Below, one piece after another: positions 1 through 64,000 of a stretch of DNA of 64,000 nt. The first letter of the stretch is position 1, and each line of letters opens with the position of its first letter. The stretch comes from Saccharomycodes ludwigii. Taxonomy: Eukaryota; Ascomycota; Saccharomycetes; Saccharomycodales; Saccharomycodaceae. The notes beneath the pieces were generated by a model that saw only the letters and a list, made by a program, of their open reading frames with translations, did not search any database and was not told where the DNA came from. The stretch covers positions 806,001 to 870,000 of the forward strand of contig NC_060201.1 of the NCBI RefSeq assembly GCF_020623625.1, read 5' to 3'. The translations under genes and the position numbers were made by a program.

Positions 1-2270
1 GCATCATATACTTCCTGTGATAAGGATTTTCTCATTCCGCTATTTTTAACAGTTTGTAGAGTGTTGTTATAAACGTTATAATTATCCTTGGCTTTTTTAT
101 GAACGCCTTTGATATTGTTATGGTTTTGACGCCCATCATCATTATCATTACCTTCATCATCATCATCTTCTTCTTCTTCTTCATCTTCTTCTTCTTCATC
201 ATCATCATCTTCTTCTTCTTCTTCTTCTTCTTCTTCCTCCTCCTCCTCCTCTTCATCATCATCATCTTCATCATCATCATTATCATCTTCATCATCACCA
301 TTTTCTATACCATAATTATGAGGATAAGCTCTATTGTCTGTTTTGTTATTAGTACTAGTTTGAACTGGGTCTTTACTTACAATATTATTAAACTCTGTAT
401 TATCTATTAGTCTTCTAACTGTGTTATCATTTATGCGATTTGCCTTTGTAGCAGTTGTTGCAATGGCAGCAACAGTCATATTTGAATTAGGAGAGCAAGT
501 AACGCCAGATATTATCTCTTGTAATTCTTGGTCTAAAGCTCCAAGAGCCAGATCACTGTCAATAAACTCATCCACATCAACAAATTTCCTTTCTGGTTCC
601 CATTCATCTACAATACAACTTTGAATGACTTCATTTAGACTCAAATAATTGGATATTTTATTTTCAATATTTAAATCTAATAGAATATCATAATCCCACT
701 TTTTCCACACGGATAATTTATCAGATAAATCATTTAAAGCCCTTTCCAACAGCTCATTCTTTTTTAAAGCCATGCTAACATTCCCCTTCAGTAGTATATA
801 TTCAGGTGGTAAAACACCACTGGATCTCCAATTGATTTTAATGGTTTCCGCAGGAATGGTTTGCCATGATTTTTTAATTAGTTTGAATGCATTGCAGATT
901 GTTATCTTTGATTGTTCACTGGTTAAAATTACATTGCCATTGGAAGTTAATTGTTCTGTTGGAGTATGGTTTTGTCCAGCTGATAGTAATGACTGCAGCT
1001 TAATTAGGGCCTCGTATTGTTGCACTCTATATCTTGTTTTAAATTCATCCAGTACACCCCAATTAAAGGGTAAAAATTTATTATTACAACTAGTAAATAT
1101 CAAGGTAATGCTTTTCAATTTTAAACCAATTACTCTGTGAGCGCACGAGTCATCTAAAAGCACAAATATTTTTCTTTTATTTTTTTGCAAGTTTTTGTCC
1201 CATGCTAATAACCAATCAGAAAACATGATGCTAGTTAAAAAACTTTGTCTATTGGAACTGTATGAAACGCCATACCTTTTGGCAACTTTTTTAGCCAAGG
1301 AATCAGTCGTGGGATTATGCTTGATATTGATATGTTTGTTATTGTGATAATCGGGGAATTCATCCAAAAAACATTGGTAGTTTTTAAACTTACCGATTAT
1401 CAAAGGATCTAACTTTTCACTTCCATCGACATTGCTGCATAGCATAACCGTAATACAGTCGATTTGCCTCTTAATCTTGCTAATTTCAAAATATGACATG
1501 TCCAATGGTAAATTATAGGCCAAACAGGTTTCACCCAGAGTAAATAAATCCTGACAAGGTATCTCTTTCAAATATTGCTTTAACAGGTGCCTCTCTTCAA
1601 AGGACCATATTTTACTGGGTTTGATTAATTGTTTGGATAATTTTGTAATGTCTAAATTGAATTTGGATAGAAACATTGCACACCACTTGTAGCTAAAACT
1701 ACCGTTGCCATCTCTAAATTCATTGGGGATCTTTTGCCATATAGAACTGGCTGTATCCTGTAAAACAGGTGCAGTTACAGGTATATGGCTCCATACACTC
1801 TGATTAATCCATTCTCTTAGTACTTTACGTAGTAGTAAGTTCGATAATCGTCTCTTTCTGATTTTTTTTTTTGTTATAGATGATGAGGATGTCTTTTTAA
1901 TGTTTTTGGAGAACGTTTTTGCAGCACCATTACTAGTGGCTGCAACTTTGGTAGTAGTGGTATTAGTAGTAGCGCCAATGCTAGTACCGGTGTTGGTGGC
2001 GAAATTGGCAGAATTATTGCGAGTATTAATCATGTTATGGTTGTTATTTGCTATATTTTGAGCTGCAGTTGCGTTTGCAGCCAAGATGGCGTTACTCTTG
2101 GCAACTAGTTCGTCTTTATTCGCTAAAATTCTGCTTATTGTGGTTTGTGAAGGCTTCTTAACTGTTTGATAGGTTTGTTGGCACCATCTTGCTAAATCCT
2201 TTTGGGTCCATTTGGGATGCTCTTCTGCCATGAGGCAGATATCTAACTTTTGCCTTAAAGTGTAACCCAT
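1..2270 (-). CDS. PDC2: Pdc2-like transcription factor, CENP-B/pogo-derived (3' end outside window)
   Basis: The minus-strand frame is open from an ATG at 2270 to the left edge (756 codons, no stop), so the C-terminus is missing. In S. cerevisiae Pdc2 activates pyruvate decarboxylase and thiamine-responsive genes in the nucleus. Residues 1-55 resemble the CENP-B type helix-turn-helix (AEEHPKWTQKDLARW). A second DNA-binding segment follows near residue 140, then a DDE transposase-like domain up to about residue 470. Conserved blocks include ATVMLCSN-type (here ITVMLCSNVDGSEKL), VLLDDSCAHR and LPFNWGVLDEFKTRYR. The first acidic position of the transposase triad reads LGET where S. cerevisiae Pdc2 has LDEA, and the third is Asn, so cleavage activity is not expected. 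A Ser/Thr/Asn-rich linker of about 55 residues follows the first helix-turn-helix and is not in the S. cerevisiae protein as I recall it. Residues 658-713 are almost all Asp/Glu. The neighbour is STN1, as at YDR081C-YDR082W. Confidence 0.93.
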   Translation of the reverse strand, partial: MGYTLRQKLDICLMAEEHPKWTQKDLARWCQQTYQTVKKPSQTTISRILANKDELVAKSNAILAANATAAQNIANNNHNMINTRNNSANFATNTGTSIGATTNTTTTKVAATSNGAAKTFSKNIKKTSSSSITKKKIRKRRLSNLLLRKVLREWINQSVWSHIPVTAPVLQDTASSIWQKIPNEFRDGNGSFSYKWCAMFLSKFNLDITKLSKQLIKPSKIWSFEERHLLKQYLKEIPCQDLFTLGETCLAYNLPLDMSYFEISKIKRQIDCITVMLCSNVDGSEKLDPLIIGKFKNYQCFLDEFPDYHNNKHINIKHNPTTDSLAKKVAKRYGVSYSSNRQSFLTSIMFSDWLLAWDKNLQKNKRKIFVLLDDSCAHRVIGLKLKSITLIFTSCNNKFLPFNWGVLDEFKTRYRVQQYEALIKLQSLLSAGQNHTPTEQLTSNGNVILTSEQSKITICNAFKLIKKSWQTIPAETIKINWRSSGVLPPEYILLKGNVSMALKKNELLERALNDLSDKLSVWKKWDYDILLDLNIENKISNYLSLNEVIQSCIVDEWEPERKFVDVDEFIDSDLALGALDQELQEIISGVTCSPNSNMTVAAIATTATKANRINDNTVRRLIDNTEFNNIVSKDPVQTSTNNKTDNRAYPHNYGIENGDDEDDNDDDEDDDDEEEEEEEEEEEEEEEDDDDEEEEDEEEEEDDDDEGNDNDDGRQNHNNIKGVHKKAKDNYNVYNNTLQTVKNSGMRKSLSQEVYD

Positions 2271-2891
2271 TTTATATGTATATTTATACTAATATAAATA
2301 GACTTTTTATTTTCTTTTTTTTTTTCTTTTTTTTTTTTTTTTTTGAATGTTTTATAACTGTTATTGAGTATTAGATTTAACGCTTAGAAAATATAGCTGA
2401 TCAGGGTTCTATAAATGGTAACACCAAATTGAAAGAAGGAGAGTGGGAAAGTTAATTAAATTGATATAAAATCCTATATAAACGTTTTTTTTTGAAAAAC
2501 AAAAACAAAAAAAAAACAAAAAAAAAAGGAAAAAAAAAAAACGTTTACAATTTCTTTTCTTTTTCTTATTAAAAAATAAAATAAAATAAAATAAAATAAA
2601 ACGAATTTAGAATTCACAGGATTTTCGTTTATATAAAGAGAATGTAGATATATTATTAATAAGGTGGGTGATTATTATTATGAAAATGATAGGAAATAAT
2701 AGATTGGAATGGACTAAAAAAGAAAGGAGAACGACAAGAGTATATTTCACAGAGCATTTTGTGTAAAAGTTGACGATTTAACAGAGGGTTTTTTTTTTTT
2801 TAGTTAAGAAAAGAAAAAAAGAAAACTTGACTAAGAAATCAAAGACTCGATTACGTCAAAATCATCTTTAAATTAATTTCCAAAAAGAAAG

Positions 2892-2926
<35 letters not shown>

Positions 2927-3289
2927 CATGTGTTTTTTTCTAACAATAAAAAAAAGAAAAACCGTAAGCAAAAGTCACGTTTAAAAATATTTAGTGGAAT
3001 TTCCCATTTACTGGAAGCCCAATCAACTCGGAAAGGAAAATCAAAAATATCTTACAAACAAATTCACTCGAGAATATAGGCTAATTCAACCTATACTACT
3101 ATCAAAAGTAAATAAAAACCTTGTCATTTATATTACCATATATATATATATATACACATATAAATGTTTATAACAATGCTAATGCTGGGAAAAGAGAAAA
3201 AAAAAAACTTTACTTCCCTTCTTTTTTCTCACAACTGGTTGTTTCGGTTATCGCATCACTCGATGTTTTAATCCTTAATTACCCATTGC
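2271..3289. other. Intergenic, PDC2 upstream region
   Basis: About 1 kb with no credible gene. It holds the PDC2 promoter and 5' leader, and at its far end the 3' flank of the hydroxyisourate hydrolase. It contains many A/T homopolymers, including 30 consecutive A at 2892-2921, an AAAAT pentamer repeat near 2577-2600 and an AT-dinucleotide stretch near 3138-3157. A 62-codon frame at 3121-3309 is low complexity and is not called. Confidence 0.8.
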
Positions 3290-3784
3290 TCAACTACCCC
3301 TATAAGTAGTGTAGCCAAAGTTGGTCAACAACAAAGGTATATGATAATGTTGAGATGGATCTTTAATCATAAAATTTATATCAACAAAGGAATAAAATCC
3401 GTTAATTTCACTTACATCGCCACTATTACCAGGCTTTTGCCTGTTAAAGTACTCTTTAACAAAAAATCTAATTTTATAATTCCCATCTTTGACACTGTTC
3501 CATTTGATTCCAGATGATTTATCAAATACAATCTCTCCGACGTTTTCGTTCAACCATTCTTGATTGTCTTTAGGGTTAAAATTCCAATTTTGTACACGTC
3601 CATCGTTGTTAGTGCGTGCCATAGCAATTAATCTGGCATTATCTTTGAATAGAAGTTCGCCTTCTTGTAAGTTCCCGTTGGTTTCATTTGGTTCTATAAT
3701 ATCTACTTTATATAAACAGCATAATACATTGGATGCCGGTTTCCCGATAGTAGAGTCTAATATATGGCAGGTAATTGGTGGCAT
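3290..3784 (-). CDS. 5-hydroxyisourate hydrolase (transthyretin-like protein)
   Basis: A 164-residue protein of the transthyretin/HIUase family, which hydrolyses 5-hydroxyisourate in the urate-to-allantoin route. The family hallmarks are visible. The N-terminal block is ITCHILDSTIGKPA with catalytic His7. An Arg (R63) lies in the NNDGR turn. A HYHIPLLL block (His146/His148) precedes the diagnostic C-terminal YRGS. Typical members have about 115-140 residues. The extra length lies in loops after residue 28 and around 65-110, so the fold should be intact. There is no PTS1 tripeptide and no obvious N-terminal PTS2, so the protein is probably cytosolic. It sits between PDC2 and STN1, which are adjacent in S. 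cerevisiae, so it is either an insertion here or a loss there. It is transcribed divergently from STN1 across a 430 bp gap. Confidence 0.92.
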   Translation of the reverse strand: MPPITCHILDSTIGKPASNVLCCLYKVDIIEPNETNGNLQEGELLFKDNARLIAMARTNNDGRVQNWNFNPKDNQEWLNENVGEIVFDKSSGIKWNSVKDGNYKIRFFVKEYFNRQKPGNSGDVSEINGFYSFVDINFMIKDPSQHYHIPLLLTNFGYTTYRGS

Positions 3785-4072
3785 TTTGTTTTCTCTTTCC
3801 TTGGAAGTCTGTTATTTTTTTTTACACCTATCGTGTGTTTTGAAAGTGTAAAAATAAAAAGTAAAAAAATAAAAACTTGAACAAATTGAATAATTCATCT
3901 GTTTTAAATATCAATCCAAGCAAATGTCTTTATAATTATTAATGTTTTTGTTACAGCAAAACAAAGCAAACAGATAAGGAAAAGCTTTCTTCGGACATAA
4001 CCGACTAAAATGCCTGCGTGGTGATCCAAGAGCTTTTTTTTTTTTTTTTTTAATTTAATTTATTTATTTATT

Positions 4073-4104
<32 letters not shown>

Positions 4105-4214
4105 CTAAAACAAATTAAAAAATAAATAAATAAATAATATGAAAACGTTATAATTTCATAATAGCCTAAGCTCGACTAAGAACGGTTTATATATGCACAT
4201 ATATATATCTTTTA
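3785..4214. other. Divergent promoter region, hydrolase/STN1
   Basis: A gap of 430 bp separates two divergent starts. It contains T runs at about 4034-4050 and 4077-4104, with a TTTA/AAAT tetramer repeat between and after them. No consensus regulatory site stood out. Confidence 0.7.
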
Positions 4215-6209
4215 ATGGATAGACTCGATTTGGTCACTAATACTACTGTTGATACTACTAATCCTTCCCATGCGGCGGCTGAGATAACTCAAGATAATTC
4301 ATACGACTACTTAATTACCTGTTTTACCATTGAAAGCACAAATACTAGCACATCGACTTCCAACCACAAACATATTCCATTTTATTATCCGTTTACATTT
4401 ATCTGGTCGGCGGAATATAGTTGTGATTATGAAATAAAATTACCCATTTCCATTCTTTATAAGTACAAATTACATACAATTGCTGTTTTACAGAAATATA
4501 AAGAATTGACATATGGGAGGTATGACTATTTAAAACGTTATATGGATTCTTACATTAGAAACTTGAAAACATCTTCTGAGCTAATTAAATCCTCTAAGCA
4601 AGTAAGTTCTAACAGTTCTATTAACCACAAAGGCACTAACCAGGACCAAGATGGTTTATTTCGGAAAATAATTACGCACTCTGATAACAAATTTCATAAT
4701 GATATCAAAGATATCTTATTCATAAGTAATAGACCCATTAAATGGTTTACTATTCTGGGAACATGTATAGGCTACAGATACATGAACGATAATGCTATAT
4801 TAGTAAATATAGATGATGATACAGCTACAATAACATGTAAGCTTAGTATAGACTTGTATAAAATACATGGCGGGAATGAAAATATTGATTTAATTATTGG
4901 GTTTAAATTGAAAATAAAGGGATATTTACATTTCTACAATTACGATAATACTGTTTTTCAAACTAAAAAAAATTCTACGCAAATGGAAATGGTTGCTTGT
5001 GATATGGAAATACTGTGGAGTATAAGAGAAGAATTTGAATTCAAAAAAAATTGTTATACTTGTTTGACCTCACTTTTGGAATCAGATATATGGCGTTTAC
5101 CAAACTCCACGCATTATAGTACTGCATTGATCAACAAAAGTGGCATTAATAATGAATATAAAGATGAGGAAAGAGCACATGTTAGTGCTGACAATTTACG
5201 TTTGGGGAATAAGTTTGAAGACTATTTATTACAACATGAATTTGAAGTTGGTGTTCAGCTTCTATCTGATAACGATTATGGGGGCAAGGATGGGAATTTG
5301 CATGATATTATAGATGACGAGTTTAATACTACATTGTTACAAAGTTTTTCTTTTGATCAAGATATAAATAATAACTCTGATATTTTTATAGACAAAGAGG
5401 TAATAGTGATCAGTGACGTTGAAGAGGGAGGAGTAGAAAAACAGAGAACCCACTGTGTCGATGACGGTGGTCTTGTGTTGTTGAGACATAATAAGAATTT
5501 TGATAATTCAAAAAAGTTAATTTCTTCTTATAAAAAAAAAATACTCAACAAACTTATAGAAATCAGTTTTACAGAAGCAACCGTTTCTTTAATTAATTTA
5601 CAGTACTGTGAACCTAATCTATCAAAGTTTTTAAACAAAATAGTACGCTGGGATTTTTTTGCTCAAAAAGGGGATGTTGGTGATAATGATGAAGATATAG
5701 ACAATATGCACGATTCGATCAAAGTAGCAGATAGGAAGGCTACTTTAGCCATTTTGATTTATAAAGAATTATGTGATGAAAACCCTATCATATTAATGAA
5801 GGGTAATAGGGCGATTGAGGCATATGAGGTAACTTTATTGAACTTATGCAAACTTTTGAAATATTTAGAAGAAAAGTGTTTGAATAGCATTGTTTTGGGG
5901 TGTAGTTTTGTTTCATTCAAGCTATCAAATGAGTTTTATTTAGAGATTTTGAAGTTAGAAAAGTTAGAAGTAGAAGATCAAGACAATCTTTATTGTTCCA
6001 CCAGATTGTTTATTGCATGTTTGAAATATGTAATGAATAAGTGTTCTACGAGTTCGTCTGCGTTGCTAAGAAAGTGGAAGATATTAAAAAAATCTAGAAA
6101 AGGAAAAAGTGACTTGTCGGACTTGTCGGACTTGTCGGACTTGTCGGACTTGTCGGACTTGTCGGACTTGTCGGACTTGTGCACAGTTGAGTTACATTGT
6201 GAATATTGA
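4215..6209 (+). CDS. STN1: Telomere-capping protein Stn1 (CST complex OB-fold subunit)
   Basis: A 664-residue protein. Stn1 works with Cdc13 and Ten1 to cap telomeric single-stranded DNA and promote fill-in synthesis. The recognisable part is the N-terminal OB fold at about residues 173-260. A basic-aromatic strand (RPIKWFTILGTCIGY) is followed by LVNIDDDTATITCKLS, which parallels the HPLQQIHLIGCIIG and FQLDDCTS/LTCKV blocks of S. cerevisiae Stn1. The rest is divergent, as usual for this fast-evolving family, and contains acidic, Asn-rich stretches. At 664 residues it is longer than S. cerevisiae Stn1 (494). The position between PDC2 and RRP8 matches YDR082W and supports the call as much as the sequence does. 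The last 33 residues include a perfect Ser-Asp-Leu tripeptide repeat encoded by a 9 bp DNA repeat. Confidence 0.88.
   Translation: MDRLDLVTNTTVDTTNPSHAAAEITQDNSYDYLITCFTIESTNTSTSTSNHKHIPFYYPFTFIWSAEYSCDYEIKLPISILYKYKLHTIAVLQKYKELTYGRYDYLKRYMDSYIRNLKTSSELIKSSKQVSSNSSINHKGTNQDQDGLFRKIITHSDNKFHNDIKDILFISNRPIKWFTILGTCIGYRYMNDNAILVNIDDDTATITCKLSIDLYKIHGGNENIDLIIGFKLKIKGYLHFYNYDNTVFQTKKNSTQMEMVACDMEILWSIREEFEFKKNCYTCLTSLLESDIWRLPNSTHYSTALINKSGINNEYKDEERAHVSADNLRLGNKFEDYLLQHEFEVGVQLLSDNDYGGKDGNLHDIIDDEFNTTLLQSFSFDQDINNNSDIFIDKEVIVISDVEEGGVEKQRTHCVDDGGLVLLRHNKNFDNSKKLISSYKKKILNKLIEISFTEATVSLINLQYCEPNLSKFLNKIVRWDFFAQKGDVGDNDEDIDNMHDSIKVADRKATLAILIYKELCDENPIILMKGNRAIEAYEVTLLNLCKLLKYLEEKCLNSIVLGCSFVSFKLSNEFYLEILKLEKLEVEDQDNLYCSTRLFIACLKYVMNKCSTSSSALLRKWKILKKSRKGKSDLSDLSDLSDLSDLSDLSDLSDLCTVELHCEY
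6111..6180 (+). repeat. 9 bp minisatellite inside the STN1 3' end
   Basis: The unit GACTTGTCG occurs seven times without a single mismatch from 6111 to 6173, followed by a partial copy to 6180. It stays in frame with STN1 and encodes eight consecutive Ser-Asp-Leu units at about residues 632-655. Perfect identity between units points to recent expansion, and copy number may vary between strains. Confidence 0.97.
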
Positions 6210-6466
6210 TTTACTTTTTTATCATCGTTGAAAAATAATCAATCGTTTCTTTTTTTTTCTTTTTTTTTTTTTTCTTTTTTTTTTTTTTTTCTTTTTTTCC
6301 CAAATTTAAATATTAATTGCTCGATTACTGACATTATCAACAATTCTCTTATTATTACATGAAATTGAACATTAAAGCTTAAAAAAAAAAAAAAAAAAAA
6401 AGTTAAAACCTTACTTGTACTATTAAAAGCAACAGTAATACCATTCTTCATTATCAAATACGAAAT

Positions 6467-7678
6467 ATGTCATTGTTCAAGGTTGATGGCTGGGATTTGA
6501 AAACAAATAAGATCGCCTTTGATAAAGTTAAGAAGAATAAAAAGGTCAAGACTAATAATAAAGAAATTAAGCACCAGGATACTACCAAACATTTGAAAAA
6601 CGATATACAACAAAAGTATACAGAAAAACAGAAATTTAACAACAAAATAACCGAAAATAATGACAATAACTCTATCGATAAAGATTCTGAAGCTACTCAG
6701 AAAAACAATACATTAACAACTAATAAAGTTAGAAAGCCTTCTGCTTCTTCCAACCTAAATAACAATAGAAATGGCAACGCTCTTAATGAGCAAAAAAAAA
6801 AGGAATTAACACCGTTACAAAAGAAAATGTTGGCTAAGCTAAGTGGTTCAAGGTTTAGATGGATTAATGAAAAATTATATACGATTAACTCAAATGATGC
6901 CTTGACTTTGATTGCTGACCAACCGGAATTATTTGACGAGTATCACGAAGGCTTTAGATCACAAGTTGAATCTTGGCCTGAAAATCCAGTTGATTCCTTT
7001 GTTTCCACAATCATAAATAAAGGTACAAAAAGACCGATCAACGCACCAGGTGGATTGCCAGGTATAATAGAAGAGAAACCTAAGGGGAAAAAGGGGAAAA
7101 AAGTGGTTATAGCCGATATGGGATGTGGCGAGGCCATTTTATCCTTAAAAGTTGGAGACTATTTTAAAAAGTTTAACAAAAAAAACAAAAATGGTAGAAA
7201 ACAAATTGAAGTACATAGTTTTGATTTAAAGAAAATTAATGATAGAATTACCGTTGCGGATATTAGAAATGTTCCCTTACCTGATGGTTCGTGTAGTATT
7301 GTCATATTTTGTCTATCCTTGATGAGTACAAATTTCTTAGATTTTATTAAAGAAGCATATAGAATACTGTGTCCTCGTGGTGAATTATGGATATCTGAAA
7401 TTAAATCCAGATTTGGGGACACAAAGGGTGATGAATTTGGAGAAAGTTTGAAACTATTTGGATTTTTCCACAAAGCAACTGATGACACCAACAAAATGTT
7501 TACCAAATTTGAATTTTTTAAACCCAGTGATGAGATCTTACAAGAACGTAAAGAAAAATTGGAAAGAAAACAAAAGTTTATTGAAGTCGAAACCGCTAAA
7601 GATGACTTGGATAAGAAAAGAAAAACTACCCCTGAGGGGAAATGGCTACTAAAACCGTGTATTTATAAAAGACGTTAG
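6467..7678 (+). CDS. RRP8: 25S rRNA adenine-N1 methyltransferase Rrp8
   Basis: A 403-residue nucleolar methyltransferase that makes m1A in 25S rRNA (A645 in S. cerevisiae). The N-terminus starts with MSLFKVDGWDLK, as in the orthologue, followed by a Lys/Asn-rich linker to about residue 120. The catalytic part begins with LTPLQKKMLAKLSGSRFRW and contains the SAM-binding motif IADMGCGEA (about residue 217), the FDLKKINDRITVADI strand, the VIFCLSLMSTN block and a final substrate-site block ELWISEIKSRF. No break is seen. The spacing after STN1 is 257 bp and its order matches YDR083W. It ends convergently with TVP23. Confidence 0.96.
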   Translation: MSLFKVDGWDLKTNKIAFDKVKKNKKVKTNNKEIKHQDTTKHLKNDIQQKYTEKQKFNNKITENNDNNSIDKDSEATQKNNTLTTNKVRKPSASSNLNNNRNGNALNEQKKKELTPLQKKMLAKLSGSRFRWINEKLYTINSNDALTLIADQPELFDEYHEGFRSQVESWPENPVDSFVSTIINKGTKRPINAPGGLPGIIEEKPKGKKGKKVVIADMGCGEAILSLKVGDYFKKFNKKNKNGRKQIEVHSFDLKKINDRITVADIRNVPLPDGSCSIVIFCLSLMSTNFLDFIKEAYRILCPRGELWISEIKSRFGDTKGDEFGESLKLFGFFHKATDDTNKMFTKFEFFKPSDEILQERKEKLERKQKFIEVETAKDDLDKKRKTTPEGKWLLKPCIYKRR

Positions 7679-7710
7679 ATCTCTTCTCCTTTATATATAC
7701 ATTTATAATT

Positions 7711-7711
<1 letters not shown>

Positions 7712-7741
<30 letters not shown>
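7712..7741 (+). repeat. T30 homopolymer between convergent RRP8 and TVP23
   Basis: Thirty consecutive T, followed closely by an A run at 7749-7762, lie in the 240 bp between two converging genes, where 3' ends and polyadenylation signals of both should lie. Confidence 0.9.
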
Positions 7742-7746
<5 letters not shown>

Positions 7747-7918
7747 TAAAAAAAAAAAAAAATAATGGTTACATATGTATATATTTTGCTTTTTTTTTTG
7801 TTTTAATAATATACAAGTTACATATTAGTTTGAAGTTGTGGAATCACAATAAATAGTGTATATAAAAAGGTCTCCACCACCCCCCTTTCTCCCTTCTTTA
7901 ACACAAAAATATATTTAA

Positions 7919-8545
7919 TTATTGTCTTTGAAACAAGGTGGTAAAGGCTGAAGTACTAATACCATTTCCAGCAGCACCAAATCTACTGAAAATGTTTGTG
8001 ACGGTGTTGGACAAATTCACAATGCCATCAAACACACCAGAAGCGTTTGTGGAATTTGGATTAAATTTCCAACAAGTTCTAAATCCATAACAATTCCAAA
8101 AATTCAACACAATACCAATTACAACTAATACCAAATAAAATATTTCGAATTTTAAAAAACAAATAAAACTTAAAACACACCACGTACCAAAAGAAGCATA
8201 TAAACCCAGCCAAAATAATTTATCATCAATAGGATTGATTACTGTGGTTGCTGTAGTTTCTGGGTATTGTTTATAACTTTCTATATTAAATGGTGGAGAC
8301 TTTGTATCATCATACCACCATCTTAATTGAACCAACTTTCTTCCGCTTATATTTTTAGTATAATAGAAATCTAGACTTAATAATAGTACGACTGTTATAA
8401 ACTGTGTGGTAAAGGATTGATGAAATAAGAACCCGCCTACAAAATAAAAAAACAACGGTAATACCTTGAATAACAAGTGTAATACGGTAGTTATTGGATG
8501 TGCAGACTTTAATATGGTATTATAAAAATTCTTTATGTGTTCCAT
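7919..8545 (-). CDS. TVP23: Golgi/late-endosome membrane protein Tvp23
   Basis: A DUF846 family membrane protein of 208 residues, about the length of S. cerevisiae Tvp23 (199). It is associated with Tlg2 vesicles and late-Golgi traffic. The start is the ATG at 8545, giving MEHIKNFYNTILKSAHP, which aligns with the S. cerevisiae N-terminus. The frame stays open upstream to 8584 only through a TTG codon. Conserved blocks are FITVVLLLSLDFYYTKN, SGRKLVQLRWWYDD and the final FQRQ. About four hydrophobic segments are visible: two before the RKLVQLRWWYD loop and two after it. Confidence 0.95.
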   Translation of the reverse strand: MEHIKNFYNTILKSAHPITTVLHLLFKVLPLFFYFVGGFLFHQSFTTQFITVVLLLSLDFYYTKNISGRKLVQLRWWYDDTKSPPFNIESYKQYPETTATTVINPIDDKLFWLGLYASFGTWCVLSFICFLKFEIFYLVLVVIGIVLNFWNCYGFRTCWKFNPNSTNASGVFDGIVNLSNTVTNIFSRFGAAGNGISTSAFTTLFQRQ

Positions 8546-8990
8546 GGTTTCCTGTGGGGCTGAATTGAATAGTGTCTTGGTCAAATTTATTAATAGTTTT
8601 TGTATGATTTATGTGTGTTAATGTTAATAGTAATATGTTTTTTTTTTTTTTTCTTCTTTTTGGTGGTTTTTCTTCAAAAATTGTCCCGATAATAATTGTT
8701 AGTTAACCAGTCGAAAAAAGCTAAGGGGTGGGGGGAGGGTATCTATATATATAATCCAGATTTCCGAAAAACGTAGTCCGAGACATGTTCATTATCCAAT
8801 TTTATTTTTTTTTTTAAATAATATTAAACTTTTTTCATTATATGTTAAATAATATTGATATAATTTATATAATCATTATTAAAAATGGCCATGTTACTAA
8901 AAATAAAAATAAAAATAAAAATAAAATTTATATTGTCCCAAGTTGTATAATTCACGCCTAACATATTATCGCAATTCTTACTATTACTGT
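8546..8990. other. Intergenic between AFR1 3' end and TVP23
   Basis: This 445 bp gap holds the TVP23 promoter and the AFR1 3' flank. A G-rich patch lies at about 8725-8740, a TATATATA stretch follows it, and an AAAAAT repeat lies at 8898-8925. No gene was seen. Confidence 0.75.
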
Positions 8991-11003
8991 TTATAATAAA
9001 AAGTGAGTGTTCGTAACACTATCTTTATGAACCATCATCTCATAATTCTTAAAGCTATTTAAATCATATTTCAATGTAGCAATATTATTCATTTTTAACA
9101 CGTCATTAACACCGTAAAAATTACTATTTTTACGTTCGTATTCTGTCGATGAAAAAGTGTCGCATATAACTACACTGGCGGAGAAGCTAATTGTCTTGTT
9201 TTTTCCGGGAGTAATTTTATCCTCCATTGGATTATAGTCTAGATTATGATCGTTAGTATTATTACCAGAAATAAAAGCCCCGACGCATTCTGACATATTT
9301 GGTATCTTTTCTTTAACTACTGATACCTCATCTTTATATTCACCTCTGGTTACAACATTATTGTACCTAATATTAACGTTGTCCGATGTAATTTCGTTGG
9401 CATATGTCCTTCTTAACTGTTGTATATGCACAAAATCTTGTAAGAGTCTGGCAACAAACTCATTAAATAAAGTTTCTTCATCTTTTTCAGGTGTGATTAC
9501 GACGGTTTCGTTTGTTAATTCTTCATTTTCTTCTACTGAACCACACAAAGAATCCGAGCTATTATTTGTAGCAGCAATAACGCCATTCTCTTCCTCACCA
9601 ATAATAAATGGTATAAATTCATTCTTAGAATCTAAAGTACCTATATTTTTGTTATTAGTTTGGGCATAGTCTGCATTTAATATTTCAAATAATGAATCAA
9701 CATCTAGCAAGCCATCGGTAGGTTTATCATTTGGATTCAAATTTGTATCCTTTGTTGGAGTGCCAGCGCTGATAGTGGCAGAAGAAGTGGAGTGCAAAAA
9801 AGTGTCATGCTTTAAAGTTGCAACGTTATCAGATATATTTAGCTCTTCTAATGAAGGTAGTATAAATTTATCTTTAATTTCATTTTTATTATCGGATTGG
9901 CCATCTGTGCTGGTGGCAGTTTTAGAAATATTTCCACCATCGATTACCGTATTTTTAGACACAACAGGTATTAATGTACTGGTTTTTTTTTTATCAATTT
10001 TGCTGCTTGAATTTCTTGCTGAAAATTTTTTAAATATTTTCTTGAACCCAAATCTTTTACTACCAGAGGTGGCATGCTTTAAAGTATTTATCTTTTTTCC
10101 CTCTCCAGTAGAAGTGTTAGAAGTATTGGCAGTGCCAGCAGTCGAGGATAGATCACAAGTGCTGTCGGGAGTGCGTGTTTCTTTGGTAGAAACACTATTT
10201 GTGCTTATAACACTACTAATATCGCTCCTGCTGGTGTCACTAGTAATAGATATTGAAGTAGGTATACAATCTTTAGAACCTGTAGTTACAGAGGATGGAT
10301 TGTTAGGATCAACAGCATGCTTACTAGTGCCACTGTTATCAAAAACTTTGTCGTTGTGGGTTCTTGGTGTGTAAATTTCATCATTTGCAAATTTAAATTG
10401 CCGCATCATCATCATTTTCTGTTGTTTTTTCCTATTAATCAGAAAAAGTTCCAAGGCATTATGTGGGATGTTGCGCATTTGATGATTTAACTGGTTGAAT
10501 TGTGAAATTGTGGCAACAACTGGCATATGAAATTTTATAGGTTTATTAATATTACTATAGCTACGGTTATGGTAGTTGTTGTTGTTATTATTGTTTGTAT
10601 AGTGATTAAAATTCATCATACTTTGACTACCACTGTGATATGACATTCTATTAGGATTATTATACTGCTGTTGATTTGGTGACGTCCTTCTGAGACCTGG
10701 AACATTGTTGGAAACATATGGGCTTACGGAAACTTCATTTTTTATATTATTAGCAGTTAAACTTCTGTAATGTCTGTAATTAGTGGTAGTAGTGGTAGTA
10801 TTATTATTATTATTAGAAACAGATGGAGTAAGAAAAGTATTAACAGGAACGTGATTAAAATTGTGTGGCACAGTTGTCATTGAAGTTGACAAATCATTTA
10901 ATTCCAAATTATATAATAAATTATATTGACTTTTCCTTCTTCTATTCATAGCAAGTGTTTTATTAGTGTTGCTATTTTGAGCGGTCAAAATATAATTATT
11001 CAT
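8991..11003 (-). CDS. AFR1: Afr1-like pheromone-pathway/septin-associated protein
   Basis: A 670-residue, largely disordered protein rich in Ser, Thr and Asn. In S. cerevisiae Afr1 helps shape the mating projection, adapts pheromone signalling, and binds the septin Cdc12 and the phosphatase Glc7. The best evidence is the C-terminus: LKYDLNSFKNYEMMVHKDS followed by THFLL parallels the Afr1 tail (LELNSYKKNEMVVHENS and THYLI). Before it, KTISF at residues 603-607 fits the RVxF-type PP1 docking consensus and lies where Afr1 has KDVRF. FANDEIYTP matches the Afr1 FPNGEIYKP block. The N-terminus (YILTAQN) also resembles Afr1 (YLSAQN). Its position between TVP23 and BUR6/SSS1 fits both YDR085C and its duplicate YER158C, so this is the single pre-duplication copy. 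Confidence 0.88.
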   Translation of the reverse strand: MNNYILTAQNSNTNKTLAMNRRRKSQYNLLYNLELNDLSTSMTTVPHNFNHVPVNTFLTPSVSNNNNNTTTTTTNYRHYRSLTANNIKNEVSVSPYVSNNVPGLRRTSPNQQQYNNPNRMSYHSGSQSMMNFNHYTNNNNNNNYHNRSYSNINKPIKFHMPVVATISQFNQLNHQMRNIPHNALELFLINRKKQQKMMMMRQFKFANDEIYTPRTHNDKVFDNSGTSKHAVDPNNPSSVTTGSKDCIPTSISITSDTSRSDISSVISTNSVSTKETRTPDSTCDLSSTAGTANTSNTSTGEGKKINTLKHATSGSKRFGFKKIFKKFSARNSSSKIDKKKTSTLIPVVSKNTVIDGGNISKTATSTDGQSDNKNEIKDKFILPSLEELNISDNVATLKHDTFLHSTSSATISAGTPTKDTNLNPNDKPTDGLLDVDSLFEILNADYAQTNNKNIGTLDSKNEFIPFIIGEEENGVIAATNNSSDSLCGSVEENEELTNETVVITPEKDEETLFNEFVARLLQDFVHIQQLRRTYANEITSDNVNIRYNNVVTRGEYKDEVSVVKEKIPNMSECVGAFISGNNTNDHNLDYNPMEDKITPGKNKTISFSASVVICDTFSSTEYERKNSNFYGVNDVLKMNNIATLKYDLNSFKNYEMMVHKDSVTNTHFLL

Positions 11004-11535
11004 TATTGGATAGATAATGACAGCAATGAACGATAAGTAACAGCTCCAGAAGATGATTATGTCTTTTATTTATGGGAAGTGTGTTATTAATACATAAGAT
11101 AGTAGGTTTAACATTATTAGTAGTATATAATAAATAGGAAAAGGTAAACAATGAAAGACTTAATTATGTTCTTATGATTTGATAAAGTATTTTCTATATT
11201 TATGTGAGATCATTTAAAGTGATAATAATAGTACAATTATAAGCCTTGTTTGGTTAATTACTGGTAATATTTTTAGTGGGAAAAATAAAATAAAATAAAA
11301 TAAAAAGAATCACGGACCTTGTCAAAAGATGTTAGAAAAGCGTGCAGAAGATATATGAGAATAAGGGAACGTGAAGGAAACAAAAAGTAAAACTTTAAGG
11401 TTGCGTTTAACAATAAAAAAAAACAAAAAAAAATGTATTAAAATAAAACATGAAACAAAAATAAAAAGGATCTAGACGTATTTTTAAATGATGAGTAAGA
11501 TAACATATATACAAAAAAAAAAATGATTTATTTAA
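11004..11535. promoter_or_regulatory. AFR1 upstream region with one pheromone-response-like element
   Basis: A 532 bp gap between the AFR1 start and the BUR6 stop. One exact Ste12-type pheromone response element (TGAAACA) lies at 11451-11457, about 450 bp upstream of the AFR1 ATG. In S. cerevisiae AFR1 is pheromone-induced. A single 7-mer in AT-rich DNA could be chance. The rest is A-rich, with an AAAAT pentamer repeat at about 11281-11305. Confidence 0.4.
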
Positions 11536-11904
11536 TCAGGCAGTAACCTCATCCTCTTTCCCTTCTTCATCCTGGCCGCATATGCTTTCCCTTAAAAAGT
11601 CAAATCTATCATCCTCTAATATAGTCTTTTTCATTATCTCAGGACTTATCCTTTTAACACCTAGTTCATTAGCAACACCCATGCTTTTATAGACTAATAA
11701 TGCTATAAAGAATTCTAATGATCTACCACAAACCACGGGCGTGGCACTTGATACTTTACCTATATCCTCATCACTCTGCATTATTTTTTTAATTTTTGCA
11801 GGTGGAAAGTGCGTTTTTATCTTGGTAAATATATCATTTAGATCATCTTTTGGGGGTTGTTGTGGTGGAATTGCCACTTGTTCACTTTTCGTTTCTGATT
11901 CCAT
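11536..11904 (-). CDS. BUR6: NC2 alpha subunit (Bur6/DRAP1), histone-fold transcription regulator
   Basis: A 122-residue H2A-like histone-fold protein that pairs with Ncb2 to form negative cofactor 2, which binds TBP on promoters. The conserved core FTKIKTHFPPAKIKKIMQSD, DIGKVSSATPVV and GRSLEFFIALLV is unmistakable and runs over residues 25-100, followed by an acidic tail. The frame continues upstream to 12015, but only through a TTG and a Lys/Glu-rich stretch. The ATG at 11904 (MESETKSEQ) is the first ATG and is taken as the start. S. cerevisiae Bur6 has 142 residues. In S. cerevisiae it is YER159C, next to the AFR1 paralogue. Confidence 0.96.
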   Translation of the reverse strand: MESETKSEQVAIPPQQPPKDDLNDIFTKIKTHFPPAKIKKIMQSDEDIGKVSSATPVVCGRSLEFFIALLVYKSMGVANELGVKRISPEIMKKTILEDDRFDFLRESICGQDEEGKEDEVTA

Positions 11905-12182
11905 TGTTATTTGGTGTGTCACTTTACACGGGGCTTGTTTTGTTTCCTCTTCGCTTTCTTTTTTTTCTTTCCAATTTAATTTAATTTTCTTCTCTTTTTT
12001 TAATGTATATTTCAAATTCTCTTAAGCTCTTTTTATATATACACGTTGTGCTTTTACCAATTATAAAATCAATCAACCAACAATTCTTACGTGCTTTCCT
12101 TTCTGCGTGTCAATACACACCAAAAAGTAAACAATACAATAATAATAAGGAAAAAATGAAGAAGAAAAATCTTGTTTTATAC

Positions 12183-12230
12183 ACGCGTTTCTGAGAAATA
12201 CAACGCGTTTCAAAGATAATGTTCGGGTAA
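12183..12230. promoter_or_regulatory. BUR6 promoter: two MCB boxes and a Reb1-type site
   Basis: Two exact ACGCGT (MluI cell-cycle box, Mbp1/Swi6) hexamers lie 20 bp apart at 12183-12188 and 12203-12208. A CGGGTAA (Reb1 consensus TTACCCG) follows at 12224-12230. They sit 280-330 bp upstream of the BUR6 ATG and downstream of the SSS1 stop, so BUR6 is the only gene they could serve as an upstream promoter. The clustering of two CpG-containing hexamers in very AT-rich DNA makes chance less likely. Function is inferred. Confidence 0.5.
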
Positions 12231-12339
12231 ATCCCCTCCTCTCCGCTCGGAAACTAACAAACAAGGTGTTGAAAAATTTGTCGGAATCTTATGAAATATA
12301 TTAAAAGCGTATACATATTATAAATATACTAAAACACAA

Positions 12340-12585
12340 TTATACAATTAAATAACGAATTGGAATGTGAATCAATTTAATAGCATACCCAATAATACCA
12401 ATACCGACAAAACCAATACCTACAGCTCTAATAATTTTCATATATTCCTTTTGGTTTGGCTTCTTACATTTACTAATAAATGATACACCTTCTTTAACAA
12501 ATTCTAATGGGGCTTCCCCAGAAACAATCTTTTCAACATTGGTATTGTTGTTACCTGCACTTGCGGATGATGTAGATTTAGCCAT
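12340..12585 (-). CDS. SSS1: Sec61-gamma translocon subunit Sss1
   Basis: An 81-residue tail-anchored subunit of the endoplasmic-reticulum Sec61 (and Ssh1) protein-conducting channel. A short polar N-terminus is followed by the conserved amphipathic helix (EFVKEGVSFISKCKKPNQKE) and one C-terminal membrane segment (GIGFVGIGIIGYAIKLIHIP). The length is the same as in other yeasts (S. cerevisiae 80 residues). Its order corresponds to YDR086C. BUR6 lies 435 bp downstream on the same strand. Confidence 0.97.
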   Translation of the reverse strand: MAKSTSSASAGNNNTNVEKIVSGEAPLEFVKEGVSFISKCKKPNQKEYMKIIRAVGIGFVGIGIIGYAIKLIHIPIRYLIV

Positions 12586-13213
12586 TGTATAGTGTGTGTG
12601 TATATATATATAAGGAGGATAAACTTGGTGTATTTTTGGTATACCTTAAATCTTTTTTATATGTATCTATCTATGCAATGTTATATATTTATATATATAT
12701 ATATAGTGCGTGAACGCTTGAAAAAAAAAGAAGAAGAAGAAAATATACAAGATTTTCTATCCACAGCAAATTTATTTATCTTTTAAATGGCAACAACGAT
12801 TACACGGGGGAAAAAAAACAAAAAAAAAAACAAAAAAAGAAAAAAATTAAAAAAATTAAAAACACCCATACACCAAAACAAAAACAAAAAGAACAAGCTG
12901 TCCTCCGTTGAAATAAATAAATATTATCACAATCCATTTCTATTGCCAACTTATATAATAGCCATGTTATCAATACTTTAGTTATAGCCTCTTTTTTTAT
13001 CAAACTTTCTTTGGCAACACGTTTTTATATAATATCCTGCAACAGCAAGGTGGTGGGAAACTATTATGCAGTACATCTTTATGTTATATCGTAGAGAGAA
13101 AATATTATTAATCTGATATAGATAAACTATCTTGCTTTTCTTTTATACATCCCTATCCATTATTTTGACACAATAAAATGGCTGATTTCCTATAACCTCG
13201 TATTTAAGAATAG

Positions 13214-14294
13214 AATAAACCATCTCTTTATATATGTTCCATTTTTTATCCTACTTTTCTTGACATATCACTATCATAAAAAGAAAGTTTCTATAATAAT
13301 TATTCTTTCTATATTTTATACAAACTTATCGAGATAATGGAGGGTGACTAAACTTAATCGTTGTATTAACCCGTGTTACGAAATAGAATTCTGTTTAGCA
13401 TAATTCTTACAAAATATACCAACTTTGGAAAAAATATGAAAAGTCCGAAAAGTATAGAAAAGAATAATGCAAACTACAGATGGAAAAAAAAAAAAAAAAG
13501 GGTGAAAAGGATTCATATATAAAGATATGATTTATTTAGAAACGTGTATATTATGAAATTAATTCGAAATATATAAGTTATAGTTTTATTACTTAAAAGT
13601 ATATTAAATATCAGGCAACAAATTATTACATCTATCTTGATGTGAGTGGTGAAATATTAAAATCAATTTACTTATCATGCCTCACAATATACTCCTTCTG
13701 TGACATTGTTTATGTTACAAGGTAAACCCTATAACAAGATAAATCACGTATTAATAACCGTAAAAAGACTTGTACGAGGATGTTGTGTCTAATAGTAATT
13801 ATTCCAGCAAAGCTAATATTGTTGTACCACCACGGTATCAAAGTTAACAATGGCGCATTGAAAAGCTAATGCTATGCGCTGTCCTAATTATGGTAAAAGT
13901 TGTCAGGTCGACAACAGGAAACAGGGGTATATAAAGCCAACATCTCACTAAAGAGTTTTGGATTTAGTAAATATATTGTCCTTGCTTGTGTAAGCTAGTT
14001 TAGAACTTAAGTAATTATATATTATATATAGGTGATATATAATAACGAGAAAAGATCGATTTAGAACTAGTCTAATCACATAATATCTTTAGTTGAGTCC
14101 ACCTTGCAACAATTTCTATCGTAAGCGTAACTCAGGATTAGTCGTAATAATTACGGGCTCGGATTATGGTAATTAATTTCTTGTTCTATTTCGGTCTTTA
14201 CATATAATAATAATATATAATAAAGATTTATTTAAAACTATAACTTAAATACTTTTGATGAATAACTTGATAATAAATCATCTCTTTATATATG
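13214..14294 (+). repeat. Direct-repeat pair flanking the LTR-like segment
   Basis: A 23 bp word is present at 13214-13236 and at 14272-14294 with one mismatch, containing the shared 16-mer CATCTCTTTATATATG. Similar but weaker sequence continues for about 30 bp after each copy (T-rich, then TTGAC). The copies lie 1.06 kb apart in the same orientation and could be remnants of one repeat family. No coding function was seen. Confidence 0.6.
13820..14111 (+). mobile_element. Possible solo LTR fossil of a Ty-like retrotransposon
   Basis: The segment begins TGTTG and ends CAACA, which are perfect 5 bp inverted termini of the type found on yeast Ty LTRs. It is 292 bp long and has a TATA-like box (TATATAAAG) at about 13928-13936. 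It lies about 370 bp upstream of a tRNA gene, a preferred Ty neighbourhood. No target-site duplication is seen (AATAT before, ATTTC after), and other end points are possible, for example an end at 14342. It looks old and eroded, with no internal coding part. The family is undetermined. Confidence 0.28.
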
Positions 14295-14477
14295 ATTTAT
14301 TTTCACATTTATATTTGACGTTCATATTAATCTTTTCCAACATTTCGTTGTTGTTCCTTAGGCGGCATCTTGGTTACGGTGTTTTCCTGTAAAAGTAATT
14401 TCCATTACGGAGATTTCCTGTATGTTGGTTGTAATATATGTTTACTTGGTTTCATATTACGACAATTTCAACGAATT

Positions 14478-14607
14478 GAAGCGGTGGCTCAATGGTAGAG
14501 CTTTCGACTCCAGTGTAATTAATTGGTTTCGGCCTTTAACAAATACCATTATTATGGCATTGAAAAGTGCAATCGAAGGGTTGCAGGTTCAATTCCTGTC
14601 CGTTTCA
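14478..14607 (+). tRNA. tRNA-Trp (anticodon CCA) with a 58 nt intron
   Basis: The exons are nearly identical to S. cerevisiae tRNA-Trp: exon 1 at 14478-14513 starts GAAGCGGTGGCTCAATGG, and exon 2 at 14572-14607 contains the B box GGTTCAATTCC and ends CGTTTCA, which closes the acceptor stem. The anticodon CCA is 14510-14512. The anticodon stem TTCGA/TCGAA is intact, and the mature tRNA would have 72 nt before CCA addition. The intron lies in the canonical place, one base after the anticodon, and is longer than the 34 nt intron of S. cerevisiae. It includes TGG at 14524-14526, which could pair with the anticodon. Position 37 reads G, whereas S. cerevisiae has A. No tRNA-Trp is present between SSS1 and RRP1 at YDR086C-YDR087C as I recall. 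Confidence 0.97.
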
Positions 14608-14608
14608 G

Positions 14609-14615
14609 TTTTTTT
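14609..14615 (+). terminator. RNA polymerase III terminator of tRNA-Trp
   Basis: Seven consecutive T begin two bases after the last tRNA base, which is long enough for a yeast Pol III terminator. More T runs follow at 14631-14656. Confidence 0.85.
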
Positions 14616-14811
14616 GTTTTTGTAATATTTATTTTTTTTTTTTTTTTTTTTTTTTTGGATTTGAAATGCTCTGGGAATCTTCTTCAATAGTCCGTGCCAG
14701 AACCAACTATCACATTTTACAGCGATACAAACTAATAATAATAATAATAATAATATATATAGCATAGTTATACAATTATCTCATACACTAGAAACATGCG
14801 GAATATGATAA

Positions 14812-15621
14812 TTAGAAACCATTCCATTCCTCTTCCTCATTTTCATCCTGTTCAGTTGTCGTTTCCGTTTTCTGTAAATGTTGATTTATGACATTCCATT
14901 CTAACAAGGTTTCGTTTTCTAAAATGTCCTCCTTAATTTTCTTCCTCAATACTTTACTGTTCAAGACATTATCATATAATTTCTGGAAAATATCAACCAT
15001 TTTAGAAACACAACTTGCATTAATAATTTTTTGGTCAATCTGTTTTCTTTTTTCGTTTTCTTCATCATCACTTTCTTCCTCCTCTTTTTCAAATACTCTT
15101 TCCCATTCGTCAACAAAAATATCAATTATATGCATTGGAATGCCAGTATAAACACGTTTATCACCACTTAATGGAAACTTCATTAAAACTTTCTCCAAGT
15201 ATTTAGAAACTAATTCAGAATCGTAACTACATTTATCCAAAAACAACAATTGGTTATAAAAACAACGTCTTATCAATAATAAATATTTATCTATTCTATG
15301 ATGATCAATAGTATACCACTCTAATAATATCACTTTCCAAAAAGATTTGCTGAATCTGATAAACCCTTCAACATTTGGCTTGTTATTTTGAGACAAAAAT
15401 ATCAAATGCAATTCACCTAATTTATCGGCTAATCTTTGTTGTGGTCTTGGTTTATCACAAAACCACATACTATAATACAATCCTTTCCAGATTTTATCAT
15501 AATCTTTTTGTTTTAAATGCGATAACTGTAAATATTTCTGTAGACTTTCTAAAGCTTTATCCCTTGTTGGCTTATTATTAGAAGCCAATTTTTTCACTAA
15601 TGAACTGTTTTCAATGGACAT
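14812..15621 (-). CDS. RRP1: Ribosome biogenesis protein Rrp1 (pre-60S)
   Basis: A 269-residue Nop52/RRP1 family protein needed for processing of 27S pre-rRNA in nucleolar pre-60S particles. Family blocks are SLVKKLASNNKPTRDKALE near the N-terminus, IWKGLYYSMWFCDKPRPQQR, a DKYLLLIRRCFYNQL block and YTGIPMHIIDIFVDEWER. An acidic tail ends in EEWNGF, the same last residues as S. cerevisiae Rrp1. The ATG at 15621 (MSIENSSLVKK) is chosen. The frame extends upstream to 15678 only through a TTG and a Lys/Glu-rich segment. Order and strand equal YDR087C. Confidence 0.96.
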   Translation of the reverse strand: MSIENSSLVKKLASNNKPTRDKALESLQKYLQLSHLKQKDYDKIWKGLYYSMWFCDKPRPQQRLADKLGELHLIFLSQNNKPNVEGFIRFSKSFWKVILLEWYTIDHHRIDKYLLLIRRCFYNQLLFLDKCSYDSELVSKYLEKVLMKFPLSGDKRVYTGIPMHIIDIFVDEWERVFEKEEEESDDEENEKRKQIDQKIINASCVSKMVDIFQKLYDNVLNSKVLRKKIKEDILENETLLEWNVINQHLQKTETTTEQDENEEEEWNGF

Positions 15622-16019
15622 GGTCTGTGTGAGATAATAATTTCTTTCTTTTTCTCTTTCCTTTTTTTTTTTTTCCAAGATTGTCGGTCTATTAATGCAG
15701 TTTCTATTTTGAAAAAGTATGTTTTATAGAAAGAATATGAGTTATTAATATTTTCATCTTTTTTTAAATTGGGGGTAATAAAAATAAGCAAAGCAGTGTG
15801 TTAATATATTGACAGTGTAATATAAAAAAAAAGAAAAAGAAAAAAGAAAAAGAAAAAAAAAAAGAAAAAGAAAAAAAAAAAAAGAAACGTGAAACAAAAA
15901 ACAAGTACTAAAAGTTTAGTACCAACAAAAAAAATTAATATATATACAAATTCCCAATCATAACCAATGAAAAATAATAATTTAAATATCAACTGTTTTT
16001 CTTAATCTAAATAAGTTTG
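15622..16019. other. Intergenic, RRP1 promoter and SLU7 3' flank
   Basis: A 398 bp gap between two minus-strand genes. A purine-only stretch of repeated AAAAAG words lies at about 15821-15885. No further gene was found. Confidence 0.75.
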
Positions 16020-17221
16020 TTATTTGTATTTATCTATAACTTTATCTATCAACTGTTTTTGGTCACTTCCATTAGGCTCACTAGTAGGTCTAACAGCTTC
16101 ATAATATTTCAAGTCCCGTTTCTGCTTTTTATCATCATCTTTGTTCTTCTTCGATAGTAAATACTCATATTTAGTTGGATTAGCTATTAACACCTTTTCT
16201 TGAATATTATGATCAAAATTCTTTCTTCTATTATTCTTCCATCTGGTATCCCCATTAGGAGCAGTACCACTGGTGTTCGCTGTTCCTTCTTCTTGCTGAA
16301 TTAATTTTAATTTATTTTGTAATTTAGTGAATTCTAAACCTTCTCCATCGACATTTCTATAATAAAAATTATTCTTGGTGTTAATAACACCCTTTGTCTC
16401 ATCCTTATACAATCTTGACTTAGGGTCATATTTAGTAACACCTTCCTCACCATCTTCGCCTATGGTTAAATACACCGCTTTGTCTTCTCTTAATCTTACA
16501 CTGGTATACGTCTTGTTATCGTCTTGGTTTTTATCCTTATTTTGTAAATAAATTGAAATATCCTGTGGGGTTAAACCCAATAGCATTAATTCGCATTCTT
16601 CATCCGTATCCAAATCGGTGCCAACATCCGAGTTATTTTCAGTGTTAAGATTTTGAGTATATCTTTCTAATACTTTGGCATAGTCCTTCCCCTTATATCC
16701 AAACCATCTATCTCTCTTTGAATCATAATTGTTGTCGTTACGCACTAATATGTTGAGGCTTTTCTCATCTATCTGTTTACTTGCTAACACAGCATTTTTA
16801 AGATTATTATTATCGTCAATTTTTTTTTTTTCCTCTTGGATAGTGGAATATCTAAACAATCTTTCCTCAAATGGCCCACAGCACCGCATGTATCGCATCG
16901 TATAAGATTCCTATTTCTCTTATTGGTATTACGCGTAGTTGTAGTGGAAAGTGGAATAAATTCATCTTTTATACCATAGCCCATATGGGCCTTGTCATTC
17001 CTTTGGGAAGATATCTTTAATACTTGATCTTTGGAGTTTGTACTCCTATGGTGAAGCAATAAATCAGTATTGTTATGATCAGTTTCAACTTTACTTTCTC
17101 TATAATACCATGGCTGGTCTGTTATAAATCTTACCACGGAAGCAGTAGGTTTTGTATTAGTAGAGTTTTTATGATTGTTGTTCTTGGTGGTAGTACCATT
17201 ATTCCTTCTCCTATCTGACAT
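16020..17221 (-). CDS. SLU7: Splicing factor Slu7, interrupted by one apparent frameshift
   Basis: Slu7 acts with Prp18 in the second catalytic step of splicing, in 3' splice-site choice. The 5' frame (from ATG 17221) carries the N-terminal region and the CCHC zinc knuckle CDTCGAVGHLRKDC. The downstream frame carries the rest: SKRDRWFGYKGKDYAKVL, TDEECELMLLGL, VRLREDKAVYL, YDPKSRLYKDET and LIANPTKYEYLL, all family blocks, ending at 16020. The frames join at a run of 12 A (minus strand; plus-strand T at 16820-16831). With 13 A the reading would continue in frame from LSKRKKKK into IDDNNN. The simplest reading is a one-base undercount or real slip in the homopolymer. Programmed slippage is possible but unsupported. 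Matches YDR088C in position. Confidence 0.9.
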
Positions 17222-17335
17222 AATGGTTGGTTGATTTGTCTTTTTCCATCTATTTTATAAAACTCTTTTTTATATTTTAGATAACAAGGAAAGTGAAAAA
17301 GCATTTAAGCAATGCGAAAAATAAAAATAAAATGG

Positions 17336-17371
<36 letters not shown>

Positions 17372-17776
17372 TCACGTGCTACAAAAAATGTACGTCACTA
17401 ACTACGTAAATGATTTATTATCACATTCCACCCCCTTCCGTCGTATGATATGATATCATTTTCATATTATACATTTTGTCTTTTTGTCTTTTTTTTTCTG
17501 TTATAAAAATAATTCTCATCTGCAGCTTTCAATATAAATCACTTTTGCATATTTACAGGCTTATCTTTACAAGCTTATCTTTACAAACTTATCCTTACAA
17601 GCTTATCCTTACAAACTTATCCTTAAAACCCTATTCTTACAATAAAAAGAAAAATTAAAATTAAAAAACAAAATTAAAAGGCAGCAGCAGGTACTAATCC
17701 ATAAAGCTGTGCCTTTTTTTTTTTTTTACCACCAAGTATATCAAAGATAATATCAAGCTATTAGTTCAACCTTCAA
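17222..17776. promoter_or_regulatory. Divergent promoter region SLU7/VTC5
   Basis: A 555 bp gap. It contains a run of about 30 A at 17337-17366, a TTCACGTGC E-box at 17371-17379 (CACGTG at 17373-17378) and a 14 bp tandem repeat listed separately. VTC genes in S. cerevisiae respond to Pho4, but the T directly 5' of CACGTG is the flank known to disfavour Pho4 and favour Cbf1, so a Cbf1-type site is more likely. Confidence 0.4.
17559..17642 (+). repeat. Six tandem copies of a 14 bp unit upstream of VTC5
   Basis: The unit is approximately (G/A)CTTATC(T/C)TTACAA, and six head-to-tail copies run from 17559 to 17642. The first two units are identical. Later ones differ by one or two bases, and the last is more degraded. 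The array lies about 135-220 bp upstream of the VTC5 ATG. Each unit contains GCTTATC or ACTTATC, whose complement GATAAG is a GATA-factor core. There are therefore five GATAAG cores in the array. Confidence 0.9.
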
Positions 17777-20594
17777 ATGAAGTTTGGTCAACAAATATTT
17801 GATAAAAGTGTTCCCGAATGGAAACACAACAATATAGACTACAATAAATTAAAAAAACTTATTAAAAAAATAACAACCAATGCTCGAATAAGCAACTATC
17901 CTAATAGCCTAATGGAAGGGCAAACAATAGATGACGATGAAAATTTAAATAAACTATATCAGGAATTTATACAACAGTTAACAACCGTTTCGATGTTTGT
18001 CAGTTTAAAATTAAATGAAATAACAAGTAGGCTATTAAATTGTGAAACCCATTTGAGAAAACTTAAAGCACGTAACATCGCCGATGCTTCTGGTCAAAAT
18101 GATAGCCTAGAGCCACAGCATCACCACCATGTGTTAATCACTACTTCCTTTTTAAGAAAGATCGACGCTTGTAGTTTATTATTGACAAAAATTTCAAGGT
18201 TTTTAATTGTACAGAAAATTGCTCTAAGAAAATTAATTAAAAAGTTTTTAAAATATTATCCAAATCGCTCAATAGCTAAAAAATTCGTTATCAAATTACA
18301 GAAATCAGACATCTTAAATAATGGATATGAAGGTTGTTCTATTATAAGTGTCGATTTAGATCCTTACCTTTTAGAAGTTTCTTTAATTATTGATTATATT
18401 TATGGCACTACTAGTGATATTAACGCCGTTGATGATAATGGTACCTTATTGTCCGGCAGTAACATCAAAAATAAAAATATCCCAACTTCTGAATGGGAAT
18501 TTGATAGTTTATTGATAGGGAACTGTACAACTATGCAGAAATTGTTGGTTTCACAGGAGAATATAATGCAATTGAAATTCATTCTATTGAAAGCAGGGTT
18601 CTTGCTGGTAGACGATGAATTATTAAACACACAACGGAAATTGCCATTATTACCCGATGATACTGGCATCCATAACGATGACTCTTTGCACAGAACAAAG
18701 TCTTTACATAGTTTGAAAATATTAAAATACTAATGTGGCCACTTCTACCTCTACGAACGGCTCTAGAAAAAATAGCGTTATCACAGACTCTCCCAATACT
18801 AAATTCGAACTATTAAACAAACCCACAAATTTATCCAATGCCAATAAACCATTGGATATTTTTTTAAAGAGTGATGTCGATTTAAACCCAAATTTTATCC
18901 TATCATATCTTAACACTAACAACCGATCATATGGTAATGCCTCCTCTGCTTCAAATGATAAATGTGTTACTGAATGTAATATTGGTGGGTTAAGGAACTT
19001 TTTGATAACAAACACCATTCCATATTCCACTTTCAACGCTAATAACAGCACCAGTAATCCTAAGGTTCCTTTGCTTAGAGATAGTAAACTAATAGAATCA
19101 AATTCCATATTGCAATTTCCTGTGAATAAAGTTTTATTAGAATGGATCAAATCTAAAAAACTAAATAAAGTCGATCCAAATATCCAATTTAGAAGAACAA
19201 GGTTTATTTGTAATAACAGTAAATTGCTTAATATTGATGATACCAATCATGCTCAAAGCTCTCCATTATATCTATGCACTATCGATGATCAAATATCCAT
19301 ATGTTCCCCATTATATTCATCTTCAGATTCTCATTTTTGGGAAAATCAAGCTTTTGTTACCATAAGTAAATTGCCAACTAATAGTGACTGTTATGGTGCC
19401 AGTTCAGCTTATGATCCTGTCCTGTTGAATTTCTTGAGCCAACTTATTGATAACAAAATTAATTCCTATCCTATAAAAAAATCATTCTGGAAATTGTGTT
19501 ATACTAATGATGGTAGAGACTTGTTTCATACTGCGTTAGATGATCATAAAGAAGCTTATTTATATGAAGATGACGAATTAACCAGCGAAGTTTTTTATTC
19601 GTTGGGGTTGAAAATGCTTCAAGAGTTAACCCGCAAAATGAGGAAAAATTTGGATAAATCATCTATTTTGGACTCTGTTTCATACGGAAATAAGCCAAAC
19701 TCCTCCTCTCCTGCTTTTACCACCAATAATAATGATAATAATAATAATAGTAATAGTAATATCAATAATAAAAAAAGGGATAGGCCAACTATTAGGTACT
19801 GGAACGAATTTGACGATGAAGAAGATGAAAGTGGCGTTCCCTTCTATTATGATACTAATTATGATGCTGGCAATTATGATGAAAACTCTTATTATTATAA
19901 CAATGGTTATCATGGCGAACGTCCCCAAGAATTCATTGTCTTTTCCAAGAATTTTATTGATGCAGTATATAAACAGATGTTTAATCAAAATGACTTACCA
20001 CATCATGGCACACAAGGTCCTAATTACGAGCCTTCATTAGTGTCATCATTTTCTGCTAATACCAATCTGGCCCCTTCTTTGTTCACTAATAACTACGATT
20101 CTACATCTATCGATATGAACTTGTCTCCATTACTGCACCAATCTAAAAGTTATAAATCAATTGTTCCATCAGAATTAGATATTGAATCCCAAAAAGTGAA
20201 CAATAGTACTCAACCATATCGTACAGAAGAAGAAGAAGAAGAAGAAGAAGAAGACACTTTTTCTGTATTTGAATATAAACATGATCAGGTATACACTTTT
20301 TTTTATTTAATTTCACTAATTGTTGCATGTCTAACAAGCGGAATTGCACTTGGTGTCATTGTTGCTATTTTTGAAGAAAGTAATAGTATTAGTGTCGGTA
20401 TTGAAATGGGGACCAGTTTAGTCATTACACTAATTGGTTCAATGCTATGTTCTTTAGGATTTGGTATATTTAGCGTTTTGTTACTATTTAGTAGGTTCAG
20501 TAAAGCACCTCTATGGCATTATGTTGCTTGTTTTGTTTTGTTTATTGTAGTTACTTGTGTTGCGTTGTATGGTATTTTAGGATTAATCTTATGA
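17777..20594 (+). CDS. VTC5: Vtc5-like vacuolar polyphosphate polymerase accessory subunit, split by one apparent frameshift
   Basis: Vtc5 is an SPX-domain subunit that stimulates the VTC polyphosphate polymerase at the vacuole. The first frame (17777-18733, 318 residues) is an SPX domain. It starts MKFGQQIFDKSVPEWK, with basic clusters LKKLIKKI and RKLIKKFLKYYP that in SPX domains bind inositol pyrophosphates. The second frame (open after 18725, to 20594, about 620 residues) has the central domain. It ends in three membrane helices (from about 20290) of the VTC1-like transporter-chaperone fold. A shift of one base between about 18726 and 18733 would join them to roughly 940 residues, close to the 869-residue YDR089W product. 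The second frame has no ATG at its start (GTG at 18735), so two separate genes are unlikely. Indel error, real mutation and +1 frameshifting cannot be separated here. Confidence 0.85.
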
Positions 20595-20660
20595 TGTACT
20601 ATTTTATAATTAATGTATAAATTTTTTTTTTTTTTTTTCATTATCATAATATAGGACAAA

Positions 20661-20663
<3 letters not shown>

Positions 20664-20693
<30 letters not shown>
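20664..20693. repeat. TA dinucleotide repeat between VTC5 and SPT2
   Basis: About 15 TA units occupy the 120 bp gap between convergent genes. The position is consistent with an efficiency element (TATATA) for 3'-end formation on both strands. Confidence 0.85.
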
Positions 20694-20696
<3 letters not shown>

Positions 20697-20714
20697 GGAT
20701 CAAATATATGTTAA

Positions 20715-21818
20715 TCATTTTCTGTAATCAAGAAGTTTTTGTCTCTTTTCTTGCTCATGTCGCTTTAACCATTTTTCCTCCCTTTTATCTTCCAATCTTG
20801 CAGCTTTAGCTGATAATTCCTCTTCTTCCAAAATATCTAATCCATCAGCTTCCATATCATCATCGTCGTCATCGTCATCGTCATAATACTGTTCCTTACC
20901 AAACGAAGAACCAGGTCTACCATTTCTGTTAAACATAGCCCATATCTCGTTCCTATCATATCCAGGATCATCATCCTCAATAAAATCATCCAAATCATCA
21001 TCCTCTTCCTCACTATAATAACCTCTGTTTTTGCTTCTTTTCCCCCTTTGTTTGGATTCTAATTTAGATTTTAGCTTATCACTGGGTCTGGCTATAGAAT
21101 TTTTAGGTAGAGAAACTTTTACTAATTTCTCAGAGTCTTTTTGGCGCCTAGGCACGTGCGTCTTTGATACAACTGGTTCTTTTATAATTTTACGATTATT
21201 AGTGGAACTTGTTGGCGTTTTCGTTCTTGGTTTAAAACCTTTAAATGCAACTTTTTTCGATTTGAAACGATTAGTAGGTACTTCGGCGTTGGTGCTATTG
21301 CTGGTTGTCGGTCCCTTTTTATCATTCTTAACATTCTCAGCTTGCTTCATTAATTCTTCAAAGGTTAATTTTTTCTCAATTGTTTTATAAGGCTTTAAAG
21401 AACTTTTATTCTGATTAGCAGTACGTTCCAATAATGTTTTCTTGAATTTGCTTTCCGATAAAATATTGTTATCATTACTATTATGACCATTTTTTTTCGT
21501 CCTCATTGACAATGAAGATTTGGCTCTTGTAGAGGATGATGATCTCTTAACTTTCTTAACAGACGCATCTAAGCCTCTGGCTGCCCGTTCCTTTCTTCGT
21601 AGCTCTTTTAGTCTTTTAACAGCAGGATCTTCCTCCCTTATGTATTTTTTGGGTAATAATGAGCTTTGCATATTCAACGGATCAAGTGCCATTTCATTCA
21701 GGGCTGTTTTAGATACTGAGTCAAAATTAGAAGATCTCCCAGCGGTAGAAGATTTGACAGTAGTAGCATTTGTATCTTTGGTCTTTTTAATTTGGGTAAG
21801 CTTTTTCAGAAAACTCAT
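20715..21818 (-). CDS. SPT2: Histone chaperone Spt2
   Basis: A 367-residue HMG-like chromatin protein that binds H3-H4 during transcription elongation. The start is the ATG at 21818 (MSFLKKLTQIKK, like S. cerevisiae MSFLSKLSQIRK); the upstream codon is a TTG. Visible blocks are SSLLPKKYIREEDPAVKRLK, LTFEELMKQAENVKND, and the histone-binding C-terminus with DDFIEDDDPGYDRNEIWAMF, an Asp run and LEDKREEKWLKRHEQEKR. The middle is basic and low complexity, as usual. YER161C is the S. cerevisiae counterpart, so from here the gene order returns to the chromosome V partner. Confidence 0.96.
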   Translation of the reverse strand: MSFLKKLTQIKKTKDTNATTVKSSTAGRSSNFDSVSKTALNEMALDPLNMQSSLLPKKYIREEDPAVKRLKELRRKERAARGLDASVKKVKRSSSSTRAKSSLSMRTKKNGHNSNDNNILSESKFKKTLLERTANQNKSSLKPYKTIEKKLTFEELMKQAENVKNDKKGPTTSNSTNAEVPTNRFKSKKVAFKGFKPRTKTPTSSTNNRKIIKEPVVSKTHVPRRQKDSEKLVKVSLPKNSIARPSDKLKSKLESKQRGKRSKNRGYYSEEEDDDLDDFIEDDDPGYDRNEIWAMFNRNGRPGSSFGKEQYYDDDDDDDDDMEADGLDILEEEELSAKAARLEDKREEKWLKRHEQEKRQKLLDYRK

Positions 21819-22220
21819 CAATAAAAGAAATATTTTTTGTTTCCTTTTGTAGTCAGCTCTAGAATATAGATATTTATTTGTTTTTCTTTTAGTACCAAAA
21901 ATACATCAAAAAATGAGGAAAGCTTACTAACAAAAATTTAATGCATAAAAATATAACACAGTCAAAATTGAGATGAAAAGAAAAAGAAAGAAAAAGAAAG
22001 AAAAAAAAAAAAAAAAAAAAAAGCGGATTTGTTTTCTTTTTTTTTTTTTGTACGATTAAAAACATTTAATGTTAATAACAGTTTTCAATGTTCGTCAACT
22101 GACATGATAACAATGAGTTTTATTTTTTTTTTTTATTATTTTGTCCTGCAACGAAGCTATGATAAGGGAAAAGGAAAAAGGAAAAAAGAAAAAAATTGCT
22201 TCTTAATGACAGCTGGTTTA
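21819..22220. other. Intergenic, SPT2 promoter and RAD4 3' flank
   Basis: A 402 bp gap with A runs near 22003-22022 and T runs near 22036-22050 and 22121-22135. A 71-codon plus-strand frame at 22029-22244 is low complexity and is not called. Confidence 0.7.
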
Positions 22221-24761
22221 TTATTCATCATTGAGTTCATTTAAAAAGGCAACATATTCATTTAATTCTTGATCACTACTATTCGTATTTGGTGTTACTC
22301 TGTCTTCCTCTGTGACATCCATAACACTTTCGTGATCTGACAGATTCTCAGGTATAAACCCGCCAACCATTTCCCCTTCTTCGCTCTCTGCATCTGATAT
22401 TTGTTTAATATCTTCCTCTGAGTCCTGATCAACAATACCATGGTGTCTGTTCAATCTATTCCTAATTTGGATCTTGCGTAAAAAACTTAACCAGTGATCT
22501 AACTCCTCTAGCTGTTTTTCCTCATATTCTTCTCTTTCTTGTGAATAGCTAATACCGTCAATCATTTCACAAACAGCCTCTTTGTAGTCTCGTAACACAA
22601 CAATACCTGTAATTGAAGGTTTGACTGTTCTGCCCTTTTCAAAGGTAAAACTAGTCACGGCTCCAGCAAATGGAATATTTAAAAATCTTGCAGCTTTCGT
22701 AGCCAACCCATGTTCAATTAGGACACAATTTAATGGAATCATAGTTGGTTTATAAACATCTATATTCCCATAAGAGTTAGTTTGAATTTCTCCATTGGAA
22801 GAGGCTAATGGTGGAACATACAACTCTGTCTGATCTATAGAATATAATCTTTCATCCTCTATTTCTCTAGTAGTAAAACTTTTTTTATGTACGACTTTGG
22901 AATATTTAGCTCCTTTCTTCAAAGTTCTTCCCTCCATAAACCAACCTCTCGGTGACCTTAATTTGAGTAAATCATCCCGCAAATAAACTTTGATGGATTT
23001 ATTTTTATTTTTCAATCTGAAAAACCCACAATTTGAACATCCAGGTTTCAAAGCTTCGTCTTGTCCAATATTTGTCTCTAAAACAAACTTGGGGTGTCCT
23101 TGAAAATCTTGTAAGCTATCTGGAATACCTTCTAAACTTAACTTGTTGTCCAAATATTGCTCTTCGTATTTATCTATTTTGATAGGCGTTCTTCCTGCCA
23201 GGTGGTTCAAATATTTGATACTTTTTGTGTACCAAGTCTCAAGTTCAGGAATCCTGGTACATCTTTTTTTAAAAACCTTTGCAAAGAATTGTGTGGTATA
23301 ACGTGGGGTAATGTCTTTACAACCTAATTTTCTATCAAATCCTATGACATACCTTAACATGTTGTATTTTTGTTGTTTTTTAGTTATCGGTTCTAATTTT
23401 GATTTGCCATTGCTATTAAATCTGTGTTGTTCTATAATTTTGAAATTTATTGGATCCACAGTTATCCAAGTCTTGTTAAATTTATTCCATACTTCGCACC
23501 AAAATATGGGGAATTTTTCCGATTCATTTAATTCAGCCAAGATATCATCTATTGTGCTCATTTTACTGGCAAAGTTGTTTTTAAACGGAAATTTTATAGT
23601 AGAAGAATTATCTATACCAGGTTGGAAGGCAAGTAAATTGTCTTCAAATATTTTTTCATTCTGTTTATCCGTGTTGGTACTGCTATGACTATTTTCTTCT
23701 TGTTTACCTTTTTCTTGGGTAGCTGATATTTTTTTTAAATTGGTAAAATCAGGTGGCTGTAATGACATTACTAATCTCGCATTTACACCAACCGCTCTTA
23801 ACATGGCTACAAATCCTTGTGCACCCAGATCCCTATTCCCCTTTCTAAATTTGGTCAATTTTTGAACAAAATCTGTTTCATTAAATGAAAATCTGCAGTG
23901 CTGTATGTCGCAAGCTCCATCCAAACCGAAGGATATTTTGTCCCATGGTCTCATGTACAGTCCATAAGTTTTTATCCTTCCAGTAGTATTACTATCCACT
24001 ACTTCATAATACTTATCCCATATCTTGATACATTTGGTTAATCCATCCAACAATTTCCTCGTGCTTCTTAGTGGCATTTCTTCATCTTTTTCTGGATGTA
24101 ATAAATCAAATACAGAATTTGGAATTATGTTATTTAATTTTGTTTGTAATTTTTTATTGTTTAGCCATTTATTTCTTTGATATCCATGCGATAGTAGTGT
24201 TAATAGGTGCATTTGATGAAAGCCTAGTCTAAATTGGCGCTCTTCCTTTTGCACTAGGTTTAAATTCCTTTGTTTCTTGGACTTATCCCTTTGATCAACA
24301 GGAAATGATTTATCTAATGTTATGTTTATATTATCAACACTAGATTCGCCATTATCGTTAGCGTCTCCTAGTAAAACATCCTCAAAATTATCGGAACCAA
24401 AAGATTCATCAGAATCCTCTTCACCACTTGAAACTTGCTCTTCTTTGTCTTTTATATCCACAGTGGTATTGTGAGTTAAATTATTGCGAAAATGAGTTTG
24501 ATTTGGGTCCTGAGAATCATCATCTGAATTGATAATCACCACTGGAGTATGATTAGAAGTTAAAGTATTTTTATTCTTAATCCTGGTACTTCTTCTTTTG
24601 ATTAATGGAGCAGTAATAGGCTTAACATTAGGAGTTTTTGATGGTGATTTTTTTGATCTTTTTCTCTTTAAATTGGAAGTTTTTTCACTTTTTTCCTCAT
24701 TTAGAGCCTCTTTAACCATATCAAAATAATCCTTTGGTAATTTGGAATTGTCAATATTCAT
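22221..24761 (-). CDS. RAD4: Nucleotide excision repair damage-recognition protein Rad4 (XPC family)
   Basis: An 846-residue nuclear protein. With Rad23 it binds helix-distorting DNA lesions to start excision repair. A charged N-terminus of about 160 residues precedes the transglutaminase-fold domain (FRKGNRDLGAQGFVAMLRA, HFWCEVWN-type block FPIFWCEVWNKFNKTWITVD). The beta-hairpin domains follow: HPKFVLETNIGQDEALKPG, YLRDDLLKLRSPRGWFMEGR, ELYVPPLAS and GNIDVYKPTMIPLNCVLIEH. FAGAVTSFTFEKGRTVKP is the family DNA-contact region, and the acidic tail ends at 22221. The length is close to S. cerevisiae Rad4 (754) plus longer disordered parts. Equivalent to YER162C. Confidence 0.97.
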   Translation of the reverse strand: MNIDNSKLPKDYFDMVKEALNEEKSEKTSNLKRKRSKKSPSKTPNVKPITAPLIKRRSTRIKNKNTLTSNHTPVVIINSDDDSQDPNQTHFRNNLTHNTTVDIKDKEEQVSSGEEDSDESFGSDNFEDVLLGDANDNGESSVDNINITLDKSFPVDQRDKSKKQRNLNLVQKEERQFRLGFHQMHLLTLLSHGYQRNKWLNNKKLQTKLNNIIPNSVFDLLHPEKDEEMPLRSTRKLLDGLTKCIKIWDKYYEVVDSNTTGRIKTYGLYMRPWDKISFGLDGACDIQHCRFSFNETDFVQKLTKFRKGNRDLGAQGFVAMLRAVGVNARLVMSLQPPDFTNLKKISATQEKGKQEENSHSSTNTDKQNEKIFEDNLLAFQPGIDNSSTIKFPFKNNFASKMSTIDDILAELNESEKFPIFWCEVWNKFNKTWITVDPINFKIIEQHRFNSNGKSKLEPITKKQQKYNMLRYVIGFDRKLGCKDITPRYTTQFFAKVFKKRCTRIPELETWYTKSIKYLNHLAGRTPIKIDKYEEQYLDNKLSLEGIPDSLQDFQGHPKFVLETNIGQDEALKPGCSNCGFFRLKNKNKSIKVYLRDDLLKLRSPRGWFMEGRTLKKGAKYSKVVHKKSFTTREIEDERLYSIDQTELYVPPLASSNGEIQTNSYGNIDVYKPTMIPLNCVLIEHGLATKAARFLNIPFAGAVTSFTFEKGRTVKPSITGIVVLRDYKEAVCEMIDGISYSQEREEYEEKQLEELDHWLSFLRKIQIRNRLNRHHGIVDQDSEEDIKQISDAESEEGEMVGGFIPENLSDHESVMDVTEEDRVTPNTNSSDQELNEYVAFLNELNDE

Positions 24762-24877
24762 ATTTCAAAGGGGAAAAAGAAAGATGTAGTATTGTATACT
24801 TGTTTTAATTGGTAGTTGATCTACATTTATTTGGTGATCAACTATTACAAATAAAGAATTGTATTTGATATGTGCAC

Positions 24878-24930
<53 letters not shown>

Positions 24931-25106
24931 TATTGCTGAATTAATGCGATCGCCGAGTACCAAAATGGAATTAAGAAAATATTTAGATATTAATCATTAT
25001 GATGAGATAAACATACACCTATATATTTAAATGCTTACAGATATAATAGAATTACGTGTTAATTACTATCATTTTATAAAGAATCATTTGGTAGTCTTTA
25101 TAATTG
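24762..25106. other. RAD4 promoter region with T46 homopolymer
   Basis: A 345 bp gap with 46 consecutive T at 24882-24927, among the longest uninterrupted runs in the window. It may act as a nucleosome-depleting poly(dA:dT) tract for RAD4. A GCGATCGC palindrome (AATGCGATCGCCG) lies at about 24947-24954. Confidence 0.7.
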
Positions 25107-25994
25107 CTAAATAGTGGATAACTCTATATCGGTTATATTAAATTGTTTTTTTTTTTTATTAAAAGATTCATTTTCATTTTTTTCAAATTCTGTAGGACCA
25201 AAGTTAGCACCATGTAAAGCGTGGTCTTCTATTATTTCTTCACAAGTATCATTATCATTAACAAGCTTTCCACTATTCGTACTGATGTTACTATTATCAG
25301 ACTCCATATCGCAATCCATTTTATTGGCAGCGTTTCCAAACCATTTAAATCGACAACACCATATGAAATGACTAACAAATATTCCCAATTCCAAAGCAGC
25401 AACAATAGCATATAAGATTATTCCCATTGTGTCCATGTTCCCCAATATAACACTTACTATACTTAGATATGCACCTAGCGAATCTATTGACAAAAATATG
25501 AAATTGATACCAACGACTTCACCTTGTCTTTTGAAAAGTTCAAAATATGGTGGAATCAAGCCTAAAGCCAATAAAACACTGGCTATAATGCCAAAAATTA
25601 AATCTGGCCAATGTTTTCCCTTACTGTACAATGGTCTTAACCATAAAACAAATCCAACTTCCATGCCAACATCTACGGATATTAAAAGTAAGCATATAAT
25701 CAAAATTTTCCATTTAGGTAGTTGGACAGGAGGGTAATATAATGTTTGGATAAAACTTAAAGAGCAAAAAAACATGAACAAATGTGGTTGAACTTGAACT
25801 GCCATATTGGCTTTTGAAACCAAAAAATAAATGGAAAATGGAATGCCAGAAACAACCCACAAAAACATCATTAAAGGGGGAAGGCCTGTACAATTTTTTG
25901 ATCTGTAATTATATATAATTTGTGGAATTAGTTGGACACACCAACACACAGTTCCTAATGTACCACATACCGTAGCACCTTTTTCAGAAATCAT
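25107..25994 (-). CDS. ILT1: PQ-loop family membrane protein (Ilt1/YDR090C-like)
   Basis: A 295-residue protein with seven predicted membrane segments and two PQ-loop motifs: CVQLIPQIIYNYRSKNCTG near the N-terminus and LGLIPPYFELFKRQGEVVGI around residue 150. Such proteins are 7-TM transporters related to cystinosin and SWEETs, usually in vacuolar or endomembranes. The match to S. cerevisiae YDR090C is in the N-terminal ATVCGTLGTVCWC-like start and the GINFIFLSIDSLGA and AALELGIFVSHFIWCCRF blocks. A hydrophilic tail of about 75 residues follows. Substrate is unknown. It lies between RAD4 and GCG1, which are neighbours in S. cerevisiae chromosome V, and so shows the interleaving. Confidence 0.85.
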   Translation of the reverse strand: MISEKGATVCGTLGTVCWCVQLIPQIIYNYRSKNCTGLPPLMMFLWVVSGIPFSIYFLVSKANMAVQVQPHLFMFFCSLSFIQTLYYPPVQLPKWKILIICLLLISVDVGMEVGFVLWLRPLYSKGKHWPDLIFGIIASVLLALGLIPPYFELFKRQGEVVGINFIFLSIDSLGAYLSIVSVILGNMDTMGIILYAIVAALELGIFVSHFIWCCRFKWFGNAANKMDCDMESDNSNISTNSGKLVNDNDTCEEIIEDHALHGANFGPTEFEKNENESFNKKKKQFNITDIELSTI

Positions 25995-26313
25995 GATGTT
26001 TGTTTATTTGATTGTACTTTCTTTGATTGTGATTTATTAATAAAAGGTTATTTCTTTTATATTTAGTAAACGTTTGTTCTTTTTTCTTTCTTTTTTCTTT
26101 TTTCTTTTTTCTTTTTTCTTTTTTCTTTTTTTTAAAAAAATTCAATTAAAAAAAATCTTATATTCTATGTCATAATAAAAATACCCCGAGGGAAATAATT
26201 ATAGATGGCTTCCCCTCTCATCCACTACATACAAAAAACTTTTATTAAACGTAAACTATAAAGAATCGTCACACATATTATTAAGCCCCCTTTGTTAATT
26301 ATATAAAACAAAA
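25995..26313. repeat. CTTTTTT heptamer repeat in ILT1 upstream gap
   Basis: Within a 319 bp gap, the unit TTTTTTC is repeated about seven times at 26078-26133 with small length changes. The rest is the GCG1 3' flank and ILT1 promoter, and nothing else was seen. Confidence 0.8.
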
Positions 26314-27090
26314 CTATATCCAACTTGGTTCTGCATATTCATACAGTTCTTTTGTTTTTTTCACCAATTCTTCCAAATACAAGTCTCTACGTTTAATACG
26401 CAGTTTGTGTTCAAAATTATTCAAGATTTCGTTAATTGATTTGTATAGTAATATTAAATATTCATAGTTTGTTCCACTGGGACCAACACTGGATGCAATA
26501 ACTTTGGCAGTATCAGAAATGCTTTCGAGACCAACAAACGATTGGTTTTTTTTAGTACCTATGTAAACTGAGCTAGTTAACACATGGTATTTGTTGCCTG
26601 TCTGTGGGTTTTGCTCAATTGGCAATATATTGAGTGCATTCTTTAAATCCATATCATGGGTGGTATTTTCTGATAATGAAGGTAAATGTATTTCTATGCT
26701 ATGGATAGTATATCCATCTTGTTCTCTAACGTTTAAATATTGATGAACTTCCTGTGCATAATCTGGTGGGATGTAATATGCAACACCGATTATGCTTAAA
26801 TCTTTTTCACTCAATTTTTTTTTTTTCCCCCTTATTGGATCAGTAGTGTTATTTTCTAAATAGTGCTCAATGTTTTCATTGAATTTTGAATCGCTAATAA
26901 TATCTTCATATGGAATCAATGTAACTACCCTTCCAGGACTCTCTGGTGTGCCTCTGTGATCTGAAGAAGATTGCCAAAATCTTCGAGCATACCCATATAT
27001 TATACCGGGCATTCTGTATTTGTAATGTGGTGGTGGCTTGTATATCAAACTTCCATAACCCAATACCCATAATCCTTGAGTAAATGGCAT
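26314..27090 (-). CDS. GCG1: Glutathione-specific gamma-glutamylcyclotransferase (ChaC/Gcg1)
   Basis: A 258-residue cytosolic enzyme that cleaves glutathione to 5-oxoproline and Cys-Gly. The substrate-loop motif GYGSLIYKPPP lies at residues 11-21, followed by YARRFWQSSSDHRGTPESPGR, a ChaC signature. The catalytic glutamate is expected in LNVREQDGYT, as in ChaC enzymes. The region VYIGTKKNQSFVG is also conserved. The length is slightly above S. cerevisiae Gcg1 (232). The additional residues lie in a Lys-rich loop at about 85-95. Order equals YER163C. Confidence 0.96.
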   Translation of the reverse strand: MPFTQGLWVLGYGSLIYKPPPHYKYRMPGIIYGYARRFWQSSSDHRGTPESPGRVVTLIPYEDIISDSKFNENIEHYLENNTTDPIRGKKKKLSEKDLSIIGVAYYIPPDYAQEVHQYLNVREQDGYTIHSIEIHLPSLSENTTHDMDLKNALNILPIEQNPQTGNKYHVLTSSVYIGTKKNQSFVGLESISDTAKVIASSVGPSGTNYEYLILLYKSINEILNNFEHKLRIKRRDLYLEELVKKTKELYEYAEPSWI

Positions 27091-27644
27091 ATTTCCAAAT
27101 CTTGTAATATTTTCTTCTTTATTTTATTTCCCTTGCTTCAATTGGCTTTCAATGAATAGTATATTTTGTATTTGTTTACATCTGGAAATGAGGGATAATA
27201 ATAGGTTACATTTTATATTATTATAAGATTTAGTAATTTTTTTACCACTAAGAAATTCATACGAATAGAATATAAACAATAACTTTTGTTCGTGGAAAGT
27301 GATATGACTTGTTGGAAAGTAAATTATCGGTATAATTTTCCCATTTGGTAGCGAGGATACGATCTTCAGGACTTCGGATAACACACACAAAAAAAAGAAA
27401 AAAAAAAATAAAATTAAAAAAAAAGATAGAGAAACTAAATTGATTATTACACAAAAAAAAAAAAAAAAAAACAATGATAAATGAAATAAAAATAAAATAA
27501 AAAATACTTCATACTAACTCAATAGTAATATATAAGATTAATATACTTTTTAATAAATAAATAATTTGGGAACCAACCCAAAAAAAAAAAAAAAAAAAAA
27601 AGTGATGTTTTGCTCTTCATCCTTCCATTTGCTCCCTAGCATTA
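27091..27644. other. Intergenic, GCG1 promoter and RLI1 3' flank
   Basis: A 554 bp gap, A-rich on the plus strand. Overlapping minus-strand frames at 27124-27474 translate to Phe runs from homopolymers and are not called. A 24 bp A run lies near 27579-27601. Confidence 0.7.
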
Positions 27645-29468
27645 TCAAACACCAGTACTATCTAAAAAGAAATAGTTACCACTGGCCTTTTGTTCTTGAT
27701 CCATTTGAGAATCCAATTTATTAATTCTTGGTCTAAAAGAATTTGGATCTCTTCTAAACGTAACATTCAAATTCTTCAAAAATCTATTACAACCAGTCAA
27801 TAGAGATTCTGGGGTTCTAGCAGTGGCGTTCTTAGATGGTACACCGTCAAAAACAATAACACGGTCAGCTAGATAAGTGGCCATGATAAAATCGTGCTCA
27901 ACAATAAAAGCAGTCTTTTTATTATGCAAAACAAATCTTCTAATGACTTTTGAACAGATAATACGTTGCTCAGAATCTAAGTATGCAGAAGGTTCGTCGA
28001 TCAAGTAGATGTCAGCTGGAATACCTAGAGATAAAACAATGGCAACCCTTTGCAATTCACCACCGGATAAGGTCTGTACTTCATTGTCAATAATGTCTTC
28101 AATTCTCAATGGTTTAACAACATCCGTCTGAAATTGAGGTGATAAGAAAGAACCCCTTATCTTCTTAAAAAACAATTGTCTAACGGTACCTGGAAACCTT
28201 GGTGCAATCTTTTGTGGTTTCATGGAAACGTTAAGTTTAGGAATTTGGGTACCGTCGTCTGCTGATATAGCACCAGCTAATAATTTAATTAAAGTGGTTT
28301 TACCAGTACCGTTTTCTCCCATCATGACCAAAATCTCAGAGTCACTAAATTCACCACGTTCCACATTCAAAACAAAGTCCCCCTGTGTTTTTTTCATTTT
28401 TGGGTATTCAAACGACCTGGTAGCGTCTATAACCATATCATCAGCAGCATCAACCATTCTAAACTGTAATGATTCAGTTCTAAACCTTAAATTTTCAGAA
28501 GGAATATGGCCATCCAAAAAAATATTAATACCTTCTCTAACCGAAGATGGTAAAGTAACCACACCGTAAACAGAGGGAACACCGTATAAAATACACACGA
28601 AATCAGATAAATAATCCAAAACACTTAAATCGTGCTCAACACAGATAACATAAGTGGTTGGGTCTAGCAACGCTCTGATGATTAAAGCTGCATTCAAACG
28701 CTGTTTTACATCTAAATAGGAAGAAGGTTCATCAAACATATACACATCAGCTTTCTGAACACAAGACAAACCAATAGCAAATCTTTGTAACTCACCACCA
28801 CTTAATTTTTCAACATCTCTCTTCAAAACATGCTCCAACTGTAGAGTCTTGATAGTAAATTTAACAAAATCGGCATCTTTTTCCATTCTTAATTTTAACA
28901 ACTCACCAACTTTGGTGATTGGGCCTTTAATGGCACGTGGAATATTATCTACATATTGTGGTTTAATAATGGCCTTGATATCATCTTCTAACATCTTGGT
29001 GAAATAGTTTTGTAATTCAGAACCACGGAAATATTTGATGATATCGCTCCATTCTGGTGGGTCATCGTATCTACCCAAGTTTGGCTTTTGTTTACCAGCT
29101 AAAATCTTTAAAGCAGTACTTTTACCAATACCATTAGTACCAACCAAACCTAGAACTTGGCCTGGCCTTGGAGTGGGTAATCTATGTAACTTGAAAGAAT
29201 TGGCAGAATATCTATGGGTAACTTCACTATCTAAATTTGTTGGCAAATTAATGATGGTGATGGCACTCATCGGACATTTTTTGACACAAATACCGCACCC
29301 AATACATAGAATTTCGGAAATAAAAGCGATTTTTGAGTTTGGTTGAACTTCAATACATAGTTTACCAGTTTTGACTACTGGACAGGAACGACGACACTCT
29401 TGACGACATTTCTTAGGTTTGCATCTGTCACTGTTCACAATTGCAATACGGGTATTCTTGGATGACAT
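27645..29468 (-). CDS. RLI1: Ribosome recycling factor Rli1 (ABCE1), Fe-S ABC ATPase
   Basis: A 607-residue protein (S. cerevisiae 608), essential and very conserved. It splits ribosomes after termination and acts in initiation and ribosome export. Two 4Fe-4S clusters occupy the N-terminus: the cysteines of [16 protein letters not shown] and [18 protein letters not shown]. Two ATPase domains follow, with Walker [10 protein letters not shown] and GENGTGKTT, signature LSGGELQR twice, and Walker [11 protein letters not shown] and [10 protein letters not shown], joined by the hinge with [12 protein letters not shown]. No defect is visible. It is divergent to CHD1 over a long gap. Equivalent to YDR091C. 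Confidence 0.99.
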
Positions 29469-30612
29469 TGGTGTGTTTGATACTCTTTAAATCTATGTGA
29501 TATATTTTTTTTCCTTTCCTTTCGAGTAAAGAATATATGTGTTATAGGTTAATACCGGATAAATGCAAGTGTTTAATGATTTACGAATCAAAACAATATA
29601 TGATAAAATGGGAAACACTGTACAATTTTGTTGCATAGATGTACAAAAAAAAAAAGAAAAAAAAAAAAAAAAAAAAAAAAGGAAAAGGAAAAGGAAAAAT
29701 ATGTATATTTATATATATATTATATATATTTCTTGGTGAAAATTGTTATATTCATTTGCCTTCCACGCGAGTTCCTAACCAAAATTAAAGTACATTTTGC
29801 AATTGGGATTAATCAAAAAAAAAAAAAAAAAAAAAAAAAAAAGAAAAGTTTTTTCACTGAAAAAGTGGAAAAAAGAAAGTTATCATTTTTTATAACTATT
29901 TTGTTTTGTGACTATTTTTTAAAACAAATTATAACACCTGTACATCTAGTAAGAATATTTTTTTATTTTTTATTTTGCTATTTTTTTTATTTTTTTTTAA
30001 TTTATTTTTTTAATTTTACCCTTTTTTGACAAATCGTAATTTCCAAATTTATAATAATAAAAACAAGACAAAAAGCCATACGTCAATAAATTAAAACATA
30101 ATTTAATAGGTATAATGTACGGATGTTGAATGTGTAAAAATATACCAACAAAAACATCTAATTTTTAAATATCACAAATCTTTTAAATATACAAGCAATT
30201 AATTAATAGATCTTTCAAGCTTGTTTTCTTAATCTTCACTTTCTCACGCACATGAAATTTCCAAAATGTGTGTTTCTGATATAAACCAATATAAATAATG
30301 CCTTAGGTACCAATATGGGTCAGTTACTAATACATATTGTTTATCAAAGCTTAGCAACAACAACAACAACAATATCAAATGAGTAACGTAAAACGAATAT
30401 TGTAGAAAACAATAACAGGCCAAGATTGTTGTCACTACTAATGCTGTTAAACTCATGTTCAATACTATTTCATAACTGTACTCAATATGATAAAAATGTT
30501 TCATGTGGCGTGTTTATTAATATACAAAGAAGAAAAAAAAAAGCCTAATGAGATATAGCTGCTTCATTTTATAGCACGACAATACACAATGAAATAAAAG
30601 AAATTGCAATTA

Positions 30613-30643
<31 letters not shown>

Positions 30644-31244
30644 CATCATCAAATATCCACCATCTTTATATGACTATTATCATTCAGGTGAATGAATATA
30701 TCACTATAATTTGGAACAACTTCTTTTTATCGTATAATGTTACAAAAAAGGTCAATTTTGTCCCTCATTACATTTTTGTTGTACAATTTATAGAGTTTAT
30801 TTGTAAGTTCTACACAATTTTTTTTTCTTTTACGTGCCTATTAAAATAAACAAAAAGAAGTGATATTTATGGATTGATGCTTACTGTATTTATTTGATGG
30901 AACTGGGTCTAGTGATACTCCATTAACAAACTGATTAGAAAAAAAAAAAAATATTATTCACACCTTAATCGATTTATTTCCAATTTTTGTTTTATTATAA
31001 GTTTTATTATAATTTCTTGTCTATTATTTGGGGTATTTCGTGTTTTTTATTGTTCTGCTACTAACTTCTTTATAGATAAATGACTTTCGGTAATCAACAG
31101 TACATGCATGCCTCATATTCTCTTGATGTTGTTTTCTCATTTTGCTCTGTTATTTTTTCTCTTTTTCACTTTATGTCTATATAGATTTTTTAGATGTTTT
31201 TAATTTTAATCTATGCAATTTTTTTTTTTTCTTTTTCTTTTTCT

Positions 31245-31277
<33 letters not shown>

Positions 31278-32416
31278 CTTTATTTTTATTTCTCATTTTT
31301 ATTAATTTTTTTTTTTCTTTGGCTTTCTTCTTACAAGTTTTCAAGTATTAAAACTCATTCTCAATTTTCGTGTTTATCCGGTGTTTGTAATATTCCAATC
31401 GCCATTTATTTTGTTGGTAAATTATCTTCCATTTAAAATTTGTTAACAAGTACACTTTGGCTTTCACGTTACTCTTGTTTTATTCTCTTTAAAATCTATA
31501 CCATTATCCATCCATAATCCAAACATAAATTGTAGTATTAATAAGTAATATAAGAATACTAATTAGAATTGACTAAGTATAAGTTCTTATTTACTGTGAT
31601 TTGGCATAAACAGCTATATATAGCATTATAGAGCTTATATTTGAGCAACATTAAAAACAAGAATTTTTGAAGTAATTTTACTTTATCCATTAATTTTTTT
31701 TTTCTCTCTCTTTTTTTTTTTTTGATAACCTGATTTTTCATAAATTTGTTGTCATTAATTTTATCCATTATATTTCCAAAACTTTTATCATTACTTTTAT
31801 TTTTCTCCCATTATTTTACCTTTAAAGCTCTACTCTGGGAATAACGGACCTTTTAAATTGCCTGCTTATTTTTATTTTATTTTTGTTTTATTTTTAATTT
31901 GGTATCACTAGGAAAATATAACATACCATACAAAGTTTTCTCAGTTAATATTAGGAATTAGATAAAATCTGATCAAATCATTACTTTGGTATTTAATTGA
32001 AGTACCTATCATCATAGATTTAATCACTTTCTGGAATTTCAACCTAATACAACATAATTAATTAGCTTTAGAGCCATATATTTTATTTTATTTTTCCAAT
32101 TTGCTGAAAATAATACGAAATTTGTAATTTTAACCTTTTTTTCTTTTTTTTTTCTAAAAATTATTTAAATTCAGTTTTGTAATTGGTTTGCCGTATTAAA
32201 AAAGACGCGCAATAAACAATATTATTGAATATAACAAAATACTCAATTCGCGCGATATTACAAGAGAAATTATAACAAAAAAAGAAAGAAAGAAAATAAT
32301 AATAATAAAAATAATAATAATAAAAATATTCAAACAAGCAAGTGCTTGATTATCAATACGTTCAAATTGAGATACTACATATAAATACAAGGAAGCATAA
32401 AAAAATAATAGACAAC
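29469..32416. other. 2.9 kb divergent intergenic region RLI1/CHD1 without a credible gene
   Basis: This is the longest stretch without a gene. It has many homopolymers (for example T runs near 30616-30642 and 31251-31277, and A/AG runs near 29644-29696). Between about 30050 and 30560, and again from 30860 to 32100, the sequence is more complex. A minus-strand frame of 86 codons with an ATG (30244-30504) is hydrophobic and Leu-rich but resembles nothing I know. No Pol III B box with a tRNA fold, and no snRNA or snoRNA that I could recognise. Both promoters and long leaders lie here. The ends CGCGCAAT and CGCGCGATATT near 32203-32256 lie 160-215 bp upstream of CHD1. Confidence 0.6.
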
Positions 32417-35400
32417 ATGGGTCTCAAAGATATATCCACAGAAGTTCTAGAGAATCCTGAATTATACGGTTTAAGAAGATCATCGAGGGCCTCCAAGCAC
32501 GTCGTTTCATACAATACTAGCGACGAGGAGGACGACGACGTAGAGGATGATGATGATGATGATGTTATAAGTGTAGCAAACAGAAAAAGAAGAAGCACAC
32601 GTGGGAATACTAGTAAAAGAAAAAATGATGATCTTAGTGACTACGATGATGCATATGAAAATGACGATGAAGATAATAATGAAGATAGCATGGACGATTT
32701 TGTAGTGGATGACAATTTTGATGAAGGTTATAGTATGTCATCGAAGCGAAAGAGGAGAAAGACCACAAGAGCCACTTCAACTCGTAATAAGACAAATAAT
32801 TATAACAGGACCAAATTTGGAAGTAGAAATAGACTTGCTAGCAATCGCTCAAAGAAACAAAAAAGTCAACATAACAGTGATGAGGATGAGAATGATAGTG
32901 AAAGCTTGAAACATGTTCCGACCAGATTTTCTACAAGAACACGCAAGACTAATGTGAATTATAGAATTGATGACGATGATGAAATCGAAGAAGAATGGCT
33001 AGAAAGTGATTACGAAGACAGCTATTACTATAACGGCACCAATGGTAGTAATACTCAGGGCAAAAAAAGTACCGAAGATGGTCCAAGCATTGATATAGTT
33101 GTCCGTCACAAATTAAAGGACAACGTGTCGGAACCTACAACTGAACCGGATATTTCAGCATGCAAAAAATGCTATGATTTCTTAATTAAGTGGAAAGATA
33201 AATCTCACTTGCACAATAGTTGGGAGAATAGCGAGACTTTGGAAAGTTTGAAAGGAGCTAAGAAGGTGGATAACTACATTAAACAATTTATAATATTGGA
33301 CTATCAGTTCAGACATGATCCATATACCACAAAAGAAGATTTAGAAATTATGGATTTGGAAAATGAACGAAGGATAGACGAATTTGATCAATTCAAATGT
33401 TCAGAGAGAATTATTGACAGTGCCAGGGTTGAAGATGACTATGGTACCGAAAATTTGGAATATTTGGTTAAATGGCGCCGTTTAAATTATGACGAAGCTA
33501 CTTGGGAATCTGCGACGGAGATTGCGGAAATTAGTCCAGAAGAAGTGAAACAGTTTCAGCAGAGATTGCAGTCCAAGATTTTGCCACAATATTCCAGTAA
33601 TTTTAACAGCAGCAGACCAAGGTTTGAGAAATTAAATGTTCAACCTAAATTTATCAAAGGTGGCGAGTTAAGAGATTTTCAATTGACTGGTGTTAATTGG
33701 ATGGCGTTTTTATGGTCCAAGAATGAAAATGGTATTTTGGCTGATGAAATGGGACTTGGAAAAACTGTGCAGACCGTTTGTTTCATATCATGGCTAATCT
33801 ATGCCAGAAGACAAAATGGACCTCATCTAATCGTGGTTCCATTATCGACGTTACCTGCATGGCAAGAAACTTTTGAGAAATGGGCGCCTGATTTGAACTG
33901 TATTTATTATATGGGTAATAACAAATCCAGAGAAACCATTAGAGATTATGAGTTTTACACTAACCGAGAGGCTAAGGGCAAGAAACACATTAAATTTAAT
34001 GTTTTGGTCACAACTTATGAATATATTTTGAAGGACAGATCATCTTTAGGATTGATCAAATGGCAGTATTTGGCGGTTGATGAAGCACATCGATTGAAAA
34101 ATAGTGAAAGTTCCTTGTACGAAGCATTAAATAGTTTCAAAGTGAATAATAAATTGCTAATTACTGGGACACCGTTGCAGAACAACATTAAGGAGTTAAA
34201 TGCATTAGTGAATTTTTTGATGCCAGGTAAATTTAATATTGATTTAGAAATTGATTTTGAAAAGCAAGATAGAGAACAAGAAGAATACATTCATGATTTA
34301 CAGAAGCAAATCCAGCCCTTTATATTGAGGAGGTTGAAAAAAGACGTTGAAAAATCACTACCTTCCAAAACTGAGCGTATTTTAAGAGTAGAGCTATCTG
34401 ATTTGCAAACTGATTATTACAAGAATATTTTAACCAAAAATTATGCAGCATTGCAGCAAGGAGGTAAAGGCGGCCATTTTTCATTACTAAACATTATGAA
34501 CGAGTTGAAAAAGACATCCAATCACCCATACTTGTTTGATAATGCTGAAGATTTGGTCCTAACAAAATTTGGGGAGGGTAAAAAGACCCGAGAAAATATT
34601 TTGCGTGGGTTGATTATGAGCAGTGGTAAGATGGTTCTTTTGGATAAATTATTAACTAGACTGAAAAAAGATGGACATCGGGTTTTAGTATTTTCGCAGA
34701 TGGTTAGAATGCTAGACATACTTGGAGATTATTTGAGTATTAAGGGTATAAATTTCCAACGATTAGATGGTACTGTTCCCTCTCAACAACGTCGGATTGC
34801 TATTGATCATTTTAACGCACCTGATTCCAACGATTTTGTGTTTTTATTAAGCACAAGGGCTGGTGGATTGGGTATTAATTTAATGACTGCTGATACTGTT
34901 ATTATTTTTGATTCTGACTGGAATCCTCAGGCAGATTTGCAGGCTATGGCTAGGGCGCATCGTATTGGACAAAAGAATCATGTTATGGTTTACAGGTTTG
35001 TTTCTAAGGACACTGTGGAGGAGGAAGTTTTAGAAAGGGCCAGAAAGAAAATGATTTTAGAATATGCTATTATATCTTTGGGTATTACTGATCAGCATTC
35101 CGGCAAAAGCGGCAGCGGGATTAGTAAGAACAACAAAAATGAACCGAGTGCTGGTGAATTGAGTGAAATTTTAAAATTTGGAGCTGGAAATATGTTTAAA
35201 GCCAACGAAAATCAAAAGAAATTGGAAGATTTGAATTTGGATGAAGTGTTGAATCATGCGGAAGATCATGTTACTACTCCTGACTTGGGTGAGTCACACT
35301 TGGGTGGTGAAGAGTTTTTGAAACAATTTGAAGTCACAGATTATAAAGCTGATGTTGATTGGGATGATATTATTCCCGAAGAAGAATTGAAAAAATTAAA

Positions 35401-37090
35401 AGATGAGGAAAAAAGAAGAAATGATGAGCTTTATGTCAAAGAGCAGATGGATATGGCTCAAAGAAGAAGTGCTGCCTTGAACAAAATAAAAAATTCGGTT
35501 AACGGATATGGGAATGGCAATGATGCTGATGCCGATGGCACAGATAACGATACAAGCAGTATTAGTGGGCGTAGACGTCGCAGAATGGATAGTATGAATG
35601 TGCTTGGAGAAAGAGAAGTTAGAGCATTGTACAAGGCCATTCTTAAATATGGGATTTTGGACAAGGAGAGAATAGATGATTTGATCAGCGATGGTTCATT
35701 GCCAGAAAAAAAGGTTTCCAAGTATGAAGAGGTTTATGAAGAATTTATAGATGTTGCAAAAGAAGAACTGGCCAGTGAAGAAAAAAGAAGGAAAAATGTT
35801 ATTAAGAAATTGGAGGAAGATGTGGTTATTTATAATGAAAAATTGAAAGCTGGTAAAGATGTTAGCAAGTTGGGGAACCCGGTTACCAAATTAAGTAGTA
35901 AAAGAAAGGAGAAAAAGGCCATTTTGTTTGAATTTTATGGTTGTAAAGGATTTAATGCAGAGACTGTATTGAAAAGGCCACAGGAAATGTTATTTTTGCA
36001 TGATTTTTTAGCTAAATATTATTTGCAAGATCCGTTGAAATTTAGATTTATCAAAAGATTCCCTAAACAAGTTACTACTTGGAATTGCACCTGGACTGAT
36101 GTTGATGATGCTAGGTTATTAGTTGGGGTTGATAAATATGGTTATGGATCCTGGTCACGGATTAGAGACGATCCATTTTTAGGTTTGACACAAAAATTCT
36201 TTTTAAATGAATCCAGTACAACACCAAACAGTTCCAAGAGTAATAGTAACACTAGTAATAACAACAGCAACAAAGAAAATGCCACGTTTTCAGGTGTTGT
36301 GAGTGGGACTTCAAAACCTGAGTTTAACTTCCCCAAGGGACCTAGGGCTGATATAGAGAAAAAAGAAACAACGCCTTTATCTGTTAGTAGTAGTGATAGT
36401 AACGCAGTGCAAATAGAACAAAATTTGCAATCACCAATGGATAACACACATAAACCCAATAGCATTAATGGTAACACTAAAAAGGTTCCTACTGGCGTTC
36501 ATTTAAATAGAAGAATAGATTATTTGTTTACTGTACTAAGGGAAGAAGCAAGTGCTTTAGATCCAAAACTAGCTAATACTATTGGGGATCATGGCAATGG
36601 TTCTGGTACTAAAAATGTTGGACAAACTGGGAATGGCGCAATATCATTGTCTTCTTTAAGTAGTAACGGTAATACATCATTGAATGGGGTTACAAAAAAT
36701 AAAAAGAAAATACCGATGAATACGGCTGTTACTGCTACGAGCAACAATGTTTCTAACGTTACTTTGAACAAAAATGCAAAGAAAAGGGGCAAAAGTTTGC
36801 ATAGTAACTCGAAGGATCTACCAGATAAGATTTCACTAACCATGAGTTTTGTAAGACCATCTTTACTCAGATTACAAAAGGGTGGAAAGGGTTTAGATCG
36901 CAAAGAGTGGGCTCATGTTTTAAAAAAAGAGTTGTTAACAGTTGGAGACCATATCAAAGCAAATAGCAATGGCAATGAAGAATATAAGAGATGCTTGTGG
37001 AATTACGCAACCAAGTTTTGGCCTGCTTCTGTAAAAAGTCAACAATTGTTTGGAATGTATCAAAAGATCAAAGCAGCAGAATCCAAATAG
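32417..37090 (+). CDS. CHD1: Chromatin remodeller Chd1
   Basis: A 1557-residue SNF2-family ATPase that spaces nucleosomes over transcribed genes. The ATG at 32417 gives [20 protein letters not shown], matching the S. cerevisiae start; codons upstream to 32342 lack an ATG. An acidic, basic-patched N-terminus is followed by tandem chromodomains (about residues 205-400, [19 protein letters not shown] and [17 protein letters not shown]). The helicase core has Walker [10 protein letters not shown] (about 441), DEAH (about 554) and the final motif RAHRIGQ. The SANT-SLIDE DNA-binding domain lies at about 1060-1270, and the C-terminal helical domain ([20 protein letters not shown]) near 1475-1555. 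A Ser/Asn-rich insertion separates the last two. Equivalent to YER164W. Confidence 0.98.
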
Positions 37091-37120
37091 TATTAATAGA
37101 GAGATTATGTATGAGCGTGG

Positions 37121-37151
<31 letters not shown>

Positions 37152-37223
37152 GTGTAATGTTCCACAAAGGGATAGACAGACAGAAACCTGTGCATTAGTT
37201 GATGTTGTAATATATAACATTTC

Positions 37224-37257
<34 letters not shown>

Positions 37258-38050
37258 CTTTTTATTTATTTTTCTTTTTATTTATTTTTCTTGCAAAAAT
37301 GAACAATTTTTATGATAAATCCACATGGTCACGTTTTTTTTTATGCGTTTTGACGGCTTGGATGGATTACACGAGGAAAGTGGCAAAAGTTGCCTCTGTG
37401 ACTTTTATCAGGGGGTGGTGAGCAATGGAAATGCGGTAGGCAAGCGGCGAGTAAACAACAGACAGAAAACAAAAGAGAAAAAAAAAAAGGAGAGAGAGAG
37501 TTTTTTTTTTTTTTTTTCTTTTCTTTTCTTTTCTTTTCGCTTTTTATTCTCAAAAAATTTTTTTTTTAGAGAGAAGAAAAAGAAAAAGCAACTTTTGTTC
37601 TTTGGGTGGATTTCGATGGCTTGTTGCATTCATATTTAGCTAAAATATTTCAACTTAGCTTTTTAACCATTACTTATAAACAAATAACTTCTTCTATTTA
37701 CCACACATCTTTTCTCTCTTTTTCCTTTTTGATTATAACTTTTTGGTTATAACTAAGAAAAAAAGCAAAAGAAAAAAAAAAAAAAAAAAAAATTAAAAAA
37801 TTTAAAAATAAAAAGAAAAAGAACTAACCTTCTAATAGTATTTTTATAATCTATATAAGCATCGATTCCTATTGATCTTATATCATCTAAAAAAATTAAA
37901 AAAAAAATAAAAAACTAAAAAAAAAAAAAAAAAATTGTAATAGAATAAAAACACATTTTTTTAACAGTTTAGGAATACAAATCAAAACAAACAAACAAAA
38001 AAAAAAAAGGAAAAAAAAAAAAAAAAAAAAAGAAAAAAAGAGTAACAAAC
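37091..38050 (+). promoter_or_regulatory. PAB1 upstream region with an A-rich leader
   Basis: A 960 bp gap. The 300 bp before PAB1 (about 37755-38040) is dominated by long A runs broken by single T, G or C, ending about 10 bp from the ATG. In S. cerevisiae and animals PAB1/PABPC mRNA carries an A-rich 5'-leader element to which the protein binds to limit its own synthesis, so the same feedback is plausible here. Poly(A) is common across this genome segment, so the arrangement alone is not proof. A T30 run lies at about 37228-37258. Confidence 0.5.
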
Positions 38051-39748
38051 ATGTCCACTACTTCTGATCTTACTGATAAAACCGTTGAACAATTGGAAAA
38101 ATTGTCCATTAATAACGGTAGCGAAACCGCCCCAACTACTACTTCTGAAGATTCCAATGATATGCTAACTAACCCAGCTTCTTTATATGTTGGTGAATTG
38201 GACCCATCTGTAACTGAAGCTGTTTTATACGATATTTTCTCTCCAGTTGGTCCAGTTTCTTCCATCCGTGTGTGCCGTGATGCTATTTCCAAGAACTCCT
38301 TGGGTTATGCTTATGTTAACTTTCAGGATTACGAATCGGGTAAACGTGCCATTGAACAATTGAACTACGCTCCAATTAATGGTCGTCCATGTCGTATTAT
38401 GTGGGTTCAACGTGATCCATCTTTGAGAAAGAGAGGTGCTGGTAATATTTTCATCAAGAATTTGGACCCAGCTATCGACAATAGGGCCTTGTTTGATACT
38501 TTCTCTGCTTTTGGTGATATTTTATCTTGCAAGATTTCCACCGATGAAAATGGTAATTCGAGAGGGTTTGGTTTTGTGCACTTCAAAGAAGAAAGCGATG
38601 CCAAAGATGCTATTGAAGCTATCAACGGTATGTTGTTAAATGGCAGAGAAGTTTTTGTTGGTCCTCACGTCTCTAGAAAAGAACGTCAAACTAAATTGGA
38701 AGAATTGAAAACTAATTTCACCAACTTGTATATCAAAAACATCCAACAAGACGTTACTCTGGATGAATTTACTAAATTATTTGAAAAATTTGGTAAGACC
38801 ACTTCGATTGTTTTGGCCGAAGATGGCGAACACAGAAACAAGGGATTTGGGTTTGTCAACTTTGAAAATCATGAGGATGCTGCAAAGGCTGTTGATGAAT
38901 TGAATGGAAACGAATTCCATGGCTTGAAGTTGTTTGTTGGTCGTGCTCAAAAGAGATACGAACGTTCTCAAGAATTGAGAAAGCAATACGAGCTAGCTAA
39001 GGCCGAAAAGATGGCTAAATACAGATCTGTCAACTTGTTTGTTAAGAACTTGGCTGATTCCATTGATGATGAAAAGTTGGTTGAATTGTTTTCTCCATAT
39101 GGTACCATCACTTCTACCAAACTTATGAGAGATGAAAACGGTAATTCTAAAGGGTTCGGTTTTGTTTGTTTTGAAACTCCAGAAGAAGCCAACAGAGCCA
39201 TTGCTGAAATGTCTCAGAGAATTGTTGCTGACAAGCCATTGTATGTTGCCATTGCTCAAAGAAAAGATGAAAGACGTTCCAAATTGGCTCAAGAATTCCA
39301 GGCTAAAAACAACATGAGATTCTTTCCACCAGCTGGTATGCCAGCCCAATTTGGGGGTGTAGCTCCAGTTATGTATAATATTTATCCAGGTGCCAATGGT
39401 CCTGTTCCACCTCAAATGGCTGGCAGATTTATGCAACACCCTCAGATGATGAACAAACAAATGTCATACGGTGTTCCAGCTCCCCAACAAGGTTTTCCAC
39501 CAAGAAATGATTTTATGATGCCACAACCAACAAAGCAAATCATTGGTGAACAGTTGTATGAAAAGGTTTCCAAGAAAACCAGTGGCAATGAGGCTGCCGC
39601 AGGTAAAATTACTGGTATGTTATTGGAATTGCCATACCAGGAAGTTCATCAACTGTTGCAAGATGAAGGGTTTTTTGAAAAGCAATTTGCTGACGCTAAA
39701 GCTGCCTATGAAAATTTCTCTAAGGAACAAGCCAATGCTGCTGCCTAA
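38051..39748 (+). CDS. PAB1: Poly(A)-binding protein Pab1
   Basis: A 565-residue cytoplasmic mRNA-binding protein (S. cerevisiae 577) that coats poly(A) tails and contacts eIF4G and eRF3. Four RRM domains are seen, each with RNP2 and RNP1: SLYVGELD (about 42), NIFIKNLD with GFGFVHF (about 132), NLYIKNIQ with GFGFVNF (about 226), and NLFVKNLA with GFGFVCF (about 329). A Met/Pro/Gln-rich linker precedes the C-terminal MLLE domain ([30 protein letters not shown], ending EQANAAA). Codon use is strongly biased to preferred yeast codons (GGT, TTG, AGA, GCT), as expected for an abundant protein. Matches YER165W. Confidence 0.99.
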
Positions 39749-40577
39749 AGGGATAAATTTTGAGAAAAGGTTAATGCTTAGTTGTTATATTAATACGAGG
39801 CAAAATGATTTTGTTTTAATTTAATTTTTAGAATTATTTTTTTTCATATCCATCTTTTTGCTTCATTTTGAATTTACAGCTAACTTTATATATATATATA
39901 TATATATATATAAATTTTTTTTTTTTTCTTTTTTTTTTTTTTTCCTTTTTGTAGAGTTTTGTTTTTGATTTCCTAGTTTATTGAATGGTTTTGTGTTTTA
40001 TTATTATTATTATTATTTTTTTTTTCCTATCAAAAAAAATGGGAATAAAAAGGATAAAGATAGAGAAGATATCAATAAATCAATTAAATATTTGCTTATT
40101 TATTTGTATAGTTATATTTTTTATAATATAAAATTGTCCACTTTATTCATCTATTTGGCATTCTTTTCAGTTGCTGAGTGTTTGCAACCTAAATTGGTAA
40201 TAAATTTACATAGTTTTTTTTTTTTATATTTTTATTCTTTGCCTATAAAAAGAAAAATGAAAAATGTGTCACTGACATCGAATATCATTTTTTTTTCTTA
40301 CTTTTCATTGAAATACAACAATGTACAATGTATTCGGGTAACTTAAATCAATTTTTTTTTTTTTTCTTTTACACAAAAATGTCAGGGTAAATTTCATATA
40401 TTTTAATTTTTTTTTTTTTTTTTTTTTTTTTCTTGCTTTTTGATCTGTTTTAAATTTTATATAACCTTAACAATTTATAGTTACTCTACCTGTTGTTATA
40501 TCATTATAACTGAATCTTTTTTCTTTTGAAACGTTTGCGATTTTAAGGAGAAGGTACAAGAAAAATTAAAAAAAAAT
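39749..40577. other. Intergenic, PAB1 3' flank and UBC13 promoter
   Basis: An 829 bp gap with a TA repeat at about 39889-39911, T runs near 40003-40025, 40352-40366 and 40409-40430, and no plausible gene. Confidence 0.75.
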
Positions 40578-41042
40578 ATGTCTGCCTTACCAAAGAGAAT
40601 TATTAAAGAAACTGAAAGATTGGTTAGTGATCCTGTACCAGGAATCCAAGCAACACCAAATGAAGATAATTTACGTTACTTTCAGGTGAAAATGAGGGGG
40701 CCAATACAATCACCATATGAAAATGGTATTTTTAAATTGGAATTATTTTTACCAGACGAATATCCAATGGAACCACCAAAGGTACGTTTCTTAACCAAAA
40801 TTTATCACCCAAATATTGATAGGCTAGGTCGTATTTGTTTAGATGTTTTAAAAAATAACTGGAGTCCTGCATTGCAAATTAGAACAATATTATTGAGTAT
40901 TCAGGCTTTATTGGCTACGCCTAATCCTAATGATCCTTTAGCTAACGATGTTGCTGAAGAATGGATTAAAAATGAACCACAGGCTATTAAAACAGCAAAA
41001 GAATGGACTAAACTATATGCCATGAACGAAGTAATGGATTAA
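40578..41042 (+). CDS. UBC13: Ubiquitin-conjugating enzyme E2 Ubc13
   Basis: A 154-residue E2 that with Mms2 builds K63-linked ubiquitin chains in error-free post-replication repair. It has the E2 fold with [15 protein letters not shown], catalytic Cys87, and conserved [20 protein letters not shown] and [12 protein letters not shown] blocks. It is a single uninterrupted frame from an ATG, whereas S. cerevisiae UBC13 (YDR092W) has an intron in the 5' part of its coding region. It runs convergently to the regulator array, which separates it from DNF. Confidence 0.98.
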
Positions 41043-41228
41043 TTGTATAGGTACCTATTATTTACATTTATATATAGATATAAGTTTTTATTTGTTTTTA
41101 ATAGAGATGGGCTATTTTCTCTTTCCAATTTAAATATCTAGAAAATTAACTATTATTCTATGTACAGATAATAAAAAAAAAAAAAAAAAATTTTTATAAA
41201 AATGGAAGGGCGGGGGGAAATACGCAAG

Positions 41229-43727
41229 CTATGTAGAAGGCTTAAAATTTTCTAGGTCTTGGTTTAGTAAGTCAAAGAACTCATTTTCAGAGCAATTGAA
41301 ATATCTATAAATTTCATGATCCAAACCAGTGTCCAAAGAGGCCGCCTTTGATGATGTGTAATCGAAACTTAGATCTTGTCCATCTAATAAGGATGTTACG
41401 GCGCTGCCTGTATTTGGTGTGTCACTGTCGGCGCTACTGTTAGTATCAATATTGCCCACCACAGTAGTTTTATCTTTATCATTAGTTTTTTGTTCGTCAT
41501 TTACTTCCCCCGCGTCTTTTCTCGTCAAAATTTTAATTCTCCTTATGTTATTTGGTATGTCAATTGCATATCCAGTTAAAAGAGTGGGCTTGTTTCCAAT
41601 TACGGTCAATTCTTTATAACTATTGGCTAGGTATGACATTGTAACTTTTTCAAAAATCTTCTTATATATAAATTGCAAGTAAAACCTAGTCAATTGCTGT
41701 AAAGCTTCTGTTTCATACGGCCACCATTTTTCAAAATATTCACAAATAATATTGAAAATAGCCCTTGGTGATAAGGTTTTGAAATTCCTATTTTTATCAG
41801 TACTTCCTAATAAATCTACCTTAAAATTTTTTATTTCTTCTCTAACTTCCTCATCTGTGGGAATATTTGCACCGTTTTGCTTATTATATTCACATTTTTC
41901 ATTGAAGAAAAAGTAAAGATATGTTATCCCAATCGAACATAGCTTCGATATGCCAAAAGATAGAATTATATATGATTTGGATGAACAAAAGGACGGCCTT
42001 ATATAATCAAGCTGTTTTTCTCGTTTTAAACATATCGAGACTAAGCAAGGCCCAAGTTCATATAAAATTAAAGAAGACCTTATAATATCGTTTTCGACCT
42101 CATTTCCAGTGTTATTGTAAACAAGTTTTTCTAAACAAGAAAGTCCAGCATATTTTGCGACCAAATTCCCAACAAACAAATAATCAAAAATATCATAATT
42201 ATTGTTAATTTTAGCAACATGTTTCAAAGATAGTTCCGGATTCGAATAATAGTTCAACGGTTGAAAATACGTGTCTAAAAATTCACATATTCTCAATTTA
42301 TGCAATGCCAAAGATGGTTTGCCAGTTGGCTTGAAAAGATCGATTATTATTTCTCTGCTAATTATAATAAATTTTTTCATTATTAGTTCTTTTCTGTTCA
42401 TCTCATTGTCATGAATATTGATGCTTTTCAATAAGACATTATGATCATAAAGATCTCTAGAAATAAACAACGCTTTACCCACTTGGAAACTAACCATAAC
42501 ATCAAAATACAAAGCCCAATACCAAATCTGATCCAACACTTCGATCCCACCAATTCTATCAATTTCAGACTGATGGTATATCTTACGATAATTTCGATGT
42601 AGCCCCAAGGAAATGCAAGTGCTACACAAATTACCCACTAAATTTAGTAAATGGGAAAAATCACCTCCCGTAAAACCATGATACACTCTGAAAATAGTTC
42701 TAAATACTAATAACTGAGCCTTTTCTAATGTCAAGGACTTACTTGTGGAACAGCCGTCCAATAGAACAAATAACTTTAAAATTGCATCCGGTGCACCACT
42801 TGTATAATAAACAAGAGAAAATAAAATGATCAAAATCGCAACAGCATAATAGTTCCTTTTCCCCGGATGTATAAAGCCAGTAATTTTGTTTGTGCGGGGA
42901 TCATATTTTATCAATGTGCTCAACTGTTTTTTAATCACATTTTCGTTGGTAACAGGGAAATATTCGTGGTAAACTGTTCTGAAAAAAAATTCGACGCATG
43001 TTTTAAAAGTATTATAATCTGGCAAAAGTTCAATTATTTCCTCAAATACGGTCCCTTCTTGATTGTTATCCAGAATAACCAACTCTTTCAAAGTTGAATA
43101 ATTGGATCCTACTTTTTCATATTTTCTAATCTTTTTCAACTCTTTCAAGATTTTTACCAAAAAGGGGAAATTATTTTCCGAAGATAGCGATGAAAAACAT
43201 CTAATTGAAGTCGCCCCAAAATAAATTATTCTGTTATTTTTAAAAACCGCAGTCTCTAACTTTAATATAGGATTTTCCTCCTCAGCACTAGTATCATTTT
43301 TGTTATATTCGGGTTTTAACAGCGTGTTATTATTTTCATGTTTTTTATTACAATTGTGATCTTGATTTTTTGATTTGTCATCAATTTCGTCATTATTAGC
43401 TACAGCGGTGTTGCTTGTTCCCTCAGGACTACTATTGATGGTAACAATACCATTATTTTGCAACTTTCCCAAGGACTCGCCTGTAACATAGTTCACTATA
43501 TGATTTTCATGATTTACATATAAACATTCTGTCAAATTCCTTGAGATGCAAGAACTGCATTTTGGGATTTTTCTATCACATCTCAATTTCCTTTTCCTAC
43601 ATTCCAAACAGGATTTAATTTGTTTATTTCGTTTCCTTTTTTTCTCAGGGGGCTCCTGTTGTGTAAAGTTTTGTTCAGTTGGGAGGGAATAATTGTCCGT
43701 TGTTAGGTCATTACTATGGGTGTTCAT
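41229..43727 (-). CDS. Zn2Cys6 transcription factor, YRR1/YRM1/PDR8-like (array copy 1)
   Basis: An 832-residue nuclear regulator. A Zn2Cys6 cluster lies at about residues 40-68 (KSCLECRKRKLRCDRK, then KCSSCISRNLTEC; spacing C-x2-C-x6-C-x6-C-x2-C-x7-C), preceded by a basic stretch. A fungal middle homology region follows, with FGATSIR, KRNYYAVAILIILFSLVYY, GCSTSKSLTLEKAQLL, FTGGDFSHL and IGGIEVLDQIWYWALYFD. These blocks resemble S. cerevisiae Yrr1/Yrm1, regulators of drug-export genes, including their YGPTS and GASTAK words. The acidic C-terminus ends in YFNCSENEFFDLLNQDL, shared with both neighbours. It is intact. Target genes cannot be read from the sequence. It is not part of the ancestral UBC13-DNF order. 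Confidence 0.88.
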   Translation of the reverse strand: MNTHSNDLTTDNYSLPTEQNFTQQEPPEKKRKRNKQIKSCLECRKRKLRCDRKIPKCSSCISRNLTECLYVNHENHIVNYVTGESLGKLQNNGIVTINSSPEGTSNTAVANNDEIDDKSKNQDHNCNKKHENNNTLLKPEYNKNDTSAEEENPILKLETAVFKNNRIIYFGATSIRCFSSLSSENNFPFLVKILKELKKIRKYEKVGSNYSTLKELVILDNNQEGTVFEEIIELLPDYNTFKTCVEFFFRTVYHEYFPVTNENVIKKQLSTLIKYDPRTNKITGFIHPGKRNYYAVAILIILFSLVYYTSGAPDAILKLFVLLDGCSTSKSLTLEKAQLLVFRTIFRVYHGFTGGDFSHLLNLVGNLCSTCISLGLHRNYRKIYHQSEIDRIGGIEVLDQIWYWALYFDVMVSFQVGKALFISRDLYDHNVLLKSINIHDNEMNRKELIMKKFIIISREIIIDLFKPTGKPSLALHKLRICEFLDTYFQPLNYYSNPELSLKHVAKINNNYDIFDYLFVGNLVAKYAGLSCLEKLVYNNTGNEVENDIIRSSLILYELGPCLVSICLKREKQLDYIRPSFCSSKSYIILSFGISKLCSIGITYLYFFFNEKCEYNKQNGANIPTDEEVREEIKNFKVDLLGSTDKNRNFKTLSPRAIFNIICEYFEKWWPYETEALQQLTRFYLQFIYKKIFEKVTMSYLANSYKELTVIGNKPTLLTGYAIDIPNNIRRIKILTRKDAGEVNDEQKTNDKDKTTVVGNIDTNSSADSDTPNTGSAVTSLLDGQDLSFDYTSSKAASLDTGLDHEIYRYFNCSENEFFDLLNQDLENFKPST

Positions 43728-44093
43728 GATTCAAAAGTTTAAAATCTTTCTCTTTTTTATGGAAAGGAAGAGGGTGTGTTTTTCGATGTGTGGCGTATGA
43801 AAAATCATAGACGAATTTATCTTTCGATAATAGTAATTTATCAGGGACAAAAAAAAAATATATATATAAATATAAATATAAATATAAATATATATGGGTT
43901 TTTTTTTGTTAGTAAATTAGAAATAATAAATTATATTGTTAAAATGTGTAGTACAAGTCACGTGCAAAACCTTTTTTTTTTTTTTTTTGTCCTTTTTAAT
44001 AAACCGAAATGCCCGCTATCCGCCGCCTTTTCGCTAACATTTTACAAGTTTTAAGATTTTCATAAACATTAAAATGGCCATATAATCCTTAGG
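43728..44093. promoter_or_regulatory. Upstream region of array copy 1, with E-box
   Basis: A 366 bp gap. GTCACGTG at 43957-43964 is an exact Cbf1-type E-box, about 235 bp upstream of the ATG at 43727. A 17 bp T run follows. The short GC patch CCGCTATCCGCCGCC near 44012-44026 stands out in this AT-rich DNA and contains CCG half-sites of the kind zinc cluster proteins bind. Confidence 0.4.
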
Positions 44094-46400
44094 TTACTCC
44101 GGAAGTATGCCTTTTAGATCGCTGTTTAATAAATCAAAAAATTCAGTTTCAGAACAGTTGAAATATTGATAGAATTGTTCATCAAATACAGTGTCATTAG
44201 AAATATGTGAGAACGGCAATGTTGGCGATACTTTATTATCATTAGTGTCTACAATTGTTTGACCCGCTTCTTCAGAATATCCAGCTCCATCACTTAAAAT
44301 GTTAATTTTTTTATCATTTTTAGCTATATTAAAAGCAAATGTGGTTAAACTGTTATTATGATTGTTTAGTAACGTTAAATATCTATAATTTGTTACCAAA
44401 AAAGTTACAACGATTTTCTCCAAAATAATTTGATACGTAAAGTGTATATGCATGGTAGTTAATTGTTGTAAAGTACTGATCTCATATTTCAATAACTTTT
44501 CAGAAGCGGAGCAAAACAAATTGAATATGGTTCTCGTCGACAATTCTTTTGTTGTTTTACACGTTATTGTAGCAAGCTCAAAACTATCAATTTCTTGTTG
44601 TACATGCAAATCAGTAACATTTGCCATTTTGTATGAATCCAATCTATCATGCTCACATCTCCTAAGTAAATGGAAAAGGAGAAGTTTTGACCTCATACCC
44701 GCAATACTTTTCAAACCCTCACCCAAAACTATATTTGATTTAGCCTCACATACAACAGGTTTGATATGATTTTGTTCGTATTTTAAACACATATTAATAA
44801 AACATGCGCTTATACCAATCAATATTAAAGAACACCTGACAATATCATTTTCGATTTGCACCGATTTGTTATCGAAAACATAGCACTGAAAATAAGCAAA
44901 GGTTAAAAATTTATCAAGCACAGGCACAATTAACAAATAGTCAAATGGTTCAACAATATTGCATTTAACCTCATCCATATAATTAGATAGTTTCAAAAAA
45001 TTCTCGTCCAAAAAATCACTTATCTTCAACATATGCTGTGACAAATTAGGCATTCCTTTTGGTTTTAACACATCAATTAAAATACTTCTGCATAATAAAA
45101 TGTATTTCTTTAAAAGTATGGTGTTTCTTGAACACTCTTCGTTTTTCAATAGTAGTTCATCATCGCACATTTTATCACCGACTATTAAGCCCTTTCCAGT
45201 TTCAAAACTAATTAAGATGTCATAATATAGAGTTCAGTACCAGATATTATTAACAATTTCAATCCCACCAATTTTATCTAGAGTTTCTTGTGGGTAAAAC
45301 TTTGTATAATTCCTATAAAGTCCCAAGGACATGGAAGTCTTGCATAAACTAGCAACCGATATTTCAAGATGAGTGAGATCGCCACCTGTAAAACCATTAT
45401 ACAATCTATAGGTGACTTCTAATAATAAAAACTGGGCCCTCTCAAATGTTAAAGACTTAGTTGTGGAACAACCTTCCAAGTAAACAAACCACTTAAATAA
45501 AATATCGGGAATATCTGTAGAATAATGGGTAATGGAAAATAAAGACAAAAGTATGGCGGCTGGATAATAGTTTCTTCTATCAGGATGATTAAATCCCAAA
45601 ATTTTATTTTTTTCTTTGTCTGTAATTAATACAGCGTCCAAATATTGCAAAACAACTTTTTTATGCAAAATAGGAAAGAATTTATAATATAATGTATCGA
45701 AATAGTATTCAACACATGTTCTAAAAGTATTAAAGTCAGGTAAAATTTCCACAATCTCCTGGAAAACTGTGCCATGCCGATCAGCATCAAGTGAAAGTAA
45801 TTCTTTCATCATTGTAAAATTTGTTTTTGACTTTTCGCTTTTCCTAAATCTCTTAAACTCCTTCACAACTTTAAAGAAAGGTGGGAAGGTAGTAAAACAC
45901 ATATTAGTTAAAATGCTTCTTACCGAAGTCGGTCCATAATACATGACCCTGGTTTTTTTGGCACTAATGCATTCCAATATATACAACGGATTCTTGTGAT
46001 TGCTGTCCATTATAGTTGTCGTATCGGGAAAAGAATTTCCAATGCTTTTTGTACATAATGTGTCTGGATTAGGTTCCTCTTGTTTATTTTGTTTTTTATT
46101 AAAGTTACTAGAAGACAAATAGGAATTTGATCCACTAGTAGTATTGTTAAAGGAAGCTGTTGTATTCACTGATTGCTGTGGTATTAAATCCTCTTTTATT
46201 TGAACGATAGAATGATTGGATACAGATTTATTCTTATCTAGATATAAACACTCAGTCAAGTTTCTAGAAATACATGAACTACACTTGGGTTTTTTTCTAT
46301 CACATTTCAATTTCTTTGTCCTACAATATAAACACGACTTAATCAGTTTTCTTCTCTTTTTTTTGATAGATGAAGACTGATTTTTGTTATTTGATATCAT
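44094..46400 (-). pseudogene. Zn2Cys6 transcription factor, array copy 2, interrupted by one in-frame stop
   Basis: A 769-codon frame from the ATG at 46400 to 44094, colinear with copies 1 and 3. It has the zinc cluster (KSCLYCRTKKLKCDRKKPKC), YYGPTSVRS, RRNYYPAAILLSLFS, GCSTTKSLTFERAQ, FTGGDLTHL and IGGIEIVNNIWY, then the stop. A single TGA (45234-45236) stands where the paralogues have Trp (IWYW). The same frame then continues with YDILISFETGKG to the shared tail YFNCSETEFFDLLNSDL. The first part alone would be a 388-residue protein with the DNA-binding domain but no activation tail, which could act as a repressor if stable. No other break is seen, so the lesion looks recent. A polymorphism or base-call error is possible. 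TGA serves as an ordinary stop elsewhere in the window only if other genes use it, and nothing suggests recoding. Confidence 0.75.
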
Positions 46401-47122
46401 TTATGTGTGTATTCTTATGATAATTTTTAAATAAGAAACCTGATGTCACAATTTATCATATTTTCTTTTCTTTTTTTTTCTTCTTCTTCTTTGGATTAAA
46501 AAACTTGCTGTTAGGGTTTAATATAATTCACAATAAATCTTTTAACAAATTGAATTGCAGTATAACATTATAAGAAGTACCAAAATAACAAAAAAATAAA
46601 AAAAAAAAAAAAAAAAAAAAAAATGAGAAAGGAAAAGTGAATTAAAGGATACGATGTACGTTGATTTACCTAAAATTATACCCGGTTATATGTGATGTAT
46701 AGATGTCTAAATTACTACATTGATCCAAGTACGAAAAAAAGAAGAAAAAAAAAAAAAAAATAAAAAAAAAAGTCAGTAAGATCATATTTTACTGAATTCA
46801 AAACAAGACCACTTATCAATTAGACTTTATTTTATTTTATTTTACTTTAAACTTCAAACTTCTTCAAATCCAATAGTATAATTGCATCGATATTTTTAAA
46901 CAAAATAGGTTTGTTGTCTTTCTTTTCTCTACAACGTTTGGCCTTTCATTTAATCACCTCAATTTTCCATTCTTATAATAGACAATTTTAAAGTTAAAGG
47001 AAATCTATAAAGGAAAACCTCCCCCACCTTCTTCTTTTCAGCATTCACAAATAAATCAAACGATTAAAAGGTAATATAGGGCAAAAATACAAATGTGTAA
47101 CACGTACCCACTCTTCCCTGTT
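46401..47122. other. Intergenic between array copies 2 and 3
   Basis: A 722 bp gap holding the copy 2 promoter and copy 3 3' flank. A-run of about 29 near 46595-46623, and a second near 46743-46772. No gene and no duplicated remnant of the flanking genes was recognised. Confidence 0.7.
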
Positions 47123-49549
47123 TCATGTTGGAACAATATTTTCCAAGTCATCATTCAATAACTGAAAAAATTCAGTTTCGCTACAATGGAAATATTTGTA
47201 AATTTCATTGTCCAATAGTCGGCTTTGATTGTAATTATTTCTATTGATAATGCTTGTGCCAGTGATAAGCGCATTGTAATTCACGTCTCTACTTTTAATA
47301 ACATCATTATTTTTAATAGTATATTGTTTGTCAACGTTTACATTATAATCAGACAACATACATGGTGTAGGACTTGTTGCACTCTGTCCTGAATTATTGG
47401 GATCGGATTTTTTCTTAATAACAAAAGATTTATCGTTAAAAGCTGTGGAATCATCATTATGACCCGTTTTAACGGCGGAATGGTTGCTTCGAATGACAGT
47501 TTCATGTTCGTCATCAAACATCCTCATTCTATAAATAGGATTTAGTTCTGGATAATAATTGCTGAAAAAGGTTCTAGTCATTTTCTCAAAAGCCTTGTGC
47601 ATGATAAAATGCAGATAGTATTTCGATAGTTGTTGACAAACTTCAGTTTGAAGAATTCTATTTTTTTCGATCAAATAATACATTATACTAAATATGGTTC
47701 TCGAGGATATCGGCATGGACTTATATTTATCGTCTTTTAAACGATCCAATTTAAATGTTGATAATTCCTCTTCCACTACTTTATCATCAATAAAAGTAAT
47801 ATTGTTCAATTTGTTTTGCTCACATTTTTCACTTAATATGACAAACAGTAACGTGACTCTAATGTATAACAGGGAATCTATACTTAATCCGTACAATAAA
47901 TACAATTTATTTTTAGCAGCAAGTGGCCTGTACAATTTTTCAATATTTTCCTGTACAACACATATGTTTATTAGACATTTACTCAATAACATACCTATAA
48001 TAGAGGCCCTAAGAATATCATTTTCTACTTCTAACGAATTGTTATGTAAACAAACCCTATCCAAAAATGCCAAAGTTATATATTTCTTCACCAGATGATT
48101 CAACAATAAATAATCAAATAGGTCTATCTTTAAGGAATATCTTTCATCAATATAGTTAACTAAAAGCTGAAAGTTATTTTGTATGAAATGCCATATTTTT
48201 AGTGTATGTCCTGCTAAATCTGGAATACCCGTGGGTTTTAACACATCTGTCATAATCGATCTGCATAGATGAATAAATTTTTTCAAAAGGACAAATCTCG
48301 GTTTGTTGCCATGTGTTTGTGATGAAAGTAACAAATCTTCATTAAAATATGTATTAATTGAAATTAATAAGGGTTTACCAATTTCAAAACTGGTAATAGC
48401 ATCGAAATATAAACACCAATACCAAATATTTTCCACAATCGCAATCCCACCAATTTTTTCCAATATTTTGGTGGAGTAAATTTTAGAAAAATCTCTATGG
48501 AAACCCAAAGCAATACAGGTGTTACATAAATTACCGACCGAAAGCTCCATATGGCTGAAATCACCGCCAGTCATTCCATTAAAAAATCTATAAATCAACT
48601 TGAGTAGTAAAAATTGAGTTTTTTCAATGGACAAAGACTTACTTGTAGAACTACCTTCTAGCAGAATAAAAAAGTGAATGATTGGCAATGGAACACCACT
48701 ATCATAATATACAAAGGAAAATAGTAATAGCAGAATGCCAATGGGGTAATAGTTCATTTTATCCATATACTTTAAATCCACAATCTTTCCTTTGTCCTTG
48801 TCGATCTCAACATATTTTGAAATGTAGCTCATGACAATATTTTTATCTAATATTTGGAAGTAGTTTTGTAGGATAGTTTTGAAGGAAAACTTGATATTTT
48901 CTATAAATGTGAATGAATCTGGTAATATTTTAACAATGGTGGAAATAATTGTGTTTAAACTACGATTTCTTATTATATATTCATCGTACTCGTAGGGGGC
49001 ATTAATAGAACTTAGTTCTGTTAAATTGGTAAAATTCGAACATATTTTTTCTTTTTTTCTAAATCTTTTAAATTCTTTAAACATTTTAACCAAATAAGGT
49101 ATGCTGTTGTTATTCTGTTTTTGGATGAAGATACATCTGATGGAGGTTGGACCAAAGTAAATGATTCTATTTTGCTTATTAACGCCAAACTCGGCACGTA
49201 ATAAGGGATTCTCAGGTATCGGATCGGTAGTTGTCAAATTTGGTGCACTTTTTTGGTGATTTTTGTTATTAGGGACTAGTGTGGTGACATTGCTGGGATT
49301 ATGATTGCTGCAATTATGTTGTATTTTCCCACTTTGATCTGAGATAATTAAATCTGAATAATTAATTATTTCGCCGTGAGCATTTAAATATAAACATTCA
49401 CTTATATTTCTTGAACTACATGAACTGCACATGGGTAATTTTCGGTCACATTTCAATTTTCTTTTTCTACAATATAGACATGATTTAATTAATTTTTTCT
49501 TTTTAACTTTCTGTTGGGTTTCACATGATTGTTGTTCCTGATCTTTCAT
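47123..49549 (-). CDS. Zn2Cys6 transcription factor, YRR1/YRM1/PDR8-like (array copy 3)
   Basis: An 808-residue paralogue of the two genes downstream of it. The zinc cluster lies at about residues 22-52 (KSCLYCRKRKLKCDRK, MCSSCSSRNISEC). The middle homology region contains YFGPTSIRC, MNYYPIGILLLLFSFVYY, GSSTSKSLSIEKTQFLL, MTGGDFSHM and IGGIAIVENIWYWCLYFD. The C-terminus is YFHCSETEFFQLLNDDL followed by ENIVPT. Compared with copy 1 there is an extra loop near residue 190. No disruption was seen. Head-to-tail order with the other copies indicates tandem duplication. Divergence between copies is large outside the motifs, so the duplications are not recent. Confidence 0.88.
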   Translation of the reverse strand: MKDQEQQSCETQQKVKKKKLIKSCLYCRKRKLKCDRKLPMCSSCSSRNISECLYLNAHGEIINYSDLIISDQSGKIQHNCSNHNPSNVTTLVPNNKNHQKSAPNLTTTDPIPENPLLRAEFGVNKQNRIIYFGPTSIRCIFIQKQNNNSIPYLVKMFKEFKRFRKKEKICSNFTNLTELSSINAPYEYDEYIIRNRSLNTIISTIVKILPDSFTFIENIKFSFKTILQNYFQILDKNIVMSYISKYVEIDKDKGKIVDLKYMDKMNYYPIGILLLLFSFVYYDSGVPLPIIHFFILLEGSSTSKSLSIEKTQFLLLKLIYRFFNGMTGGDFSHMELSVGNLCNTCIALGFHRDFSKIYSTKILEKIGGIAIVENIWYWCLYFDAITSFEIGKPLLISINTYFNEDLLLSSQTHGNKPRFVLLKKFIHLCRSIMTDVLKPTGIPDLAGHTLKIWHFIQNNFQLLVNYIDERYSLKIDLFDYLLLNHLVKKYITLAFLDRVCLHNNSLEVENDILRASIIGMLLSKCLINICVVQENIEKLYRPLAAKNKLYLLYGLSIDSLLYIRVTLLFVILSEKCEQNKLNNITFIDDKVVEEELSTFKLDRLKDDKYKSMPISSRTIFSIMYYLIEKNRILQTEVCQQLSKYYLHFIMHKAFEKMTRTFFSNYYPELNPIYRMRMFDDEHETVIRSNHSAVKTGHNDDSTAFNDKSFVIKKKSDPNNSGQSATSPTPCMLSDYNVNVDKQYTIKNNDVIKSRDVNYNALITGTSIINRNNYNQSRLLDNEIYKYFHCSETEFFQLLNDDLENIVPT

Positions 49550-50480
49550 TATTATTGGTATTATAAGTTTTAATTAAATAGATTAACAGCCCCTTTGGTA
49601 CGACTTATTTTGTTACGAAGAATTAAGGATATGGTAGTAGTAGTAGCAGGGAGTGGAGAAGGAAGAAAGAAAGAAAGAAAGAAAGGAACTAACAGTTTGA
49701 AAAAAGGAAAAGGCTTGAATTTCTTATTATTAGGTTGTCTATTACGTAGGAAATAATGCGGGAATAGCCAAAGCCGACTTTAAAAGCCCTTGTTAATTTT
49801 GCCAATGTTTTTTTTTATTTTTTTTTAAAAAAAAACGTGATCTCTTTGTTTTTTAACTTGTTTTTTAACTTGTTAACAACGCCGCAGACCTTATTTATAT
49901 TTACTACACCCACACACCAAGCACAGCTCTACGGGGTAAATCAGACAACAAAAGAACAACAACACTTTTTAAATAACAAAACTTTTGTCACGAGCTGATG
50001 TGCGGTAAGATCTGAAGTTGTGAGATATTTGCGTTAAAACATTCAAATATTTTAAAAGAAAAAAGAAAAAAGAAAAAAGAAAAAAATCAGCAGCAAAAAA
50101 AAACATTCAACTCTTTTTTGGTATTAAATAAAATGAAAAGTGTTACATTCGTCTTACATATTATTACCATTTTTCTATACATACTATTATCGGTATTCAC
50201 ATAATAACATCTCCTATTTATCATATATATATATATATATATTACTTTTTTAGACTTGCAATTTACATAACACTTTCATATTTCATTTGTCATACTTTCC
50301 TTTCTTCCACTTTGCTCACTCAATTCCTTTTCCCCTTTTTTTGGAAAAGAGGAAAACTGAATAACAAAATAAATAAATAAATAAATAAAAAAAAACCATA
50401 TTTATAATAAAATTACAAGAAAACTCCTAAACAATAAATACCTTTGTTGATTCAGATTATTAGGTATACATAATATAATT
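49550..50480. promoter_or_regulatory. Divergent promoter region, array copy 3/DNF
   Basis: A 931 bp gap. It contains GAAA tetramers at about 49665-49686, a short repeat of TTGTTTTTTAAC near 49848-49875, AAAAAAG units near 50059-50088 and a TA repeat near 50222-50241. No specific factor site was convincing. Confidence 0.5.
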
Positions 50481-53400
50481 ATGTCCACTGGTAATTACAA
50501 CAACGACGATTGGCAACCCCCAAACGATAAAAAGGGCCAAAGTACAACTCATGATCCGCTCAATGACGATCCAGCATTGTCTAATATCTCTTTAACAACG
50601 GAAAATGATGGTAATATGTCACGTCTACAACAACATCCAATACCCCCTTATACTGGGGATACAACTGTAGTTTCCAATAACCCCTTTGACGATAAACTTC
50701 CCGATCCAATTGACAACAACAAGAACAAAAAAAGTGATAATGGAGCAGAGGTAACTGCAGAAACATTATCAGATGATGAAGACACCTATACTTCGACACA
50801 CAAAACACCTGTCTTATCTCAGCATGCTAGGTTTCCAGATGCCACAAATAGTCATGGGAATGATAGTGTCCAAGATGACACAGGCATGAGAAGGCTTCGT
50901 TGGGGTACTCAAAGGTTTGGAAATGGTAAACCCAAAGTTGGTAGAGCCAAAACTTTAAAGTGGGCCAAACAGAATTTTCAGAAAAACATAGCAAATCCAT
51001 TTGTTGAAGAGTTTTTGGGCCACGACGATTCAGATCTAACTGGCGAGAGCAAAAATAGAAGCAATGAAACCAGAAACATTTATTACAATATGGAATTACC
51101 TCCAGAAATGCTAAATGATGAGGGGAAACCCAAAATTGATTATCCTCGAAATAAAATCAGAACCACCAAATACACTCCTATCACATTTATTCCCAAGAAC
51201 CTATCGTTTCAATTTAAAAACATTGCAAACGTTTATTTTCTTGTTATGAATATCTTGGGTGCATTTCCCATTTTTGGTGTCACTAATCCGGGTTTAGCTT
51301 CTGTTCCTCTTATTGTTATTGTTTGTATCACTGCTATTAAGGATGCCATAGAAGATTCTAGACGGACAATTTTGGATTTAGAGGTTAATAACACACCAAC
51401 CCATATTTTAAATGGTATTGAGAACTATAATGTTAGTGAAGATAATGTTTCGCTTTGGAGAAAATTCAAAAAAGCTAATTCTAGATTATTATTTAGTGCT
51501 TTTAGATATTGCAAATCACATTTGAGCAAAAGCGGCAGGGCTAAATTGTTGAGAGAGCGCCATAAACAAGAGTTACATGCTTTGAATGACAATTTTAACA
51601 TTCCTCGTAATTCCTTTGACTCCATGGCCAGTTTTAGGGATTCTGCACAATATGATGAAGACGATGACCAATACCAACAAAACTATGCTCAGCGTGATCA
51701 AAACATTATAGATCCGCATATGCCAATGCGAACGGATTGTAAATTTGCTAAAAATTACTGGAAAAACGTCAAAGTGGGCGACATTATTCGTATTCACATG
51801 AATGACGAAATTCCTGCGGACATTGTATTATTATCCACTTCTGATCCAGATGGAGGCTGTTATGTTGAAACCAAAAATTTGGATGGTGAGACAAATTTGA
51901 AAATCCGTCAAGCTTTGAAATGTTCTTCACGGATTAGGAATTCAAGGGATATCACTAGGACATCTTTTTGGATTGAAAGCGAAGGCCCACATCCAAACTT
52001 GTATTCTTACCAGGGAAACTTGAAATGGATGGAAAGAGACCAATACGGTGCAGCTGACCCCCTTACCAAAAACGAACCTATTTCCATTAATAACACTTTA
52101 TTGCGTGGATGCACTTTAAGAAACACCAAGTGGGCCATGGGTATTGTCATCTTTACTGGTGACGATACTAAGATTATGTTAAACGCAGGTGCTACACCAA
52201 CAAAAAAATCGCGTATCTCTCGTGAATTGAACTGGAGTGTTATTTTAAACTTTTTTTTATTGTTTATCTTGTGTTTTGTCAGTGGTATTGTTAATGGTGT
52301 GTATTACAGACGCAAGAATGATTCTAGAACCTACTTTGAATTTGGTACTGTTGTTAAGACACCGGCTGCAAACGGTGTTGTCAGTTTCTTTGTTGCGGTG
52401 ATTTTGTATCAGTCATTAGTTCCTATTTCGTTGTATATTTCCGTGGAAATTATTAAGACAGCTCAAGCGGCGTTCATTTACGGCGATGTTTTGATGTATA
52501 ACGAGAAGTTGGATTATCCATGCACTCCTAAGTCTTGGAATATTAGTGATGATGTTGGTCAGGTAGAATACATTTTCAGTGACAAGACAGGTACTCTAAC
52601 CCAAAACGTTATGGAATTTAAGAAATGTACGATTAACGGTGTTAGTTATGGCCGAGCCTACACGGAGGCCTTGGCGGGTTTGCGTAAACGACAAGGTATT
52701 GATGTCGAAAGGGAAGGCATGGTTGAACGTAAGGCCATTGCTGAGGATAAGCAATCTATGTTGGAAACTTTAGAAACTAAGCTAGGTAAAAACTCTCAGT
52801 TTTTTGCAGAGGATGTTACATTGATATCTAAGAAATTTGTGGAAGATTTGCTAGGGGCATCTGGCGACTACCAAAAAAATTGTAATGAACACTTTATGTT
52901 GACTCTGGCTCTATGTCATACTGTGTTAACTGAGCCATCTAAGGAAAATCCGGCTAAATTAGAATTGAAGGCGCAAAGTCCAGATGAGGCTGCTTTAGTT
53001 GGTACTGCAAGGGATATGGGGTTCAGCTTTTTGAACAGAACCAAACACGGTGTTATTGTTGAAGTTCTAGGTGTTCAAAAAGAGTTTGAAATCTTGAATG
53101 TTTTAGAATTTAACTCTACAAGGAAAAGAATGAGTTGCATTGTTAAATTGCCTCCGAGAGAGTTGGGTGGTGATCCACGAGCTCTATTAATCTGCAAAGG
53201 TGCTGATTCCGTCATTTATTCCAGGCTAAGCAAAACTGCCAATGACGAAACCTTGTTAGAAAAGACTGCCTTGCATTTGGAACAGTTTGCCACTGAAGGG
53301 TTAAGAACGTTGTGTTTGGCACAGCGTGAACTTCCATGGAACCAGTATTTGGAATGGAACAAGAAACATGATTTGGCAGCTGCTAGTTTGAAGAATAGGG

Positions 53401-55325
53401 AAGAGGAGATGGAAAAAGTTGCAGATGAAGTTGAACAGGATCTAATTTTATTGGGTGGTACTGCCATCGAGGATCGTTTGCAAGATGGTGTTCCTGAATC
53501 TATTGCGTTGTTAAGTGAAGCCGGTGTTAAGCTATGGGTTTTGACTGGTGATAAAGTGGAAACTGCGATTAATATTGGGTTTTCATGTAATTTATTGGGT
53601 AATAACATGGAACTATTGGTAGTTAAATGTAGTGGTGATGATGTTGACGAGACACAAAATCCATCGGTTTTAGTTAATGATTTAATTGAGAAATATTTAA
53701 GTGAAAAATTTGGTATGCGTGGGAGTGAGGAAGAATTAGAAAGAGCTAAGAAGGAACATAGTGTTCCTACTGGTGAATTTGGTGTTATTATTGATGGACA
53801 AGCTTTAAAACTGGCATTAATTGGACCTGATATTAGCAGAAAATTTTTGTTGTTGTGTAAGAATTGTAAGGCTGTTTTGTGTTGTAGAGTTTCGCCTGCT
53901 CAAAAGGCTGCTGTTGTTAAGCTAGTTAAAAATAGTTTAGATGTTATGACGTTAGCTATTGGCGATGGTTCCAACGATGTTGCTATGATCCAATCTGCCG
54001 ACGTTGGCGTTGGTATTGCTGGGGAAGAAGGTAGACAGGCTGTAATGAGCAGTGACTATGCGATTGGTCAATTTAGATATTTAACCAGATTAGTGTTAGT
54101 TCATGGCAGGTGGTCCTATAAGAGATTGTCTGAAATGATTCCTTGTTTTTTCTACAAAAATGTTATTTTCACCTTAGCATTATTTTGGTATGGTATTTAT
54201 GATAATTTTGATGGTTCGTATTTGTTTGAATACACATATTTGACGTTTTACAATTTGGCATTTACATCCTTGCCCATTATCTTTCTAGGTATCTTGGACC
54301 AAGATGTTTCTGATGTAGTTTCTGTTTTGGTTCCCCAGTTGTTTAGATGTGGTATATTAAGAAGTGAATGGACAATTTCGAAATTTTGGGGCTACATGTT
54401 GGATGGGGTGTATCAGAGTATTATTTGTTTTTTTTTCCCATACCTTTTGTATTATAGAACCGGGTTTGTTAGTGGCAATGGGTTGGATTTGCAGCAACGT
54501 TATTGGGTTGGTATTGCGGTTACTGCGATTTCAGTTATTAGCTGTAATTCGTATATTTTTTTACATCAATATAGATGGGATTGGTTTACCTTTTTCTGGG
54601 TTTGCATTTCCATTTTGTTTTTTATTGGTTGGACTGGTATTTGGACCTCTTTTGTTAAAAGTGGTGAGTTTTACAAGAGTGGTAAACATTTTTTTGGATC
54701 ACCTGTTTTTTGGGCTGTTTTATTTGTCGGGGTCTTATTCTGTTTATTACCAAGAATGACTTATGATGTTTTCCAAAAGATGTTTTGGCCCAAGGACATT
54801 GATATTATTAGAGAATGCTGGAAAAGGGGGGAATTTGATCAATACCCTGTTGGATATGATCCAACTGATCCTAACAGGCATCATATTTCTAGTTATTCCA
54901 TGAAGCAAATTGCTGACATTGAATCTGAACATGGCAATTTTGATCATGATTTCAGTGAGCATATTGATGCAACAAGTATTAGTAATATAGCCAATCCATT
55001 TGAACCTGCAATTCCCGAAGATGGTAAAGAAAGAAAGCATACTATGAGTGCTGCGGGTGATGAGGTTGAGGAAATCCCACTAGATTTTGTTGGTAATTAT
55101 CATAATGGGAATGAAAGCAACGATAAACAATATACTACTATGACGCGTGACTATCATAATCCGAGAAAGAGCTTAGGCAACGCGAATCGGACTTCCTTAG
55201 ATATTACAAGGGAAAACATGATGAGGAATAATGAATTAGATCAAAGAATGTCCATTGAAAGGGCTAGAACTTCTTTAGAGTTGCCAGGTATAACAAGGGC
55301 TGATGATTTATTAAGCAAAAAATGA
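50481..55325 (+). CDS. DNF1: P4-ATPase phospholipid flippase (Dnf1/Dnf2 type)
   Basis: A 1614-residue aminophospholipid/lysophospholipid flippase, expected at the plasma membrane and endosomes with the Lem3 subunit. The P-type core is complete: DGETNLKIR in the actuator domain, phosphorylation site DKTGTLTQN (Asp about 701), KGADSVIYSRL in the nucleotide domain and GDGSNDVAMIQSADVGVG. About ten membrane helices are present. The N-terminal tail has NPFDD at residues 67-71, which fits the NPFxD endocytosis signal known in Dnf1, and the C-tail has NPFEP. The C-terminus also has repeated Arg/Ser kinase-type sites (RKSLGN, RTSLDI, RTSLEL), consistent with Fpk1/Ypk1-like phosphorylation. It is the single pre-duplication counterpart of DNF1 (YER166W) and DNF2 (YDR093W), so the symbol could be either. 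Confidence 0.96.
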   Translation: MSTGNYNNDDWQPPNDKKGQSTTHDPLNDDPALSNISLTTENDGNMSRLQQHPIPPYTGDTTVVSNNPFDDKLPDPIDNNKNKKSDNGAEVTAETLSDDEDTYTSTHKTPVLSQHARFPDATNSHGNDSVQDDTGMRRLRWGTQRFGNGKPKVGRAKTLKWAKQNFQKNIANPFVEEFLGHDDSDLTGESKNRSNETRNIYYNMELPPEMLNDEGKPKIDYPRNKIRTTKYTPITFIPKNLSFQFKNIANVYFLVMNILGAFPIFGVTNPGLASVPLIVIVCITAIKDAIEDSRRTILDLEVNNTPTHILNGIENYNVSEDNVSLWRKFKKANSRLLFSAFRYCKSHLSKSGRAKLLRERHKQELHALNDNFNIPRNSFDSMASFRDSAQYDEDDDQYQQNYAQRDQNIIDPHMPMRTDCKFAKNYWKNVKVGDIIRIHMNDEIPADIVLLSTSDPDGGCYVETKNLDGETNLKIRQALKCSSRIRNSRDITRTSFWIESEGPHPNLYSYQGNLKWMERDQYGAADPLTKNEPISINNTLLRGCTLRNTKWAMGIVIFTGDDTKIMLNAGATPTKKSRISRELNWSVILNFFLLFILCFVSGIVNGVYYRRKNDSRTYFEFGTVVKTPAANGVVSFFVAVILYQSLVPISLYISVEIIKTAQAAFIYGDVLMYNEKLDYPCTPKSWNISDDVGQVEYIFSDKTGTLTQNVMEFKKCTINGVSYGRAYTEALAGLRKRQGIDVEREGMVERKAIAEDKQSMLETLETKLGKNSQFFAEDVTLISKKFVEDLLGASGDYQKNCNEHFMLTLALCHTVLTEPSKENPAKLELKAQSPDEAALVGTARDMGFSFLNRTKHGVIVEVLGVQKEFEILNVLEFNSTRKRMSCIVKLPPRELGGDPRALLICKGADSVIYSRLSKTANDETLLEKTALHLEQFATEGLRTLCLAQRELPWNQYLEWNKKHDLAAASLKNREEEMEKVADEVEQDLILLGGTAIEDRLQDGVPESIALLSEAGVKLWVLTGDKVETAINIGFSCNLLGNNMELLVVKCSGDDVDETQNPSVLVNDLIEKYLSEKFGMRGSEEELERAKKEHSVPTGEFGVIIDGQALKLALIGPDISRKFLLLCKNCKAVLCCRVSPAQKAAVVKLVKNSLDVMTLAIGDGSNDVAMIQSADVGVGIAGEEGRQAVMSSDYAIGQFRYLTRLVLVHGRWSYKRLSEMIPCFFYKNVIFTLALFWYGIYDNFDGSYLFEYTYLTFYNLAFTSLPIIFLGILDQDVSDVVSVLVPQLFRCGILRSEWTISKFWGYMLDGVYQSIICFFFPYLLYYRTGFVSGNGLDLQQRYWVGIAVTAISVISCNSYIFLHQYRWDWFTFFWVCISILFFIGWTGIWTSFVKSGEFYKSGKHFFGSPVFWAVLFVGVLFCLLPRMTYDVFQKMFWPKDIDIIRECWKRGEFDQYPVGYDPTDPNRHHISSYSMKQIADIESEHGNFDHDFSEHIDATSISNIANPFEPAIPEDGKERKHTMSAAGDEVEEIPLDFVGNYHNGNESNDKQYTTMTRDYHNPRKSLGNANRTSLDITRENMMRNNELDQRMSIERARTSLELPGITRADDLLSKK

Positions 55326-56560
55326 AAGTAAGTGTATATATTTTAGAGAGTTGAATGAAGGTGAAGATGATTTATTGTATATTATTATAGTGATTTTATC
55401 GTACTTTTTTTTTTTCTTTTTTTTTTTTTTCTTTTTTCGGTCTTAATTTTTTTGTTTGTTCGGTTTTAAAACTGCTTTGTGAAATGGAAAAGAAAAAGTT
55501 TGATAAAGCTGCCCTTTTAAAAAACTACTAGAAATGTTCTGCGTGGTTAAACAGGAACAAGACAGCGAACGTTTACGGTCAGATAAATAAACGGCCAATT
55601 TCAGTAATTTTTTTATTTTCTTTTTTTTTTCCCTTTTTAATTTTGATTTTGTTTAAAAGTTACTTTTTATACGTTTGAAGATGTATATTTAAATCAATTA
55701 ATAGAAAAAAAAAAAAAAAAGAAAAAATATCTCTGGAATACAGAACCAATAGAGTTATCAGCAAAAAAAGGATAGAGGGGATCCAAGTGGTTGATTGAGG
55801 AATAAACATTTGCATTATACCAGAATACACTTTACTGTAAAAGTAAAATATTCAGAATCAATAACCCGCTCCAATAAATCTATCGGTGAGAATTTAAAAG
55901 GTTCATTTATTTGCCCCGCGGTCATAACAGCATTACAAAGGTTATAAAACCTCATCTACTCATTGGAAACGTTATAATTAACAAGATATTTTGTTGATAC
56001 TCTAACAAACCAATCAAGGAAAGAGAAAATCACAAAAAAAGGAAGAGAAAGAACAAAAAAAAAAAAAATTTTTTTTCTTCTTCTTCTATGCTCATCCTTT
56101 ATTTTATTTTATTTTATTATACATTTTTTTTCAATTCTATTAATAACGTTAAAAAAGAAAGAAGATATAAATTAAATAAAGAATAAAGGAACTTTCATAT
56201 AAGTTGTTTTAATTTGAATCTTTAAACAGAGCATTACCATCAATTCCCTTCCTTTTTTCCTTTTCCTTTTCCTTTTCCTTTTCCCCTTCTTTTCTTTTTT
56301 GAAAGAAAAAAAGGAAAAAAAAAAAAAGAAAAAAAAAAAACAAACATACAAGAAAAAAAAAAAAAAAAAAAAAAAAAAGAAAGAAAAAAAAAATATATAT
56401 ATTCATTTCTTCAAATTTAATTGAACGTGGTTGATCTCACTTTTATTTTCATCCCTTAATATTTTTCTCCTCTTTTTTTCTTTTTCTTCTTTATTTTTTT
56501 TTTCTTTGAACAAAAGGTAAAATTAAAATTAAAATAAAGAATAGATTCAAGAATCAGGAG
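55326..56560. other. Intergenic, DNF 3' flank and BCK2 promoter
   Basis: A 1.2 kb gap. It contains A/T homopolymers, pyrimidine stretches just before BCK2 and a short CCCCGCGGTC at about 55915-55924 that is one mismatch from a pleiotropic drug response element. Minus-strand frames at 56209-56406 are Phe/Lys homopolymer artefacts. No gene was found. Confidence 0.65.
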
Positions 56561-59500
56561 ATGAAGTCCAGTAATAAGGACGGCCGTGATGTTGATACGA
56601 ACGTAACTGGCATAAAGGAAATCTCAAACTGTACTTCGTCTTTTCCCTCCACTAGAAATAGTAAATCAAATACGGCTTCTCCGGTTTCTTCAAAATGGAG
56701 GATCCCACACTATTATAAAAGACAACAGCATCAACGATCCACTTTTTCCAAGAAAAAGACTGATAATTACGAGGATACAAGCACTTCTTTACAGAGTACT
56801 AAAGATGTTGGTATTAAAGGTAATTTAGTTGCCAACGAAATGCAAATACCAAACAATTTATCACCGAATAAGAAGAACACCTCAATAGAGGATTCCACTT
56901 TGAAAAATCGTGTGAATATTATGCAATCTCCTACAAGAATACAATTGGGTGATAACACATGTACACCATCTTCCGAGTGGTCACCTAGAGGTAGGAGATC
57001 TAAGGGTAAAAATAAACCTATGATTTTTGTAAATTATTCTGTGAAAGACGCTGATCAAGCATCACCACCAAAAATTATAACTCCTGTTTCTACGGCATCA
57101 CCTTCCTTTGTTACCTCTTCCTCAAGTACACTCAATCTTTTACCAAAAAATAAAAAGTTTACCACGAGTAATAAAACTGCTAGTTCTGAAAATATTACTG
57201 ACACTAGTAGTACAAATGGCCATAAGAGAATGCTAAAATTATTTAGATCAAAATCTGCCATTATAAACCGCAACAGATCTTCTTCCAACAACGTTTCTTC
57301 AACTTCTTCTTTCAATGGTAATATTTCAAGTCCACTTTCATTGTCATTCACTAACAATAACGATGCTTCCATTGAGATGAATCATGCAGCTGCTACTTTA
57401 GAGGATGTTAGTGAGCTAATTAGCCTATGCAATACTAAGAGTTTACATTCATCTTCTAATACTGCTGAGAGTAATAGCGATAGTAATATACATGAGTCGA
57501 GTATTTTGCCAACTAAAAGACCACGTTCTAGGAAAAATGCTGTAGCGACTACAACACAGGCAGCTACCGCTAATTCTAAGAATAGTAATCCTATATTTGT
57601 AGATAATACTCAAAATGCTGCGTCTTTACGGAAACCAAAATTGAAAAGGTCTAAGAGTACCACCATTGCTACAACTAATACAAACCATAATAAAATAAAT
57701 ACGAAGAAAGAACAGAATGAAGATGAAAATGATGCTTCGATTGCATTTAACAAGATGCTGATTTTTCCTAGAAAAAGAACAAATACATGCGGGTCTATGA
57801 ATTCGAATTTTTCAGTCAGTAACAATGGGGGTACTGATATCAACGTGAATAATAATAGTTCTATTGCAGCTGCTACTACAGGTGTGTATCCATCCACAAA
57901 AAAAAATATTGTCCGAAATTTATCTACAAATTCAATAGCATCACTGAGGTTTTCTCCTGTGAGAAAAAGTTCGCCTCAAAGAGCAAGGTCTAGCAGTAAC
58001 GTTACGTCTAGCAGCTCAATAGCATATAGTAGCGGCAGTGCTACCAGTAGTACTACGGCAACCTCAAACAGTGGCAATAATACACCCATTAATTCATTGA
58101 ACAATAATGATTATGTTGGGATATTAAATAAAGGAAATTGTATTAGTATACTTCCTAATGCATACAGTGGTAATGGCGGATACAGTACTAATTCCGCACA
58201 TAGACTTTCATTTAACACAAAGGGTGTTAATGCTTATAGCAATAATATCAATACTAATAACAATCCTTTGTTAAAAACCAACGTCATTAATTACAACGAC
58301 AACAAAAACAACAGCAACAATAACAACAACAATAATAATAACAACAACAACAACAATAATAATAATAGTAATGATAACAATAACAAAACAAATAATTGTA
58401 TAAACGCCCCTAACATTAATGCCACCACCAGTGTTTGTTCATCTTCCACGCCATCCTCTTCGAATTATTATTCATTAACGCCTGGCAATTCCAATAATAA
58501 TTTAAATATAATAAATACTAACGGTAGTAATAGCAGTATTTCATCATCTGTATCCACCAGAGCTAATTCTGTTACCTATTATAATACGAATAACTCTGGC
58601 GCTTTCCCCGTTTCTACGGATAATACTACAGGGAATAGTAGTACAACCATTGATTTTACTGCAAACACATATATACCTCCCAATATACAAGAACAGGGAC
58701 AGCTATCTTCTGGACAGTTGCAAAACAATTTTTGTCATCAAACTTTCCATTCTAATGCTACCAGTAGCTCTACTTACCTGGACACTGGTGGTAGGTCAAT
58801 TTATCAACATAACTATACTAGTTGCAGTGATGCTGGTAATCATAATAATACAGTTAGTTTGAACAACACCGACAATAACCTTGAAAGTAAAAAATATGAC
58901 GATTATTTGATGGGTAACGACAGTAGCTTGGTGACAAATAGTAGCGATGATAATAATAATAATAATAATAATGTTAATTTAACTATAGATACAAATATTG
59001 CTAATTTGTATACATCAGCTGGATTATCTTCAACACCCGTTATAAGCACAGCATCAACTTTACGTCCTATGAATAGTGCTATTTCTGCAGGATCCTTCAA
59101 GGAGTTTGATACCAGCAATACTAGTGCTAGTAGCGCCAACTTGTACAGACATAGTTCTATTTCGACTGCATTGAATGGTGTTTTGAACAGCGATGATAAT
59201 TATAATAACATTATTGGCGTAAACGCAGATGTTGGTAGTAATGATGGCAGCGGTAGTAATGTTGTAAGTTCTAAAAAAAGCAGCAAGATGAATGGTATAA
59301 GCGTGGTGTCTGAGTTTGAGGATTATGGTTTAGACACTGGAAACATAGCAGCAAAATCACCATTTAATGTTGATAATAATGTTGATAGACTTAACATTAA
59401 TATGAAAGAACGCAACAATACTGACAACAAACGCAGCAATGTCATAAATAATACAGCCTCTTATTTTGAAAAACAACAACCATGTTACAATAATATTGGT

Positions 59501-60385
59501 CAATCTAACACCATAAATAATATGGATTTGACTGGTAAAAATAGCATTAATCACACTAATAATTATACTGTGGTTTCAAGTACAATGGACGATTATCATA
59601 ATGAATCTCATAGTTGTGATAAAAATAGCGGTAGTATTATAAGAGAGTCCTGCGCCAATAAAACTATGAATGAAATTGATAGAGGTTTTGTTGGTTTGAA
59701 TAAAGGAAGCCTTGATAATCACGGTGGTGGTCGCACAATGACTGGTGATACGATTGATTATGCGAACTTTGTTATGAATGAGAAAACAAGAGACTCCAAT
59801 TATGAAAAGGGGACTAATGAGGGTGTGGCTGATACTATATCGGCATTTAATGATAAGAGTGTGATAATAAATACTGGGATAGGTTCTAAAGCTATAAACC
59901 TAAGCAGATATATTTCAGAACAAAACAATTTTAGAAAGGCTAGTTCCGACTTGTTAGTAGTAAGGGATTCTCTTACAACTACACCTGTAATGAAGAATAT
60001 GGGTATGAATTCATCGCCTACTACTGTTAAATTGGATACTAATATTTATTATAACCAAACGCATCTTAACAATTATGACAATTGTAGCTTTATTAATTCT
60101 GAGTGCCTTAATAACAGCGATATAACGCTAAATGCTACTAACGTTGGATCACACCTTACTACTACTATTACTACTAATAATAATAATAATAGTAATAATA
60201 ATGATCAAACTAGTGATAGTAACGAAATTTTTGGGTTTCCTACTGCGCAAACATTCGACGAACATATGAATTTATTAATGAATGCAATTAATGGAACAGA
60301 TGGATCAACCACCACGAACTATTACGAAGACAATTCAACTAATGGACTTAATAATAGCGGCGATGATGAAAACTACATGCAATAA
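56561..60385 (+). CDS. BCK2: Bck2-like G1/S transcriptional activator, Asn/Ser-rich
   Basis: A 1274-residue low-complexity protein, longer than S. cerevisiae Bck2 (851). Bck2 activates G1 cyclin and other early cell-cycle genes in parallel with Cln3 and can work through Mcm1. Sequence support is limited: an N-terminal SSKWRIPHYYKR block, the basic RMLKLFRSKSAIINR, and scattered Ser/Arg motifs. The main argument is position, since DNF1-BCK2-CCA1-RPH1 is the order of YER166W-YER169W with matching strands. Poly-Asn runs (one of about 17 at around residue 590) and Ser/Thr/Asn repeats fill the rest. No enzymatic domain or membrane segment was seen. An alternative is an unrelated Asn-rich regulator in the same place. 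Confidence 0.75.
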   Translation: MKSSNKDGRDVDTNVTGIKEISNCTSSFPSTRNSKSNTASPVSSKWRIPHYYKRQQHQRSTFSKKKTDNYEDTSTSLQSTKDVGIKGNLVANEMQIPNNLSPNKKNTSIEDSTLKNRVNIMQSPTRIQLGDNTCTPSSEWSPRGRRSKGKNKPMIFVNYSVKDADQASPPKIITPVSTASPSFVTSSSSTLNLLPKNKKFTTSNKTASSENITDTSSTNGHKRMLKLFRSKSAIINRNRSSSNNVSSTSSFNGNISSPLSLSFTNNNDASIEMNHAAATLEDVSELISLCNTKSLHSSSNTAESNSDSNIHESSILPTKRPRSRKNAVATTTQAATANSKNSNPIFVDNTQNAASLRKPKLKRSKSTTIATTNTNHNKINTKKEQNEDENDASIAFNKMLIFPRKRTNTCGSMNSNFSVSNNGGTDINVNNNSSIAAATTGVYPSTKKNIVRNLSTNSIASLRFSPVRKSSPQRARSSSNVTSSSSIAYSSGSATSSTTATSNSGNNTPINSLNNNDYVGILNKGNCISILPNAYSGNGGYSTNSAHRLSFNTKGVNAYSNNINTNNNPLLKTNVINYNDNKNNSNNNNNNNNNNNNNNNNNSNDNNNKTNNCINAPNINATTSVCSSSTPSSSNYYSLTPGNSNNNLNIINTNGSNSSISSSVSTRANSVTYYNTNNSGAFPVSTDNTTGNSSTTIDFTANTYIPPNIQEQGQLSSGQLQNNFCHQTFHSNATSSSTYLDTGGRSIYQHNYTSCSDAGNHNNTVSLNNTDNNLESKKYDDYLMGNDSSLVTNSSDDNNNNNNNVNLTIDTNIANLYTSAGLSSTPVISTASTLRPMNSAISAGSFKEFDTSNTSASSANLYRHSSISTALNGVLNSDDNYNNIIGVNADVGSNDGSGSNVVSSKKSSKMNGISVVSEFEDYGLDTGNIAAKSPFNVDNNVDRLNINMKERNNTDNKRSNVINNTASYFEKQQPCYNNIGQSNTINNMDLTGKNSINHTNNYTVVSSTMDDYHNESHSCDKNSGSIIRESCANKTMNEIDRGFVGLNKGSLDNHGGGRTMTGDTIDYANFVMNEKTRDSNYEKGTNEGVADTISAFNDKSVIINTGIGSKAINLSRYISEQNNFRKASSDLLVVRDSLTTTPVMKNMGMNSSPTTVKLDTNIYYNQTHLNNYDNCSFINSECLNNSDITLNATNVGSHLTTTITTNNNNNSNNNDQTSDSNEIFGFPTAQTFDEHMNLLMNAINGTDGSTTTNYYEDNSTNGLNNSGDDENYMQ

Positions 60386-60472
60386 CCAACGAACGTTATT
60401 GATACTAGACGTGTTGGATAAAATATTGTTGTCTAATCTATAGTTTTAGCAATATTTTTTAAATTTTTTTAT

Positions 60473-60475
<3 letters not shown>

Positions 60476-60518
<43 letters not shown>
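60476..60518 (+). repeat. T43 homopolymer between BCK2 and CCA1
   Basis: Forty-three consecutive T in the 259 bp separating two convergent genes, with shorter T runs at 60564-60590. Like the run at 7712-7741, it sits in a convergent 3'-3' gap. Confidence 0.9.
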
Positions 60519-60644
60519 CCCTTCCTCCTAACAATTCTAAAATAATGACAAGCATAATACAACTTTTTTTTTTTTCTTTTTTTTTTTTTTATATGAAAGA
60601 AATATTAATATAATTTTAGATAATGCTATATAAATTCAGATATT

Positions 60645-62357
60645 TTAATCAAACATTGATTGTGGCAAATCTCTTAAATAAACAAGTAAATCATCTTTCC
60701 CCAATTTTGGATTGTCCAATTGCCATCTTAAAACTTGATCATTAATTTTTTTCATCCATGGACCTGGTTTCTTATTGATAAATTTAGCAATTTCTTTACC
60801 ATTCATCAATAACTTAAGTTGACACACATCCATTAAATCCAAAGACTCGATATAGTCTCCAATTTTAGTACCTTTTTTATACAAGATTTCATTTAATTTA
60901 ATTGCCAATGGTAGATAATCTTTATATTTCAATAGCTCCAAGCCAATATCACTTCTTTTAGGAACGGATACATTATCGTTATATAGGAACTCAAAGGTTT
61001 TTTCAAAAATTTCAATATTAGAAACCAATACTTCCACCGTGGTGTATATTTTCTTGCTATACTTCAAATTTTCCCTTATAATCCAATCGCTTAAATTAAT
61101 TTTAAAAGTTGGTTTTTTTAAGGGATTTGGATAAATATTAATTTCGGAAAAAATAGAGAGTATTACAGATAATGTTAATATTTCATTGCATTCAGTTGGT
61201 GTCAAAGATTTATTTTCAGCAAAAAACTGTTCATTGGAAAAAAATTGGAAATTTGAAGTTTCATTAACAATATTTCCCATGATATTGTCAGATAGTTTGT
61301 TACCATCGTATATTTCATGGAGCGTTTTAAGTAAATTAGTATGTGTGGAATTGAATTGGATTACTTCTGGAGACAAACCATGATAAAATATTGAATTGAT
61401 CAAATGGTTATCACAAAGCAACTTTAATCCAATTTTAGTAGATTCTACAGTAGAAAAAATCTTAGATAACTCGATTCCAATGCGCTCTTTTGAGATCTTG
61501 TTTATCAAAGCTTGATTTAACGCATCATTATTTTCTTTTAAACATTTAATAATGGCTTCATCCAACTTAAAATTTCTGTAGGTGCTACTGAATCTAATTA
61601 ATCTTAAGATTCTCAAAGGATCGTCCAGAAAAGTTTTCAGAGGAGGTAGCGGTGTTCGCAATATCCCCAATTTCAGATCTTGCAAACCTTTCCCGGTAAA
61701 ATCTTCAATTTTCTCAGTAGTAATGTTATAAAACAAAGCATTTAGTGTTGCATCTCGTCTCATTGCATCTTCCCTTGGAGTACCACAGGTGATAACGGGG
61801 ATTCTACTGTCGTCACCATAGGACTCGTTTCTTAGATTAACAAAATCAATATCCAACCCTAAAATGGTTGTGGTGGCAGTTTCTAAATGCTTTGACTTTT
61901 CTGGATTTTTCTTAATTTTTGCGATGGTGGAATTATTTAAAGCATCGGGGGGTAAACCAGCTAAATGATGTTTAATATAAAATTGTTGTAAATTGGATGC
62001 AAACAATTCGCCACTCATTTTATTAAGCGCAATATCCAAATCGTGAGAATCTTTATTTAACAATTTATCCCGGACCCAACCTCCGGTAATTCTAGCCACT
62101 AGTTGATCTTCTGTTTCATCGTTATCGCTATGAACCGTGGTATTGGTAGAATTATAATAATCTACATATTTTCTTATTAAATTGCATAATAGCTTTTCTT
62201 TATCATTTAATTTTATTTGGGGAGAAGACGAAGAAATATTGGTCATTTTGTTGATGAAAGATGTGGTGTGGCGGTATAATTTTGTGATATACAATGGGAA
62301 CTTTTGATTTTTTGTAGCAAGAGTGATTTTAAATAGTGTGTGGTAATAATAATTCAT
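60645..62357 (-). CDS. CCA1: CCA-adding tRNA nucleotidyltransferase Cca1
   Basis: A 570-residue class II nucleotidyltransferase that adds and repairs the 3' CCA of tRNAs. The nucleotidyltransferase domain has RITGGWVRDKLL and the metal-binding HDLDIAL, followed by CGTPREDAMRRDATLNALFY, DFTGKGLQDLK, LDDPLRILRLIRF and KISKERIGIELSK. The C-terminal part ends with KPGPWMKKINDQVLRWQLDN, as in yeast. The first ATG (62357) gives a basic, Tyr-rich presequence suited to mitochondria. A second in-frame ATG at 62246 (MTNISSSSPQ) corresponds to the cytosolic/nuclear start known in S. cerevisiae, where one gene serves three compartments through alternative starts. Equivalent to YER168C. Confidence 0.97.
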   Translation of the reverse strand: MNYYYHTLFKITLATKNQKFPLYITKLYRHTTSFINKMTNISSSSPQIKLNDKEKLLCNLIRKYVDYYNSTNTTVHSDNDETEDQLVARITGGWVRDKLLNKDSHDLDIALNKMSGELFASNLQQFYIKHHLAGLPPDALNNSTIAKIKKNPEKSKHLETATTTILGLDIDFVNLRNESYGDDSRIPVITCGTPREDAMRRDATLNALFYNITTEKIEDFTGKGLQDLKLGILRTPLPPLKTFLDDPLRILRLIRFSSTYRNFKLDEAIIKCLKENNDALNQALINKISKERIGIELSKIFSTVESTKIGLKLLCDNHLINSIFYHGLSPEVIQFNSTHTNLLKTLHEIYDGNKLSDNIMGNIVNETSNFQFFSNEQFFAENKSLTPTECNEILTLSVILSIFSEINIYPNPLKKPTFKINLSDWIIRENLKYSKKIYTTVEVLVSNIEIFEKTFEFLYNDNVSVPKRSDIGLELLKYKDYLPLAIKLNEILYKKGTKIGDYIESLDLMDVCQLKLLMNGKEIAKFINKKPGPWMKKINDQVLRWQLDNPKLGKDDLLVYLRDLPQSMFD

Positions 62358-63136
62358 ATAATAGTATATATGATGGGGAGAGGGGGGAGGAGGGGGAGGA
62401 AGAGAGTATAAGTGAAAAGAAAAAGAAAAAGTTAATGTTTCAAATGTAAGTTGTAATGGATATTTTTTTTTTTTTTAATTTTGAATAATACGGATGAAAA
62501 GAAATGAAAGATGGAATGGGGTGTGAGTTATCGGAGTATCGGATTATTTGAGAATCGGATTACGGAAGGATTTAATTATTTTTGTAATTTCGGACAGCTG
62601 GGTTATGAGATATTCGGATTGTATGATAATTTTTTTTTTGTACTCCCCTTTTTTTTTTTTTGTTTGTTTAAAACGCTAAACAAAAAAAAGAAAAGAAAAG
62701 AAAAAAAAAAGAAATGAGCAAGCGTGGTATGAAAAAATGAGAGAGAAAATAACACAAAATAATAATAATATTTTTTTCTTTTTTCTATTGTTAAAAAAAC
62801 ATGAAAAGAAAGGGGAGAAAGTTTGGTGGAGGTAAAAACCTGAAAATTAAAAATAAATCCAATTTTTGAAAGGGTAATCCATCTTCCTTTTTCCCTTTCT
62901 TAACTATCACTTTTAATTCAATTCTTAACTACATCTTTTAACCTTATAACTCTTTCCTTTCCAACTAACCCATCAAACTCTTTTATTATTAACAATCACA
63001 ACCATTGCTCACCACTTAATTTCACCAAAATAATAATAATAAAAAAAGGGGATAATAGAAAAATAAATTAAATTAAATTAAATTAAATTAAATTAAAAAT
63101 TACCTCTGGGTTGTAAAAAGCCGTATATTCAAAAAA

Positions 63137-63168
<32 letters not shown>

Positions 63169-63327
63169 AAGAAATCCTTTCTTTCACCATTTATTACAAC
63201 CACCAGCCCTCCCGAGAATAAAGAGCACCTTTAACAAAAAAAAGAAAAATAAATTAAAATTAAAATAAGTTAAAATAAAATAAAATATAGCAAAACAGAA
63301 TAAAATTATCCAAGACATTATTACATA
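62358..63327. promoter_or_regulatory. Divergent promoter region CCA1/GIS1-RPH1 with stress-element cores
   Basis: A 970 bp gap. AGGGG cores (stress response element) occur at 62381, 62391, 62811-62815 and 63047-63051, the first two within a G-rich purine patch. Gis1 and Rph1 themselves bind AGGGG-type sites in S. cerevisiae, so self-control is conceivable. Pyrimidine-rich DNA at 62880-63000, an AAATT pentamer array at 63066-63098 and A runs near 63131-63155 complete the leader. Confidence 0.4.
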
Positions 63328-64000
63328 ATGAGTCTTCATCCCAATCAGCAGCAGCTCAATAATAAAATCACAACTGCAATACCACAACAATCAAAAATTA
63401 AACCGGCTCATACCCTAAATGGTGTACCTGTATTCAAACCAACATGGCAGGAATTTAAAGATTTCTATAAATTTGTCACAGAAATTAACCCAATAGGAAT
63501 GCAAACAGGTATAGTCAAAATTATACCCCCTAAAGAATGGTTAGATCTACAAAAAATCACTCCTGAACTACTACAACAAATAGTCATCGATAAACCAATA
63601 GAACAGCATATAACTAATGGCAGTTCTACTCAGAGAGGTTCATATTTTATATCCAATATAGAAAAATCAAAAAAGTATAACATAATACAATGGAAAGATC
63701 TCTCCAATGACTATAAACTACCTTCAATCAGTGGTAGTAGCACAAGCACTAGCAGCACAAGTGGTTCAAAATTAAAAAAGAAAAACTATCTAAAAGATTT
63801 CCAATTACAAGATTACAAAAAATTTTATGAATCAGGCGAATATAATTTCGAAGACTTATCACAATTCGATGATCCCAAAAGAATAGAGTATTTAGAAAAT
63901 TACTATTGGAAAACTCTAAATTTTACAACCCCCTTGTATGGAGCTGACACGCTGGGCACAGTTTTTAATCCAGAACTTAAAATATGGAACGTTTCATGCT
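63328..64000 (+). CDS. RPH1: Gis1/Rph1-like JmjN-JmjC regulator (5' part only)
   Basis: The frame opens at the ATG at 63328 and stays open to the right edge (224 codons). The JmjN domain is clear at residues 34-75: GVPVFKPTWQEFKDFYKFV, then GIVKIIPPKEW. The start of the JmjC region follows at about residue 190: YWKTLNFTTPLYGADTLGTV, nearly the same as in S. cerevisiae Rph1 and Gis1. Rph1 demethylates H3K36 and represses PHR1; Gis1 acts in post-diauxic gene expression. Both carry C-terminal C2H2 zinc fingers, which lie outside this window. The iron-ligand residues of JmjC also lie beyond the edge, so activity cannot be judged. As the single pre-duplication copy it equals both YER169W and YDR096W. 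Confidence 0.93.
   Translation, partial: MSLHPNQQQLNNKITTAIPQQSKIKPAHTLNGVPVFKPTWQEFKDFYKFVTEINPIGMQTGIVKIIPPKEWLDLQKITPELLQQIVIDKPIEQHITNGSSTQRGSYFISNIEKSKKYNIIQWKDLSNDYKLPSISGSSTSTSSTSGSKLKKKNYLKDFQLQDYKKFYESGEYNFEDLSQFDDPKRIEYLENYYWKTLNFTTPLYGADTLGTVFNPELKIWNVSC

What the first reader, a model, noticed from the sequence alone, without database searches (positions are those of the whole stretch)
41229..49549. Three-gene array of YRR1/YRM1/PDR8-type zinc cluster regulators inserted between UBC13 and DNF
The only multi-gene block that breaks the ancestral order is a head-to-tail family of drug-resistance-type regulators. Their protein divergence suggests long maintenance, and one copy is interrupted. 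Such local expansion of regulators next to a lipid flippase gene is unusual, and it may mark a lineage-specific regulatory module.
Basis: partly seen in the sequence, partly recalled or inferred. Interest (0 to 1): 0.7.

Follow-up and report, generated by a model that had tools for sequence, protein, structure and literature searches.

The report
Old tandem array of regulator genes
Three old tandem copies of a fungal gene-switch protein sit between two housekeeping genes in what is almost certainly the wine yeast Saccharomycodes ludwigii; one copy carries an early stop, and the whole looks like ordinary gene-family growth rather than a new kind of system.

Summary
Three head-to-tail Zn2Cys6 (zinc cluster) regulator genes (41229-49549, minus strand) lie between a UBC13-type gene and a DNF-type lipid flippase gene; the middle copy has one in-frame TGA. 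The assembly matches Saccharomycodes ludwigii NBRC 1722. A whole-genome search finds two other relatives that match over most of their length, each elsewhere, so the three copies belong to one family, and they branch together. Synonymous sites at conserved residues are near chance between the copies while first and second codon positions are far above chance: the duplications are old and the proteins were kept by selection. The stop looks recent. The YRR1/YRM1/PDR8 label could not be tested against yeast proteins. Indirect evidence is mixed: the neighbourhood where S. cerevisiae keeps those genes holds no zinc cluster match here, no Yrr1 element lies in the array's intergenic spaces, no SNG1-type gene was found, and Yrr1-type elements upstream of five ABC pump genes are at best weakly in excess. 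Nothing ties the array to the flippase beyond a shared 931-base intergenic space. Neighbouring zinc cluster genes are known (ZNC1-TAC1 in Candida albicans). Verdict: a real, old, probably lineage-specific expansion of a known kind.

The parts
41229..43727 (-). copy A, intact zinc cluster regulator, 832 aa
   Evidence: ORF; Zn_clus 39-70 and Fungal_trans 326-433, both over the cut-off
44094..46400 (-). copy B, interrupted zinc cluster regulator (first piece 45234-46400, second piece 44094-45233)
   Evidence: (1 internal TGA)
45234..45236 (-). single in-frame TGA that interrupts copy B
47123..49549 (-). copy C, intact zinc cluster regulator, 808 aa
   Evidence: ORF; Zn_clus 23-55 over the cut-off, Fungal_trans 21.4 bits, below its cut-off of 23
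44004..44025 (.). four CCG/CGG triplets within 22 bases upstream of copy A (direct repeats with spacings 6, 4 and 0); possible zinc cluster binding element, weak evidence
49550..50480 (.). 931-base intergenic space shared by copy C and the flippase gene, which are transcribed away from each other
41250..41333 (-). conserved C-terminal acidic-hydrophobic tail of copy A (counterparts 44112-44195 in B and 47141-47224 in C)
   Evidence: repeat family D6; alignment; identity counts
40578..41042 (+). left flank, ubiquitin-conjugating enzyme (UBC13-type)
   Evidence: PF00179; the name UBC13 is recalled from gene order
50481..55325 (+). right flank, DNF-type lipid flippase (P4-ATPase), 1614 aa
   Evidence: Pfam; genome search

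Best explanation
An old tandem duplication series of one zinc cluster transcription factor gene, set down between UBC13 and DNF in the Saccharomycodes lineage and kept for a long time by purifying selection. Each intact product is inferred to bind CGG-containing promoter elements through the N-terminal Zn2Cys6 domain, to be switched by a ligand or partner through the long middle region, and to activate transcription through a conserved acidic-hydrophobic C-terminal tail; a xenobiotic or membrane stress response is the likeliest role. The middle copy has recently lost full-length coding capacity, at least in this strain. Shown: gene content, order, homology, age, constraint, the stop. Inferred: DNA binding, sensing, activation, stress role, and that the insertion is specific to this lineage.
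For: Zn_clus domains. Whole-genome search with copy A: 17 matches; A, B, C, D (C6:621461-623947, two matches) and E (C2:2192749-2195049) match over most of their length; the 11 others match only near the DNA-binding domain with under 30 bits. A, B and C form one group in trees of both halves of the protein (support 93/97 and 95/96; the first is just below the tool's own star). At residues identical between copies, fourfold sites agree near chance (A-C 13 of 46, expected 0.28; A-B first piece 12 of 36, expected 0.26; B-C first piece 7 of 31, expected 0.28; A-B second piece 6 of 19, expected 0.34; B-C second piece 4 of 16, expected 0.30) while codon position 2 agrees at 0.61-0.71 against 0.28-0.30 expected. 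Highest third-position identity in any 40-codon window between array copies is 0.65, so no recent conversion. The last 29 aligned residues are 18, 20 and 18 of 29 identical, the linker before them 34 of 96, 35 of 119 and 17 of 91. Copy B's second piece has a branch (0.98) between those of A (0.71) and C (1.27), and its 379 codons stay open, which under neutral decay limits the age of the stop to about 5% divergence.
Against: No expression, binding or phenotype data. No sister species could be searched, so 'lineage-specific' rests on the recalled ancestral order. The DNA-binding-domain tree alone does not resolve the five as one group (7% of 200 bootstrap trees; a long-branch row falls among them). 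One pair, A-D, has fourfold agreement above chance (15 of 32, expected 0.27). The predicted structure is of low confidence (mean pLDDT 46.5) and had no match at E 0.001, so the middle homology region is not confirmed by fold; Pfam finds it over the cut-off in copy A only.
Confidence: 0.75

Rival explanations
1. The array is the moved and expanded orthologue set of YRR1/YRM1/PDR8 and drives drug pump genes through Yrr1-type elements.
For: Architecture fits. Genes that I recall as neighbours of these regulators in S. cerevisiae (DCS1/2, LCB4/5, GET4) lie together at C1:2,114,743-2,150,456 with none of the 60 listed Zn_clus matches between them (nearest C1:2081106), as expected if the genes moved. 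Four Yrr1-type elements lie upstream of three of five PDR/CDR-type ABC transporter genes: two of them 41 bases apart at one gene, one at each of two others.
Against: No comparison with S. cerevisiae proteins was possible. No Yrr1 element in any of the three array intergenic spaces, although Yrr1 is autoregulated (PMC3997011 passage); the one match within 1200 bases of copy C lies at -1053, inside the flippase reading frame, and family member E has one at -906. No SNG1-type gene (PF12051) was found. The excess at pump genes is weak: 4 against 1.28 expected from 47 background promoters (Poisson P 0.04), but 120 of 1000 shuffles reach 4; the 9-base core TCCGTGTAW is rarer genome-wide than its reversed control (73 against 106).
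Confidence: 0.45
2. The array and the flippase form one co-regulated lipid and drug stress module, the space between copy C and DNF being a two-way promoter.
For: Copy C and DNF are divergent from one 931-base space. Uptake of the lipid-like drug miltefosine depends on Lem3, which works with the flippase Dnf1 (PMC8837787 passage), and Znc1 of the C. albicans ZNC1-TAC1 pair controls miltefosine resistance (PMC11288014 title and passage).
Against: No Yrr1- or Pdr1-type element in that space and a CGG/CCG count at chance (6; 482 of 1000 shuffles have as many). Divergent neighbours are common in yeasts (recalled). D and E lie beside unrelated genes.
Confidence: 0.1
3. Copy B is functional as interrupted: the 388-residue product keeps the DNA-binding domain but lacks the activating tail and competes with A and C for sites.
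For: The first piece is as similar to A and C as they are to each other (45.3 and 43.5% against 45.4%). Competition between paralogues is known for Yrr1 and Yrm1 (title of Lucau-Danila 2003, seen only in the reference list of PMC8837787).
Against: The second piece is still open over 379 codons, which points to a recent loss rather than a settled short form. No population data.
Confidence: 0.1
4. The stop in copy B is a sequencing error or an allele confined to some strains.
For: One stop in an otherwise open frame. Strains differ from the reference by about 18,000 to 308,000 SNPs (PMC8567612 passage).
Against: The published assembly of the haploid strain was polished with Illumina reads (PMC8567612 passage), which speaks against an error but not against an allele.
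Confidence: 0.35

Closest known systems
YRR1 / YRM1 / PDR8 regulators of Saccharomyces cerevisiae
   Same: [quoted passage not shown] similar length (recalled)
ZNC1-TAC1 zinc cluster genes of Candida albicans chromosome 5
   Same: Neighbouring zinc cluster genes: ZNC1 lies directly upstream of TAC1 (PMC11288014 passage); Znc1, Tac1 and Hal9 are close in a phylome analysis (PMC5072224 passage)
   Different: Not compared by sequence; another species and place; that the genes form a set of three neighbours there is recalled
Other neighbouring zinc cluster domains in the same genome (C1:2389049/2393201, C2:668139/672247, C7:259830/263688)
   Same: Two zinc cluster domains about 4 kb apart; the C7 pair is homologous (42% over 97 aa around the domain; support 98/98)
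   Different: Pairs, not a triple; beyond the domain the C7 pair shares only short matches in the parts read; the C1 and C2 pairs were not compared with each other

Membership tests
Fungal Zn2Cys6 transcription factors | Six-cysteine Zn_clus domain over the Pfam cut-off | tested here: met
   A, first piece of B, C: 33.2, 35.4, 32.9 bits against 21; D, E: 33.0, 34.1
Fungal Zn2Cys6 transcription factors | Middle homology region (Fungal_trans, PF04082) | tested here: inconclusive
   A 24.3 bits, over the cut-off of 23; C 21.4, below it; not listed for the B pieces at E 0.01 or for D and E at E 0.001; fold search uninformative
One family within this genome (A, B, C, D, E) | Similarity over most of the length, shared by these and no other zinc cluster gene | tested here: met
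   whole genome; pieces read; motif Y[FYL]G[PAS]TS in 5 of 5 (B in its first piece) and in 0 of 28 other zinc cluster rows, 27 of which extend 400 aa or more past the domain. The DNA-binding domain alone does not resolve the group.
YRR1/YRM1/PDR8 | Closest similarity to these S. cerevisiae proteins among all zinc cluster proteins | not testable with these tools
   No fungal protein collection is offered; the PDB search of copy A gives 4 sequences, matched only at the zinc cluster
YRR1/YRM1/PDR8 | Location beside LCB4/5, DCS1/2, GET4 (recalled S. cerevisiae order) | tested here: not met
   Those families lie at C1:2.115-2.150 Mb with none of the 60 listed Zn_clus matches between them. Position is not a strict requirement, so this does not exclude homology.
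YRR1/YRM1/PDR8 | Autoregulation through (T/A)CCG(C/T)(G/T)(G/T)(A/T)(A/T) | tested here: not met
   0 matches in the three array intergenic spaces; element from PMC8837787 (passage), autoregulation from PMC3997011 (passage). A diverged element would be missed.
YRR1/YRM1/PDR8 | Control of drug pump genes | tested here: inconclusive
   4 elements upstream of 3 of 5 ABC genes; P 0.04 against 47 background promoters, 120 of 1000 shuffles as high

The most novel reading that the evidence does not exclude
A Saccharomycodes-specific, long-maintained triple regulator module in which two activators and a recently truncated copy with the DNA-binding domain but no activating tail share targets, and copy C controls the neighbouring DNF flippase from a common promoter, helping this SO2-tolerant yeast to remodel its membrane under stress.
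Probability: 0.06. Interest if true: 0.5.

Novelty: new member of a known kind. Interest (0 to 1): 0.25.

Why it matters
It adds an example, old by its saturated synonymous sites, of how yeast regulators multiply in place and persist. If the family proves to be the Yrr1 group, the case would suggest that the ancestral site was lost and the genes re-established elsewhere in this lineage, which bears on the stress tolerance of a wine spoilage yeast.

Tried and rejected
Single-protein scans gave no relative: copy A in viral contigs, no pattern match; copy C in prokaryote contigs, 6 pattern matches, none confirmed. A structure prediction from four window rows was of low confidence and its fold search gave 303 matches at E up to 10 and none at 0.001. 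The CGG element upstream of copy A resembles the core of the C. albicans drug response element (CGGATATCGG, PMC10370356 passage) in 9 of 10 bases, but CGGATANCGG occurs 15 times in the genome against 12 for the reversed control, and at no place within the five ABC promoters fetched; I keep it only as a weak lead (32 of 1000 shuffles reach its clustering). Stop readthrough in copy B was considered and set aside: the context is not the leaky kind that I know of (recalled). Recent gene conversion rejected. Insertion by a mobile element was not tested beyond repeats and RNA genes: the repeats shown around the array are the copies themselves and simple A/T-rich tracts, and the one tRNA gene found in the window is 26 kb away. 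My first guess that D lies beside PAP1 was wrong: the neighbour has ORC3 domains. An apparent frame break in the ILV3-type gene beside D is an artefact of one base missing between two stretches that I joined.

Full report
What is there. The window is G000:C2:806001-870000 of a 12,500,424-base assembly in 8 contigs. Contig C3 is 1,848,403 bases, exactly the N50 given for the S. ludwigii NBRC 1722 assembly, which is 12.5 Mb in 7 chromosomal scaffolds, 30.9% GC, from a haploid strain and polished with Illumina reads (PMC8567612, passages). The window therefore almost surely comes from that strain. Between an E2 enzyme gene of UBC13 type (40578-41042, +) and a P4-ATPase gene of DNF type (50481-55325, +) lie three zinc cluster genes, all on the minus strand: A 41229-43727, B 44094-46400, C 47123-49549. 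B is broken by one in-frame TGA at 45234-45236; the rest of its frame is open.

Is it a family? A whole-genome search with copy A gives 17 matches. A, B, C and two genes elsewhere match over most of their length: D at C6:621461-623947 (two matches, E 5.5e-85 and 5.8e-15) and E at C2:2192749-2195049 (E 3e-75). The 11 others match near the DNA-binding domain with under 30 bits. A Pfam search lists 60 Zn_clus matches, 59 over the cut-off; the tool calls such counts of large families lower bounds. From the loci returned, 32 distinct zinc cluster proteins could be taken, 4 of them A, B (first piece), D and E. A motif Y[FYL]G[PAS]TS is in all five family members and in 0 of the 28 others, 27 of which extend at least 400 residues past the domain; one other (L014) has a looser GPTS. 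BLAST among these rows links the five at E 2e-17 or better and links none of the others to them over more than 100 residues at E 1e-8. A tree on the DNA-binding domain alone is unresolved: one row (L023) was dropped as too short, copy C was added, 32 rows remained, and the five form one group in 7% of 200 bootstrap trees, with the long-branch row L009 among them.

Age and constraint. Local identities: A-C 43.1%, A-B first piece 45.7%, A-B second piece 38.8%, A-D 34.4%, A-E 31.7%. A, B and C group together against D and E in trees of both halves (93/97 and 95/96); E, and in the second half also D, are long branches. At identical fourfold residues third positions agree near chance in the five comparisons among array copies; of the four others, A-D is above chance (15 of 32, expected 0.27) and three are not. 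First and second positions agree far above chance in all nine. These are old, constrained copies with no sign of recent conversion. The last 29 aligned residues, an acidic-hydrophobic tail, are more conserved than the linker before them in all three pairs (18/29, 20/29, 18/29 against 34/96, 35/119, 17/91), which fits an activation domain; D and E carry only a vague counterpart (alignment, by eye).

The interrupted copy. B's second piece is less similar to A and C (36.3 and 33.5%) than they are to each other (39.3%), yet its branch (0.98) lies between those of A (0.71) and C (1.27). With 5.7% of single changes giving a stop, 379 open codons make more than about 4.7% neutral divergence since the stop unlikely (this assumes neutral decay and counts substitutions only). 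The stop is thus young, within the range of within-species divergence (one cross: 1.59% overall, 3.3% in the more divergent parts; PMC8567612 passage). It may be an allele.

Is it of YRR1/YRM1/PDR8 type? No S. cerevisiae protein could be reached. Indirect tests: families that I recall as neighbours of those regulators (DcpS, GET4, DAGK_cat for LCB4/5) give one match each, together at C1:2,114,743-2,150,456, with no listed Zn_clus match between them, so that site looks empty. None of the three array intergenic spaces has the Yrr1 element, whose sequence is given in PMC8837787 (passage). No SNG1-type gene was found (PF12051). Of five PDR/CDR-type ABC genes, three carry Yrr1-type elements in about 1.2 kb upstream, four in all, against 1.28 expected from 47 other promoters (P 0.04), but 120 of 1000 shuffles reach four; the 9-base core is rarer than its reversed control genome-wide (73 against 106). 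The label is plausible but untested.

How unusual is it? By my own arithmetic, 59 zinc cluster genes among 5031 ORFs (PMC8567612 passage) would give about 0.008 chance triples, so the array is a duplication product, as homology also says. Three other places have two zinc cluster domains about 4 kb apart, one pair being homologous. C. albicans has ZNC1 directly upstream of TAC1 (PMC11288014 passage). D and E also stand where I recall no zinc cluster gene in S. cerevisiae: between ORC3- and ILV3-type genes, and between an EF-hand (CDC31-type) gene and the uL24m gene. The family thus appears to have been placed more than once. The repeats shown around the array are the copies themselves and simple A/T-rich tracts; the one tRNA gene found in the window is 26 kb away. 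Mobile elements were not searched for.

Link with the flippase. The genome search with DNF gives itself and weaker matches, the best 487 bits, in pieces of 30 to 48% identity, so it seems to be the only gene of its own type. The 931-base space shared with copy C has 6 CGG/CCG triplets, at chance (482 of 1000 shuffles have as many), and no Yrr1- or Pdr1-type element. I find no evidence for a module.

In print. Searches for Saccharomycodes ludwigii with 'genome' and 'zinc cluster' and for Saccharomycodes with 'Zn2Cys6' returned no paper in the held library. In the main text of the S. ludwigii UTAD17 genome paper PMC7903802 the terms PDR8, YRR1 and 'drug resistance' do not occur. No paper was read in full: PMC8567612, PMC7903802, PMC8837787, PMC5072224, PMC3997011, PMC11288014 and PMC10370356 were seen as passages, and the rest as listings. 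Subscription papers and supplements were not searched.

Noticed in passing
window 14478-14607 (+): A tRNA gene match of 130 bases, long enough to hold an intron, found by Rfam (53.8 bits) but not by the bacterial-mode tRNA scan.
   Followed up: no
window 4215-6209 (+): A 664-aa ORF has a run of repeated SDL tripeptides near its C-terminal end.
   Followed up: no
window 44004-44025: Four CCG/CGG triplets in 22 bases upstream of copy A, the only such cluster outside the reading frames in the window; its core is 9 of 10 bases like that of the C. albicans drug response element.
   Followed up: partly
window 43728-44093: A CACGTG with flanks like a Cbf1 site (recalled) lies upstream of copy A (sequence printed).
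   Followed up: no
L054 (G000:C5:1383100-1384900): Two TCCGTGTAW elements 41 bases apart upstream of a PDR/CDR-type ABC transporter gene; the closest pair among 73 genome-wide matches.
   Followed up: partly
L049:98-511 (+): A fragment that looks like a Ty1/copia retrotransposon RNase H region about 15 kb from family member D (identity by eye).
   Followed up: no
G000:C7:259830-263798: Another pair of zinc cluster genes about 4 kb apart, homologous around the DNA-binding domain.
   Followed up: partly
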